From a virus, in the IMG/VR virus record IMGVR_UViG_3300021371_000027, positions 1 through 49,254 of that record: a stretch of 49,254 nucleotides of DNA; one strand, written 5' to 3'. The position numbers and the translations under genes were made by a program. Position 1 is the first letter of the stretch. Each line of letters opens with the position of its first letter. Under the pieces are notes generated by a model that saw nothing but the letters and a program-made list of their open reading frames with translations, made no database searches and was not told the origin of the DNA. This document shows positions 1 to 49,254 of this stretch, piece after piece.

Positions 1-14
1 ATTGAAATACCCCC

Positions 15-52
15 TTGACAGCCCTTTCTATAGGGAATAGAAGGTGTATAAT
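15..52 (+). promoter_or_regulatory. Candidate promoter region upstream of the integrase
   Basis: A perfect TTGACA lies at 15-20 and a perfect TATAAT at 47-52, but they are 26 bases apart, too far for one ordinary sigma70 promoter. With a 17-base spacer the TTGACA would pair with TAGAAG at 38-43 (4 of 6 matches), and the TATAAT would need a weak -35 box near 25-30. The spacer holds an imperfect inverted repeat, CCCT at 22-25 and AGGG at 32-35, which could be an operator. Which combination is used is unknown. Confidence 0.4.
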
Positions 53-127
53 TACTTTAAGTATCCTAAATACTACTACTTTGAAGTAGACGTAGTAAGT
101 AAAAACTTTAAGTAATACTTATAGTAG
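53..127 (+). promoter_or_regulatory. Left leader with palindromic blocks shared with the right end
   Basis: The integrase leader contains TACTTTAAGTA (53-63), CTAAATACTACTACTT (66-81) and AAAAACTTTAAGTA (101-114). The same 16-base and 14-base blocks, in the same order, occur on the minus strand downstream of the right-end promoter (48150-48135 and 48117-48104). CTACT-TTGA-AGTAG at 75-88 can form a short hairpin. The blocks look like operators or a common leader RNA element serving both divergent transcripts. Confidence 0.55.
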
Positions 128-137
128 TGAGGATTAC

Positions 138-1067
138 ATGAGACCAAGAAGAAGTAGAAAAGTAGGGGTAGGCTTACATTCCACCTCTACGATAGAAGAA
201 GTAGTTACCTACTACTTTAACACCCCAAGGTTCAGAGAACTATCCCGTAATACACACAGGACGTACCACTACTGCCTGATTAGATTGTGTTCTGGGTACG
301 TAGGAGCAAAGAAGATTGGGGGAGTAAAGTTAGACAGACTTACTCCACAGATGTGTGACACGATGTACAATGATTGGGCTGAAGATGTTAGCGTCAGTCA
401 TGCCAATGAAATGTCCCGCATCTTTTCCATGCTAATTAATATGTGCGTGGGGCTTGACCTGTTAGACCGTAACCCAATGTCTAAGGTTCACAAAAGGACT
501 ACAGAAACAAGATCAGTAGTATGGACTAACGATCAGGTCGTATCATTTCTTGATACTGCTTTCTCTGACTTCAAGTGGAGAAACATAGGTCTGCTTGTTA
601 TGCTTGCATATGAATGGGGTCAAAGACCTGTGGACATACGCAACTTGGAGTGGGACAACATAGACTTGGAGGGTGGGGTAACAACCATCAAACAGACTAA
701 GCGTGGAGCAGAAGTAGAATTACCTATTGACGAGCAGATGAATGAGATGCTAACAGAGCAGCAGCTTCATTGGGGCTTCCAACCATATGTAGTTCCCCAC
801 TACAGGAAGCAGGACAGGGCGTACAGGCCATACACGTGTGGTCAGGTAGGTATCCTAGTCAACCAAGTTAAAGAGGCTGCAGGGTTGCCTGACGAGCTTA
901 AGGCTGGTGACTTACGGAAGACTGCTATTGTTGAGATGATAAAAGGAGGAGCGGACAGCTTACAGATCATGTCAGCTACAGGACATAAAAATGTAGCAAG
1001 TTTAAATCCCTACAACAAACATAACTTGGAGACTGCAACCGCAGCTCTTAATAGGAGAAAAAGATGA
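138..1067 (+). CDS. int: Tyrosine recombinase (phage integrase)
   Basis: This 309-residue protein is a site-specific recombinase of the tyrosine family and should integrate the phage into the host chromosome. The N-terminal half (about 20-115) fits a SAM-like core-binding domain. The C-terminal half carries the catalytic residues: Arg163 in GQRPVDIRNL, a Lys near 186-188, Arg260 in GDLRKTA, His283 in TGHKN and the nucleophile Tyr292. The usual His of the HxxR box is Gly257, a variant I recall from marine podophage integrases. A good ribosome site (GAGG, 137 side) precedes ATG 138. It is first on the plus strand, next to the gene-free control region where attP would be expected. No repressor gene is recognisable nearby. 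Confidence 0.9.
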   Translation: MRPRRSRKVGVGLHSTSTIEEVVTYYFNTPRFRELSRNTHRTYHYCLIRLCSGYVGAKKIGGVKLDRLTPQMCDTMYNDWAEDVSVSHANEMSRIFSMLINMCVGLDLLDRNPMSKVHKRTTETRSVVWTNDQVVSFLDTAFSDFKWRNIGLLVMLAYEWGQRPVDIRNLEWDNIDLEGGVTTIKQTKRGAEVELPIDEQMNEMLTEQQLHWGFQPYVVPHYRKQDRAYRPYTCGQVGILVNQVKEAAGLPDELKAGDLRKTAIVEMIKGGADSLQIMSATGHKNVASLNPYNKHNLETATAALNRRKR

Positions 1068-1237
1068 CTATTAGCCCACACTATATTACTTCCATTGCGT
1101 TAAATACAGCCCCTTCAAAAAAGAAAAGCAACAACACAATGGTTAAACTAAAATGTCCATCCTCAAGGACAATGAGAAGGGCGGAGGAAAAGAAAGCTAA
1201 CCGTATCAAAGGAAAGTTGAGGTTGAAACTATGCTAA
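1064..1237 (+). CDS. Small basic hypothetical protein (57 aa)
   Basis: The ATG overlaps the integrase stop codon (ATGA), and AGGAGA sits five bases upstream, so translation coupled to the integrase is likely. The product is rich in Lys and Arg, especially in its second half (MRRAEEKKANRIKGKLRLK), with no recognised domain. Its position right after an integrase would suit a small DNA-binding accessory such as an excisionase, but no winged-helix or HTH pattern is clear, so this is only a guess. Confidence 0.5.
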   Translation: MTISPHYITSIALNTAPSKKKSNNTMVKLKCPSSRTMRRAEEKKANRIKGKLRLKLC

Positions 1238-1296
1238 CAGATAACTTAGTATTGGAGGTGATTCTTTTCGCCTTGTTTATTTTTAGTATGACATGA
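1231..1296 (+). CDS. Possible 21-residue hydrophobic peptide
   Basis: A short frame (MLTDNLVLEVILFALFIFSMT) starts inside the end of the previous gene. It is almost entirely a single hydrophobic helix that could sit in the membrane. There is no good ribosome site, so it would depend on coupling to the gene before it. The overlap arrangement matches its neighbours, but a frame this short may be chance. Confidence 0.2.
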   Translation: MLTDNLVLEVILFALFIFSMT

Positions 1297-1310
1297 GGAA
1301 GCCTAATCCT

Positions 1311-1418
1311 ATGGCTAAGGATTTACGCCAACCTAAGTATGGGCAGAAGGTTATTCCTGATAAGAAGAAACCTTCCATCCGTAAACAGAAACACAAAGGA
1401 GATAAGGATGAAAGCTAG
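1311..1418 (+). CDS. Small basic protein MAKDLR type (35 aa)
   Basis: The frame reads MAKDLRQPKYGQKVIPDKKK and ends in a run of Lys and Arg. Short proteins of this pattern are familiar to me from the early regions of T7-like cyanophages and pelagiphages, function unknown. An AGGAAG lies about eleven bases before ATG 1311. An earlier in-frame ATG at 1293 has no ribosome site. It overlaps the start of the next gene by 11 bases. Confidence 0.55.
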   Translation: MAKDLRQPKYGQKVIPDKKKPSIRKQKHKGDKDES

Positions 1419-1572
1419 AGAGGAGCTTTTAAAAGAAATAGGCGCACTCAAACGTGATGTAGCCTATTGGGAGACACAAGCTAAAACCCTTGAGATTCGT
1501 AAGGTAGAACTTCAGGGTGAGTTGCTCAAAGCTAAGGCTGAGTTGAAACTTTGGATGGGAACAGGAGTATGA
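1408..1572 (+). CDS. Small coiled-coil hypothetical protein (54 aa)
   Basis: ATG 1408 follows AAAGGAG with good spacing. The product, beginning MKAREELLKEIGALK, is almost wholly charged heptad-like helix (residues 1-48), typical of a coiled coil. It has no recognised catalytic motif. It overlaps the genes on both sides, as in a compact early operon. A longer upstream frame exists but begins inside the previous gene without a ribosome site. Confidence 0.6.
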   Translation: MKAREELLKEIGALKRDVAYWETQAKTLEIRKVELQGELLKAKAELKLWMGTGV

Positions 1573-1748
1573 AGATACTAGATCAAATAGGTGTCATTGG
1601 CGGGGTTCCCTTATATGAACATCCAGAGCTAGGGGATGAGGCACCGATTCAATACATGGTAGATGGGGAGTTACAAGATACTCCCTTTTGGGATATGTAT
1701 GATCCTAATGAAATTAAAATATGGTTGGGAGAACAGGATGATATATGA
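1569..1748 (+). CDS. Small acidic hypothetical protein (59 aa)
   Basis: ATG 1569 overlaps the TGA of the preceding gene. The product (MKILDQIGVIGGVPLYEHPE...) is acidic and ends in EQDDI. No domain is recognised. Acidic small early phage proteins often act by binding host proteins, but nothing in the sequence proves this here. Confidence 0.55.
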   Translation: MKILDQIGVIGGVPLYEHPELGDEAPIQYMVDGELQDTPFWDMYDPNEIKIWLGEQDDI

Positions 1749-1848
1749 TCCCCAGATCATAAGTGAGGTTTATGACCTCTACATCATAAAGAAAAGAATA
1801 TCCGCAAATATACCCGCAAATATCCGAAAAAGAAAAATAGGAGTACAA

Positions 1849-2166
1849 ATGAGACAGCACATATACGAAACGTGGACACTGATAATGGACTCAGATAGAA
1901 GCCCACTAAAGAATATACCTGACAACAATGCCCGTCACTTGATCCTGCAGATACTTGCATGGATGTGGTGCATTGTATTTAGCATTTTCTTGGGCAGTTA
2001 TCTTGTTTTTGGATTGACAGCAATAGCGCATGTGTTACTACTGGCTGCAATAGCTGTGACTGTAGGGACATTTGATACTGCCAGTAGGAACCCACAGATG
2101 CTTAGTGATGTAGCTAAACGTCTTGATGGGTACAATGGTAGACGTAACAACGGAGAGCATGACTGA
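1849..2166 (+). CDS. Membrane protein with two transmembrane helices (105 aa)
   Basis: AATAGGAG precedes ATG 1849. The product starts MRQHIYETWTLIMDSDRSPL and has two strong hydrophobic helices, about residues 35-55 and 58-76, then a polar tail. An in-frame ATG at 1738 would add 37 residues, including a short repeat at the DNA level (CGCAAATAT twice, 1804-1832), but its ribosome site is weaker. Similar early inner-membrane proteins occur in marine podophages. Function unknown. Confidence 0.65.
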   Translation: MRQHIYETWTLIMDSDRSPLKNIPDNNARHLILQILAWMWCIVFSIFLGSYLVFGLTAIAHVLLLAAIAVTVGTFDTASRNPQMLSDVAKRLDGYNGRRNNGEHD

Positions 2167-2357
2167 TGATTAATGAAAATATGTGGGCTATAAAAGAAAC
2201 AGACACAGGTAAAATGGTCTCAAATAAGTGGGGCAGGACTTTGTGGAGAACTAAACCTACTAATGCTTTAAATTCTATACTTTGGAAGCATACAAAAAAT
2301 GGAGGTCTTACCTGTGTTCAAGTCTCAGTCAAAGAAAGAGGTGAAATAAATGATTAA
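2166..2357 (+). CDS. Small hypothetical protein (63 aa)
   Basis: The start codon overlaps the previous stop (TGATG). The product begins MINENMWAIKETDTGKMVSN and looks like a small beta-rich protein with several Trp residues. It overlaps ThyX by eight bases. No family is recognised. Confidence 0.6.
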   Translation: MINENMWAIKETDTGKMVSNKWGRTLWRTKPTNALNSILWKHTKNGGLTCVQVSVKERGEIND

Positions 2358-3027
2358 GGTAACATACATAGACCACATGGGTAGTGACCTGAGTGTAGTC
2401 AATGCAGCACGTGTATCTTTTGGTAAGACTAGTGAAATGGATATGAGTGATGCATGGGGTCCACCTAAACTAAAAGACAAGGATGCTAAACTAATCCATT
2501 ACCTAGCCAAGCACGGCCACTATAGCCCCTTTGGTCATGCCTTTGCATCCTTCCATGTTAAGGCTCCTATCTTTGTAGCTAGACAACTGGTAAAGCATAA
2601 GTTCCTACGCTGGAATGAGATTAGTCGTAGGTATGTGGATGATGAACCTGAGTTCTATATGCCTGACGTATGGCGTGGCCGCAGTGCTGATAAGAAGCAA
2701 GGTAGTGATGGTGTATTCAAAGGGGTTTGGCCCTATGATAGTAGAGAAGTAGACCCTAATGAAGAATATGAAGAAATACTTGAATTAGTTGGGGATAACT
2801 ATAGTTCATTAATTGATCTTGGTTTATGCCCAGAACAAGCACGTATGTTGTTGCCACAAAGCACCATGACTGAATGGTATTGGTCAGGTAGTCTTGACGC
2901 CTTCATGGATATGTGCAATCTAAGATGTAAGCTAGACACACAGTATGAGACTAGGTTAGTTGCGGAATACATACTGAGTGAGATGATTAATTTATTCCCA
3001 ATATCAGTGGAGGCACTAAGAAAATGA
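2350..3027 (+). CDS. thyX: Flavin-dependent thymidylate synthase ThyX
   Basis: ThyX makes dTMP from dUMP using methylene-tetrahydrofolate and reduced FAD. The length (225 aa) is normal for the family. The signature region is at 82-95: KHKFLRWNEISRRY, against the usual RHRxxSxNExSxRY. His83, Asn89, Glu90, Ser92, Arg94 and Tyr95 are kept, both flanking Arg are Lys, and the first Ser is Arg87. A later TQYETR segment matches the conserved C-terminal region. It forms a nucleotide-supply set with MazG and the ribonucleotide reductase downstream. Overlaps on both sides place it in the early operon. Confidence 0.93.
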   Translation: MIKVTYIDHMGSDLSVVNAARVSFGKTSEMDMSDAWGPPKLKDKDAKLIHYLAKHGHYSPFGHAFASFHVKAPIFVARQLVKHKFLRWNEISRRYVDDEPEFYMPDVWRGRSADKKQGSDGVFKGVWPYDSREVDPNEEYEEILELVGDNYSSLIDLGLCPEQARMLLPQSTMTEWYWSGSLDAFMDMCNLRCKLDTQYETRLVAEYILSEMINLFPISVEALRK

Positions 3028-3191
3028 TAAATGAGATACCTATTTTTTATACTGTTATGGAAAACGGACAACGTTCCTTTAAGTGTCCTAACTGTAACAA
3101 AAAGAATGTACATAGCTCTGATGAAGGACACCGATCACCTCATTGTCCTTGCTGGCCCAAAGGTTATGAGATAAAGGATCAAAATGGCTGA
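3024..3191 (+). CDS. Small zinc-ribbon-like protein (55 aa)
   Basis: ATG 3024 overlaps the ThyX stop, with GGAGG nine bases upstream. The product contains CPNC near residue 21 and HCPC near residue 42, the spacing of a small zinc ribbon. It overlaps the start of the primase-helicase, whose own N terminus is another zinc ribbon. A role in nucleic-acid binding is plausible but not shown. Confidence 0.6.
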   Translation: MINEIPIFYTVMENGQRSFKCPNCNKKNVHSSDEGHRSPHCPCWPKGYEIKDQNG

Positions 3192-4758
3192 CAATCCGCA
3201 CCTAGCATGTCCCTTTGAGGACTGTGGATCAAGTGATGCATTTAATTGGAACGACGGAGGTTATGGGTTCTGTCATAGCTGTGGGGAGTCATATCCCGCA
3301 AAGAGAGGGAAGAAAGTGTTTGATTGGGCGAAAGAAGACTATCCAGTAGTAGAAAGGGTTAAACCTATGGATATACCAGTAACAGGTGTTACTTACAAAG
3401 ATATACGTGGTTTGGATGAGAGCATCTGTCAACTGTACGGTATACAGATACAGACAGGTGAGGGTGGCGTACCAGTACGATACGCATACAAGTATCCACA
3501 CACGGTCAAGTATCGTGACTATAATGACAAGTCTAATTCGTGGGTGAAGGACAGAGGACTAGGCATGGCTAAGTTGTTTGGCCCTGATTTTAATGCTGGC
3601 TCTGCCACACGTATATACATCACTGAGGGGGAGTTTGATGCTGCTTCTCTCTATCAAGTCCTTGGGGAGAAGTATCCTGTCAAGTCCCTGCCCAGCGCAT
3701 CCATAGGAGAGAAGTTTATTAAGGCTAACCATGCCTACCTAAACTCTTTCAAGGAAGTGGTGTATGCGGGTGAGTTAGATGATGCAGGTAGACGTGCTGC
3801 TGATAAACTGTATGAGGCATTAGCTGATAAGTTCTGGTATGTCCCTATGTCCAAGCATAAGGATGCCAATGACTTCTTAACCAGTGGTGACACGGATGAT
3901 CTTAAGTGGGCTGCATTAAAGCCACAACGGTACTCACCTGATAACTTCTTCTGCTCTGATGAAGAGGTAGAAGCAGCAATCCGCAATGAGAACCCCTACG
4001 AATACGTACCCACAGGTCACACAGGTCTTGATGATAAGACTAGGGGCTTGGTGAAGGGTGGGATCACATTCATCAAAGCACCACGTGGTACAGGTAAAAC
4101 TGAGGTGATCCGTTACTTTGAGACAGGTCTGCTAAAGACACCTGATGTACGCATTGCCTTGCTGCACATGGAAGAGATGAAATCTACTACCTACCGTGCT
4201 ATGGCTACCTACCACCTAGGGCTAAACGTTCGTACAAAGGATGATGCTGCTGAGAATGGTATCTCTGAGGATAAGGTAGTAGAAGCAGCTAAGGTAGCAA
4301 CCAAGGGTGAGCGTACCATTGTGTTTGAGATGAGGTCACATGATGATCCTCTCAAGCTACTAGAGTACATTCGTCTTGCTGCTACTGTGTATGGAGCTGG
4401 TTACATCTTTATAGACCACGTACAGCGCCTTGCATACCTGTCTAACACAGGGGTTGATGGTGCTACCAGTACGCTTACTACACTAGGCTCACGTGCAGCA
4501 CAACTTGCCAAGGAGCTGAACATTGGGGTGATCTTTATCTCTCAGGTCAATGATGATGGTCGTACCAAGTATGCAGCATCTTTGGAGGAGGAAGCAATCA
4601 TCTGCATTAAGATAGACCGTGACACTGAGACTGATGATGAAATATTACAGAACACTACTAACTTTATCCTTGACAAAAATAGACCGTTTGCTAAGTTAGG
4701 TCATGCAGGGTCAGTCTATTACGATCCTGAAACAACCATATTGACGGAGGGTACATGA
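3184..4758 (+). CDS. T7 gp4-like DNA primase-helicase
   Basis: This 524-residue replication protein makes RNA primers and unwinds DNA at the fork (T7 gp4 is 566 residues). It has an N-terminal zinc motif (Cys9, Cys14, Cys30, Cys33), a TOPRIM domain (Glu148 in TEGEFDAA, ELDDAG at 197-202, KDANDF near 226), and a RecA/DnaB-type helicase domain with Walker A APRGTGKT at 299-306, catalytic Glu near 330 and Walker B FIDH at 409-412. The start overlaps the previous zinc-ribbon gene, and the DNA polymerase starts inside its stop codon. Confidence 0.93.
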   Translation: MADNPHLACPFEDCGSSDAFNWNDGGYGFCHSCGESYPAKRGKKVFDWAKEDYPVVERVKPMDIPVTGVTYKDIRGLDESICQLYGIQIQTGEGGVPVRYAYKYPHTVKYRDYNDKSNSWVKDRGLGMAKLFGPDFNAGSATRIYITEGEFDAASLYQVLGEKYPVKSLPSASIGEKFIKANHAYLNSFKEVVYAGELDDAGRRAADKLYEALADKFWYVPMSKHKDANDFLTSGDTDDLKWAALKPQRYSPDNFFCSDEEVEAAIRNENPYEYVPTGHTGLDDKTRGLVKGGITFIKAPRGTGKTEVIRYFETGLLKTPDVRIALLHMEEMKSTTYRAMATYHLGLNVRTKDDAAENGISEDKVVEAAKVATKGERTIVFEMRSHDDPLKLLEYIRLAATVYGAGYIFIDHVQRLAYLSNTGVDGATSTLTTLGSRAAQLAKELNIGVIFISQVNDDGRTKYAASLEEEAIICIKIDRDTETDDEILQNTTNFILDKNRPFAKLGHAGSVYYDPETTILTEGT

Positions 4759-6599
4759 TAATATTTGATATAGAGACTAATGGTTTAAATCCTACAAAGA
4801 TACACTGCCTCTCCTACACCTATCCAGAAACCTTGGACGTAAAGACATTGTTTGACTATGATGACATGCGTAGCTTACTTACTAAGCAGAGTCATATAAC
4901 TGGTCACAACATTGTTAGGTATGACGTTCCTGTACTTGAAAGGCTACTGGGTATAGAACTTAATTGCTCTTACTACGACACATTACCTATGTCTTGGGTG
5001 ATGAATACTGACAGACCCAAACATGGTCTTGCAAGTTTTGGTGAGGACTTTGGAATACCCAAGCCTGTGATTGAGGACTGGAAGGGTCTTACTCAGGAGG
5101 AGTATGCACACAGGTGTGAAGAAGATGTTAAGATCAACTACCACTTATGGCAGGACTTAATATCTAAGTTTAGGAGGGTGTACGAACAAGACAAACTACT
5201 TCTAAATAAGTACCTGCAATATCTAACATACAAGATGCAGTGTGCAGCAACAGCAGAACAGCAGGGGTGGAGACTTGATGTTGATCTAGCAGAGAAGTGT
5301 GTAGCAGACCTAACAGCACAACAAGATCAAAAGGTAGCAGAACTTGTTGATGTTATGCCTATGAACAAGATATACAAGGTAGCAACTAAGCCTAAGAAGT
5401 ATACCAAAGAAGATGGATCAGTATCTAAACTAGGACATAAATGGGATGCTCTGCTTGAAGAGTATGGTATGCCCAAAGGGTATGAGGGGGAGTTGAAGGT
5501 AGTAAAAGGTGTTGAACCTGCTAACCCTAAATCATCTGATCAAGTCAAGGACTGGCTGTATTCTATGGGATGGGAACCCTGCACACACAAATACGTGAAA
5601 GAAGAAGATGGATCAGAAAGAAGAATACCTCAAGTGCGTAAAGATGGTGAGCTTACTCGCTCTGTACAACTACTTGTGGAGCAGGATAAAGCGGTAGCTG
5701 TACTTGATGGCCTTACTGTAATTCAACACAGACTTGCTATCTTCAAGGGATTCTTGGAGTGTCAGGTTGATGGCTTTGTTAAGGCAGAAATAGCAGGTCT
5801 TACTAACACCCTACGCTTTAAACACAGTAAGCCATTGGTCAATCTTCCGGGAGTTGATAAGCCTTGGGGGAAGGAAGTAAGAGGCTGTCTACTTGCACCT
5901 GATGACGACCATACTCTTTGTGGTGCTGATATGACTTCACTTGAAGATACTACTAAGCGACACTATATGCAGCCCTATGACCCCGACTATGTTAAAGAAA
6001 TGAGTAAAGATGGTTTTGACCCTCACCTTGATCTGGCGTTACATTCTGGGGCCATTACTCAGGAACAAATAGATATGCATAACAGTGGGGAGAAGAGTTT
6101 AAAGACACTGCGTAAGAACTATAAGGTGGTTAATTATTCTGCTACTTATGGCGTAGGAGCAGCTAAACTTTCCAGAGAAACTGGTATGTCAGTGGGACAA
6201 GCTGGAAGTTTGCTTACGGCTTATTGGGAACGAAACAAAGCAGTAACAGAATTTGTAGACGATCAACCAGTTAGAAATATTGGTGGTCAGATGTGGGTAC
6301 AAAACCCTGTCAGTAAGTTCTGGCATACGTTACGCTTTAAGAAGGATGTATTCTCTACTCTTAACCAGAGTACAGGAGCATACTGTTTTGACAGGTGGGT
6401 TTATAACTATAGATCAGAAAGACCTAACCTGATTGGACAGTTTCATGACGAGACAATCAATGTAGTAAAAAAAGGAGATGAAGCACTACACACAGAAACT
6501 TTGCAAGATGCGATAAAAATGTTAAATAAGCACTTGCAACTGAACGTAGACCTTGGTATAGATGTGCAGTACGGCGCAACCTATGCCGACATACATTAA
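4755..6599 (+). CDS. Family A DNA polymerase (T7 gp5-like)
   Basis: This is the replicative polymerase, 614 residues (T7 gp5 is 704). An N-terminal 3'-5' proofreading exonuclease is present: FDIETNG with Asp5 and Glu7, GHNIVRYD near 50, and a late EEDVKIN motif near 122. Polymerase motif A is DMTSLED near 392, motif B is the K...YG helix near 452-464, and motif C is HDE at 564-566. A strong GGAGGG precedes the ATG, which overlaps the primase-helicase stop. T7 polymerase needs host thioredoxin. Whether this one does cannot be read from the sequence. Confidence 0.94.
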   Translation: MIIFDIETNGLNPTKIHCLSYTYPETLDVKTLFDYDDMRSLLTKQSHITGHNIVRYDVPVLERLLGIELNCSYYDTLPMSWVMNTDRPKHGLASFGEDFGIPKPVIEDWKGLTQEEYAHRCEEDVKINYHLWQDLISKFRRVYEQDKLLLNKYLQYLTYKMQCAATAEQQGWRLDVDLAEKCVADLTAQQDQKVAELVDVMPMNKIYKVATKPKKYTKEDGSVSKLGHKWDALLEEYGMPKGYEGELKVVKGVEPANPKSSDQVKDWLYSMGWEPCTHKYVKEEDGSERRIPQVRKDGELTRSVQLLVEQDKAVAVLDGLTVIQHRLAIFKGFLECQVDGFVKAEIAGLTNTLRFKHSKPLVNLPGVDKPWGKEVRGCLLAPDDDHTLCGADMTSLEDTTKRHYMQPYDPDYVKEMSKDGFDPHLDLALHSGAITQEQIDMHNSGEKSLKTLRKNYKVVNYSATYGVGAAKLSRETGMSVGQAGSLLTAYWERNKAVTEFVDDQPVRNIGGQMWVQNPVSKFWHTLRFKKDVFSTLNQSTGAYCFDRWVYNYRSERPNLIGQFHDETINVVKKGDEALHTETLQDAIKMLNKHLQLNVDLGIDVQYGATYADIH

Positions 6600-6611
6600 A
6601 GGAGGCCAAAG

Positions 6612-7151
6612 ATGGCACAACGTGGAGTTAAATTAAGAGCGGTTCTTGAATGGGCAAAAGTGTTCAAAGAGAATCGTGACAAGGTAGGTTACAAAGCTAC
6701 GGACTCAGTTCCGGGAACCTACGAGCAGTATGATGGTGCTTGCACTGTCAACATCATCCTTGATGATAAGAACATGGAGCTTCTAAAGGCTACTGGGTTC
6801 CCTCGCGCATTTAAACCTGATCCAGAAGGGCGTGGGATGGTGACTAAAGTTGACCGTAAGTTCAATAGCGGCTTTGACTTTAGCAGTGGCGCACCAGAAA
6901 TCTACAAGGCTGGAAGTAATAAGCCTTGGAACTTTGAGGATGGTGAGCTAGGCAATGGTACTATTGCTGATGTGTACCTATCAGTCTATGACACTAAGTA
7001 CGGGACTGTAGGTAGCCGACTGGATCGGATTGATGTTCATGAACTTGTAGAACATACTGGTAGTTCTGGTGTGCCTGTCTACGAGTCTGTGGGTAGCCCT
7101 CCCCCTGTCAAAGCAGCTAACAAGGTATTAGAAGACGAGATTCCCTTCTAA
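6612..7151 (+). CDS. Single-stranded DNA binding protein (T7 gp2.5-like)
   Basis: The 179-residue product lies between polymerase and exonuclease, where T7-like replication modules carry the gp2.5-type protein. The C terminus is acidic and ends in DEIPF, the same kind of tail by which bacterial SSB and T7 gp2.5 contact polymerase and helicase. The body is beta-rich and fits an OB fold, though no sequence signature is decisive. An excellent AGGAGG site precedes ATG 6612. The next gene starts in its stop codon. Confidence 0.75.
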   Translation: MAQRGVKLRAVLEWAKVFKENRDKVGYKATDSVPGTYEQYDGACTVNIILDDKNMELLKATGFPRAFKPDPEGRGMVTKVDRKFNSGFDFSSGAPEIYKAGSNKPWNFEDGELGNGTIADVYLSVYDTKYGTVGSRLDRIDVHELVEHTGSSGVPVYESVGSPPPVKAANKVLEDEIPF

Positions 7152-7849
7152 TGAAACAGAATTGGAAAACCCTAATTGATGGTGATATCATAGCCTATCG
7201 TGCGGGGTTTTCCTCTAACGATCTTACTGTTGAAGAAGCCTTGTTAAAAACAGATAGCTTGGTTTCTACAGCCTTAGAAGACTCTGAATACTTCACGGAA
7301 GGCAATCATCAAGTCTTCCTTACAGGTAAAGGGAACTTTAGATTTGATATAGCAAAGACAGCTACATATAAAGGCAACCGTAAGGACTCGGCTAAACCAA
7401 TACATCTACCTGCTATCAGAGAGCATATGTGCAACAAGTACAGTGCAATCGTTAGCAGTGGGGAGGAAGCAGACGATCTGATAGCAATAGAAGCCACTAG
7501 CTATGGCAAGAACGCCCTTGTTGCTAGTATTGATAAGGACATGCTACAGATACCTTGCTACCACTACAATCTGAGTAAGAGGCTGTTTTCTGTCGTAGGA
7601 GAATTTCAAGGACTTAAGTTCTTCTACACTCAGATACTTACTGGTGACTCCGCTGACAATATTATTGGCCTGTACAAGTGTGGGCCAGTAAAAGCAAAGA
7701 AGTTGTTACTTAATTGCAACACTGAGATTGAATTGTGGGATGCTTGCGTTGATGCATACGACGGTGACAAAGAGCGTGTCATTGAGAATGCTAGGCTCCT
7801 ATGGCTAAGAAGAGAAGTAGGTCAAATATGGGAGCCACCAAGTGCCTAA
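7151..7849 (+). CDS. 5'-3' exonuclease / flap endonuclease (T7 gp6-like)
   Basis: The 232-residue protein has the metal-binding acidic clusters of the FEN/5'-3' exonuclease family: DGD at 10-12, EEADDL near 104, DKDML near 131 and GDSADNI near 169, followed by a helix-hairpin-helix-like KCGPVKAKKLL. In T7 the equivalent enzyme removes RNA primers and degrades host DNA. It starts in the stop codon of the SSB gene and overlaps the resolvase gene after it. Confidence 0.85.
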   Translation: MKQNWKTLIDGDIIAYRAGFSSNDLTVEEALLKTDSLVSTALEDSEYFTEGNHQVFLTGKGNFRFDIAKTATYKGNRKDSAKPIHLPAIREHMCNKYSAIVSSGEEADDLIAIEATSYGKNALVASIDKDMLQIPCYHYNLSKRLFSVVGEFQGLKFFYTQILTGDSADNIIGLYKCGPVKAKKLLLNCNTEIELWDACVDAYDGDKERVIENARLLWLRREVGQIWEPPSA

Positions 7850-8204
7850 GACAAGTGCAGCTAAAGCTAAGGGTCGTACAGGTCAACAAGAAGTAAGAGA
7901 CAAACTACTTGAAACCTTTTCAGAGTTTGAGCCTGATGATATCAAGTCCACAACTATGGGTGATACAGGTGAAGATATACAATTAAGTCCTGCTGCTAGA
8001 AAAAAGATACCTCTTTCTATTGAGGTAAAAAGAAGAAAAGAAGGACTAAAAACTGTGTATGGGTACTTGGATCAAGCATCCAACCATGCTAAAGGAGAGC
8101 CTGTAGTGTTTTATAGATCAGACAGAAAGCCTTGGCTTGTTGTTGTAGGTATGAATCACTATATGGAATTGTTAAAAAACTGGAAAGGTAAAGACAGTGA
8201 GTAG
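7842..8204 (+). CDS. PD-(D/E)XK endonuclease, probable Holliday junction resolvase
   Basis: The 120-residue protein has a basic N terminus and a nuclease core: GDTGEDI near 46 and EVKRRK near 63, giving the D...ExK pattern of the PD-(D/E)XK fold. T7-like phages carry a junction-resolving endonuclease in this part of the genome. The start is GTG 7842 with GGGAG upstream and overlaps the exonuclease stop. The exact subfamily is uncertain. Confidence 0.7.
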   Translation: MPKTSAAKAKGRTGQQEVRDKLLETFSEFEPDDIKSTTMGDTGEDIQLSPAARKKIPLSIEVKRRKEGLKTVYGYLDQASNHAKGEPVVFYRSDRKPWLVVVGMNHYMELLKNWKGKDSE

Positions 8205-8451
8205 TGCAGTTAAGGTGTGGGGTATTATTGAAGGTCCAATATCCCGCGAAGATATGCCTGAGAGAGATGAATTACCAGAAGACTTTGCGTACCTATTGGT
8301 GTGTAAGGTAGAAGTGGACAAGAAAATAGATGAACACAACTTTTGGTTTGACTCTTTGGATGGAGCGTACGAGTGGAGAAAATACTTTGATAAAAACATA
8401 GAACCTCTTGAGCTTGAGGGTGAATACCCCCAAGGAGTTTATGATGATTGA
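8197..8451 (+). CDS. Hypothetical acidic protein (84 aa)
   Basis: The likely start is GTG 8197, overlapping the resolvase stop. The product (VWGIIEGPISREDMPERDEL...) is acidic, with aromatic-rich segments NFWFDSLDGAYEWRKYF. No family is recognised. It is the last gene before a new promoter at 8454, so it closes the replication operon. Confidence 0.6.
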   Translation: MSSAVKVWGIIEGPISREDMPERDELPEDFAYLLVCKVEVDKKIDEHNFWFDSLDGAYEWRKYFDKNIEPLELEGEYPQGVYDD

Positions 8452-8453
8452 GG

Positions 8454-8481
8454 TTGACAAATGTGTTTAGTTGAGTATAAC
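8454..8481 (+). promoter_or_regulatory. Sigma70-like promoter with TATAACTAG box
   Basis: TTGACA at 8454-8459 and TATAAC at 8476-8481 are 16 bases apart. The downstream bases are TAGGGG, identical to those after the capsid promoter on the other strand near 34999. A transcript would start near 8488, only a few bases before ATG 8491, so the first gene would be nearly leaderless unless ATG 8497 is used. Confidence 0.7.
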
Positions 8482-8490
8482 TAGGGGATT

Positions 8491-8661
8491 ATGACAATGA
8501 AATATGAAGTAATCTTAAACATAGAAGTAGACCACACCGCTAATTTTTTAGAGGTGGATAATCCTTCTAGTCCCCTTGTGATAAAAGAGCTGTTATACAA
8601 TATCATGCACGATATAGACGATGTAGAAATAACAAACTGTGAGGTGACACTAAATGACTAA
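8491..8661 (+). CDS. Small hypothetical protein (56 aa)
   Basis: The frame begins MTMKYEVILNIEVDH directly behind the 8454 promoter. With ATG 8491 the mRNA would have almost no leader. ATG 8497 would leave AGGGG as a usable ribosome site. The product is acidic with two likely beta strands and a helix. It overlaps the next gene. No family is recognised. Confidence 0.55.
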   Translation: MTMKYEVILNIEVDHTANFLEVDNPSSPLVIKELLYNIMHDIDDVEITNCEVTLND

Positions 8662-8836
8662 GATAACGCTAGATGATGTTGAGTACGATACGGACACGTT
8701 TAATAAAGAACAGTTAAGTTGGGTTGGAGAGTTACAAAAAAATCACTCTGTCAGTACTAATCTTACTTATCAACTGAGCAGTTTAAATGTGGTGAGGGAA
8801 ATACTTATGAAAAAACTAAAAGGATCGTTCAAATGA
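8654..8836 (+). CDS. Small protein, possibly DUF6447-like (60 aa)
   Basis: The product starts MTKITLDDVEYDTDTFNKEQ and continues as a helix (about 20-55). This resembles the small phage family I know as DUF6447 (short strand, then helical region), function unknown. The match is from memory. It overlaps both neighbours in an early operon with MazG. Confidence 0.55.
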   Translation: MTKITLDDVEYDTDTFNKEQLSWVGELQKNHSVSTNLTYQLSSLNVVREILMKKLKGSFK

Positions 8837-9168
8837 TTACGAAAGAAGATATGAAATCTTTTCAAGACTATAGTGAGTGGGTAGAACGTAAGATCATTAC
8901 AGACCCACAGGACAGACTAAATGAAAATGTTCTTGGCCTTTGTGAAGAGGCGGGAGAAGTAGCAGGTAAGATTAAGAAACGTATCCGTGACAAAACAAAG
9001 GTAACACCTGAAGCTATTCTAGGTGAGTTGGGTGATGTTTTGTTCTACACTACGGCACTAGCTAACTACTACAACTTCAACTTAGCTTCTGTTATTACCC
9101 AGAACATGATTAAACTAGATGGGCGAGAGTCCAGAGGGACTTTAAAAGGGAGTGGAGATGAAAGGTAA
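8833..9168 (+). CDS. mazG: MazG-like nucleotide pyrophosphohydrolase
   Basis: The 111-residue protein has the all-alpha MazG signature: CEEAGEVAGKIKK near 38-50 followed by ELGDVLFY near 72-79, giving the EExxE...ExxD metal site. MazG enzymes hydrolyse NTPs or dNTPs, and phage versions have been linked to altering ppGpp or nucleotide pools. Its place between ThyX and the ribonucleotide reductase supports a nucleotide role. ATG overlaps the preceding stop (ATGA). Confidence 0.88.
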   Translation: MITKEDMKSFQDYSEWVERKIITDPQDRLNENVLGLCEEAGEVAGKIKKRIRDKTKVTPEAILGELGDVLFYTTALANYYNFNLASVITQNMIKLDGRESRGTLKGSGDER

Positions 9169-9364
9169 AAGGAGTAAGATACAAATACGTGCCAATGAGT
9201 TGATAAAGCCTATTGACCAACAGATTATGATGTGCGACAGCAGGGAAGAAACCTTGCTGTTTGCTTGTATCCTACTTGAGAAAGCTAAGACTATCTTTGA
9301 AGCAAACTTAGGTAAGACTGGAAGAAGAGAAATATTTCGTATGAGAATGGGCGAAGACAGATGA
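9158..9364 (+). CDS. Small hypothetical protein (68 aa)
   Basis: ATG 9158 follows GGGAG with good spacing. A GTG six bases earlier is less likely. The product (MKGKRSKIQIRANELIKPID...) is helical and basic, with a central hydrophobic helix LLFACILLEKAKTIF. It overlaps MazG and the ribonucleotide reductase. No family is recognised. Confidence 0.55.
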   Translation: MKGKRSKIQIRANELIKPIDQQIMMCDSREETLLFACILLEKAKTIFEANLGKTGRREIFRMRMGEDR

Positions 9365-11313
9365 ATAACAACTACCTACCAACAGACTATCAGACTTTTA
9401 TTGCAACCAGCCGTTATGCACGATGGCTTGAAGATGAAGGACGCCGTGAGACATGGGGAGAAACAGTAGAACGTTACATAGATAATATTGTAAAGCCATT
9501 ACTGCCTGAATGTAGTGGAGGTACTACCTTAGATGACTCCCTTACAGGGTTAGAGAACCAGTCAGAAGTTGAAGGTATTAGGCATCACTTACTATCACTT
9601 GAGGTTATGCCCAGTATGAGGTCGTTAATGACTGCTGGAAAAGCGGCAGACAGGGACAACACCTGTATGTATAACTGCTCCTACTTACCCGTAGATGACC
9701 CTAAGTCTTTTGATGAGGCTATGTTCATCCTCCTTTGCGGGACGGGGGTTGGTTTCAGTGTTGAGCGTCAGTTCATTACTAAACTCCCTGATGTTCCTAC
9801 TCTTTTCCAGAGCGAAACGTGTGTCGTCATTAAGGACAGCAAGGAAGGTTGGGCTAAAGGTCTCAGGCAAATCTTGGCACTCCTATGGGCTGGTGAAATC
9901 CCTAAATGGGATGTGTCTAAAGTACGACCTGCTGGTGCTAAACTTAAGACGTTTGGTGGTAGAGCATCTGGTCCTGCTCCGTTGGTTGATCTGTTTAACT
10001 TTGCTATTACTACTTTCAAACAAGCTCAAGGCCGTAGACTATCTAGTATAGAATGTCATGACCTGATGTGCAAGATAGGTGAAGTAGTTGTAGTAGGTGG
10101 TGTACGCCGTAGTGCTATGATCAGTCTCTCTAACCTATCAGATGATCGTATGCGCCATGCTAAGTCAGGTAACTGGTGGGAGAACGCAGGACATAGAGCC
10201 TTGGCTAATAATTCTGTAGCATACACAGATAAACCTGATAGTATGTCATTCATGCGTGAGTGGACTGCACTAATGGAGAGTGGTAGTGGAGAACGAGGAA
10301 TATTCAACAGAGAAGCATCAGTTAAACAAGCTGCAAAAAATGGCCGTAGAGAGTCTTGCTACGAGTTCGGAACAAACCCATGTTCAGAAATCATTCTTAG
10401 GCCGAATCAGTTCTGCAATCTTACGGAAGTTGTTGTCCGTGCTACGGATAGTTTTGAAGACCTTGGAAGAAAAGTCCGCATTGCAACTATACTTGGAACC
10501 ATTCAATCCACCTACACCCACTTTCCATACTTGCGTAAGGTGTGGAACACCAACACAGCGGCAGAAAGATTGCTCGGTGTGTCACTCACGGGGATAATGG
10601 ATAATAAGCTGATGACCTTAGACAATAAAGGTCTAGCTAGTACGTTGGAGGAGCTTAAAAATGTGGCTATTTCTACTAACGCTGAGTGGGCTGACCGTCT
10701 TGGTATCCCTCATAGCACTGCTATTACTTGTGTCAAGCCCAGTGGAACAGTTTCCCAACTGGTTGACTCATCTTCTGGCATTCATGCTCGTCACAGTCCC
10801 TATTATATCCGTACTGTGCGTGGAGATAATAAAGACCCATTAACTCAGTTTATGATTGACTCAGGTATCCCTAGTGAGCCTGATGTTATGAAGCCTGATG
10901 CTACTACTGTGTTTAGTTTTCCCATGCAAGCACCAGAAGGAGCTGTGTGTACGGCTGATATGACAGCATTAGAGCAACTAGAAATGTGGCTGATGTATCA
11001 ACGTCATTGGTGTGAACATAAGCCTAGTGTAACGATTAACGTTAAGGCTGATGAATGGTTTGAAGTAGGAGCATTTGTGTATAAACACTTTGATGAAATG
11101 TCAGGTGTCTCCTTCCTACCCTTTAATGAACACACCTATCAACAGGCACCGTATCAGGATGTAGATGTTACAGCTTATCGTAATCTTCTTTCTGTTATGC
11201 CCAAGAGTATTGACTGGTCTAAGTTGGCTGAATATGAACAAGAGGATAACACTAGTGGTATGCAAACAATGGCATGTACTGGTGATGTTTGTGAGATGGT
11301 AGACATTACTTAA
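9361..11313 (+). CDS. nrdJ: Adenosylcobalamin-dependent ribonucleotide reductase (class II)
   Basis: The 650-residue enzyme converts ribonucleoside triphosphates to deoxy forms. Visible features are CMYNCSY near 102, the LLCGTGVGFSV segment near 123-133, NPCSEI near 339-344 with an active-site Cys, and a C-terminal CTGDVC pair near 639-644 for thiol relay. The single-chain architecture without a radical-generating partner gene nearby points to class II, which needs vitamin B12 coenzyme. This gene is the hallmark of the roseophage group called cobaviruses. It precedes endonuclease VII with overlapping ends. Confidence 0.9.
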   Translation: MNNNYLPTDYQTFIATSRYARWLEDEGRRETWGETVERYIDNIVKPLLPECSGGTTLDDSLTGLENQSEVEGIRHHLLSLEVMPSMRSLMTAGKAADRDNTCMYNCSYLPVDDPKSFDEAMFILLCGTGVGFSVERQFITKLPDVPTLFQSETCVVIKDSKEGWAKGLRQILALLWAGEIPKWDVSKVRPAGAKLKTFGGRASGPAPLVDLFNFAITTFKQAQGRRLSSIECHDLMCKIGEVVVVGGVRRSAMISLSNLSDDRMRHAKSGNWWENAGHRALANNSVAYTDKPDSMSFMREWTALMESGSGERGIFNREASVKQAAKNGRRESCYEFGTNPCSEIILRPNQFCNLTEVVVRATDSFEDLGRKVRIATILGTIQSTYTHFPYLRKVWNTNTAAERLLGVSLTGIMDNKLMTLDNKGLASTLEELKNVAISTNAEWADRLGIPHSTAITCVKPSGTVSQLVDSSSGIHARHSPYYIRTVRGDNKDPLTQFMIDSGIPSEPDVMKPDATTVFSFPMQAPEGAVCTADMTALEQLEMWLMYQRHWCEHKPSVTINVKADEWFEVGAFVYKHFDEMSGVSFLPFNEHTYQQAPYQDVDVTAYRNLLSVMPKSIDWSKLAEYEQEDNTSGMQTMACTGDVCEMVDIT

Positions 11314-11747
11314 TGCAACTTGAACTCTTTGAAAAACTAAGTCCTTCTCCCTGTGAAGAGGGCTTAGAGTGTAACAACTGTGGTATAGTTCAACCAGTTG
11401 ATAACTTTCAACACATGGCAGCAGGAGAAATAAAAAGAAAATGTAGGACTTGTGCTAGAAACCAATCAGGACTTATAAAACATTTAAAATCTATACATCC
11501 CTATCCCACTGAGGAATACTGTTGTCCTATCTGTAACAGAGATATAAAAGAGTTAAGTAGGACAGGTCAAAAAATGCTGCAGTCTTGGGTGTTAGATCAC
11601 TGCCATGACACTGAAACCTTCAGAGCTTGGGTTTGCTTTAACTGTAATACAGGATTAGGTGCATTTAAAGATAGCCTTGAAAGAATAACAAAAGCTAAAA
11701 TTTATCTGGAAGATCATATACAAAAAACAAAAGGAGAAGTAATATGA
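11313..11747 (+). CDS. Recombination endonuclease VII with extra zinc ribbon
   Basis: Endonuclease VII resolves branched DNA and mismatches. The 144-residue protein has Cys71-x2-Cys74, then DHCHDTETFRAWVCFNCN at 95-112 with zinc Cys108 and Cys111, the typical HNH/endonuclease VII core. In front is a second zinc pair set, Cys20/Cys23 and Cys44/Cys47. ATG 11313 overlaps the reductase stop (TAATG). It is a second possible junction-resolving nuclease besides the one at 7842. Confidence 0.85.
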   Translation: MQLELFEKLSPSPCEEGLECNNCGIVQPVDNFQHMAAGEIKRKCRTCARNQSGLIKHLKSIHPYPTEEYCCPICNRDIKELSRTGQKMLQSWVLDHCHDTETFRAWVCFNCNTGLGAFKDSLERITKAKIYLEDHIQKTKGEVI

Positions 11748-11965
11748 TATGGGTTTATACAGTAGTAATGATGATGATAGAACCGACAACAAGTGAAAAA
11801 ACTTTTATAGTGTTTTCGCCAAACACAGCCTTTACAACCGAAGAATCCTGTCAAAAATGGAGAGAAGCGGATATGGTAAGGCTTTACAATTCAAGACCAA
11901 ATGAAAGTGCAGAGGCAATGAGTAAATGTACTTCATTTCCCTTTAATGTAGATAAAGGTGTATAG
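11744..11965 (+). CDS. Small secreted or membrane-linked hypothetical protein (73 aa)
   Basis: AAGGAG precedes ATG 11744. The first 12 residues (MIWVYTVVMMMI) are hydrophobic but short for a classical signal peptide. Two Cys residues (about 35 and 61) could form a disulfide if exported. No family is recognised. It ends four bases before the promoter at 11969. Confidence 0.55.
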   Translation: MIWVYTVVMMMIEPTTSEKTFIVFSPNTAFTTEESCQKWREADMVRLYNSRPNESAEAMSKCTSFPFNVDKGV

Positions 11966-11968
11966 ACA

Positions 11969-11997
11969 TTGACAAACAAATCCACATATGATATAGT
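11969..11997 (+). promoter_or_regulatory. Sigma70-like promoter
   Basis: TTGACA at 11969-11974 and TATAGT at 11992-11997 are 17 bases apart, close to the ideal arrangement. It would drive the 50-residue gene at 12037 with a leader of about 33 bases. Confidence 0.7.
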
Positions 11998-12036
11998 TGC
12001 GTTGAAACTGCAATAGATAATACCGTAGAGTTTATC

Positions 12037-12189
12037 ATGATGCATCCGTTGTTAAAAACAGAAGTCAATGATAAAGATATGTTTGATTATGAGGAAGATT
12101 TTCAACAGTTCTGTGAAGAATGCGGCGATGAATGTTTTCATAATACTTTATGTGATGATTGCGATGAAATGTGGGAAGATGAAGATTAA
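12037..12189 (+). CDS. Small acidic zinc-ribbon-like protein (50 aa)
   Basis: The frame starts with two ATG codons (12037, 12040). The product is very acidic and holds CEECGDEC followed by CDDC, four or five Cys spaced like a small zinc ribbon, and ends in EMWEDED. Acidic zinc-binding mini-proteins in phages can mimic DNA or bind host polymerase, but that is speculation. It has its own promoter upstream and another right behind it. Confidence 0.6.
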   Translation: MMHPLLKTEVNDKDMFDYEEDFQQFCEECGDECFHNTLCDDCDEMWEDED

Positions 12190-12200
12190 TAAAAAATGTA

Positions 12201-12235
12201 TTGACAATCCTTAACGAATCATGTATTCATATAAT
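12201..12235 (+). promoter_or_regulatory. First copy of a duplicated promoter element
   Basis: The 35-base element starts TTGACAATCCTTAACG and ends GTATTCATATAAT. It is repeated at 12555-12589 with one mismatch. TTGACA to TATAAT is 23 bases. A 17-base spacer would use TATTCA as -10. Both copies lie about 60 bases before a start codon and are followed by a purine-rich AGAGAG leader. Confidence 0.65.
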
Positions 12236-12260
12236 GTACCCAACAGAAAGAGAGCCGAAT

Positions 12261-12536
12261 ATGTCTATGATCGTTGAAACCACCATGACCGAAAATAACA
12301 AAATGTGGTATAGCATTGAAGCGTGTGGCACTAAGTATCAAGGAGTTGGGTATGTCGCTCAACCAATGTCTGTACTGGTGTATTCTTCTCAGGGCGAATA
12401 TGAGTTAGATGATATGTATGCTGTTTGGTCTAAGGGTAATAGCCTGACAACTACTAATCTAGTTCTAATGACACTGAATGAAATGAAGGCTCGGTCAAAA
12501 GCCCTCAATCATCTCGCAACTCTAATTGAAATGTAA
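12261..12536 (+). CDS. Hypothetical protein (91 aa)
   Basis: The start is ATG 12261 (MSMIVETTMTENN), because the longer frame begins inside the promoter. A GAGAG lies about ten bases upstream. The product appears beta-rich, then ends in a helix (MKARSKALNHLATLIEM). No family is recognised. It is a single-gene unit between the two promoter copies. Confidence 0.6.
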   Translation: MSMIVETTMTENNKMWYSIEACGTKYQGVGYVAQPMSVLVYSSQGEYELDDMYAVWSKGNSLTTTNLVLMTLNEMKARSKALNHLATLIEM

Positions 12537-12554
12537 AGAGTGATTAAATAACTA

Positions 12555-12589
12555 TTGACAATCCTTAGCGAATCATGTATTCATATAAT
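12555..12589 (+). promoter_or_regulatory. Second copy of the duplicated promoter element
   Basis: The element is identical to 12201-12235 except for G in place of A at its 14th base. The leader that follows also resembles the first copy (GCAGAGAGAGAG against ACAGAAAGAGAG). It should drive the DUF3310 gene at 12618 and the two small genes after it. Confidence 0.65.
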
Positions 12590-12617
12590 TGAAGTTAGCA
12601 GAGAGAGAGAGAAAAAA

Positions 12618-12872
12618 ATGACTAAGTGGACTTTACCAAAAGATAACTTTAACCCTGTAAGTAAACCCTTACACTACAACACAGGAGAAATAGAATGTAT
12701 TGATTACATTAGACAGGTACTAGGTATTGAAGGTTTTATCGCATACTGTCATGGCAACATGATTAAATACCAACACCGTCACAGGTACAAACAAAATCCT
12801 GTGGAAGATATGGATAAGGCTGACTGGTACATGCAGAGAATGAGAGAAGCTATGAAAGAGGTACATAAGTGA
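12618..12872 (+). CDS. DUF3310 (SaV-like) protein
   Basis: The 84-residue product contains PLHYNTGEIECIDYI, then LGIEGFIAYCHGNMIKYQHRHR and DMDKADWYMQRM, the conserved blocks of the widespread phage family DUF3310. Its function is unknown. ATG 12618 is chosen because the longer frame begins at the promoter TTGACA. A purine-rich leader serves as ribosome site. Confidence 0.85.
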   Translation: MTKWTLPKDNFNPVSKPLHYNTGEIECIDYIRQVLGIEGFIAYCHGNMIKYQHRHRYKQNPVEDMDKADWYMQRMREAMKEVHK

Positions 12873-13054
12873 AGCCATACGAACGAGGTAGACGTGACTT
12901 TACGGTAGGTAATATTTCTAATCCTTACCGTAAAAATTCTAAAGATAATAGAGATTGGGAGTATGGTTTTAACAAAGCCTACTTCCTTAATTTAGATAAG
13001 GTAAAGAACATTGAGTCAAAAAAACTTAGCCGAAGAAGCCAAGAAATACGCTAA
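12869..13054 (+). CDS. Ribosome-modulation-factor-like small protein (61 aa)
   Basis: GTG 12869 overlaps the DUF3310 stop. The product has YERGRRDFTVGN, NPY, and W..GFNKAYF, a pattern like the Rmf/CrpP fold in which a short helix and a G-N-P-Y-W-GF region recur. Rmf itself causes 100S ribosome dimers. Whether this phage version touches ribosomes is unknown. The assignment is from the motif pattern only. Confidence 0.55.
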   Translation: MKPYERGRRDFTVGNISNPYRKNSKDNRDWEYGFNKAYFLNLDKVKNIESKKLSRRSQEIR

Positions 13055-13220
13055 CAAAAAACGTACACCTAGAACACTTAAGCCCCTCACTTCCCGAAGG
13101 TATCTAGCAGGACAAGCTCTTGCTGGAATACTTTCAAGTAGTAGAGGGGCTTTAAATATGACTGAGGTAAAGCGTACAGCATACGAGTGGGCAGACTTTA
13201 TGTTAGATGACGAAAGTTAG
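13011..13220 (+). CDS. Small hypothetical protein (69 aa), last gene of the plus arm
   Basis: The likely start is TTG 13011, inside the end of the previous gene, behind an AAGG ribosome site. The product (MSQKNLAEEAKKYANKKRTPRTL) has a basic N-terminal half and ends in YEWADFMLDDES. Similar small proteins occur in marine podophages as I recall. Its stop TAG overlaps the stop codon of the large minus-strand gene by two bases. Confidence 0.55.
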   Translation: MSQKNLAEEAKKYANKKRTPRTLKPLTSRRYLAGQALAGILSSSRGALNMTEVKRTAYEWADFMLDDES

Positions 13221-16200
13221 TAGGGCAGTAGGTTATCTAGCTTAAACTCTTTAGCTTCTAAAAACGCATCTAAATTACCCAGTTGCTGTAAGGCTTCTGT
13301 AGTCGTTTCTATGTCCGCAAAGTCAGCAAACTCCATGTCTATTCCCATGTCTCTTAATGCTGCATCAAGTTTTTTAATACCACCTCTAGTACCAACCATT
13401 TTTATCATTTTAGCCAAGACTCTATCATTAGCTTCGTCAGCACCAATTTCCATAAATTCTTTTGTAAGGGCTTTAGCTCTTTGCAAGACTTCTTTAACAC
13501 GCTCTTGTTTTTCTTCTAAAGACTTGTCTTTCATTACACCAGACTTTAAAAGTCTAGCAGCTCCATACTCTCCAAATGTATTAAACATTTCTGCGTACCT
13601 GTTGCTACCTTTAGCAGAACCACTTTGATAAAGAGCCATGTCAGCTTTAAAATCTGCTCTTCCTATCATGTTCATTATTTTTGACAGGTTAGATACTTTT
13701 ACTTCTCTTGTGCCAATAATCTTACCAGCATCTTGAATCTCTTTACCTACTGCTGCTCTATATCTTTGAGGTGCTAAGTCTCCTCCTATGGAACCGATTA
13801 TTTGATCCATGTAACGAAAGCTATCATTTACAAACCTATTATTGTCTCTTCTATCAATAGCTACATAGTCTGATCCTCTGGCTAATCCTACTATTTGATT
13901 AACTGGGTCTAGAAATCTAGTGGTGCCTGATATAGCTTGGCTACCCATTTTAATACCAACCTTTTGTAGTTCTTTAATAGCTGATACATCTCCCGCAATA
14001 GCAGCAGCAAGAGTACTTCCAAGCCCGTCTACCGTCTGGTTAAGCTGACGTGTAATAGCTCCTAGTCCAACTGTCTCTGCAATTTGAGCAACTTCTTCTG
14101 TAGATACTTCTCCACCATGTGTATAGTAGGACATAATCCTAGCACCTGCCTTAAGATGAGAAAGAGGAAAATCATATTTATCAGTTACTACAGCACCAAA
14201 TCTGTCTCTCTTCTGATCCCAAGCTAGGCCTTCGTCCCTGTTAAACTTCTCGTTATCAGATAAAGCATACATTGTACCCCAACCAATAGCTGCTCTTACT
14301 GCTAACTCTTTAGCTGTTTTTTCCTTATACACTTTACCAGTAGCTGCCTTGAGTACAAGCGCACCACCAGATGACTCTACCATAAAGTTTACTGTGTTGT
14401 TAAAGAAACGACCAAAAGGAACCAATAAACCAAGTCCGGGAACATTACGTGCTTGTTCAATAGTTTTTGGTATAAGACCTAGACTTTCATAAGACTTAGA
14501 ATAAGTAGCCTTCTGAGTCTCTACTACGGCAGTAGCAACAGCATCTGCAAACTTTTGGCTCTTCATTGCTGATCCAGCCATCTCATCATTAAAAAAATCA
14601 CTCCAACTTTTTTTAAAGTTAATTCTTAGTACTTTATCTAGTTGATAAGTAAACTCTTGAGATTTAGTAATAGCATCTTGAGCTGTAACAAAAGTAATTC
14701 CTTGTATTACATCAACTGTTTCATCAGCAAAACGTCCGTATGCTGTCTGATTAGGATTAAATGTAGATGCCTTTCCTGTATCTACTCCTCCGCTTAGTGT
14801 TTCAGATAACTCTTTTAGCAGTTTTGGGTTTTTTACTGCAATAGCTTTAAATGCATCATATGTCATGTTAGGGTCAAGCAAGTTTCTTACTCGTTGACGA
14901 TTAGCTCTAGCTAGAGAACTGGCTACATGCATTGCTTCTTGTGATTTCTTTTGATTACCAATAACCCTATACATACCAGCCAGAGGTAGTTGCATAAGTG
15001 CCACACCCATATCAGCAGCAGAGTTCATTGAAGTAGCAGCACCCCAACCAACTAAGTTTAAAGCAGAAGTAGAAGGATTAGATACCAATAACCTAATAAT
15101 CCTGTTTTGGTTAGCCCTTACACCTTCACCTACGTATTGTTCTACAAACTTTTGAAACTTGTTTAATTGTTCAGGTTGTGACGTATCAATACCATACCTT
15201 TTAATTCCAGCCAAATCATCAAGTTTTATATTCTTTGCATCTGCTTCATTCAGACCTAGTTCTTTTGCGGCTCTTGATAGTGCAGACTGAAGTGTTGCAG
15301 CATCACTAATTTTAGCTGCAAATAATTCTGCAAAGTTATCCATATTAATTTGAGCAACTTTACTTGTACCATCTTTGTCACTTTTAATAGTTACTTGAGT
15401 AACACCTGTAGCTTTTTTAAAGTCTGAAATATATTTTGCTGCTACACTCTCAAATTCTTCTTCTCCCACATCACCAGCAAACTTGTGTCTTTTGGTACTA
15501 ACCAAAGCATCCAAAATAAATTTACTAATGGTGTCATTCTTACCTCTCCTACGAAAGACATAGCCCTGCTCTGACATTGCCTCTACTATTCCCCTGATGC
15601 CTAGATTAGTATCTCCAAGCAACATTTTAGTAAAGAACTGATCATCAAGCTCCTCTAGTTTAGGTGGCTTAATAGGTCCAATAAAAGCTTCATCTACCTC
15701 TTGAACCTTACCTTTTTCTCTTAGGTTTGTTTTTCGTCCCTCACTTACAAGTTTCTTCCAGCTACGAAGTACACCTTCATTGCCACCTGTAGCCTCATTG
15801 TCAGCTAGTCTTAAGTTTGACCTGTTAAGATATTGAACTTCTCCATCTGGAAATTGAACAACAACCTTACCATCTTCAAATCCAAGAACAGAACCCCTAG
15901 GTGTTTCTACTATCGCACTATCTACGTCAGCTTTTCCCGGACCTTTTTTTATTACTTCATCACCAGCAGAAAAATTAAACCCAAACATATCAGTCATACT
16001 AAGAAGTGGGGTTTTATTTACTTCCACATTAGTAGCTAAACCTAAAGCTTCTGTTCCTAAAAAGTCTCCTGAACCTCTCCCTAAAGTAGCGGCACCTACA
16101 GCACCACCTAAAACAATAGTACCAAGGGCAGCAAAGCCCAAGGAGTAGGGATTAATCTCCTCCTGTACATCAGTACGTACTAAACTGTTTTCGTAAGCGT

Positions 16201-17014
16201 ATGTAGTTCCTATGGCTTGTACAGTATCTACTGCTACCGTACCAGCTACTTCTCTTACTACTGACTTCTTACCCTCTTTTTTAGCAAGACGTTTAGCAGC
16301 TTCTGCACTGATACGTCCAGACTGTCTAGCAAAAACTTTTTTAGCAGTTTCTTCTGCAGCTTTCTTAGTAGCACCTTTTGCAAGTTGTCTTTTCATAGCT
16401 TCTTTAGCCATGATCTGTGCAGCCTTAGTACCAGCTTTCATGCCACCACTAGCAAAAAGTTTACCCACACCAAGACTTACTAAGTTTACTGGGTCTGCAA
16501 GGAAGGAACGAACATAGTCCCAAGTACCACCAGCAGCTTCACCAAAGCTAGTCTCATCACTATAAAGATTAGCCATACCTTCAAACAGAGTATATGCTTC
16601 TCCTACTTTACCCAGTTGTTCCTCATCAAGACTGTTAAGATATGCAACCTCAGATACAGCACGTGTAGTGTTACCACCAGCAAAACCCCGCATGTTGTTC
16701 ATAAACATACGAGTTATGTCTTCTCTGTTATAGTTGTCACCCTCTTCAATATTATAGCGGTTCTTCATGTACTCAGACACGGTGCCATAATACTTCTCAC
16801 CTACTAGATCGTCCTCAGTGTAAGTACCTTTTTCAAGGGTAGTAACATCAAGAGGTTGAGTTGGTGTAAGTGTAAAGCCTTCAGGAAGTTGTGAAGAAGT
16901 AGGTTGGACAGGGTCAACAGTAAAACCTTCAGGAAGTTCCATTGAAGGTTCTGGTTGATTAGGTTGAATAGGGGTAACAGTAAATCCCTCTGGGAGTTCA
17001 AAAACCCCACTCAT
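13217..17014 (-). CDS. Large internal virion / ejection protein (T7 gp16-like position)
   Basis: The 1265-residue protein is the last late gene and sits after the transglycosylase and internal proteins, where T7 has gp16. The N terminus carries three short repeats of the type LPEGFTVTPIQP (residues 1-55). Alanine-rich helical stretches follow, with possible membrane-active segments (ALGTIVLGGAVGAATL near 300). No lysozyme motif is seen. That activity is in the separate gene at 18504. ATG 17014 overlaps the previous stop (ATGA). An upstream TTG is less likely. Such proteins are ejected to form a channel through the cell envelope. Confidence 0.75.
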   Translation of the reverse strand: MSGVFELPEGFTVTPIQPNQPEPSMELPEGFTVDPVQPTSSQLPEGFTLTPTQPLDVTTLEKGTYTEDDLVGEKYYGTVSEYMKNRYNIEEGDNYNREDITRMFMNNMRGFAGGNTTRAVSEVAYLNSLDEEQLGKVGEAYTLFEGMANLYSDETSFGEAAGGTWDYVRSFLADPVNLVSLGVGKLFASGGMKAGTKAAQIMAKEAMKRQLAKGATKKAAEETAKKVFARQSGRISAEAAKRLAKKEGKKSVVREVAGTVAVDTVQAIGTTYAYENSLVRTDVQEEINPYSLGFAALGTIVLGGAVGAATLGRGSGDFLGTEALGLATNVEVNKTPLLSMTDMFGFNFSAGDEVIKKGPGKADVDSAIVETPRGSVLGFEDGKVVVQFPDGEVQYLNRSNLRLADNEATGGNEGVLRSWKKLVSEGRKTNLREKGKVQEVDEAFIGPIKPPKLEELDDQFFTKMLLGDTNLGIRGIVEAMSEQGYVFRRRGKNDTISKFILDALVSTKRHKFAGDVGEEEFESVAAKYISDFKKATGVTQVTIKSDKDGTSKVAQINMDNFAELFAAKISDAATLQSALSRAAKELGLNEADAKNIKLDDLAGIKRYGIDTSQPEQLNKFQKFVEQYVGEGVRANQNRIIRLLVSNPSTSALNLVGWGAATSMNSAADMGVALMQLPLAGMYRVIGNQKKSQEAMHVASSLARANRQRVRNLLDPNMTYDAFKAIAVKNPKLLKELSETLSGGVDTGKASTFNPNQTAYGRFADETVDVIQGITFVTAQDAITKSQEFTYQLDKVLRINFKKSWSDFFNDEMAGSAMKSQKFADAVATAVVETQKATYSKSYESLGLIPKTIEQARNVPGLGLLVPFGRFFNNTVNFMVESSGGALVLKAATGKVYKEKTAKELAVRAAIGWGTMYALSDNEKFNRDEGLAWDQKRDRFGAVVTDKYDFPLSHLKAGARIMSYYTHGGEVSTEEVAQIAETVGLGAITRQLNQTVDGLGSTLAAAIAGDVSAIKELQKVGIKMGSQAISGTTRFLDPVNQIVGLARGSDYVAIDRRDNNRFVNDSFRYMDQIIGSIGGDLAPQRYRAAVGKEIQDAGKIIGTREVKVSNLSKIMNMIGRADFKADMALYQSGSAKGSNRYAEMFNTFGEYGAARLLKSGVMKDKSLEEKQERVKEVLQRAKALTKEFMEIGADEANDRVLAKMIKMVGTRGGIKKLDAALRDMGIDMEFADFADIETTTEALQQLGNLDAFLEAKEFKLDNLLPY

Positions 17015-18015
17015 TTTGGAACCCAACCATTTTCTGTAAACACTATTACATTTCCTTCTCTATCAGTAGCCTCTTGACCAATTTGATATACAGGTGTAGG
17101 AGCATTGGGAGCATTATTACCAGAAGGGGGTCTAGGAAAGGCAGAACCAAAGACTTGTGGTTGGTCTCTGTTTTCTGCTTCTAGTATATCCCAAGCGTCT
17201 TGACCAAACAAAGAATCACGTAAAGATTTATCACCTTCTTTTGCATTTTGTTCGGCTCTTGCCAGAATCCTACCTTGATCAAGTATATCTTCAGTTTGTT
17301 GATCAACAGGTAAACTTTTTATACGTCTTAATTCTGTTCCAAGTAAATCATTTGTTTTATCATCCCAAATAGTTCTTTGTCTTGCATACTCTTCAGAAGT
17401 TGGCTGATTCATACCTAGTTTCTTTGGGTCAATAATTTTATACGTGGTAGTAGGAGCAGCAACAGGTGCAGAAGCCCTTGCAAGAAAGTCAAAGTAAAAA
17501 TCATCGTCTTGAATATCACCTTCAGCAAACTGACTATATAAATCACCCCTGTTAGCAAACTCTTGCAATGCAGCATCTGGATTATTACTTGCACCAATAA
17601 TTTTAAAGTTAGCTACTAAGTCTTCACCAGTAACAACAAAGCCATTCTTTTCTTGTGCTTTTCTTACAGCATCAGCAGCCTTTGCTATTAGAGCAGGGTT
17701 ACTTCCCAGACTGTCTAACCAGTCATTGCCACTTTCTACTTCTCCTACTAATTCTTTAAGAAAAGATAAATCCTGTACCATAGCTTGAGTAGGCTTACGA
17801 TCATTAAAGTATTTTGTACCAGCGGCTGCTAAAGCAGTAAATCTTTTGTCTTTAATGCCACGAAGAAAATTAGCTTGAGCCTGTTCTTTAGCATCAACAC
17901 TATCTTGACGAATAAGTTGCCGCCACTCTTTATCTTCTTGTGCCTTAGCAGCAGCAGCTTGTTCCGCCGCTAGACCTTTTTGGCCCTCTAGTAGACCTAC
18001 AAAACTTATAGCCAT
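17011..18015 (-). CDS. Internal virion protein, hypothetical (334 aa)
   Basis: The product starts MAISFVGLLEGQKGLAAEQAAAAK and is a long helical protein with Ala-rich coiled segments in the first 60 residues. It lies between two other putative core proteins and is coupled to the large ejection protein by an overlapping stop/start. An internal core or ejection role is inferred from position. No catalytic motif is visible. Confidence 0.6.
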   Translation of the reverse strand: MAISFVGLLEGQKGLAAEQAAAAKAQEDKEWRQLIRQDSVDAKEQAQANFLRGIKDKRFTALAAAGTKYFNDRKPTQAMVQDLSFLKELVGEVESGNDWLDSLGSNPALIAKAADAVRKAQEKNGFVVTGEDLVANFKIIGASNNPDAALQEFANRGDLYSQFAEGDIQDDDFYFDFLARASAPVAAPTTTYKIIDPKKLGMNQPTSEEYARQRTIWDDKTNDLLGTELRRIKSLPVDQQTEDILDQGRILARAEQNAKEGDKSLRDSLFGQDAWDILEAENRDQPQVFGSAFPRPPSGNNAPNAPTPVYQIGQEATDREGNVIVFTENGWVPK

Positions 18016-18498
18016 TTAAGCTCTCCTTGCCATCAAACCAGAAGGTTTATCTTCTACCACTGGTTCTTTATCTTCTTTTATAGGAGCATCATCTACGCCT
18101 AACCTGTCTAGTATTTTCTTTGCAGAAGACATTTGACGAGAGTAAGTTTTTACCTTCTTAGCTTCTTTATCTTCAAAGCCTTCCTCAAAATCAATACCAG
18201 CAGCTAAAGGAATACCACGTATAAACTCATGTAAGACTGGACCTATGCTTAAGCTAATATCTATGCTATGGATACCCTGCATAACAGCACTACGCATCAC
18301 AGCCTCTGTCAGTGTTTTAACATCTACTCCTGCCTCAATAAAGTCTAGTATATCTTCAGCAGCTTCTTCATTATTTAAGTGATCTATGTGGTGCATGATT
18401 GCTTCATCCACATTAGTAATCTCAGGTGGATTTTCATAAGGAGCGTTCTTAGGTTCAGTAGTAAGAGACTGTCCCGGAATTGGTCTATCGTACATCAT
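18016..18498 (-). CDS. Hypothetical virion-associated protein (160 aa)
   Basis: The acidic protein (MMYDRPIPGQSLTTEPKN...) has a helical middle (residues 30-90) and a charged, probably disordered tail. It ends one base before the next gene start. Proteins of this type accompany internal virion proteins in marine podophages as I recall. No function is recognised. Confidence 0.55.
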   Translation of the reverse strand: MMYDRPIPGQSLTTEPKNAPYENPPEITNVDEAIMHHIDHLNNEEAAEDILDFIEAGVDVKTLTEAVMRSAVMQGIHSIDISLSIGPVLHEFIRGIPLAAGIDFEEGFEDKEAKKVKTYSRQMSSAKKILDRLGVDDAPIKEDKEPVVEDKPSGLMARRA

Positions 18499-18503
18499 AT
18501 TTT

Positions 18504-19262
18504 TTATCTTCCTTTATAGAAACCCATAAATTTTTGTAAGTACTCAGGTGCAGTTGTGTATCCATCACTAACATTACCAGCTTCTCTTACAGGTTTTCCT
18601 GTAAACCAAACAGATGCAGCGTCTTCAACTGTACCGTACTTGTTGTAATATTCATTTATTTTATATTCTGTAACATAAGCTTGTGCGTCAGGATTATCTT
18701 TAAAGTCCTCTACTGACATTTCATAACCGAGAGCTTGTTTTGTCCATTGTGATACATTTCCGGGCATAATAGCATATTCACCAATAGCTCTTTGACCTTT
18801 GTACATACCCTTTTTAACAAGAGGATGGTTTGTATTTTTACCACCACTGCTCTCAGCCATACTAATTGCATTTACTATTTTAGCAACAGTACCAAAAACT
18901 TCTTCAGAACCACGTGTAGATGAGTCTTTAGGGCCGGGTTCTAAGTTAACACCAAAGCGCCTTAAAAGCTCATCTTCTTTTAACATCCTATCGCCATAAA
19001 CACTTGCCTGATCAGCCAAAGCTTTATTTTCTGCTACTAGATAGCTCATCATACTTTCTTTAAAATTACTTTGACGTTCTTGCAAATAAGTAGGGCGACT
19101 CATTAAGCTGCCTACTTCTGGTTTACTTTTTAAAGAGCCATCAGTTCTTGACTTGTAAATTGCAGGTCCACCTTTAATTGTACCCACAGATTTAGCAAGG
19201 TTTAGAGCTTCTGATGCTGCATTTGTTACAGCATTTTCATATGCATCTTTAGAGTATGACAT
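18504..19262 (-). CDS. Lytic transglycosylase, virion-associated
   Basis: The 252-residue protein has the soluble lytic transglycosylase core: SMAESSGG with catalytic Glu137, then GEYAIMPGNVSQW at 161-173 and a C-terminal Y-rich segment ending in SVWFTG and YLQKFMGFY. Such enzymes cleave peptidoglycan locally during DNA injection. In T7 this domain is the front of gp16. Here it is a separate gene within the internal-protein cluster, so it is better read as an ejection-associated enzyme than as the lysis endolysin. Confidence 0.82.
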   Translation of the reverse strand: MSYSKDAYENAVTNAASEALNLAKSVGTIKGGPAIYKSRTDGSLKSKPEVGSLMSRPTYLQERQSNFKESMMSYLVAENKALADQASVYGDRMLKEDELLRRFGVNLEPGPKDSSTRGSEEVFGTVAKIVNAISMAESSGGKNTNHPLVKKGMYKGQRAIGEYAIMPGNVSQWTKQALGYEMSVEDFKDNPDAQAYVTEYKINEYYNKYGTVEDAASVWFTGKPVREAGNVSDGYTTAPEYLQKFMGFYKGR

Positions 19263-19272
19263 TTATTTTTCC

Positions 19273-21198
19273 TTATGAGAATAGAAATCTATACATAAAT
19301 TCAGACTTAGCAGCATCTTCTTGTGCATCTATTTGTGTACGTACACTGCTTAAGTCTTTATCTGCTACTACTATCTTGAGATTTCTTTCTGCAAGACTTT
19401 CCCCTGCAGTAAAAGCATAGGCCATCATATCTCTTTCACGTTGCCAGATTTGATTAATAGCATTTTCTGTAAGTCCATTTTCAAACTTAGCATTAGCCAT
19501 GTTAGCTTCATTCTCAGCAGCAGTATTAAGAGTAGAAATATTCTGCCTCCACTGTGCATTAGCCTGAGCCACGACAAGAGTATTAGTAGCATTAAACTGG
19601 TCTCGTTGGTTTTTCATCTCAGCGTTAAATTTAGAGATTGCATTAGTCTCACCAGCATTAAATTGATTCATAGCGTTAGTCTGTGTTGTGTTAAACTGCG
19701 AGACTTGTGAGTTAAGACTTGCCATAAATTGATTGGTTTGATTCTTGCTTGTTGCATTAAATTGTTTAGAAGCATTCTCAGCAGCAACATCAGTAAGCAG
19801 TGCCTGTTGTATAGCTTGAGCTTTAAACATAGAGGTTTGCTGTGTATTATTTAAGTTAGCCATATCCATTTGCAAGAAGTTTTGAGCGTTCTGTACAGCA
19901 GCTTGTTGCTCATTAGATAGGTTAGTTAAATCCATTTGACTCATAGCAGCAGCATCAGCCATAACCTTAGCGTTTACTGCTGACATATTAGCAAGATTTG
20001 CAGTCTGTGTCAACCGTGCATTTTCTAAAGCTATCTGCTGGTCAGCAGTAAAGTTCATGTTAGCAATGTCACTAATCTTAGCAGCATTAGTTACACGTGC
20101 TTGGAACTCTTGGTTAAAGTCTAACTTAAGAAAGTCAGCACGTTGTTGTGCAGCAAACAAGGCAGTCTGTTGACGGTTACTTAAGTTCTGTGCCTCAAAG
20201 GATGCAACAGTAGAAGCATCTTGTTGTGCTATAGGCAGTGCAGCCTCCATAGTGGCCTGTATGATAGCTTGTCCAGCCATACTACTAGACCCTAAGCCAC
20301 GTGCAGCCATAGCTGCTGTAGCGGCTCTCATGGCTCCTGCAGCCCAAGGAGGTGTAGCACCACCCTCAAAGTCTTGCATTAAACCTTCAAGTTGTCCCTG
20401 TACTGTAGCTTTCTTACTTGGGTCAGCAGTAGCAGCTTGAATGTCAGTTGCTTCTTTTACTGCAGCCATGTCCACAGCAGAACCACTAATCATCTCACCT
20501 TCTTCTACCTTACGAGCAGGAGGAGGAACTATCTGAGTAGGGTCAGTAATTTGAACAATATCCTCAGTACCTAAGGCAGTCATCTTAGTTGGATCACCTT
20601 TAGCAGCAGTAACTTGAGCTTTATCAGATACAGTACCTTGTGCTGCTGTTACTTTGTCTAACTCATCCTGTGTTTTATCTGCTACTGCTGATGCAGATAT
20701 TGTTTCTGGTGTTAGTTCAGCAGGAGGAGTAGCTTGAGAAGCAGTTACACCTGTAGCTGTAGCCTGAGTTGTTACGTCATCTAATTGACCTGAAGTAGAA
20801 CTTAAAATTTGATTAGGGTCTTCTGTCATCTTAACAGGGGTAACAGTACTAGCCATACTCTTTGGATCACTTACAGACTTGTATGACATATCACTAATAG
20901 CTTTATTCTTCTCTTCGTTTGCTTTTTTCTCTTCTTCAGCTAACTCTTCTGGTGTTTTAGCTGTGTTAGCATCTTCATCAGCAGTAGTAGTTGCCGTAGT
21001 AACAGTTCCACCTTCTGCCATCTTTTTAATTCCGCCCACTGCATTCTCCGCTGCTTGCATAGCCATATCATAAGCACTAGAATTTCCCGGAGTGGACTTA
21101 ATAAACTTGTCCATTTCCGTATTATCTACTTTACCTTTGTAGCCCATAGTTTGAACCACTTTATGCTTCTGCTCTGGGGTAAAACCTGCAAATTTCAT
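19273..21198 (-). CDS. Large Ala/Gln/Asn-rich internal virion protein
   Basis: The 641-residue protein starts MKFAGFTPEQKHKVVQTMGY, has an Ala/Thr-rich low-complexity region (about 60-250), then a helix-rich half with repeated NQFNA, QFNTTQTNAMNQFNA-type units near 480-540. It contains an early EGGTV segment that resembles the Gly-Gly motifs of other late proteins here. Position before the transglycosylase suggests a core/ejection role such as T7 gp14 or gp15. Sequence alone does not prove this. Confidence 0.6.
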   Translation of the reverse strand: MKFAGFTPEQKHKVVQTMGYKGKVDNTEMDKFIKSTPGNSSAYDMAMQAAENAVGGIKKMAEGGTVTTATTTADEDANTAKTPEELAEEEKKANEEKNKAISDMSYKSVSDPKSMASTVTPVKMTEDPNQILSSTSGQLDDVTTQATATGVTASQATPPAELTPETISASAVADKTQDELDKVTAAQGTVSDKAQVTAAKGDPTKMTALGTEDIVQITDPTQIVPPPARKVEEGEMISGSAVDMAAVKEATDIQAATADPSKKATVQGQLEGLMQDFEGGATPPWAAGAMRAATAAMAARGLGSSSMAGQAIIQATMEAALPIAQQDASTVASFEAQNLSNRQQTALFAAQQRADFLKLDFNQEFQARVTNAAKISDIANMNFTADQQIALENARLTQTANLANMSAVNAKVMADAAAMSQMDLTNLSNEQQAAVQNAQNFLQMDMANLNNTQQTSMFKAQAIQQALLTDVAAENASKQFNATSKNQTNQFMASLNSQVSQFNTTQTNAMNQFNAGETNAISKFNAEMKNQRDQFNATNTLVVAQANAQWRQNISTLNTAAENEANMANAKFENGLTENAINQIWQRERDMMAYAFTAGESLAERNLKIVVADKDLSSVRTQIDAQEDAAKSEFMYRFLFS

Positions 21199-21200
21199 TA

Positions 21201-21464
21201 TTAAAATCCGTCCTTTAATCCGTCAAGTATATCTTGAACACTTACTTTTTTCTTAGCATTAGGTGTGTACCTGCACATATACGTCTTAGGGCATTCACTA
21301 AACTTAAACATAGGGTAATGATATCCTATTGTACCATTAGGTCCACGGTAAATGCAAACCATTTCTCCCTGTATTTTAACTCTTTTTGCTAAGTGACACT
21401 GTACAAACTCAGGGTTACTTAGCAGCCCTGCTAACACAAGGGGTAACACAACAATATTAATCAT
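21201..21464 (-). CDS. Small exported hypothetical protein (87 aa)
   Basis: The N terminus MINIVVLPLVLAGLLS is a likely signal peptide, and five Cys residues follow (QCHLAK, MVCIY, SECPK, YMCRY), suggesting a disulfide-bonded periplasmic product. It overlaps the stop/start of the 159-aa gene. A role in lysis or superinfection is possible but unproven. Confidence 0.55.
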   Translation of the reverse strand: MINIVVLPLVLAGLLSNPEFVQCHLAKRVKIQGEMVCIYRGPNGTIGYHYPMFKFSECPKTYMCRYTPNAKKKVSVQDILDGLKDGF

Positions 21465-21943
21465 TAACCAATTCCTAGTGATATCAGATATATGCCCCCA
21501 CCTAATACACCAATGATTAGTAATGATAGGCCACCTATAGCTGCGTTGTTTGCCATCTGTCTTTTAGCTTCCATCGCCGCATATACAGTATCTTCACGTT
21601 CCTTACGTATCTGTCTACGCATGCCTAACATTTCATCGTATGTGCCAAGACCAAACCTGTAGTCTAACATAAACTTTATTTCTTTTTCTTTCTCAAGCAA
21701 TGTCTTCTTACGAACAATAATGTCCATTGCTTCTTGTTCTATGTTGTCAGTACCGTGTGTCTGCTTGTCTAACCATGTAGGGTTTTTACGTTGGGACTCA
21801 GCCCTAGTAATGTCAGCTACTGCACCGTACCATGCACCTAGTTGCTGTGATACATCTTGTATTTCTCTGCCAGCACCTACTAGCATCTTGACCCCTTTGA
21901 AGGCTGCATTAGCTGCAGCAAAAGCTGTAACGGGGTCAATCAT
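21464..21943 (-). CDS. Hypothetical virion protein with C-terminal membrane helix (159 aa)
   Basis: The product begins MIDPVTAFAAANAAFKGVKM, contains a long charged helix in the middle (about 70-130) and ends in a strong transmembrane segment (GGLSLLIIGVLGGGIYLISLG, residues 137-157). Proteins with this layout precede internal virion proteins in marine podophages as I recall. A structural or ejection role is inferred. Confidence 0.6.
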   Translation of the reverse strand: MIDPVTAFAAANAAFKGVKMLVGAGREIQDVSQQLGAWYGAVADITRAESQRKNPTWLDKQTHGTDNIEQEAMDIIVRKKTLLEKEKEIKFMLDYRFGLGTYDEMLGMRRQIRKEREDTVYAAMEAKRQMANNAAIGGLSLLIIGVLGGGIYLISLGIG

Positions 21944-21947
21944 TTAA

Positions 21948-22202
21948 TTATCTCTTTGCGTGATTAGTTGTAACCACATTTAATGCTTCCTTGATTGCTT
22001 CTACATTTGCATCAATACGTGCAATCATTACGTCATTTTCATGTATATCATCAGCTAGTCTTGCTGTGCTATTTTCTACATCAGCTATTTCAGCCCTGTT
22101 ATACTGTATGTCTGATACCATACTGGACACTGCCCATACTACAGCAGCACCCTGTGCTAGTAATGCTCCTGCTATTGTTACTAATGTCCAGTTTATATCC
22201 AT
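21948..22202 (-). CDS. Membrane-anchored coiled-coil protein, possible inner spanin (84 aa)
   Basis: A single N-terminal transmembrane helix (WTLVTIAGALLAQGAAVVWAV, about 5-25) is followed by a heptad-like coiled coil to the end. That is the layout of an inner-membrane spanin (Rz), but the gene lies among fibre and internal-protein genes, away from the endolysin, and no outer spanin lipoprotein is seen. It starts in the stop codon of the upstream chaperone-like gene. Confidence 0.5.
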   Translation of the reverse strand: MDINWTLVTIAGALLAQGAAVVWAVSSMVSDIQYNRAEIADVENSTARLADDIHENDVMIARIDANVEAIKEALNVVTTNHAKR

Positions 22203-22690
22203 TAGCTAGGCTCCACAGGCCAATCGCCCCCTTTGCCTTCCATGTCAGGATAGTTTAGGTTAGGCCAGTTAGAGTGTCCTGTAATATCACGTAGTGCTGT
22301 ACGGTAAGTTACCCATGCACTAGGCACAGACCCACCAGCTTCTAGTGCTTTTGTTACTACCCAATCACATGCAGCTAGACGTTTATCTCTTTCTGCTCTG
22401 TTACGTGTAGCTATTGCAGCATTAGCAGCAGTGACTACAGCAGCACGTTCCTCAGAGGTCATGTCAGTGACACGGCGTGTATAAACTTTACCGTCTTGCA
22501 GATATGGCGTGACTGCCTCGTTCTTCTGCGTGGCACTATCGTAAGCTAAGAACACAACCACCTCGGCACAGCTATTAGCCGCCAGCCAATCCGCATCAGG
22601 CCCAGCTTTAGGGAAGCTAGTGTTAGGGAATAAAGACTTGTGGTCTGCTATCTCACCTATAGTGCTGCCATCTAATCTTGCTATCTTCAT
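22202..22690 (-). CDS. Tail fibre assembly-like protein (Phage_tail_APC type), 162 aa
   Basis: The C-terminal half has NRAERDKRLAACDW followed by SAWVTYRTALRDIT and WP, the recurring pattern RD..L...DW...W..YR.ALRDI of phage tail assembly chaperones (PF16778 as I recall). The N-terminal half (MKIARLDGSTIGEIAD) is separate. It follows directly on the triple-LamG fibre gene, which it may help fold. A shorter relative lies at 27252. Confidence 0.65.
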   Translation of the reverse strand: MKIARLDGSTIGEIADHKSLFPNTSFPKAGPDADWLAANSCAEVVVFLAYDSATQKNEAVTPYLQDGKVYTRRVTDMTSEERAAVVTAANAAIATRNRAERDKRLAACDWVVTKALEAGGSVPSAWVTYRTALRDITGHSNWPNLNYPDMEGKGGDWPVEPS

Positions 22691-22692
22691 TG

Positions 22693-24705
22693 TTATTGTC
22701 CTTTATCTGCGAATGCTTTTGTCGGTGCTGTGAAATTACTGGTGTAACGGGCAAAATTACTTAAACGTATTTCATCCATATACCCGTTAAAGTATTCGCC
22801 ATTGCCATGCTTACCTAAAAGAATATAGGGAGAGTGATGAACATCTGTGGCGTCTGATTGTGTGCTTCCAACTTGAGTTCCATCAACAAAACATTTTAAA
22901 CTGCCCCCCGTTCTTACCAATGCAATATGATACCAAGTATCGTTGCTTGCACTAAACGAAAAACTTTTAGGGCCGGGGTAAAATCTTAGCTCGTCATTAG
23001 CTGCATAATATCCCCAGTACCAATCGTTGTTTCCATTCGCCCAGTTAGTAACTAACGCCATATAATCTTGCTGTGCGACAAATCTGGCAAAAAGTTCAAT
23101 AGTGAAATCCCCCGCAGTGCCAGCATTAAATGAATCACCATTTAAAATTGCACCGTCACTATTGCCATCTAACAACAAAGACGCAGTGCCAAACTTTTTC
23201 TGTGCAGTGCTAGTTTTAGCAGTACCAACTAACGTCAGATTATTCTGTGCAGCACTGTCAATCGCCTGACCATCTGCCATGTTGAGCAGTAGCTTGGTGT
23301 TTGTGATTGCTGTCAATGGGGCTGTTGGTACAGTGTATGTATTGCCAGTATATACGGCAGAAGTCACTATTCTTGCGTCACATATGTAGCCTTCCAACGG
23401 GTTAGCAATGTAACCTATTCCGAACTCACCAGATTGGCCTTGAAATAAACTAGCAGTAATGGCCTTCGTTACTTTTTTTACTCCGTTGATATAAATAAAC
23501 ATATCGTTAGATACCCGGACCAACGCCAAATGGTTCCAAGAATTGGGGCTAATAGCTCCTGCTCCAACGTCTGGGCCTGAGCCACTATTTTGTCCGTCAT
23601 CACTAAAAACTTGACCGTTAGAAGCAAGATACGTCAAAGAAGTGTAACTAGCACTATTATCGTTAGCACCAATACTAACCGACCCATATCCAGACGTTTG
23701 CGTATAATATAGCCAGTACTCTAACGTAAAGTTTTGATTAATAATATTTGCTGCTGTCCAAGTAGCTCGGAGTGTATCGCCACTACCATCCATGTAGGCA
23801 CTCGCCCCGTTTACCGCTGCGTCATACACATTGCTGGTTAGGAACGGGCCAAATGCTGAGATTGCTGTTTTGCCACTTGATGTGAGTGTGTGAGCAGAAG
23901 CAGAATTATCAACAAACCGATTTGATTGGCAAGTCAGCAATTTAGTGTTTGTTACGGCTGTCAGTTTGCTTGTCGGTGCAGTAAAGTTTCCGGTGTAAAC
24001 TGCTGTACCTTTGACTATTCTGGCATTACTTATGTTGCCCGTCCAAGTGTAAGTCGCATGGTAAGCACCAATTCGCAAAACATCAGTACAATTATTTATT
24101 GTACCAGCGTTAGTTATAACTGTGCCATACGCTGTTCCGTTGACGTAAACCGTGAAATCATTTCCATTTCTAACGGCGGCAAGATGATACCACTGGTTTA
24201 GACCCGCAGCAACAACAGCATCGCCTACTCCAGCTTCATAAATCGTGCTGCCTATTTTAAATAGAAACGACCATTTATCGTTGTTACTTAAATTTAAAGA
24301 CCACGCAATATTACTGCCACTAAAGTCCCCCCAATGAACGATTATGGGCTGATAAGTGCCTAACTTGGTTGGAAAAACAAACGCTTCAACAGTAAAATTT
24401 CCACTTGCAAAATCCCAATCGGCACTGTCTGCCGCCGAAATTGGGGCAACATCGGATGAATCAAACGACACACCCCACTCACCATCAGGTTTAGCAAATG
24501 GCCCAAAGGAACCTTGGGTTACATTGCCAGCAGCAGTGACTGTGTAGTTGTTTGCAGAGCCATCATCAAACACATTGTTTACACCGTTGTTTGCACCGTC
24601 AAAATGCGACAGAAAACTAACACGATTAAACTGATCATCTGAGGGTAGTTCTACTCCACCACCAGCAGCACCTAACAATCCTGTATTGAAGAATGACTTA
24701 GCCAA
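22693..24705 (-). CDS. Receptor-binding tail protein with three LamG-like domains
   Basis: The 670-residue protein has three concanavalin/LamG-type jelly rolls at about 25-215, 240-430 and 450-650. Each shows the FTVEAFVFPT / FTLEYWLYYT / FTIELFARF strand, then WYHLAAVRNGN-type and GYICDARIV-type strands. Such domains bind glycans, so a receptor role is likely. I choose TTG 24705 (then AKSFFNTGLLG), because GGAGGGG lies at the right distance and the codon overlaps the previous stop. An ATG at 24750 would overlap the previous gene by 53 bases without a clear ribosome site. Confidence 0.75.
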   Translation of the reverse strand: MAKSFFNTGLLGAAGGGVELPSDDQFNRVSFLSHFDGANNGVNNVFDDGSANNYTVTAAGNVTQGSFGPFAKPDGEWGVSFDSSDVAPISAADSADWDFASGNFTVEAFVFPTKLGTYQPIIVHWGDFSGSNIAWSLNLSNNDKWSFLFKIGSTIYEAGVGDAVVAAGLNQWYHLAAVRNGNDFTVYVNGTAYGTVITNAGTINNCTDVLRIGAYHATYTWTGNISNARIVKGTAVYTGNFTAPTSKLTAVTNTKLLTCQSNRFVDNSASAHTLTSSGKTAISAFGPFLTSNVYDAAVNGASAYMDGSGDTLRATWTAANIINQNFTLEYWLYYTQTSGYGSVSIGANDNSASYTSLTYLASNGQVFSDDGQNSGSGPDVGAGAISPNSWNHLALVRVSNDMFIYINGVKKVTKAITASLFQGQSGEFGIGYIANPLEGYICDARIVTSAVYTGNTYTVPTAPLTAITNTKLLLNMADGQAIDSAAQNNLTLVGTAKTSTAQKKFGTASLLLDGNSDGAILNGDSFNAGTAGDFTIELFARFVAQQDYMALVTNWANGNNDWYWGYYAANDELRFYPGPKSFSFSASNDTWYHIALVRTGGSLKCFVDGTQVGSTQSDATDVHHSPYILLGKHGNGEYFNGYMDEIRLSNFARYTSNFTAPTKAFADKGQ

Positions 24706-25507
24706 GTGCTGCCCCTCCAAGGAAGCCGTAATAAGTAGTACCACCATCACGTGTAAAGAAACCGTATCCGTTTACTTCACTATTTCCCGGTGCATCTGGT
24801 GCTGATCCTCCTGCCCAATCTACTGAGCTAGGCCAAGCAATAGTTTTAGCTGATGAAGGCTGAGTAATAAACAAAGTAAAGCTGTATGCTGTACCACTTG
24901 TAGGTGGATTGCTAAATGCAAAGGTAGTGTTCTCGGATAGTGTAACAGAAAAGGATGTGCCTGTAGCTAGATCAAGTGTAGTTGTAGAACCTGTGCTATT
25001 AGCTACGTATGTTTCTTGATATGTCAGAGGCTTTAGTGAGCCTGTCATGGTAACAGAAGTAGTACCTGTAGGTATTTCAATTACGTCTGCATCTGCGTCA
25101 TTCTTAATGGTTACATCATTGGTTGTACCCTGACCAGTAATGATAATACCTTCTGCTGCAGTGTAACCAATAGCTGCATCATCCCCTGCTGCTGTGTCAC
25201 CTGTGGCTTGAAGTGTAGCACCAGAGGCTACTACATCACTTGTAAATACACTGTTACTTGTATCAAATGTACTAAAGGCTACAATCTCTACTGTATCATT
25301 AGCTGTAGCACCAGAGGCCAACACAACGTCTGACCCATTGGTAGCTGTATAGTCTGCCCTTGCTAAGTGTACCCCGTTAAGATATACAGAAACAAGATCA
25401 GGCGTATACCCTTGGGTAGTAAATGTAGTTTGATTTGATGTGGCTGTATATACGTCCCGACTCTGTGTAGCCTGTGGGGTAGGTATTGCGCCTATATATC
25501 CTGACAT
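24698..25507 (-). CDS. Tail fibre-like protein (269 aa)
   Basis: The N terminus (MSGYIGAIPTPQATQSRDVYTATSNQ) and the following segment VYLNGVHLARADYTATNGSDVVLASGA are closely paralogous to the N-terminal domain of the next protein upstream (25517). A beta-rich middle and a C-terminal domain ending GYGFFTRDGGTTYYGFLGG follow. It is part of a modular fibre set and probably attaches through the shared N-terminal domain. Confidence 0.65.
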   Translation of the reverse strand: MSGYIGAIPTPQATQSRDVYTATSNQTTFTTQGYTPDLVSVYLNGVHLARADYTATNGSDVVLASGATANDTVEIVAFSTFDTSNSVFTSDVVASGATLQATGDTAAGDDAAIGYTAAEGIIITGQGTTNDVTIKNDADADVIEIPTGTTSVTMTGSLKPLTYQETYVANSTGSTTTLDLATGTSFSVTLSENTTFAFSNPPTSGTAYSFTLFITQPSSAKTIAWPSSVDWAGGSAPDAPGNSEVNGYGFFTRDGGTTYYGFLGGAALG

Positions 25508-25516
25508 TCTGTTTCC

Positions 25517-26539
25517 TTATGAATTAACCATACCGTACATAGTAATTGTTCCTGATGCTATATTACCACTTGTAAAACTAAATTGTGCTGCGTTTACAAC
25601 TGTGGCAGCTTTAGTTTTTCCAGCACCATATTGCGAAGCATATAACTCAAGTGCACCATTAGTACCCACTATTAAACCATGATTATAAACAAATGTTGGT
25701 ACATTTAAGTGAGGCCCATTTATATGCACCTCTCCAATAAGACCTTCACCTGCAGCATTACCCACGCCACTGTATCCAAAGCCTATGTAAGTGCTGTCAC
25801 CGTTACCTATTGCTGCAGTAGAGTTACTGGTATAACTGTCACTAGCTGATAAATAATTACTCCCACCATCTACAGATAACCTTATTCTAAGCCATTGACC
25901 GTCTGTAGCAGGTAAAAAATTAGCAATCATAAAAACATAATTGTCATATTTGCTACTGTCAAAACCTGTAAAGGCAATAGTAGCAGTATCACTAGCATCA
26001 GTAGAAGCAATAAACTCTAACCCACCACCAATTTTAGTTCCCATATAGGTAGCAAGCCTAGACATTGTAGCCTTACGATTAGTGCCACCTGCACCGTCAT
26101 CTACAATCATTAAGTCTGCATCAACTAATGCTGCACCAATGTCTGTACCACCATCTATGTCTAGGTCAACCAAAGGTATTGAACCATCTGGGACAACTAG
26201 GCTAGATGCATTAACAGCACCATTGACTGTAATGCCAGAACTAAACGTACCACCTGATGCCTTACTTACTGTATCACTTGTTTCAAAGCTACCGTGGGAC
26301 ACAATAACAATTTGATCACCTTCAGTAGCACCTGTTTCTAGTGTAACAGTAGAGCCATTAGTGGCAGTGTAATCTGTGCCATCTACTAATCTTATACCGT
26401 TCTGATATACATGCACAGCACCGACAGTATAACCAACATTAGGAATACTGGTCTGGCTGGCTGTTGCTGTAATTGTGTGCTTTGTTTCTATTTGTTGTGG
26501 TGCTGATACTGCTACCTTACCACCTATATAACCTGCCAT
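25517..26539 (-). CDS. Tail fibre protein, modular (340 aa)
   Basis: Three modules are visible. Residues 1-95 match the start of the 269-aa fibre. About 115-165 (DIGAALVDADLMIVDD, NRKATMSRLATYMG) is nearly identical to a segment of the 230-aa protein at 26549. The C-terminal receptor-type domain ends GNIASGTITMYGMVNS, a motif repeated in the proteins at 26549 and 27561. Mosaic joining of shared modules suggests recombination among fibre genes. Confidence 0.65.
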   Translation of the reverse strand: MAGYIGGKVAVSAPQQIETKHTITATASQTSIPNVGYTVGAVHVYQNGIRLVDGTDYTATNGSTVTLETGATEGDQIVIVSHGSFETSDTVSKASGGTFSSGITVNGAVNASSLVVPDGSIPLVDLDIDGGTDIGAALVDADLMIVDDGAGGTNRKATMSRLATYMGTKIGGGLEFIASTDASDTATIAFTGFDSSKYDNYVFMIANFLPATDGQWLRIRLSVDGGSNYLSASDSYTSNSTAAIGNGDSTYIGFGYSGVGNAAGEGLIGEVHINGPHLNVPTFVYNHGLIVGTNGALELYASQYGAGKTKAATVVNAAQFSFTSGNIASGTITMYGMVNS

Positions 26540-26548
26540 TGTTTTTCC

Positions 26549-27241
26549 TTATGTTCCGTTAGCTATGCCGTACATAACAATTTCGCCACTAGCTATGTTG
26601 CCAGTATTCATTGCAAATTGAATTGCATCTGTATCTTGATTTACTAAATGTACAGTCTCACTTGCTGTGTGTGCCCCAATATAAGTATCACTCAACATTG
26701 CGACTACTTTAGATTGGCCCATTGTATATTTTGTTGAATGAGGGGCATGAAGGTAAAATATACCTGTAGCACCCGCAGCATTTGTTGCTGTGCTTATATC
26801 ACCTGTAACTCTGAATCCGGGGTAGTCTGTGTTATTAAAATGATAATTGCCGTCCGTCTTGTCATAATTTGAGCCACCATCCGTGCTTGCATGAGCAAAC
26901 AGGTCAGCATTATTTGTTACTCCTAAAATATGTTGCAGATGAAATTGATAGTGGTCATACTTACTTGCATCAAATTGTGTAAAAGATACACTGGCTGTGC
27001 CAGAACTAATAGCTCCACTAGATGCTAGGTAAACCATAGAACCACCAGTGATCTTACCACCCATATAAGTAGCTAACCTACTCATTGTAGCCTTGCGGTT
27101 AGTACCACCTGCCCCATCATCTACAATCATAAGGTCAGCATCTACAAGAGCAGCACCGATATCTGTACCTGCATCAATGTCTAGTAAAGGCAGTGTTACC
27201 CCACTACCAGTAAGGTTTGCTGTATCTCTTGCTTTGGTCAT
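26549..27241 (-). CDS. Tail fibre protein, modular (230 aa)
   Basis: The protein lacks the N-terminal attachment domain of its neighbour but carries the shared DIGAALVDADLMIVDD / NRKATMSRLATYMG module (about 22-65), then a distinct beta-rich domain ending GNIASGEIVMYGIANG. The distinct middle suggests a different receptor or a subunit that pairs with a neighbouring fibre. Confidence 0.65.
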   Translation of the reverse strand: MTKARDTANLTGSGVTLPLLDIDAGTDIGAALVDADLMIVDDGAGGTNRKATMSRLATYMGGKITGGSMVYLASSGAISSGTASVSFTQFDASKYDHYQFHLQHILGVTNNADLFAHASTDGGSNYDKTDGNYHFNNTDYPGFRVTGDISTATNAAGATGIFYLHAPHSTKYTMGQSKVVAMLSDTYIGAHTASETVHLVNQDTDAIQFAMNTGNIASGEIVMYGIANGT

Positions 27242-27251
27242 GTTCTATCCT

Positions 27252-27533
27252 TTAGCTAGGCTTGGTAGGCCACGTAATACTATTAGGGAAGCCACTCTGT
27301 GCTGGTACATCCCGTAGTGCTGCACGATAAGTAGTCCATGCACTAGACATGGTTACATCACTGTTGCCCATCCAATCGGTAGCAGCTAGTAGTGCATCCC
27401 GTTCTTCACGAACAGCTACAGCAGCACGTGTGTCTGCACCGTCAGCCCATGTCTTTTCTTCAGCATCACGTGCAGTCTCTTCGTCTGCTGTGAACTGAAC
27501 CATTTCTCCGTTAATATTATGATATCTTGGCAT
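27252..27533 (-). CDS. Tail fibre assembly-like protein (Phage_tail_APC type), 93 aa
   Basis: The pattern REERDALLAATDWM...SAWTTYRAALRDVPAQ and ITWPTKPS is characteristic of the phage tail assembly chaperone family (PF16778 as I recall). It lies between two fibre genes, and a longer relative is at 22202, so each group of fibres seems to have its own helper. Confidence 0.75.
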   Translation of the reverse strand: MPRYHNINGEMVQFTADEETARDAEEKTWADGADTRAAVAVREERDALLAATDWMGNSDVTMSSAWTTYRAALRDVPAQSGFPNSITWPTKPS

Positions 27534-27560
27534 TTCTGCTTTTCCTTTGTTGCTGTGTTG

Positions 27561-28259
27561 TTATGAGTTTACTATTCCGAACATATTGATCTCACCTGAC
27601 TCAATATTACCTGACGCAAATAAAAATTGAACTGCGTTTTGTGCGGCTGCTGAAAGATGCATCGTAGCATTACCTGCACCCATACCATAACTATTGCCAG
27701 AGGAATCTACATATTGAAGCTGTGGACTAGATGAGGTGTATGCAGCTACGTGTGGGGAGTTTAATCTCCATTGACCACTAATACCATATTCATTTGTATC
27801 ACCACCTATTGCCCCACTAACAACTATAAGTCCTGTTTTATCGTCAGTACCCGCATAATGGTAATTTCCATTTGTAGCATCATAACTTGAGCCACCATTA
27901 GCACTCAGTCTAGCTAGAAACGAACTACCTCCACCATCTGTAACTGGTATTACATGCTGAAATATAAAAACATATTGATCATATTTAGTAGCATCAAACT
28001 GTGTAAAACTTACAGTAGCTGCATTAGATATAGCTCCACTAGTAGCAATAAACTCTAACCCACCACCAACTTTAGTGCCAATGTAAGTAGCCATAGTCTC
28101 AACACTAGTCATACGCATAGTGCCAGCATCGTTAATTAGAACACCATCACCGTCAGCAATAGCTGTAGTACCTCTGGCTGTACCACCGTCTATGTTATCT
28201 AGTTCAGCTTTTGTTACACCAGTGCTTGCTAATGCAGCTAGTTTCTCTTGCCTACTCAT
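27561..28259 (-). CDS. Tail fibre protein, modular (232 aa)
   Basis: The N-terminal third (GTTAIADGDGVLINDAGTMR...ATYIGTKVGGG) is a diverged copy of the shared fibre module and also resembles the end region of the 588-aa fibre. The C-terminal domain begins LEFIATSGAISNAATVSF and ends GNIESGEINMFGIVNS, like the two fibres downstream. Start overlaps the preceding stop. Confidence 0.65.
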   Translation of the reverse strand: MSRQEKLAALASTGVTKAELDNIDGGTARGTTAIADGDGVLINDAGTMRMTSVETMATYIGTKVGGGLEFIATSGAISNAATVSFTQFDATKYDQYVFIFQHVIPVTDGGGSSFLARLSANGGSSYDATNGNYHYAGTDDKTGLIVVSGAIGGDTNEYGISGQWRLNSPHVAAYTSSSPQLQYVDSSGNSYGMGAGNATMHLSAAAQNAVQFLFASGNIESGEINMFGIVNS

Positions 28260-28615
28260 TAGCTGTCAATCTCCATATAGCTCATAATTACTGAGACTTT
28301 ATCTGCTACACTACAGTCTACCTTAATAATGTCACCTGCGTTAAGAACAACCTTACCGTCTAGTACAGACAGCGATGATCCTACTGGTATAGCTGCATCT
28401 TTAACTAGGTGTGCTGTAGTGTTTTGTGTTTGACTTGTTTGTGTAGTTGTACTAACTAAAGTTACACTTGCTGTAACCTGAGAGGTGTGTACGTTAGCTA
28501 GAGTAAGTCCTAAGATAATAGCCCTAGTACTTGATTGGGTAGTATATATAGTTTCAGGAGTACCTGCACTAGCTGGTGCAACGTCCCTTGTAATTGTCTT
28601 GAATGTATTTGCCAT
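28259..28615 (-). CDS. Small beta-rich structural protein (118 aa)
   Basis: The product (MANTFKTITRDVAPASAGTPETIY...) is wholly beta-rich with Thr/Ser-rich strands and no catalytic motif. Similar small proteins sit beside tail fibres in marine cyano- and pelagiphages as I recall. A minor tail or fibre-tip subunit is likely from position. Confidence 0.6.
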   Translation of the reverse strand: MANTFKTITRDVAPASAGTPETIYTTQSSTRAIILGLTLANVHTSQVTASVTLVSTTTQTSQTQNTTAHLVKDAAIPVGSSLSVLDGKVVLNAGDIIKVDCSVADKVSVIMSYMEIDS

Positions 28616-28627
28616 TAATTTGTTTCC

Positions 28628-30394
28628 TTATCCAAGGGCGATTGCTAAAGCTGTTGCTTCATCTTGTGCTACTGTAGTTACTGATGCGGTAGTCGCAAGT
28701 GTACCAGCAGTACTAGGTAATGTCAAGGTAATATCTGCAGTAGATGCAGGACCAATTAGAGTTACTTTGTTTGTACCGTTATCACTATCCTCAAAGAACT
28801 CAAGGAACCCTGCAGAGGTAGAACCATTCTTTAACTGAACCCCTGCATTTACAATAGGTGTAGTAAGTGTTTTGTTTGTGAGTGTCTTAGTAGTAGCTGA
28901 CAGGTATGTATCAAAGGTGTCTACTGTAGTTTGGCGCATAGTGCCGCCATCATTAGTAACAATACCGTCACCACCAGCTACAGCCGTAGTACCTGCAGAA
29001 GTCCCACCATCCATAAGATTAATCTCAGCAGTGGTAGCTGTAACACCATCAAGAATGTTAAGCTCAGTAGCTGTTGAAGTTACTACCACATCTTCGTTAA
29101 TCTTAGGAGAGGTTAGTGTTTTATTTGTAAGTGTATCTGTAGATACAAGTGATACCAAAGTAGAGTTAGCACCTGCAGGTAACATAAGAGTATTAGTTAC
29201 CCCTGCTGAGTGTGGTTGACCATATACTTTTTGACCGTGGCTGTTACTCTCACAGTTAAATACAACAGCACCTGAGTTAGTGTTACCACGTACAACAACA
29301 GTGCCTGTACCATTAGGTGCTAGGTCTAGTGTAGCATTAGAAGTAGTAACAATGTCATTGCCATTAAGGTCTAGATTTCCACCTAACTGTGGGGTACTGT
29401 CTTCTGCTACATTAGAAATAGCACTAGAGGTAGCAAGGCCAGATACTACAGTACTTCTTGAAACTTTCTTTATACCACCACCAGAAGTATCTAATGCAAG
29501 GAATACATCATCATTAGCAATAGTACTAATTTCTGATAGACTGCCTATTGTACTACCACTAGCATCAAGAATGTTTAACTCAGCAGCAGTTGCTGTTACC
29601 CCGTCCATAATGTTTAATTCTGCAGTAGTGGCAGTAACACCGTCCATAAGATTTAGCTCTGCTGTTGTAGCAGTTACACCATCCATAATATTAAGTTCAG
29701 CAGCAGTAGCTGAGATAGCTGTACCGTTGTAGTTAATAGCATCTACGTAGGCTGTACCATCAATGTACAAGTCACGCCATTCCTGACTAGACGAACCTAA
29801 ATCGTATGCACTATCTGTATTAGGAATAATACTTGAGTTTACATCAGCCCCAAACACAACATTATCTGCTGCCGCATCACCTAAAGTAATCGTACCACCA
29901 TTAAAGGTAGTAGTACCTGTTACTGTAAGATTGCCACCAATACCCAAGTTACCTGAGATATCAGCATTACCATTCATGTCTATAGTAGTAGCTGCAATCT
30001 GTATCTCTGTGTCAGCTACAAGGTCAAGCTGCCCGTCAGCACTAGAATTAATATAGATAGCACTATCACGAAACTGTAACTTTTCCGCAGCCGCAATAAG
30101 TATATCATCAGAAAACTCAAAGTAATCCTCATCCTCCATCCACTTAAATACACCGTCATTACTCTCACCATCAAAGGTTACTGTAATGTCTGTACCTGTA
30201 GTACCGTCACCTACTGTAATAGATGTACCAAGTAGCTTAGTAATAGGACCACCTTCTGCAGTAGTCCCGTCATGTGTGTGGCCTGTACTTGCGGCAAATG
30301 CAGCTAATAGCTGATCAAACTCATTGTTAGTGTGAGCCGCCGTAATTGTATCGCCATCTGTATATGATGATTGTCTTGAATATGTAGCACCCAT
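28628..30394 (-). CDS. Main tail fibre protein with 12-residue repeats (588 aa)
   Basis: The N terminus (MGATYSRQSSYTDGDTITAAHTNNEFDQLL) matches the type of phage tail fibre that binds the tail. Next are LGSSSQEWRDLYIDG (about 185-200) and four tandem copies of ATTAELNIMDGV-type repeats (about 225-275), with more copies near 430. Segments TLTNKTLTSPKI and TLTNKTLTTPIV are also repeated. Such repeats form fibrous triple beta structures. It follows the two tail tube genes, as expected for gp17-type fibres. Confidence 0.8.
   Translation of the reverse strand: MGATYSRQSSYTDGDTITAAHTNNEFDQLLAAFAASTGHTHDGTTAEGGPITKLLGTSITVGDGTTGTDITVTFDGESNDGVFKWMEDEDYFEFSDDILIAAAEKLQFRDSAIYINSSADGQLDLVADTEIQIAATTIDMNGNADISGNLGIGGNLTVTGTTTFNGGTITLGDAAADNVVFGADVNSSIIPNTDSAYDLGSSSQEWRDLYIDGTAYVDAINYNGTAISATAAELNIMDGVTATTAELNLMDGVTATTAELNIMDGVTATAAELNILDASGSTIGSLSEISTIANDDVFLALDTSGGGIKKVSRSTVVSGLATSSAISNVAEDSTPQLGGNLDLNGNDIVTTSNATLDLAPNGTGTVVVRGNTNSGAVVFNCESNSHGQKVYGQPHSAGVTNTLMLPAGANSTLVSLVSTDTLTNKTLTSPKINEDVVVTSTATELNILDGVTATTAEINLMDGGTSAGTTAVAGGDGIVTNDGGTMRQTTVDTFDTYLSATTKTLTNKTLTTPIVNAGVQLKNGSTSAGFLEFFEDSDNGTNKVTLIGPASTADITLTLPSTAGTLATTASVTTVAQDEATALAIALG
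29571..29712 (-). repeat. Four tandem 36-bp repeats in the tail fibre gene
   Basis: Units of 36 bp encode 12 residues of the type TTAELNIMDGVT. They differ mostly at third codon positions, so protein-level selection is acting. A related copy lies near 29011-29060. Confidence 0.85.
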
Positions 30395-32131
30395 CTAACG
30401 TCTTGCTCCTAATTGATATTCTAGCTGAAACCCTTTAAGTGAGTACGGGGCAGTAGTACCACCGTCTTCTACTTTTAATGCAACTGAAAAACCAGAACCT
30501 TCTACTGGTTGACGTACAAGGGGTTGTGTTGGCCCACCATAAACAAACTGTGTTGCACTGCCTTGTGTGCTGTACGTAGCAGAACCATACTGTGCAGCCA
30601 CGTTAGCTGTATCTAGTGGGTAGTTTGCAGGTCTAGCAGAATCTGTATCTTCGTTGTCGTATCTAAGAATAAGGTCAGCATCAATGTCTGCTTCTGGTTT
30701 GTAGTTAATGATAACCCGTTGCATGTGCTTACGGATACCACTGTCTCCAAAGCTCATGTCAGGACTTCTGTATCTACCTAAGATAGCTGTACCATCAAAG
30801 TCATTGCCTGATTCTTGTCTTTGTATAAAACCTGTAGTGTCACCGTGAAGAACAATAACATCACCTGACTCAACAAAAGTATCCGTACAAGCTACCTGTA
30901 TGCCACGTGTTTCAGAAAACTCAAATGCTTCCTTTTTAAGAACACAGATAGCACCTTTAGATAGTGTCTGTCCTTGTCCATCTTTAGTAAAGAATATGCG
31001 GTATTGGGTCTTATCGGGTATAACTACGGAGTCAAACGATCCAGCATCTTTAATGTTCTCATCAAATACAGTTTGGATATTTTTACTAATTGTACCGAGT
31101 TCAGTATCACCAATACGTGCAGTCGCAGCAACAGTACGTAATCCATCAGGACCAAGAAAGATTAAGTCACCTGCAAATTCCTGTACGGTAAAGCTGTTAA
31201 TGCAACCAATGTTTCTAGTAACAGGTTGTACAGAAAAGTCAGAAGAAGTAGAACCAGTAAGTTTAAATATTCTGTTTTCACAAAAGATAAACAAGCTATC
31301 ACGGAAAACTTTTAGTGCAACTACTGTATCATCAACCTTAATGCTACCTGCACCCTGACCACTATTAAACCCATCTTCATCAAACGGTTCACTAAATACT
31401 ACCTCTTGTGGTGTAGTAGACTTACCACCGTAAAACATATGGTTTCTATATGCAGCTACAACAGTAGCACCTGCTACACTACTATCACTAACATCTGCTG
31501 CTGCCATAGAAGTGTTAAATATTACAGGAGCATTGACCCCATCCACACAGATAATCTTTTCGTTACCGTCAAAGTTATATCTTTCAAAGTGGTACTTTGC
31601 AGCACTGGTTCTGCCTGTATCTCTAACAGTCCAGCTTTCTGATACTACATCAAGTTTAGCATGTGCTGCTGCAGTAGAAGATACAGCCCTAGTTACGCCT
31701 GTAAAAGTAGTAGATGTTTTACCTGTGTAAGTAAATATCTCTGAGTTAATCTGCAATGTACCACTAGAAGAAAAACCTGTAGTAGATGGTACAGTAATAG
31801 TACCTGATCCTGTCATGCTTGTATCTGCTGCAATAGCAATAGATAACTCAGCAGAAGCAGAACTAAATATCTTTTCACCTCTAGCTGCTAATACTTTATT
31901 GTCAAAGTTAGCAATCATTAGTAGTGATTCAGAACTAGAGCTAGTGTGAGGTACAACAGCATTTACATATTTACGAAAGCCACTAATACGTCTATAGCCA
32001 CCTGAAATGTCAGGCTCAAAGTTTTCTAGTTGCAGTGCCTCTCCCGGCTGCATAATAAAGTTAGAACGGTTTAAAACTAAACCGCCCTCACAGTTAAATG
32101 CAACTGGTTGTACTTGAGAGCTATCAGGCAT
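30395..32131 (-). CDS. Tail nozzle / stabilisation protein (T7 gp12-like position), 578 aa
   Basis: The N terminus has GGLVLNRSNFIMQPGEALQLENFEPDISGGYRR-type sequence (17-48), typical of podovirus tail nozzle or stabilisation proteins that line the tail tip. A beta-propeller-like body follows (repeated NHMFYGG, FIFCENRIFKL, LIFLGPDGL strands). Residues about 96-163 form an extra beta domain also present in the neighbouring 311-aa tail protein. Start overlaps the previous stop. It lies between the adaptor gene and the main fibre, as T7 gp12 does. Confidence 0.65.
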   Translation of the reverse strand: MPDSSQVQPVAFNCEGGLVLNRSNFIMQPGEALQLENFEPDISGGYRRISGFRKYVNAVVPHTSSSSESLLMIANFDNKVLAARGEKIFSSASAELSIAIAADTSMTGSGTITVPSTTGFSSSGTLQINSEIFTYTGKTSTTFTGVTRAVSSTAAAHAKLDVVSESWTVRDTGRTSAAKYHFERYNFDGNEKIICVDGVNAPVIFNTSMAAADVSDSSVAGATVVAAYRNHMFYGGKSTTPQEVVFSEPFDEDGFNSGQGAGSIKVDDTVVALKVFRDSLFIFCENRIFKLTGSTSSDFSVQPVTRNIGCINSFTVQEFAGDLIFLGPDGLRTVAATARIGDTELGTISKNIQTVFDENIKDAGSFDSVVIPDKTQYRIFFTKDGQGQTLSKGAICVLKKEAFEFSETRGIQVACTDTFVESGDVIVLHGDTTGFIQRQESGNDFDGTAILGRYRSPDMSFGDSGIRKHMQRVIINYKPEADIDADLILRYDNEDTDSARPANYPLDTANVAAQYGSATYSTQGSATQFVYGGPTQPLVRQPVEGSGFSVALKVEDGGTTAPYSLKGFQLEYQLGARR

Positions 32132-33066
32132 TAAATAACACCAGACATAAAGTTAGAAGAATTTCTTGGAGCAGAAACTACAGTAGAACGAAGATATTCA
32201 TATTTATTAATAAGCAAGCTCTGCATGTTTTTAATGCCTTGCTCAAAACGTTCAAAGTTTAATTGGTATTGATTTAATTCACCACGATATTGATATACAA
32301 ATGCAGTAGCACCATCAACTACTACAGGAGCAAATCTTTCAGGAACAGTAGTTGTGTCTCCATGAGCAGATAAATCAGAAGGAAAAGTGTAATAATCAAA
32401 AGTTAATGTATATGCTTTATCTGGATAAGGGTGTAAAAGATAGTTATTATCAGGAGTTCTAATAATGCTTCTAGGTACACCACCATCTTCAAACTGTGTT
32501 ACGGCAACTCCATCAGCATGTGTAGCTGCGGTAGTACTATTAGCACCACGTGTACAACCTGTGATATCATTGCCAGATATACCTGTATATGTTACCTGCT
32601 CTCCACCAATGTGTACTGTACCTGTAGAGTCAAGACCTGTGGTAGATGCAAGTGTTAGGGTAGCTACACTGTCAGAGTGTGATCCGTTGAGAGTAGTTGC
32701 TACTACGTCATCTTCTTGATTGGCATAGTCTTTTTCAATGTACTCATTATAATTAAGAGTTGAAAGACTATTTCCTGCTACATTTAAATCACTGTCTTTT
32801 TTAATTCTTGCTGTACTGTAGTCTATAGATTTAGTGCTAGTAGGAACAGAATAGCGAGATTGACCTGCTACTAAGGAAGAAGAATTTGTAGCATGATTAA
32901 AAGAATAACCAAACTCTCGTTGATTAATATATCTTATAGACTCATTAACTGCGTTCTTACATTGTATTTGTACACCCCTAGCACTTGTAAAGTTACTAGA
33001 AGTTAGCTCCACTTCGTTCATACGTGTAATAACGCTATTAGTTAAAGAAAGAAAAGTAAGAGCCAT
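32131..33066 (-). CDS. Tail adaptor protein (T7 gp11-like position), 311 aa
   Basis: ATG 33066 (MALTFLSLTNSVITRMNEVEL) is preceded by a GGGG-rich weak ribosome site. The longer frame starts far upstream in a hairpin. The helical N terminus and C terminus (about 1-60 and 250-300, FERFEQGIKNMQSLLINKYEYLR) fit a gp11-type adaptor under the portal. An extra beta domain at about 121-190 interrupts the middle. Confidence 0.65.
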   Translation of the reverse strand: MALTFLSLTNSVITRMNEVELTSSNFTSARGVQIQCKNAVNESIRYINQREFGYSFNHATNSSSLVAGQSRYSVPTSTKSIDYSTARIKKDSDLNVAGNSLSTLNYNEYIEKDYANQEDDVVATTLNGSHSDSVATLTLASTTGLDSTGTVHIGGEQVTYTGISGNDITGCTRGANSTTAATHADGVAVTQFEDGGVPRSIIRTPDNNYLLHPYPDKAYTLTFDYYTFPSDLSAHGDTTTVPERFAPVVVDGATAFVYQYRGELNQYQLNFERFEQGIKNMQSLLINKYEYLRSTVVSAPRNSSNFMSGVI

Positions 33067-33110
33067 ATTTACCCCAAGAGTTTTTTGTAGTGTACGTTTG
33101 ATACACCAAT

Positions 33111-33133
33111 GGGGCCAGCATATAGCCAGCCCC
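33111..33133 (-). other. GC-rich RNA hairpin between the decoration and adaptor genes
   Basis: On the minus-strand RNA GGGGCUGGC and GCUGGCCCC pair with a UAUAU loop. Two central pairs are G-U, so the stem is continuous only in minus-strand RNA. It lies 17 bases after the stop of the 177-aa gene. No U-run follows, so it is not a classic intrinsic terminator. It may instead protect or process the capsid message. Confidence 0.55.
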
Positions 33134-33149
33134 AAAGTATATAGGTTTA

Positions 33150-33683
33150 TTAAATGAGGTCACGCTGTGCAACAGCAGCCTCAGTCATAGCAGCAGAAAC
33201 GTCTGCAACTACTGCATATACCCGAAGACGCCCAGTAGCAGGTGCAGCACCAGCAATAGTAACGTCAATAGTATCGGCAGCACCAACACATGCCAAAGCA
33301 GCAGCAGCAAACGTAGAAGCTGCGCCTGTATTGACAATGTTAGCTTCACCGTTAGTGCCTTTTGCAAGGTATGTACCAGCAGCAGCAGTTAAGTCAGCAC
33401 CGTCAATAATGTCATCGCCACCAGCGAAGTCAATATCTGCAGTACAAGAAGTCGTGAAAGGTTTCATGATTTCTGCACCAGCAGCAACAATAACTGATTC
33501 GGCAGGGATTTCCAAAAGTTGGAAAACATCACCGTTTGCGCCAGAGTAACCAGCAGTAACCATTGCATCAATGTCTAGGATTGCTTCAATAGTCCGTACA
33601 GTGTTACCAACATTGGTTGGAACAGCAAGAACATTTGCCCCAACGCCAGCAGTATCACTGGAAGTCATGTCATAAGTAGCCAT
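33150..33683 (-). CDS. Putative head decoration or minor capsid protein (177 aa)
   Basis: The Ala/Thr/Asp-rich protein (MATYDMTSSDTAGVGANVLAVPTN) is beta-rich with no catalytic motif and lies immediately after the major capsid gene, 14 bases downstream. That position suits a head decoration, head fibre or structural subunit made in high amount. The assignment is by context. Confidence 0.6.
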   Translation of the reverse strand: MATYDMTSSDTAGVGANVLAVPTNVGNTVRTIEAILDIDAMVTAGYSGANGDVFQLLEIPAESVIVAAGAEIMKPFTTSCTADIDFAGGDDIIDGADLTAAAGTYLAKGTNGEANIVNTGAASTFAAAALACVGAADTIDVTIAGAAPATGRLRVYAVVADVSAAMTEAAVAQRDLI

Positions 33684-33697
33684 ATTATATTACTCCC

Positions 33698-34771
33698 TTA
33701 AGCTGCGTTATAACGGGCAGTAACGATTGCTTCAGGACGAAGAATCTTACGACCGTATAGATGCATACCACGAACAATGTCAGCAAAGCTGTCAGGGTCA
33801 CGATATGTTTCTGTCTTGTTGATCTGCTCGGCTGTTGCTACAGCAGAATCATGACCAGCTACGATAACACCGAAGTTAGTCAGTTGGTTGGCAGTACCCG
33901 AAGTACCCGGTCCAGTACCCAAAGAAGGCAGGTTAGACGAAGAGTATACACGGAAACCGTGGAAGTTGCTAATGGTCAAACCATTACGTAGTCCACCTGA
34001 TTCACCGAAGTCTGCGTTCATGAAGCGTGAATCTTCATCAGCAAGAATTTCCATGAATACTGGATCAACTACAATCCAACGGCCTTGTTTGTCAACTTGC
34101 TGTTGATCAAGCAAACGAGCCATACGAGCAACAACCATTGCTGGTGAAGCTGTAGCAGTTGGAAGTGCAGTAGCACCGGGCAAACGTGCAGCCAGAGGAA
34201 TAGAGTGTGTTCCTGCAGAGCTTGTAGTGATGTTGCCAAAGTCATCCTTATGCAGTTGCATAGAGGAAAGCAGTTCGTTAGAACCAGCAGTTGATACTGC
34301 TTTAGTACCGTTTACAGTAGTATTCAGTGCATCAGCTTGTGAGTGCAAAGAAGACTGTTTGTAACCAGACATGTAGCCAAGAACTTCTTGGTCATGTTGG
34401 TCAGCAAGACGGTATGCAGCACGGTTGGTTGCAAGGTCCATAAAATTGACGTGGCTATGAGCTTCTTCAATGTCATCCATTTTGAAAGCAAAATAGTTAG
34501 CTTTGTCAATAACCAGAGAAAAGTCCTCGTCTTGTAAGTCTTGCGCTGTGACATTTGTGCCACGTGCATATTCGCTTACAGAAATTTCTGGTTCTTTAAT
34601 AATTTTAACGGTGTCACCTTGTGAGGCAATCTCGCCAAAATAATCAGAGTTGGTGATATCACCACATACAGTACTCTTGCGGAAAGCAAGCTGTACTTTT
34701 TTAGAATAGATTACAGGGCTAAAATTACCATTCGGTAAATTCCCATAACCTGTTGCTGTTGTAAAAGCCAT
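33698..34771 (-). CDS. Major capsid protein
   Basis: ATG 34771 (MAFTTATGYGNLPNGNFSPV) follows a strong AGGAGG. An upstream frame extension is discarded. The 357-residue protein ends LYGRKILRPEAIVTARYNAA, a C-terminal pattern I know from podovirus coat proteins, and lies after the scaffold gene with its own promoter. An HK97-type fold is expected: an N-terminal arm (1-45), a region with WIVVDPVFMEILADEDSRF near 245, and a loop domain before the C terminus. Upstream are a long leader, a 19-bp hairpin and a strong promoter, consistent with high expression. Confidence 0.85.
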   Translation of the reverse strand: MAFTTATGYGNLPNGNFSPVIYSKKVQLAFRKSTVCGDITNSDYFGEIASQGDTVKIIKEPEISVSEYARGTNVTAQDLQDEDFSLVIDKANYFAFKMDDIEEAHSHVNFMDLATNRAAYRLADQHDQEVLGYMSGYKQSSLHSQADALNTTVNGTKAVSTAGSNELLSSMQLHKDDFGNITTSSAGTHSIPLAARLPGATALPTATASPAMVVARMARLLDQQQVDKQGRWIVVDPVFMEILADEDSRFMNADFGESGGLRNGLTISNFHGFRVYSSSNLPSLGTGPGTSGTANQLTNFGVIVAGHDSAVATAEQINKTETYRDPDSFADIVRGMHLYGRKILRPEAIVTARYNAA

Positions 34772-34845
34772 AATAAATCCTCCTATAAAGTGTAGGCTTT
34801 GTGAGCTAAACACAAAACATAAGAGGCTGTAATTTTTCTAGGGTG

Positions 34846-34894
34846 CATTTACGGCCTAAAGTAAAATCAATCATTTTACGGTTTAGGGTAAATG
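34846..34894 (-). other. Long hairpin in the major capsid mRNA leader
   Basis: Three helices stack: CATTTAC/GTAAATG (7 bp), CCTAAA/TTTAGG (6 bp) and GTAAAA/TTTTAC (6 bp), closed by a 7-base loop, with only two 2-base bulges. No U-run follows, so termination is unlikely. It starts about 100 bases downstream of the capsid promoter start site and 75 bases before the capsid start codon. A processing or stability element, such as the RNase III sites of T7 late mRNA, fits best. Confidence 0.7.
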
Positions 34895-34998
34895 GGCCTA
34901 TACTTAAACAGGTAAGTCTTATTCTTTTTTTGTTTAGTTTGATTGGGGTTAGTAGGGAAGGTAGACCATAATGGTGGCTTCTTTTTACTATACCCCTA

Positions 34999-35026
34999 GT
35001 TATACTGACAAAAATACTTTTGTCAA
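34999..35026 (-). promoter_or_regulatory. Capsid promoter with internal palindrome
   Basis: On the minus strand TTGACA (35026-35021) and TATAAC (35004-34999) are 16 bases apart, followed by TAGGGG. The sequence is TATAACTAGGGG, exactly as in the plus-strand promoter at 8454. The spacer region holds the perfect inverted repeat TGACAAAA-ATAC-TTTTGTCA (35006-35025), which overlaps the -35 box and is a candidate operator. Confidence 0.75.
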
Positions 35027-35032
35027 TAGGTA

Positions 35033-35920
35033 TTAACGCGCAGAACCTGATATATCGTAAATAAATTTACCAGATTGTATTGCTTTAGTAATTTCTTCTT
35101 CTCGTTTTTCAAATTCTTGGGCTGACATACGCTTAACATCAGACTCTTTAATAGAGCCTTGAGTCTCATCTGCGTCTAATTCTGCCTTAGAACTTTTAAC
35201 AATAGCAGAGGCAGCAGCTTTAGTCTTAGCTTTCTTACCTTCTTTTGTCATGCCCTTGTCTGATTTATACAAGTCAATAACACGTACTACTGAACGAGCA
35301 TCTTCTGCATTTTCATATAATGCGTCTTGAACCCACTTAGGTTGTTCTTCTACCCAGTCATGAAATGTATCTGAGTCTCGCAGATCATCAAAGTCAGCAT
35401 GAACTTCACGAATTTGATTTTCCGCAGTTTTACGTGATGCTTGAACATTAATAGCATCTAGTTCTTTTAATCGGCTATCCGCTTTGTCAAACATTTCCTG
35501 TGCTTTTTTAGCAGCAATAGTCTCAACTATACTAGCTACATCAGGATGATTATTTGCCCATTCAGCAATGTCTTCATCTGAACTGGGAGGAACAATAGTC
35601 TCGTTAGCCATACGGTGTTCTAGGGCTTCAAGACGTTCCTTGTATTCTTTTTCTTTCTCCGCTGCATGTCTACGTAAATCACCATAGCGTTTTTTAAAAG
35701 ACTTTTCTTCCCGACTGAGGTTCTCTGTTTCTTCTTCCTTGACCTCTGCAGGTGCGTCAGAAACATCTTCTTTGGCTTCAACTTCTTGCTCCTCTTTGGG
35801 ACTTAGAAGTTCTTCTAGTTCTTTTTCTTCCTGTTCAATACGTTTACGATTACGATTATTATGTTTAGGGTTTACAAACCCTGCAGTCTTAGGTGTTTCC
35901 ATTGTAGCTAGTTCAGGCAT
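35033..35920 (-). CDS. Capsid scaffolding protein
   Basis: The 295-residue protein is strongly acidic and Glu/Lys-rich with long coiled coils (about 25-115 and 150-200), and a basic C-terminal region with a short aromatic end (KFIYDISGSAR). This composition and the position directly before the capsid gene are typical of podovirus scaffolds, which guide head assembly and leave. AAGGAA precedes ATG 35920. No protease motif is seen. Confidence 0.75.
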   Translation of the reverse strand: MPELATMETPKTAGFVNPKHNNRNRKRIEQEEKELEELLSPKEEQEVEAKEDVSDAPAEVKEEETENLSREEKSFKKRYGDLRRHAAEKEKEYKERLEALEHRMANETIVPPSSDEDIAEWANNHPDVASIVETIAAKKAQEMFDKADSRLKELDAINVQASRKTAENQIREVHADFDDLRDSDTFHDWVEEQPKWVQDALYENAEDARSVVRVIDLYKSDKGMTKEGKKAKTKAAASAIVKSSKAELDADETQGSIKESDVKRMSAQEFEKREEEITKAIQSGKFIYDISGSAR

Positions 35921-35960
35921 TTTATTTCCTTATGTTGGGGCCAGTCGTAACTGGGTAGCC

Positions 35961-36224
35961 TTATCGTTGTGGTCGTGCAGCCAATCCTTGTGGTTTAGCT
36001 TGTGGTTGTTGTTGAGGCATTGCTGGAGCCATTGTACGTTTCTTTGGTGTAGGAGCAGCAGGGGTAGGAGCGGCAAAAGTTCCTATTCCTTCCATAAATT
36101 CAGGTCCAAAGACTTTTCCAATAATAACTCCCATTGGTCCTGCCATTCCTTCACGTACTATATTTTTTTCTTCTTCTGGTAGTGCCATATAGTTATCAGA
36201 TACTTCTGCAAAATCAACTTCCAT
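35961..36224 (-). CDS. Small hypothetical protein with Pro/Gln-rich tail (87 aa)
   Basis: ATG 36224 (MEVDFAEVSDNYMALPEEE) follows AAGGA. The longer GTG frame overlaps the previous gene. A helical acidic first half leads into a hydrophobic GPMGVIIGKVFGPEF segment, then a Pro/Ala/Gln-rich tail. Located between the 672-aa protein and scaffold, it is probably a virion or assembly protein of unknown role. Confidence 0.55.
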   Translation of the reverse strand: MEVDFAEVSDNYMALPEEEKNIVREGMAGPMGVIIGKVFGPEFMEGIGTFAAPTPAAPTPKKRTMAPAMPQQQPQAKPQGLAARPQR

Positions 36225-36235
36225 AGTTTGTTCCT

Positions 36236-38254
36236 TTAATTTAACCACTTTGTTTCTAGTTTTAACACCATATTTTTATAAGTTTTATGGGCTTTATCTA
36301 GCATGTTATTGTCTATATCTTGAATAGCAGAGTCAATCTGTGTACCTACCCAATCCCATTCAGGGTTATTCTTAGGTATTGCCGCAACAATCTTAGGTGC
36401 AACACTATAGTATTTTTTTATTTCTTCTGGATAATCAATTAAATAAGTATCCCTAAAGTGACGAAGTTTTGTTAGGGTAGGTCCATCATCAGATTCTCCA
36501 CGATGCTCTACTATAGCAGTTGTCAGAAAACACCCTGAGTCTTGTCCGTTACTATCTGTCTGTTTATTACCACCATACTTTGTTCTAATCTCGTCTGCCC
36601 TAGATGCGTTAAATTCAGCAAGAGCTTCTGCCTTTGTTTGACCACGGGATGCTGCAGAGGATGTATAAGCTGCTCTTTCACCAGCACGTTTAGAAGCAGC
36701 AGCTTGATCATCAGCTCTGTTTTGATTAAATGCATCTGCTTGAGTACGCATAACCTGGCCTTTAGCAGTAATCTTTTCACTTTGCCTACCTATATTAACA
36801 TACGCTTCATATGTATCATCATCAGGCGCTACAGACCAACTTTCTCTATTTTTAGCATTTGGGCTAAAGTCTTGAACTGACCACTTAGTTTTTGCAAGGT
36901 TTAATCTACCATCATATGCTGTCTGTGCTGCTGATTGAGTATCTGTTTGTGAACTTGTTGCATCTGCTACAGTTTGATCCGCTAAAATTTGTGCATTTTC
37001 AAAACCAAGCGCATCATATGCTTTTTGTATATCAGGCATAAAAAGATCATCAAAAGCTTTATTAGCAAGTCCAGTACTTCCTTTAACATTATCAATTGCA
37101 GTTTGAATTTGCATCCAAGCTTTTTCTGCTGGGGTATAAGGATCAGTAGTTGTATTGCGATAAATACTAGCTCCTCCAGTTATCTTACTAGGGTCAACAC
37201 CTTTTTGTTTTTCTAAGACCATTTGAGTAACTTTTGCATCAGCAATACTTTGATTTGCTCTATTTTGTTTAGAAGCTACACCTGCTGCTGCACCACCAAG
37301 AGGGGTTGTAAGAGCGCCAACTCCTATTGCTACCCCAAAATCTGTAAGGTTATTTGTAATTCTTTTAAAAAACCCCGGATTATTTATAGCCTGTAAGTCA
37401 GTTACTTCTTCTTCAACAAGACCTGTTAAACCTTGTGGGTCTTTTAAAGCAGATTGATAATCTGCAAGTTGTCTTTCTTTTCTTGCGCTAGTTCCAAATA
37501 ATGCATCTATAGTACCAAAGGGAAACTTGCCATACTCACTGGGGTCTATAACCTTATTATTTGCATCAACTGGTTGTCCAAGAGCATTTAACTTTGCCCC
37601 CTCTAAAGGGTTATACGTTTCTTTTGTATCCATTGAGTTTGGATTTTTCTTTGTCAGTCCTTGTGTAGACTGTTGTGGTTTGCCGTTAATAAAAGTAATA
37701 GGAACAGGAGTCCCATCTGGTCTATAGTATGTTTCTATCTTTGGTCCCATTGCCACAGTAGTAGGAGCTACAGTAGTAGGAGCTACAGGAGGAGGAGTAG
37801 TAGTAGCTACAGGAGCAGTAGGGTCATACGGCTTATAACCAGTGTATCCACCGTAACCACCAAAGCTAGAACCTACACCTGTATATCCTCCTACAGCATA
37901 TTCAGCAACTAAACCTCCTACAGCCATACGCATACCGTCATCATCTTCTACTTCTAACTCAGATATATCAAAAGGCAAAGACATTTCTGAAGTAGGTTCA
38001 CCACCTATTCTACCATCTTCATCCATCTGTTGCAAGCCCTGTTTTGCCTTTGTACGAAGATTCTCAAAAAACTTTACACCGTAGTAACGAACAACATCAG
38101 CAGGAACAACATACTCACCCTCACTAAGTTTAGCATCAATGTCATCCCGTACTTCCTCTGGTAGAGAACCGGGAGGTACATCATTACCTGATACTGGGTC
38201 TACTGTTTCATCTGCATTTTCCATAAAAGCCATTTCTGTTTGATCTTTAGCCAT
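36236..38254 (-). CDS. Large structural-type protein with C-terminal CFLTTA domain (672 aa)
   Basis: The start is set at ATG 38254 (MAKDQTEMAF) behind AAGG. A second ATG two codons earlier is possible. The N-terminal part has PEEVRDDIDAKLSEGEYVVPADVVRYYGVKFFENLR (about 30-65), common in marine phage proteins, then Gly/Pro/Thr-rich low complexity, a membrane-like GVAIGVGALTTPLGGAAAGVA near 320, and helices. The last 100 residues begin SGCFLTTAIVEHRGESDDG and include LRHFRDTYL and YYSVAPKIV, a compact domain seen as a C-terminal tag on unrelated proteins. The function is unknown. Confidence 0.65.
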   Translation of the reverse strand: MAKDQTEMAFMENADETVDPVSGNDVPPGSLPEEVRDDIDAKLSEGEYVVPADVVRYYGVKFFENLRTKAKQGLQQMDEDGRIGGEPTSEMSLPFDISELEVEDDDGMRMAVGGLVAEYAVGGYTGVGSSFGGYGGYTGYKPYDPTAPVATTTPPPVAPTTVAPTTVAMGPKIETYYRPDGTPVPITFINGKPQQSTQGLTKKNPNSMDTKETYNPLEGAKLNALGQPVDANNKVIDPSEYGKFPFGTIDALFGTSARKERQLADYQSALKDPQGLTGLVEEEVTDLQAINNPGFFKRITNNLTDFGVAIGVGALTTPLGGAAAGVASKQNRANQSIADAKVTQMVLEKQKGVDPSKITGGASIYRNTTTDPYTPAEKAWMQIQTAIDNVKGSTGLANKAFDDLFMPDIQKAYDALGFENAQILADQTVADATSSQTDTQSAAQTAYDGRLNLAKTKWSVQDFSPNAKNRESWSVAPDDDTYEAYVNIGRQSEKITAKGQVMRTQADAFNQNRADDQAAASKRAGERAAYTSSAASRGQTKAEALAEFNASRADEIRTKYGGNKQTDSNGQDSGCFLTTAIVEHRGESDDGPTLTKLRHFRDTYLIDYPEEIKKYYSVAPKIVAAIPKNNPEWDWVGTQIDSAIQDIDNNMLDKAHKTYKNMVLKLETKWLN

Positions 38255-38441
38255 TAGCATTAACCTTTAGTCTAAGTTGCTTTAGTGCATTTAGGGCATG
38301 TACCTGACCTTGCAGCCTATACATTACGTGTTCTTCGTCTGACTGAGAAAACATTTTGTAACTTGCCTGAATACGTTCATCTAGTTCTGCTTCAAAAGCA
38401 TCCCATGCTTCTTTGTTGTTTACCAGTAGTTTTAAACTCAC
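38247..38441 (-). CDS. Small hypothetical protein after portal (64 aa)
   Basis: GTG 38441 overlaps the portal stop, with AAAGGA upstream. The helical product (LVNNKEAWDAFEAELDERIQASYKM) resembles small proteins that follow the portal in marine podophages, as I recall. It overlaps the next gene start. Confidence 0.6.
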   Translation of the reverse strand: MSLKLLVNNKEAWDAFEAELDERIQASYKMFSQSDEEHVMYRLQGQVHALNALKQLRLKVNANG

Positions 38442-40540
38442 TGCATTGGTCCTTTATTAGCTGAGAAGCCCTGTTCTCCCGGTGTAGGCACCGAGCCTGT
38501 TCCTATAGTACCCCCACCGCTGCCTTGGGTGTCTTGTACCTGTGCCCCCGCTGGTGGCTTCTGTGGACCTGCCTGTGGTGGTCCTGCTTGTGGTTTAGGT
38601 GGCTCTGGATTCTCTGCTTGGAACTTTTTAAGTATCTCAGCCTGTACTGCAGCATCACCCATATTATTAACCAGCTTGTCAGGATCAAGGTCCATAGACT
38701 TAGCAATCTCACGTATGATGTAATCCATCTTAGCAAAAGGAGCTAGTACAGGGTTTTGTACCACACCAAGGAATTGCATTAGACGTTGACTACGTACCTC
38801 ATTAGCCATCAGGCTTTCAGTACCACGTGCTTTAATTTCAAGATCACCTTTGATATCTTCATCAAAGTTAAACTGCATATTAAAACTAAAGAATGCTTTA
38901 CCTAGTGGACCTAGGAGATAGTCATCTACATTCTTAACTACATTCCGTATAGAACCATTAGCAGCAGACATGAGCATACTAATGCCAGAAGCTGTACGTC
39001 CGACACCTTGAACTCCTGTCTGACCATGAGCGAAGCTAGGAAAACCCGTAGATTCATCAGCTAAAACTCTGGCCTTGTCAAACATCTGCATGTTTTCGTT
39101 AGATACGTTGGGGAACTTAGTGCCAAAAATAGCTTGTCCCGGCGCACCCCCTTGACGTCTAAAGACTTTTCCGGGATATACACTTAAATCTTGTCCCGGA
39201 ACTAGGTTAGTTTCATCTACTTCTATTACCATATTACCTGACAGTGCAGCATTGTCCACAGCCATACGCATAAAGCCATTCATCAATGTCTGTGTGTCAT
39301 CCATGTTTTCAGCAATACCTACACCAAACAAACTGTAAGGGTTTAGCTCATAAGGAACAGCGTAGTATGGAATAGTAGAAGGAGTAAATGGATTCATAAC
39401 TAACCGCAATACTTGGTTATTACAAGTCCAAATGTTTACACTAACCTGATCTAAATCCTTCATTTCCTTTGGTACATCAATGTCATGATTTTCTAACATC
39501 TCAGTATCAATCATACCCCAAAACTCAAGAACCTCAAAGCGTTCTGCTTTTGACTCTTGGGCGTCATCCTCCATTGCCTGTTCCCACCACTCTTTTACGT
39601 AGTTTTCTCCGTAAGAAATAGCAGTATCAATAGCATTTTTTCTAAAGAAAGGGCGTTGTTTTAGTCCACGAATCTTACTACGAGACATTTTATGACGTTC
39701 TATCACATACTCAGCTTCATCCATATTAGCTGCATCAGGATCAGGATAAAAATTCCAAAGAGATACACTGGCTGTATATGGCACAGTTTTAATAGTAGGA
39801 GAATATTCACCTGAGTCTGTCCAATTAGGATATTCTTTATCTACTGCAAACGGACCTTTCATAACGCCAGTACCAAACAAAGCAGCTTCAAATGCAGCTA
39901 CACGTAGTTGTTTATTGGCGTTAGATTCTTCTAACTGATCGTGTATTTTCTTTTCCATCTTTTTAGCTGCAACCATTGCAGGATGAAAAGTAATAGCAGT
40001 GGCAGTTTTTCCTGGACCCTCTTTTAAATTATCCATTACAGGAGCAAGTGTACTTTGTAGTCCTGCAAGACGTTCTTTAAATTGAGGTGTGGTTTCTCCC
40101 GGTTTTAGCTTCATATCTTCAGGAGAAGCTTCTTGTGCTTTTTTAAGTTTATCATCAGCCTCAAAGTGTACTGCTTCTTCTACACCTTCAGGCAAAGTAG
40201 TAGGATCAACACTAATAGGAAAACGATGATTTCCAAAAAGTACTTCTACAATCTGTCCATATGCGGCAAGAACTTTTGTCTTAGTAACCTTAATAAATAC
40301 CTGAGACTTTTCCGTAGAAGTGAATTGTACATCAGGTCCATAAATACCCCTATAGTTTTGATAAGACTTTAGCCAACGGTTTTCTTCTGTTTCTCTTGCA
40401 TCAGAAGCTTTACTATATTTTTCACGAACGTAATTATAAATATTACCAGACTTAGGGTCGTTATACGCAGACTCTTTTACATCCTCAATAGCTGAAGATT
40501 GCTCTGATTCCATAGAGTTCTCAATATAGTCTTCTTCCAT
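38438..40540 (-). CDS. Portal protein (head-tail connector)
   Basis: The 700-residue protein lies directly after the large terminase and forms the ring through which DNA enters the head. It has ENRWLKSYQNYRGIYGPDV (55-73), KTKVLAAYGQIVEVLFGNHRFPI (about 88-112), WNFYPDPDA near 270 and PYYAVPYELNPYSLFGVGIAENMDDTQTLMNG-type sequence (about 390-420), matching long podovirus portals (P22-like size rather than the 536-residue T7 type). The C-terminal 60 residues are Pro/Gly/Gln-rich and probably disordered. AAGGAA precedes the ATG. Confidence 0.85.
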   Translation of the reverse strand: MEEDYIENSMESEQSSAIEDVKESAYNDPKSGNIYNYVREKYSKASDARETEENRWLKSYQNYRGIYGPDVQFTSTEKSQVFIKVTKTKVLAAYGQIVEVLFGNHRFPISVDPTTLPEGVEEAVHFEADDKLKKAQEASPEDMKLKPGETTPQFKERLAGLQSTLAPVMDNLKEGPGKTATAITFHPAMVAAKKMEKKIHDQLEESNANKQLRVAAFEAALFGTGVMKGPFAVDKEYPNWTDSGEYSPTIKTVPYTASVSLWNFYPDPDAANMDEAEYVIERHKMSRSKIRGLKQRPFFRKNAIDTAISYGENYVKEWWEQAMEDDAQESKAERFEVLEFWGMIDTEMLENHDIDVPKEMKDLDQVSVNIWTCNNQVLRLVMNPFTPSTIPYYAVPYELNPYSLFGVGIAENMDDTQTLMNGFMRMAVDNAALSGNMVIEVDETNLVPGQDLSVYPGKVFRRQGGAPGQAIFGTKFPNVSNENMQMFDKARVLADESTGFPSFAHGQTGVQGVGRTASGISMLMSAANGSIRNVVKNVDDYLLGPLGKAFFSFNMQFNFDEDIKGDLEIKARGTESLMANEVRSQRLMQFLGVVQNPVLAPFAKMDYIIREIAKSMDLDPDKLVNNMGDAAVQAEILKKFQAENPEPPKPQAGPPQAGPQKPPAGAQVQDTQGSGGGTIGTGSVPTPGEQGFSANKGPMQ

Positions 40541-40549
40541 AATATTTCC

Positions 40550-42085
40550 TTAATATCCGAATGTAGGGTCTGCTGCTTGAAACCCAGAGTTTTGTGTAGA
40601 AGGGTCAAAATCAAATAGACTGCTTCTAGGTCTTGTCATTATACCGTAACGTAGTGCATCGTACAAGTGGTCTTCTGCATGTGTATCTACATCTTCAGGG
40701 TTATTCTTGTCCAAGGGTAGTGCAGGTATTTGACTAATAGTGTTAGTACAGGTCTCAAAAAACACTAACCTAGGTTCTTCCGTAAAGTCGTCTACTTGTA
40801 AACGTCTGTGTAGTTCGTTCTTACCTGCTACCCTAGAGCCTCTAGACCTATCAGAAGGTCTCCATCTACAACCCTTCATAATCATTTGTTCAGCAAGAGA
40901 TGGGCCAGTATCACCACGATTATGCCACAAAGAAGAGTCCAAAACTCCATACCTAATCTTTTCACCTTCTTCTACTTCTAAGATCATATCAGCTAGGTCA
41001 GTAGCTATGACCTTTGAGCAGTACATTTCTCTGTAGACTACAAGCTGTTCATCAGGCGCTACAGCAAACCATACTACTCCTGTGTAAGAACCATAACCAT
41101 AGTCACAAGCCCTAAACTTTGCCCAACTACTAGGTATTTCATAAGGCTCTACTACGTGTATGTTACGATTCCACTCAGGAAAAGCAGCACCCTCATTTAC
41201 ATCCCAGTTACCTTCAAGCAGTTGCTTACGTTGATGTTCAGGTAAAGACAGTAGATTAGCTTCATACATACCATCGTCAGCAAGGTAGGGGTTATCAAAC
41301 AAAGTAGCAGGAATAAACCTACGTTTAAATAAAGGTTCACCTTCTCTTGAGTGTCCTTTAGGCCAAGCTATAACTTCTTGTGTTTCTGGATCAGTAGCAT
41401 CAAAGCTAGTATTATGCGGTGCAGGGTCTACAAAAGTTTTCTTAACCCATTGATGACCTGCTCCTCCGGGGTTTGTAGTTCCCCTTTGATAAAGATCAAG
41501 TCCACTGTTCTTAGTAGTACGTAGTCGTGACCTCATATAATTCCAAGCAAAAGGTGTAGGCCATTGGGTAAGTTCGTCAAAACCAATCCAGTTAAAAGCT
41601 TGTCCTTGATACCTAGAAACATCATCATCCCTATCTAAATAACTTAACCATAAAGACGCACCAGAAGGAGCTATCCAAGTCTTTTCTCTTTCTAAAAACT
41701 TAATTCCCGGAATTGCTCTGGGATATAGTTGCTTTGAAACAGATATAAGTTCTCTTAGTTCCTCTGTACTTCTACGGACTAGAAGTTTGTTAGACAAAGG
41801 ATTGTTAAAATACCTAACAGGATCAGCCAACATAGCAAAAGACTTACCCCCACCTGCTGCTCCTCCGTATAAAACCTCTTGTTCTGAAGCTGAAAGAAAG
41901 TCTGTCTGAGGACCGGGATTAGCCTCAAAGATAACTTCTTGAGCTTTTTCTATTTCAATCGGCTCTGGCAGTACTGTCGCTGGAACTGTCTTCGGTTTCT
42001 TTTCTAATTGAACCGAATCTTTCTTCTTCAAGACGCCTCGCTTTTGCTTCCGCTTCTTTGTAGCGCTGGGCGTAGTACCGTGCAT
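40550..42085 (-). CDS. terL: Terminase large subunit
   Basis: The packaging ATPase-nuclease has Walker A GGAAGGGKS at 74-82, Walker B IGFDEL near 165, and nuclease acidic residues in FRACDYGYG, YGVLDSS and DHLYDALRYG. The start is ATG 42085 (511 aa). A TTG ten codons earlier is possible. The conserved part begins only at about residue 50 (EVIFEANPGPQTDFL), just after the end of the overlapping HTH gene, so the first 50 basic residues are written out of frame over that gene. A frameshift fusion of the two is an alternative. Confidence 0.9.
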   Translation of the reverse strand: MHGTTPSATKKRKQKRGVLKKKDSVQLEKKPKTVPATVLPEPIEIEKAQEVIFEANPGPQTDFLSASEQEVLYGGAAGGGKSFAMLADPVRYFNNPLSNKLLVRRSTEELRELISVSKQLYPRAIPGIKFLEREKTWIAPSGASLWLSYLDRDDDVSRYQGQAFNWIGFDELTQWPTPFAWNYMRSRLRTTKNSGLDLYQRGTTNPGGAGHQWVKKTFVDPAPHNTSFDATDPETQEVIAWPKGHSREGEPLFKRRFIPATLFDNPYLADDGMYEANLLSLPEHQRKQLLEGNWDVNEGAAFPEWNRNIHVVEPYEIPSSWAKFRACDYGYGSYTGVVWFAVAPDEQLVVYREMYCSKVIATDLADMILEVEEGEKIRYGVLDSSLWHNRGDTGPSLAEQMIMKGCRWRPSDRSRGSRVAGKNELHRRLQVDDFTEEPRLVFFETCTNTISQIPALPLDKNNPEDVDTHAEDHLYDALRYGIMTRPRSSLFDFDPSTQNSGFQAADPTFGY

Positions 42086-42392
42086 TTTCAGCGTCTGTCT
42101 TACGTTTTCGCTCAAGTTTTACTCTTTTCATTAATCCGACATGAGAGATTGATCTGCCAGTTTGTTCGCTTAACCAAATTGCAACATCCCTGTAGCTGTA
42201 TTGCTTAAGATGTTTCTTTGCTAGTTCTAGTGTTTCTAACTCCTCAGTCAGAGGTAGTAGTATGTCTTCATCATTAGGGTCTTGCTCGTAACCAAAAGGC
42301 ACTACCCTGCCTACACGGACGACAGGAAACCATTGAAGACCACTACTTAGTTTCTCTGGTGGAGGTAGCCTCCAAGTCTTATTAGTTTTCAT
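41955..42392 (-). CDS. HTH protein overlapping TerL (145 aa)
   Basis: Residues about 60-90 (YRDVAIWLSEQTGRSISHVGLMKRVKLERKRK) form a helix-turn-helix like those of resolvases and small terminases. The C-terminal third is a long charged coiled coil. The gene lies between TerS and TerL and overlaps TerL by 131 bases in another frame. It could help recognise the packaging site, as a second DNA-binding subunit. That is inference. Confidence 0.7.
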   Translation of the reverse strand: MKTNKTWRLPPPEKLSSGLQWFPVVRVGRVVPFGYEQDPNDEDILLPLTEELETLELAKKHLKQYSYRDVAIWLSEQTGRSISHVGLMKRVKLERKRKTDAENARYYAQRYKEAEAKARRLEEERFGSIRKETEDSSSDSTARAD

Positions 42393-42741
42393 TTTTAGCT
42401 GGTAAAATAAATAAAGGACTTTCAGCCTTTACTTCTATTTTATCTGTTTTTACAAATCCTGCACGATCCAGAAAGTCCTTAGCTACTGCTATTTTTTCTT
42501 TATTGCCTAGCTGTGTAGGATCATTAAAGACTTCCATCATACCATATGCAACACGTGTACCAGAGGAAGCAATGTAGCGTTTAGTAGCTTCATAGATTTC
42601 ATCCTGAAGCACACCTGTAATGGTTGTAGAAGATACAGAATCTGCATAACCAGCAAGACGTTTAGCCTCTACAGGATTACCCTTAGCTTCCTCAAATAAA
42701 ACATCTATAAACTTCTGTTGTTTTTCTGTAAGTTTTTTCAT
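42382..42741 (-). CDS. terS: Terminase small subunit
   Basis: The N terminus LTEKQQKFIDVLFEEAKGNPVEAKRLAGYAD (4-34) is the HTH of the TerS families that bind the packaging site. A helical oligomerisation region follows (about 45-85), and a C-terminal tail (SPLFILPAKNEN) may contact TerL. The 119-residue length is short but acceptable. It lies two genes before TerL. Confidence 0.78.
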   Translation of the reverse strand: MKKLTEKQQKFIDVLFEEAKGNPVEAKRLAGYADSVSSTTITGVLQDEIYEATKRYIASSGTRVAYGMMEVFNDPTQLGNKEKIAVAKDFLDRAGFVKTDKIEVKAESPLFILPAKNEN

Positions 42742-43181
42742 GTCATCTTTCTGTAAGGTTTTACTTTGGCTGCAACTTTCTTAGGTTGAGCCACAAACTG
42801 CTTGCCCTGAGCCTTGCCTCTTCGTTTGGCACGGGTTGAAGCAGCATACTCAGAATCACTAAGAGATTTAATAGCTTTAGCAGGAAGGTATCTTTCGCCA
42901 GTAGCTTTAGACCCTTGTGTTGAGGGCTTACCACTCTTAGTTCTCCAATCCTGCTCAGTCCAAGACTTAAGGCTTTTTTGACTAGCAGCTAATCCACCCG
43001 TATTCATCTTCATGGGTTTCTTTGCTTTTGCTTGAGCAGTCTTACTTAGGTCTTTTAGATGGAACAATTTTTTAGAGGACTTAGACATTCTAGCCCCTGT
43101 CATTACTGTTCCATCTTTGTGTTTATGTGTTTTGCCAGACCATACTGTTCCGTCACGTAAATAATGTTTAACACCTTTCAT
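42738..43181 (-). CDS. Basic hypothetical protein (147 aa)
   Basis: The product begins MKGVKHYLRDGTVWSGKTHKHKDG and is Lys-rich throughout. A central MNTGGLAASQKSL segment resembles the GG(L/M) motifs of other late proteins. GGAGG precedes ATG 43181. No domain is recognised. The composition suggests binding to nucleic acid or to an acidic virion surface. Confidence 0.55.
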   Translation of the reverse strand: MKGVKHYLRDGTVWSGKTHKHKDGTVMTGARMSKSSKKLFHLKDLSKTAQAKAKKPMKMNTGGLAASQKSLKSWTEQDWRTKSGKPSTQGSKATGERYLPAKAIKSLSDSEYAASTRAKRRGKAQGKQFVAQPKKVAAKVKPYRKMT

Positions 43182-43384
43182 GACCTATATCCTCCACCAG
43201 CTTCTTTGTAAGCTTTTGCAAGCATCTGTGCTTTACGGGCGGACCATTGACCTGCCGCACCCCCTTTGCTTCCAGCTTTAATCCTTGCAAAAAGACGCTT
43301 ACGCAGAGCAGGTTTAGTATAATTACCTGCCTCATTTACTTTAGAGGTTTTCTTTATTTTTGAACTTGCTTTTGATCTCGCCAC
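43178..43384 (-). CDS. Small basic protein, DUF5872-like (68 aa)
   Basis: The sequence GNYTKPALRKRLFARIKAG followed by GAAGQWSARKAQMLAKAYKEAGGGY is a compact motif found in many cyanophage and pelagiphage proteins. I connect it with DUF5872, from memory. Function unknown. The start overlaps the end of the DUF1127 gene by 44 bases. Confidence 0.65.
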   Translation of the reverse strand: MARSKASSKIKKTSKVNEAGNYTKPALRKRLFARIKAGSKGGAAGQWSARKAQMLAKAYKEAGGGYRS

Positions 43385-43493
43385 GTGTTATGCCTATGTC
43401 TTTTAAAGCCTTGTCTGACATATGTTGTAGTTGCCAGTATGCCACTCTACGTTCTTGTGCTTCTTGTATTGTTTTGATAAATTTCTTGAACAT
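43341..43493 (-). CDS. DUF1127 small protein (YjiS-like), 50 aa
   Basis: The product begins MFKKFIKTIQEAQERR and continues VAYWQLQHMSDKALKDIGI, TRGEI, KSKF. The block L..(M/L)SD..LKDIGI.R.EI is the signature of DUF1127, a family abundant in alphaproteobacteria and linked there to RNA binding and phosphate/carbon control. AGGAG precedes ATG 43493 by eight bases. The gene has its own promoter at 43635-43607 and a perfect inverted repeat over its start codon. It overlaps the next gene. It looks like a captured host regulator. Confidence 0.8.
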   Translation of the reverse strand: MFKKFIKTIQEAQERRVAYWQLQHMSDKALKDIGITRGEIKSKFKNKENL

Positions 43494-43542
43494 GGTATCT
43501 CTCCTTATGTCTAACCACAAGGACAGTTATACCATGTTCAAG
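43485..43542 (-). repeat. Perfect 14-bp inverted repeat over the DUF1127 start codon
   Basis: CTTGAACATGGTAT (43485-43498) is the exact reverse complement of ATACCATGTTCAAG (43529-43542). In the mRNA the 3' arm contains the start codon, and the AAGGAG ribosome site lies in the 30-base loop, where UCCUU can pair with it. The 5' arm contains AUG GUA UAA, a two-codon frame. The structure could hide the start site until something opens it. Confidence 0.85.
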
Positions 43543-43606
43543 CTTAAATAACTACAGCTATAATTGCAACCCCGCTATGCAGGATTAAAATATCATCCCC
43601 ACCGTA

Positions 43607-43635
43607 ATAGTAGCAGGGAAGATTAAGTGTGTCAA
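43607..43635 (-). promoter_or_regulatory. Sigma70-like promoter for the DUF1127 gene
   Basis: On the minus strand TTGACA (43635-43630) and TACTAT (43612-43607) are 17 bases apart. The predicted transcript starts near 43600 and has a leader of about 107 bases with the inverted repeat at its end. The surrounding 254-base gap is one of very few in the late arm. Confidence 0.65.
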
Positions 43636-43638
43636 GGG

Positions 43639-44379
43639 CTACTTCTTTTTAGCCATACCACCTTTGTTCATAGGCTTCTTCTTAGTTACAGAACCACCGT
43701 ACATATAACCAGATTTCTTAGCTAAACCACCTCTATTAGCTTTCCACATATTTGCATACATAGAAGAACCAATAGTACCTGCACCACTAAGCCTTAAAGC
43801 TTCTGCTTGTGTTTTAGGTAAACCTGCCGCTACTCTTTGTGCAGGACTCATATCTTTCCAAGCTTGAAGAGTAACAGTTTTCATTTTTCTTTTTTGTGCT
43901 GGTGGTGTACCAAAACCGGGGTCTCTTCCGCGTCCTCCACCAACTCTATCTTCAGGTGCTTTACGGATTCGTCTTCCACCCGCTCCTGCACCTCCACGTC
44001 CCACTGTATCTTTTGGTGCTTTACGGCGTCCTATTGGATTACCCGATCCTGCACCTCCACGTCCCACTGTATCTTCAGGTGCTTTACGGCGTCCTATTGT
44101 ATTTCCCGGACTTGCACCACGACCACTATATTTTTTTTCTGTTTTCTTTTTAGTAGTGGTTTTTTTCTTAGTGGTAGTAGTAGCTGTTCCCGGCTTTTTA
44201 CGCCGTGCGCCACCAAGAGAAGCAAGTAATCCGGGTTTACCTTTAGTACCCATCTTACCATCAAAACCTAACAAGTCTCCTAGATAGGTATCTTCAAAGC
44301 CAATGCTTTTATTTCCGCTTGTGTCTTTAAGTGAGCGTTTACCGCCAAACTTAGGGTCTTTCTTTTTCTTCTCAGCCAT
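43639..44379 (-). CDS. Basic repeat protein with GG(L/M)AKK tail (246 aa)
   Basis: The protein is Lys/Arg/Gly-rich. A Lys-Thr tract (about 70-85) is followed by nearly three copies of a 21-residue unit containing RRKAPEDTVGRGGAG (about 93-150), then an ordered section with LQAWKDMSPAQRVAAGLPKTQAEAL. The C terminus has NRGGLAKKSGYMYGGSVTKK and MNKGGMAKKK, a peptide shared with neighbours. No function is known. A virion-associated DNA-binding role is possible. Confidence 0.6.
   Translation of the reverse strand: MAEKKKKDPKFGGKRSLKDTSGNKSIGFEDTYLGDLLGFDGKMGTKGKPGLLASLGGARRKKPGTATTTTKKKTTTKKKTEKKYSGRGASPGNTIGRRKAPEDTVGRGGAGSGNPIGRRKAPKDTVGRGGAGAGGRRIRKAPEDRVGGGRGRDPGFGTPPAQKRKMKTVTLQAWKDMSPAQRVAAGLPKTQAEALRLSGAGTIGSSMYANMWKANRGGLAKKSGYMYGGSVTKKKPMNKGGMAKKK
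43984..44099 (-). repeat. 63-bp tandem repeat in the basic protein gene
   Basis: The unit at 43984-44036 recurs at 44047-44099 with two differing bases over 53, and a third diverged copy begins near 43937. The spacing of 63 bp keeps the frame (21 residues), so units can be gained or lost by slippage without breaking the gene. Confidence 0.85.
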
Positions 44380-45242
44380 TAGCTTCTTCCCTTTTTAAGA
44401 TTGTTTACTTGTGACTTAACCATGCCACCCATGTTGTAGGTCATAACACCTTTTTTAGTCATGCCGCCTTTGTTCATTTTTGCATCTCTAAGAGATGTTG
44501 AAAAAGCTTTTTGTGCTTGGCTGGGAGGTCTAACACCTGTTACCCTGCGGTCTTTTTTATTACCAAATTCATCGTCATCTGAACCTAAATAGATCTCATT
44601 CACGCCCCTTCGTAGCATAGCTTCTGCCTCTAGGTCAGACATAGTGCGACCTTTACTGCTATTCATTGGGGCATTTGAAAGTTCATCAGGCATACGTGAT
44701 TTACGATTTGCTCTACGTTTTTGTTCAGCCTTTGGTCCTTTTGGTCTATTATTAGGGCGCTTAGAAGGCCCAGAACCAGTACCAGTTCTAGTATCAGCAA
44801 GAAGTTTATCAGCTTCTTCTCTGCCTTTTTGTATAGCAGCACGTTTAGCAGCTCTATCTTTTTGAGCTTGTGCTATATCTTTTTGCAACTTTTCAACTTG
44901 TTGTGCGGGAGACATTGCATTATTGTTTAAAGCTCTTTTAGGAGTAGTAGTTTGCCTACTTCTTTGCTCATCACTAATTGCATCTTTTTTCTTTGGTGTT
45001 TCTTTTTTCTTAGGCCGCAACTGTGGTCTTAGAGATTTTGTAACACCTTTTTCTCCAACATCTTTACCTTTGTTATTAGCCCAAGCAGCAAGAGCGCTAC
45101 CCTTATACTTGCCTTTATTCTTTTTCTTCCATGCATTAAGTTGCTCTGCAGTTACTGCAAGTTTTTTAGTTCCATTCTTATCGTAGAAGTATATGGAACC
45201 AGCTTTTTGAGCTGCACTAATACTTTTATGTTTCTTCGCCAT
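44379..45242 (-). CDS. Basic hypothetical protein with GGM motifs (287 aa)
   Basis: The N terminus (MAKKHKSISAAQKAGSIYFYDKNG) is followed by a Lys-rich and Pro-rich body with a coiled coil near 110-155. The C-terminal end has MNKGGMTKKGVMTYNMGGMVKS, the GG(L/M) peptide found in several late proteins. AGGAG precedes the ATG. No family is recognised. Confidence 0.6.
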   Translation of the reverse strand: MAKKHKSISAAQKAGSIYFYDKNGTKKLAVTAEQLNAWKKKNKGKYKGSALAAWANNKGKDVGEKGVTKSLRPQLRPKKKETPKKKDAISDEQRSRQTTTPKRALNNNAMSPAQQVEKLQKDIAQAQKDRAAKRAAIQKGREEADKLLADTRTGTGSGPSKRPNNRPKGPKAEQKRRANRKSRMPDELSNAPMNSSKGRTMSDLEAEAMLRRGVNEIYLGSDDDEFGNKKDRRVTGVRPPSQAQKAFSTSLRDAKMNKGGMTKKGVMTYNMGGMVKSQVNNLKKGRS

Positions 45243-45254
45243 GATACACTTCTC

Positions 45255-45569
45255 CTATGCCTTACCAGCGTTTTTGTTTCTACGGAACGACCTGTTACTA
45301 GTTTTACTTTTAACAGATAGATTACCCATAGAGTTATTCATAGGGTTGCCATCTTTATGATCAACATCCCTACCATCACCCTTAGTCACCGCACCATTTT
45401 TCTCTAAAGCACGTCTAGCTCTTTTACGAGCAGCATTCTTAGCTAACTCTATAGGAGTACTTTGTAGTTGGCGTTCTCGTTTATAATTACGATCAGAGGT
45501 AACATCACCCCCAATACTGTATCCACTTTTATTATGAACGGTCTTAGTAGGAAAAAATTTAGCTACCAT
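45255..45569 (-). CDS. HNH endonuclease-like protein (104 aa)
   Basis: DVDHKDGNPMNNSMGNLSV (about 67-85) followed by NRSFRRNKNAG fits an HNH nuclease core: D-H, an Asn-rich centre, and a terminal Asn/Arg. The N-terminal half is basic. HNH proteins often sit beside terminase genes and assist packaging. Here it is separated from TerS by about 2.5 kb. It could also be a remnant of a homing nuclease. Confidence 0.7.
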   Translation of the reverse strand: MVAKFFPTKTVHNKSGYSIGGDVTSDRNYKRERQLQSTPIELAKNAARKRARRALEKNGAVTKGDGRDVDHKDGNPMNNSMGNLSVKSKTSNRSFRRNKNAGKA

Positions 45570-45841
45570 TTTACTTTATCCGCCCAGTAAGCTGCACTCA
45601 ACTTACCCTTCTTAATATTCTTCCCGTGACGAGCTTTAAAGGATGCACGTTTTTTCTTCATGCGGTCAGATTCACCCGTTTTGGGCTTCCCTGCCGTTTT
45701 AGCTCCCTGTTCACCGAACCTGATGAGCTTAATGGTTGTACCTTCTTTTGCAAGTACGGCATGACTTTTTTTCGGGTGATCAGGGGTACGCTTCGGCTTG
45801 TTATAACCTGCAAACTTCTCTCCTCGGTAGGTAATGCTCAT
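45563..45841 (-). CDS. Conserved basic phage protein (92 aa)
   Basis: The protein reads MSITYRGEKFAGYNKPKRTP, then KKSHAVLAKEGTTIKLIRFGEQG, and ends GKLSAAYWADKVKW. I recall this layout as a recurring small protein in cyanophages and pelagiphages with no known function. It may be a structural or DNA-associated protein. Confidence 0.6.
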   Translation of the reverse strand: MSITYRGEKFAGYNKPKRTPDHPKKSHAVLAKEGTTIKLIRFGEQGAKTAGKPKTGESDRMKKKRASFKARHGKNIKKGKLSAAYWADKVKW

Positions 45842-46029
45842 TGTTTATCTTTCAGTCTAGGTAAGCAGTAGGCGACAACCCTATCTTCTGGTGCTATGCC
45901 GTGTGTGCTGTAACGTCTTGTTATCTCTCTAGCATAATAGTTGCAATGTTCTATGTTGTCAAACACCATACTATCTTCTATTAATTCCCTAGTTGCACCT
46001 AGGTACACCATGAGAACAAAGGTGTACAT
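45838..46029 (-). CDS. Small hypothetical protein (63 aa)
   Basis: MYTFVLMVYLGATREL has a short hydrophobic N terminus, then a soluble part with two Cys residues (HCNYYA, AYCLPR). It starts in the stop codon of the endolysin gene, so it is translationally coupled to it, and a lysis accessory role is possible. Confidence 0.5.
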   Translation of the reverse strand: MYTFVLMVYLGATRELIEDSMVFDNIEHCNYYAREITRRYSTHGIAPEDRVVAYCLPRLKDKQ

Positions 46030-46481
46030 TACATCATTTCAAAGTGTGGTGCGTCTATAAATGGTCTACGCCCTTGTGAACGACGAACATCAACATAGGT
46101 GTTCATTGCATCTTCCATTGAACCATCCCACTCAGCAATATTACCTACTGTCCAAGCTGCTCCCCACTTAAGTGCTACACCTTTTTGTTTAGCAGCAGCA
46201 GCCATAGCATCAGCAATCTCATCATACTTATTTAACGACCAAGTAACGTTAGGGCCAATATAAGCTACTAGGTCTACTGCACGACCCTCTAGGTGTTTAC
46301 TCTTCATTGTTTGTGAGGCACCACTAGCAACAAGCTTCTCTTGCTCCTCTACAGTACGCATACCACAAGTTACTCCAAAGTCTACTTTGGTCAGAGTAAT
46401 AGCAGTCTTAACTACTTCTATTAACTGAGGATTAATACCTTCTAGTCTTCCTTCACTACGTGATGATAGTTTAAAACTCAT
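46029..46481 (-). CDS. Endolysin, M15 peptidase (L,D/D,D-peptidase) type
   Basis: The 150-residue enzyme has the zinc-site pattern of the peptidase M15_4 family: SKHLEGRAVDL (61-71) with His63 and Asp70, and DAPHFEMM at the C terminus with His146. TCGMRTVEEQEKLVASG (38-54) is the usual preceding block. Such enzymes cut the peptide cross-links of peptidoglycan during lysis. No signal peptide is seen, so export through a holin (47029 gene) is expected. Confidence 0.87.
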   Translation of the reverse strand: MSFKLSSRSEGRLEGINPQLIEVVKTAITLTKVDFGVTCGMRTVEEQEKLVASGASQTMKSKHLEGRAVDLVAYIGPNVTWSLNKYDEIADAMAAAAKQKGVALKWGAAWTVGNIAEWDGSMEDAMNTYVDVRRSQGRRPFIDAPHFEMM

Positions 46482-46921
46482 TTGAATAGTCCGCCTTTAC
46501 GCATATCATTGTGACCTGTTCCTGCTAGGCCACCTTGTTTAAAACCTTTTGTTTTCTTAGCTAGTCCACCTTTATTATTTTTACTAGGAGCATATTTTTT
46601 TACACTGTTATTTTTATCTAATAAATTTTGCATTTGATCATAGGGAAAAGTAAAAATATTTTCAGTAGCAGGAGAACCTTGACCACCTATATCTTTTGCC
46701 TCATCATTAAATTTAGACATATAAGTTCCGGGATCATTATAAAGATAACCATCTTTATCTTTATTAGTATCTTTAGGTACGTATTTTTGTTTACCCCACC
46801 TACTTCTTAAACGTGCAAACTGAGCTTTATCTTCTGCTGTGTATTCTCCACTGTCTATCTTACTTCCTAAAGCCATTAGTTTTTTGACTAAAGAATTATA
46901 GTCAGTATACATTTTATCCAT
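46478..46921 (-). CDS. Hypothetical protein with GGL motifs (147 aa)
   Basis: The N terminus is helical (MDKMYTDYNSLVKKLMALGSKID). The C-terminal 30 residues hold NKGGLAKKTKGFKQGGLAGTG and MRKGGLFK, three copies of the GG(L/M) peptide. ATG 46921 overlaps the end of the 42-residue gene. Function unknown. It is coupled to the endolysin by an overlapping stop/start. Confidence 0.55.
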   Translation of the reverse strand: MDKMYTDYNSLVKKLMALGSKIDSGEYTAEDKAQFARLRSRWGKQKYVPKDTNKDKDGYLYNDPGTYMSKFNDEAKDIGGQGSPATENIFTFPYDQMQNLLDKNNSVKKYAPSKNNKGGLAKKTKGFKQGGLAGTGHNDMRKGGLFK

Positions 46922-47042
46922 TAGTTTTCTCCGATATGAGCTTTGATTGCTCTCGTATTTGTTCCTGCTGCTTCTCCAAAATAAGAAACTGTTTGTCTAG
47001 CTCAGAAAGCTCTGGAAGCTGAACGACATTACTTCTTTCCAA
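46914..47042 (-). CDS. Small coiled-coil protein, TTG start (42 aa)
   Basis: The only gap in the lysis block is filled by a frame from TTG 47042: NVVQLPELSELDKQFLILEK continuing in a charged helix to ISEKTNG. It overlaps the holin-like gene and ends inside the next ATG (ATGGATAA). The clean coiled-coil composition and nested ends favour a real gene, though the start codon is not certain. Confidence 0.5.
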   Translation of the reverse strand: MERSNVVQLPELSELDKQFLILEKQQEQIREQSKLISEKTNG

Positions 47043-47382
47043 AGAACTTACTCACTGAACGCATTCCTATAGAAGCTGATACAATTCCACCTAAAGCTAT
47101 CTGGTACCACTGAGGCATAACCTCTAAGGATTCAAATCCTCTTGCTACTATATCATTTCCCCAATCACCACAAAAGGCTAAAATTAAAGGGATAGAGAAC
47201 AACAGAGTAATCCATTCGTCCTTCCAAGAGTTTTCAGTAGCCTTAATAGCTTCTATGTCCCAGTCAATCTCACCTGTAAGCTGCTTCTTTTTAATCTCAG
47301 CTTCAGTAAGTTTAATCTGTGTCTTACCATCTATAATAGAAGTAGCTAAACCTGTTAGACTTCCTATAAGTTGACCAATCAT
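47029..47382 (-). CDS. Holin-like protein, GTA three-helix family
   Basis: The 117-residue protein has an amphipathic start (MIGQLIGSLTGLATSIIDGK), a charged middle with SWKDEWITLLFSIPLILAFCG (about 52-72) and a third segment IALGGIVSASIGM (about 95-108). This fits the 3TM holin family known from gene transfer agents of Rhodobacteraceae. It should form the pore that releases the endolysin. It lies in the same operon as the M15 endolysin, 550 bases away. Confidence 0.75.
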   Translation of the reverse strand: MIGQLIGSLTGLATSIIDGKTQIKLTEAEIKKKQLTGEIDWDIEAIKATENSWKDEWITLLFSIPLILAFCGDWGNDIVARGFESLEVMPQWYQIALGGIVSASIGMRSVSKFFGKK

Positions 47383-47579
47383 TCGTACTTTTCCCTGTAT
47401 GCTTCCTCAAAACCCTCTTCATGTATAGGAGCTTCGTGGTTTCCCCAAATCCTATGGAGATAGCTGTCATGTACTTCTACGTAATCTTCTTCACTGTACC
47501 CATCAGGAGCTAGTTGTCCCTTAATGATCCACATAAACCTATTTACTTCTTTGTGTATGGGACTCTTAGTGCTTCTCAT
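47379..47579 (-). CDS. Small acidic hypothetical protein (66 aa)
   Basis: ATG 47579 (MRSTKSPIHKEVNRFMWIIK) is chosen over an upstream TTG. The C-terminal half is acidic (SEEDYVEVHDSYL, EEGFEEAYREKYE). It overlaps the membrane-protein gene before it by 14 bases and the holin gene after it by four. No family is recognised. Confidence 0.5.
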   Translation of the reverse strand: MRSTKSPIHKEVNRFMWIIKGQLAPDGYSEEDYVEVHDSYLHRIWGNHEAPIHEEGFEEAYREKYE

Positions 47580-47772
47580 TGCCAAGCCATACAGCAAAAC
47601 ACCCAGTTAAGGCTCCCATACAAATAGATACTAAACCTGACTGCTGTATAGAAGGATCAGGTAAGGTCATAAACCAATGAACTGCCTGATAAGTTAATAC
47701 TGTTACTGCTAACATCATAATACGAGGCATAATCTGCCACTTAAGTACACGTTCCATGATAATCTCTGGCAT
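47566..47772 (-). CDS. Small membrane protein with two helices (68 aa)
   Basis: ATG 47772 (MPEIIMERVLKWQIMPRIMM) lies in the stop codon of the preceding gene (TAATG). Two hydrophobic helices (about 20-36 and 46-63) are joined by DPSIQQS. It could be a second holin or an antiholin for the 47029 protein. It is upstream of it in the same operon. Confidence 0.55.
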   Translation of the reverse strand: MPEIIMERVLKWQIMPRIMMLAVTVLTYQAVHWFMTLPDPSIQQSGLVSICMGALTGCFAVWLGNEKH

Positions 47773-48023
47773 TATTCCCAATCCCTTTTAGTTCTTGGCT
47801 GAAATACGTCTTTAGCCTCTAAGTGTCCCTCTAAATACATTGCTCTCTCAACATGATCTAAAGTATACTTGACGCCTGTATCTTGAAATATTGCTTCTCT
47901 TACATAAAAAACATCTGAACGAGGAATATGACACAATCGTAGTCTTGCTTCATCCTCATCTGCTAATGCTAAATAGAAATTTTCTATGACTTTGTCACTG
48001 ACATACCGTCTAATCTTTGACAT
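47772..48023 (-). CDS. First late gene, possible leaderless mRNA (83 aa)
   Basis: ATG 48023 (MSKIRRYVSDKVIENFYLAL) lies seven bases after the TATAAC of the promoter at 48059, so the mRNA would begin at or beside the start codon. No ribosome site is present for transcripts from the upstream promoter either. The product is helical and charged (LRLCHIPRSDVFYVREAIF). A regulatory role would suit its position, but no HTH is clear. Confidence 0.6.
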   Translation of the reverse strand: MSKIRRYVSDKVIENFYLALADEDEARLRLCHIPRSDVFYVREAIFQDTGVKYTLDHVERAMYLEGHLEAKDVFQPRTKRDWE

Positions 48024-48030
48024 TGTGCTA

Positions 48031-48059
48031 GTTATATCCGATAAAAGGTTCTTTGTCAA
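48031..48059 (-). promoter_or_regulatory. Late promoter P2 (TATAACTAG type)
   Basis: On the minus strand TTGACA (48059-48054) and TATAAC (48036-48031) are 17 bases apart, followed by TAG, the same TATAACTAG seen at 8476 and 35004. It sits about 160 bases downstream of P1, so the late operon has two promoters in tandem. Confidence 0.75.
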
Positions 48060-48103
48060 GAAGAAACGACAAGATAAAGTTATTTCTTCTTACAAAACTA
48101 AGC

Positions 48104-48173
48104 TACTTAAAGTTTTTATATATTTATCTTTAGGAAGTAGTAGTATTTAGTATACATATAAATACTTTAAGTA
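48104..48173 (-). promoter_or_regulatory. Right leader with palindromic blocks shared with the left end
   Basis: Read on the minus strand the leader from P1 holds TACTTAAAGTA (48173-48163, palindromic), CTAAATACTACTACTT (48150-48135) and AAAAACTTTAAGTA (48117-48104). The same blocks in the same order follow the left promoter at 53-114. In the joined molecule they form a mirror pair around the control region. Confidence 0.6.
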
Positions 48174-48186
48174 ATACTATAAGTAT

Positions 48187-48216
48187 ATTATATAGTAAAC
48201 CTACTACTATTGTCAA
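48187..48216 (-). promoter_or_regulatory. Late promoter P1
   Basis: On the minus strand TTGACA (48216-48211) and TATAAT (48192-48187) are both perfect, with an 18-base spacer. It is the strongest-looking promoter in the window and points into the late arm. The leader carries the mirrored blocks described at 48104. Confidence 0.8.
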
Positions 48217-48448
48217 CCCCATAGTGAAAATAAATTTATATTTATTGACAGATTCCTTTCTTTCGTTTCCTAAAGGTACTTACCTCCTACGACTCCCATA
48301 GAAATAGTCCTGAGAGGCTCTGAGCTGCTCTCTAAGTACCCTTCTCTGCATTTCTGGACATAGGGTACCCGACCTGGGTACTAAAGTGCTGTACGGGCTT
48401 CCTATGGGCTTTAACAAAGTATCTCCCTATTAGTGGTCGGACACTTTA

Positions 48449-48483
48449 AACTGGACTTATCGCCTAACCCTAACTGGACTTAT
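48449..48483. repeat. 12-bp direct repeat AACTGGACTTAT
   Basis: AACTGGACTTAT occurs at 48449-48460 and 48472-48483, spaced 23 bases, or about two helical turns. Same-face spacing of this kind is typical of protein-binding sites, such as integrase arm sites or iterons. Confidence 0.7.
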
Positions 48484-48548
48484 TTGTAAAACCTATGAAT
48501 CCATACAAAATACCTATGTATTCTTTGATGTAGTTACCAATCTTAAAA

Positions 48549-48597
48549 ATACTCCCCGCTGTCATTGTGTGTATATACGTACAGGTACCGGGAGTAT
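48549..48597 (-). terminator. Inverted repeat with T-run, possible terminator on the minus strand
   Basis: ATACTCCC (48549-48556) pairs with GGGAGTAT (48590-48597). Inside, CTGT (48559-48562) can pair with ACAG (48581-48584). Read on the minus strand the stem is followed by TTTTTAAG, as in an intrinsic terminator, although the loop is long. It would stop transcripts before they reach the late promoters. A recombination or end-related site is an alternative. Confidence 0.35.
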
Positions 48598-48610
48598 GGC
48601 CCATGCCCCC

Positions 48611-49015
48611 CTAAAGTATATGTCAAGCCTCTCATTAGTAAATTTCCTGTATCTTTTGATAGCAATTATCTCTTTTGATAGCTAACATATTCTAAAGTAT
48701 ATCTTTTATATACAATAGTAAATTGTCCCCGTCTAAAGTATAGGTCAATAATGCTTACATATACTAAAGTTACTCAGAACTCTCAAAAGTTATGTACCCC
48801 CCACTTTAGATATCTCAAAAGTATACCCCCCAAACTAAAGTATATATCACTACATACTTCTGATACTACTATGACTAAAGTATGTATGCCTATACCTTGG
48901 TATATGTTGCAGCTATCAAAAGTATATTTTTCCGTCAAATCAGCCGAAAGTATGTATATACCCCACAATGATCACAGACATATCCTTAATAGCATTTGAC
49001 ATACCACCTTTAGTA
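48611..49015. repeat. Array of about twelve CTAAAGTATA-type motifs
   Basis: Copies with (C/T)(T/A)AAAGTATA or close variants start near 48611, 48691, 48732, 48763, 48784, 48824, 48835, 48874, 48916 and 48944. Two are inverted, near 48813 and 49007. Several are followed by CCCCCC. The core resembles CCTAAAG, the repeat found beside the terminal repeats of T7. Spacing is irregular, so this is not a CRISPR array. Confidence 0.75.
48652..48682. repeat. 12-bp direct repeat TCTTTTGATAGC
   Basis: TCTTTTGATAGC occurs at 48652-48663 and 48671-48682. Its inverse, GCTATCAAAAG, is at 48912-48922 and runs into one of the AAAGTATA motifs. The set could be binding sites of one protein with the array motifs as half-sites. 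Confidence 0.65.
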
Positions 49016-49254
49016 TTTATGGCCCTCAGACCCCGAAAATAGCCCCGTACAAGCCCAAGTACCTGTTTGCTCACTCTGATACGAAAAAACCCGTGAAGCG
49101 CTTTGTACACTTTTGTTCCTAATCTGTTCTATATCTGTTCTCATATTTCAACCAAAAGCAGATCAGTAAAGAGAACAAATAGTAAACACAACACGAACGA
49201 AACACCACTAAGTATACCTAATGAAATTGAGTATATACTAAAACCTATACTAAA

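Follow-up and report, generated by a model that had tools for sequence, protein, structure and literature searches.

The window analysed here is a viral record that spans 49,254 bases. In its large terminase it shares 72.5% identity with Roseobacter phage CRP-603 and 66.5% with HMO-2011, which places the window phage in the HMO-2011 type; it also encodes a tyrosine integrase. A gene of 50 codons lies on the minus strand (43341..43493, with its ATG at 43491-43493). Its 50-aa product scores 38.1 bits against the Pfam profile of DUF1127 (PF06568), above the gathering cut-off of 23.3, and this profile search bears out the family membership claimed in an earlier note on this DNA. The protein shares the domain, the length of about 50 aa and the basic character of the small cellular proteins YjiS, CcaF1 and the A. 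tumefaciens SDPs, but it is phage-borne and its gene has a hairpin leader. Cellular DUF1127 proteins bind PhoR and affect phosphate uptake, and CcaF1 of R. sphaeroides has been reported as an RNA-binding DUF1127 protein (PMC12501420); both activities are reported for cellular members only. A literature search on DUF1127 and phage found, by title and abstract, no paper about a phage-encoded member. The use in lysogeny suggested in the earlier note is unsupported, since CRP-9 and CRP-13, isolates that carry the module described below, gave no integrase match; neither use in early infection nor capture from a host, which the note also proposed, gained support.

Two promoter-like sites that look strong, at 48216 and 48059, stand ahead of a series of co-oriented genes, and RNA reading through the DUF1127 leader is therefore expected. 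The late cluster also contains an HNH endonuclease-like gene (PF13392; 45255-45569, minus strand). The sequence ATACTTTAG occurs six times on the minus strand (48611-48883 and 47858-47866), with five of the copies inside 273 nt of a gene-poor stretch. It is expected 1.1 times in the whole window, and no shuffle reached six copies. These copies are possibly iterons or regulator sites.

The leader of the DUF1127 gene contains a perfect 14-nt inverted repeat, also on the minus strand, with a 5' arm CUUGAACAUGGUAU at 43529..43542 and a 3' arm AUACCAUGUUCAAG at 43485..43498, 30 nt apart. They are the sole 100% complementary pair of at least 14 nt within 120 nt in the whole window. Repeat search and folding both recover this repeat with the AUG inside its 3' arm, as described before. 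The Shine-Dalgarno sequence AAGGAG (43501..43506, minus strand) had been placed in the loop, facing a UCCUU. It does pair with the UCCUU stretch, but in the upper stem, and the stem that encloses the AUG and the Shine-Dalgarno consists of the 14-nt repeat helix plus one further helix. For the 121-nt leader the fold energy is -45.9 kcal/mol (z = -6.6), a stability matched by none of 200 shuffles, and the hairpin by itself accounts for -33.6 kcal/mol. Among the 43 gene starts tested in the window, the DUF1127 leader has the lowest fold energy. The Rfam family models gave no match to positions 41000-47000 at E values up to 1. Elsewhere in the window, the Shine-Dalgarno of the gene starting at 34813 on the minus strand is also predicted to be closed, with an openness of 0.001 when 100 nt are folded, as is that of a gene at 7842 on the plus strand.

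Scans of viral contigs and annotated phages yielded several hundred related loci. Collapsing loci whose leaders are similar over their last 80 nt left 76 representatives, and the conserved box described below can be recognised in 72 of these; the clustering used simple string similarity, and the representatives are related phages that are not fully independent. Arm sequences are very divergent among these 72 leaders and complementarity is retained, as illustrated by CRP-3 (ATAATTATCTC/GAGATAATTAT), CRP-235 (AAACTCTCCTTAGT/ACTAAGGAGAGTTT) and the contig leader L310 (ACTCCTATG/CATAGGAGT). The mean pairing energy of the native arms is -17.5 kcal/mol, compared with -12.0 kcal/mol when arms are exchanged between phages and -13.5 kcal/mol in the best of 5000 arm permutations, a test that pools families. 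Mean openness of the Shine-Dalgarno is 0.07 in the native leaders and 0.39 when the upstream part is shuffled with the Shine-Dalgarno kept. The pair next to GGAG is U-A in 28 cases and A-U in another 28, and the following positions also show several pair types, although these counts come from predicted folds and are biased towards pairing. Nearly every leader has its helix centred on the Shine-Dalgarno, and A3 of GGAG is paired in 65 of 68. Some representative stems are merely about 9-11 bp long. As judged from these comparisons, the hairpin is under selection, because its arms diverge greatly in sequence yet still pair. The arms thus covary in related phages, and the check by arm covariation proposed in the earlier note was passed. 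Four loci (L095, L215, L239 and L265) have an extra small inverted repeat inside the hairpin loop, such as GTAAG...CTTAC.

HMO-2011 itself has neither a DUF1127 gene nor the box. The cobaviruses SIO1 and ICBM1 are roseophages that also carry a DUF1127 gene, but there it is packed against the upstream gene, without the box and without a comparable hairpin. The leader was also considered as an ancestral DUF1127 feature, and this was rejected: none of five plasmid-borne bacterial genes and two cobavirus genes has a comparable leader, in a small sample in which some starts and Shine-Dalgarno sites are uncertain.

A conserved box lies upstream of the hairpin (CATAGCGGGGTTGCA at 43565..43579, minus strand, identified by sequence comparison). 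The form CATAaCGGGgTTGCA is common to the subfamilies, and no record has more than one copy when 0-1 mismatches are allowed; it is degenerate in some isolates, for example CRP-235 and CRP-212. The single occurrence speaks against a general promoter motif of the phages, and we rejected that reading of the box. A reading in which the box would close a terminator hairpin as its 3' half was rejected as well; 12% of permutations pair equally well upstream, although a few loci do pair well.

One or two -10-like elements stand at fixed phase to the box. The inner one, P2, is a hexamer that lies 32-35 nt past the box in all 72 representatives, as TATAAC in 58, TATAAT in 2 and TAAAAC in 12. In the window, P2 is part of an extended -10-like element TGGTATAACT (43525..43534, minus strand) that overlaps the 5' arm, and RNA started from it would be predicted to begin near 43519. 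The outer element, P1, lies 18 nt past the box in 42 of the 72, which puts TTGCA at the normal -35 distance; TATAAY stands at 18 nt in 41. Over the remaining positions from 5 to 60 nt past the box, TATAAY is rare in these leaders. The distance from the box to the ATG varies from 64 to 95 nt, so the rigid part is a DNA frame and not the whole leader. In L086, L088, L089 and L090, an outer promoter TTGCAT/A-17-TATAAC is followed 14-16 nt on by a second TATAAC, giving tandem promoter-like sites in fixed phase.

A scan that ignored proteins and looked for the box, N17-36 and TATAACT returned at least 120 viral matches. Among the matches listed, 120 of 120 precede a DUF1127 ORF by 64-95 nt. In 84,980 bacterial and archaeal genomes the same pattern gave a single, unrelated match, without DUF1127. 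Among these viral matches, the linkage of the module to DUF1127 is strict.

P2 has no TTGACA-like -35. TATAACT is plausible as a -10 in the window phage, because TTGACA-16..18-TATAAY occurs four times in the window, compared with 0.14 times in shuffles; three of the four are TATAACTAG. Two promoter-like sites of the form TTGACA-16-TATAAC, at 8454-8487 (plus strand) and 35026-34993 (minus strand), are identical through TATAACTAGGGG, and the latter precedes the gene 33698-34813 by about 180 nt or more. P2 overlaps the 5' arm in the window, and its conservation there may partly reflect pairing. However, in CRP-235 the 5' arm is located before the TATAAT rather than over it, and in 14 of the 72 leaders the P2 hexamer barely pairs with the 3' side yet is retained. 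Pairing alone is therefore insufficient to explain the conservation of P2.

The position of the RNA 5' end has a marked effect on the predicted folds. Openness of the Shine-Dalgarno was computed by folding for the 72 representatives, with the P2 RNA start assumed at +7. The median is 0.002 for read-through RNA, 0.002 for P1 RNA and 0.795 for P2 RNA; leaders with openness above 0.5 make up 4%, 4% and 88%, respectively. When the 5' end was moved base by base, mean openness stayed at about 0.08 up to the P2 hexamer, reached 0.16 with the 5' end on the final base of the hexamer and went on to 0.45 at +4, 0.70 at +6 and 0.75 at +7 and +8. The climb falls between +3 and +6 nt after the hexamer, just short of the expected RNA start, and the boundary between the closed and open states predicted for the leader therefore coincides with the RNA start expected of such a -10.

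The earlier note had pointed to other elements of the leader. The promoter TTGACA-17-TACTAT is present (43607..43635, minus strand), but it lies outside the conserved module and is found in only one of the 76 representatives. A weak terminator-like stem past the upstream gene (43596-43619, minus strand) overlaps it. Likewise, the two-codon frame AUG-GUA-UAA exists in the 5' arm but occurs in only 24 of the 72 leaders. The bases taken for this frame are the inner -10 element plus the complement of the start codon. Attenuation by such a frame has a precedent in the duf1127_1 leader of S. meliloti, where a translated uORF mediates Rho-dependent attenuation (PMC12218461). That is likewise a DUF1127 gene controlled by its mRNA leader, and the window does contain AUG-GUA-UAA. 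The phage leaders, in contrast, have no conserved uORF and hide the ribosome site directly. TGGTATAA as the -10 element, together with the complement of CCAU, accounts for the frame where it occurs, and no Shine-Dalgarno is seen before it. An attenuator of this kind is hardly credible here.

We propose that the leader is probably a promoter-in-hairpin gate of the T4 type, built on a host-sigma-like promoter in HMO-2011-type roseophages. RNA started upstream, either by read-through from the late operon or, in many relatives, from the outer P1 at the box, would carry both arms. It would fold so that the Shine-Dalgarno and/or the AUG is hidden, and DUF1127 would remain untranslated. P2 lies in or beside the 5' arm, and RNA beginning about 7 nt downstream of it would lack most of that arm, leave the ribosome site open and permit translation of DUF1127. 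If P2 is a working promoter with this RNA start, DUF1127 output would depend on the firing of P2 alone, regardless of transcription through the operon. The suggestion of the earlier note that RNA structure gates translation thus holds for the closed ribosome site, but its target has changed. Because the conserved -10-like element TGGTATAACT sits inside the 5' arm, the hairpin should, by prediction, hold back RNA arriving from upstream and spare RNA begun at the gene's own start site.

In the papers cited below, gates of this kind are described from T4-like phages with their late promoters. In the T4 genes e, soc, 49 and I-TevI, an inhibitory hairpin has a late promoter within its 5' strand, and segB and mobE of phage Aeh1 are further cases; transcripts from upstream hide the Shine-Dalgarno and/or AUG, and RNA started at the promoter is well translated (PMC3014915, PMC2988022). 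The phage DUF1127 leaders resemble this system in their predicted folds, with a Shine-Dalgarno that is closed in the long RNA and open in the short one. A -10-like hexamer, a candidate promoter in or beside the 5' strand, stands at fixed phase in all 72. The leaders differ in the promoter and in the gated gene. T4 uses its own late sigma gp55, which reads TATAAATA. The DUF1127 leaders do not match this late promoter; their motif is TATAACT, as in the TTGACA-16..18-TATAAY sites. Their -10-like element resembles the host type, is often extended (TGnTATAACT), and comes with a one-copy box and often with a putative tandem outer promoter 14-16 bp upstream. The gated product is the DUF1127 protein of HMO-2011-type phages. 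The gates of T4 gene e and I-TevI have been experimentally tested, whereas the DUF1127 gate is predicted from sequence and folding. By analogy, it would work like the T4 gate, and homology to that gate is not claimed.

One difficulty for the gate comes from the 12 of 72 leaders in which P2 is TAAAAC, a weaker -10, and P1 is good in most. If only P1 works in these leaders, their mRNA would always be closed. No published transcriptomes of HMO-2011-type phages were found in our literature search. The tandem arrangement also allows a more elaborate and less probable reading: a regulator at the one-copy box may pick P1 or P2, and folding would read out the choice. P1 RNA would then be silent for DUF1127 and serve the downstream packaging genes only, while RNA from P2, 14-16 bp beyond P1, would additionally yield DUF1127. 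The same 12 leaders, by pairing a weak TAAAAC with a mostly good P1, would also be compatible with control of P1 RNA by a trans-acting factor. The main RNA, from P1 or read-through, could begin with the whole hairpin, which a small RNA or a protein, DUF1127 itself perhaps, could open or stabilise, so that control would lie with the ligand and not with the start site. The reported RNA binding of its relative CcaF1 (PMC12501420) fits such a role. However, the arms and loops are too divergent to offer a common binding sequence beyond the pairing of the Shine-Dalgarno, and the phase of P2 is fixed even where P2 barely pairs, which makes opening in trans unlikely.

Two further readings regard closure of the ribosome site as secondary. 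The inverted repeat could act at the DNA level, as the operator of a dimeric repressor or regulator at the promoter, with the RNA hairpin as a by-product; the repeat does overlap a promoter-like element, and the box, present in one copy, is strictly conserved as a DNA site. An operator would be expected to conserve sequence and spacing, yet arm sequences and loop lengths vary widely while complementarity to the Shine-Dalgarno is kept, and we regard this explanation as very improbable. A long stem located at the 5' end of an RNA, or close to it, can stabilise mRNA, and the stem might act on the mRNA of the downstream packaging genes, as a stabiliser or as an RNase III processing site, with the closure incidental. 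The shortest stems noted above are short for RNase III, and a helix centred on the Shine-Dalgarno, with A3 paired almost throughout, argues against this reading, so that this explanation has, if anything, a slightly smaller chance than the operator.

The promoter-in-hairpin gate, if it operates in HMO-2011-type phages, would mean that phages unlike T4 use this device too. Its retention across this widespread, diverse and abundant marine group suggests more than one origin, and it suggests that these phages need tight control over the timing of a small regulator, DUF1127. With the one-copy box, such DUF1127 genes can be located in metagenomes from the DNA, and no protein search is needed. If the two-promoter switch is true, a shift of about 15 bases in the RNA start would set the dose of a host-type regulator. 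If the phage DUF1127 acts on PhoR like its cellular relatives, the switch would be tied to phosphate use in infected marine bacteria.
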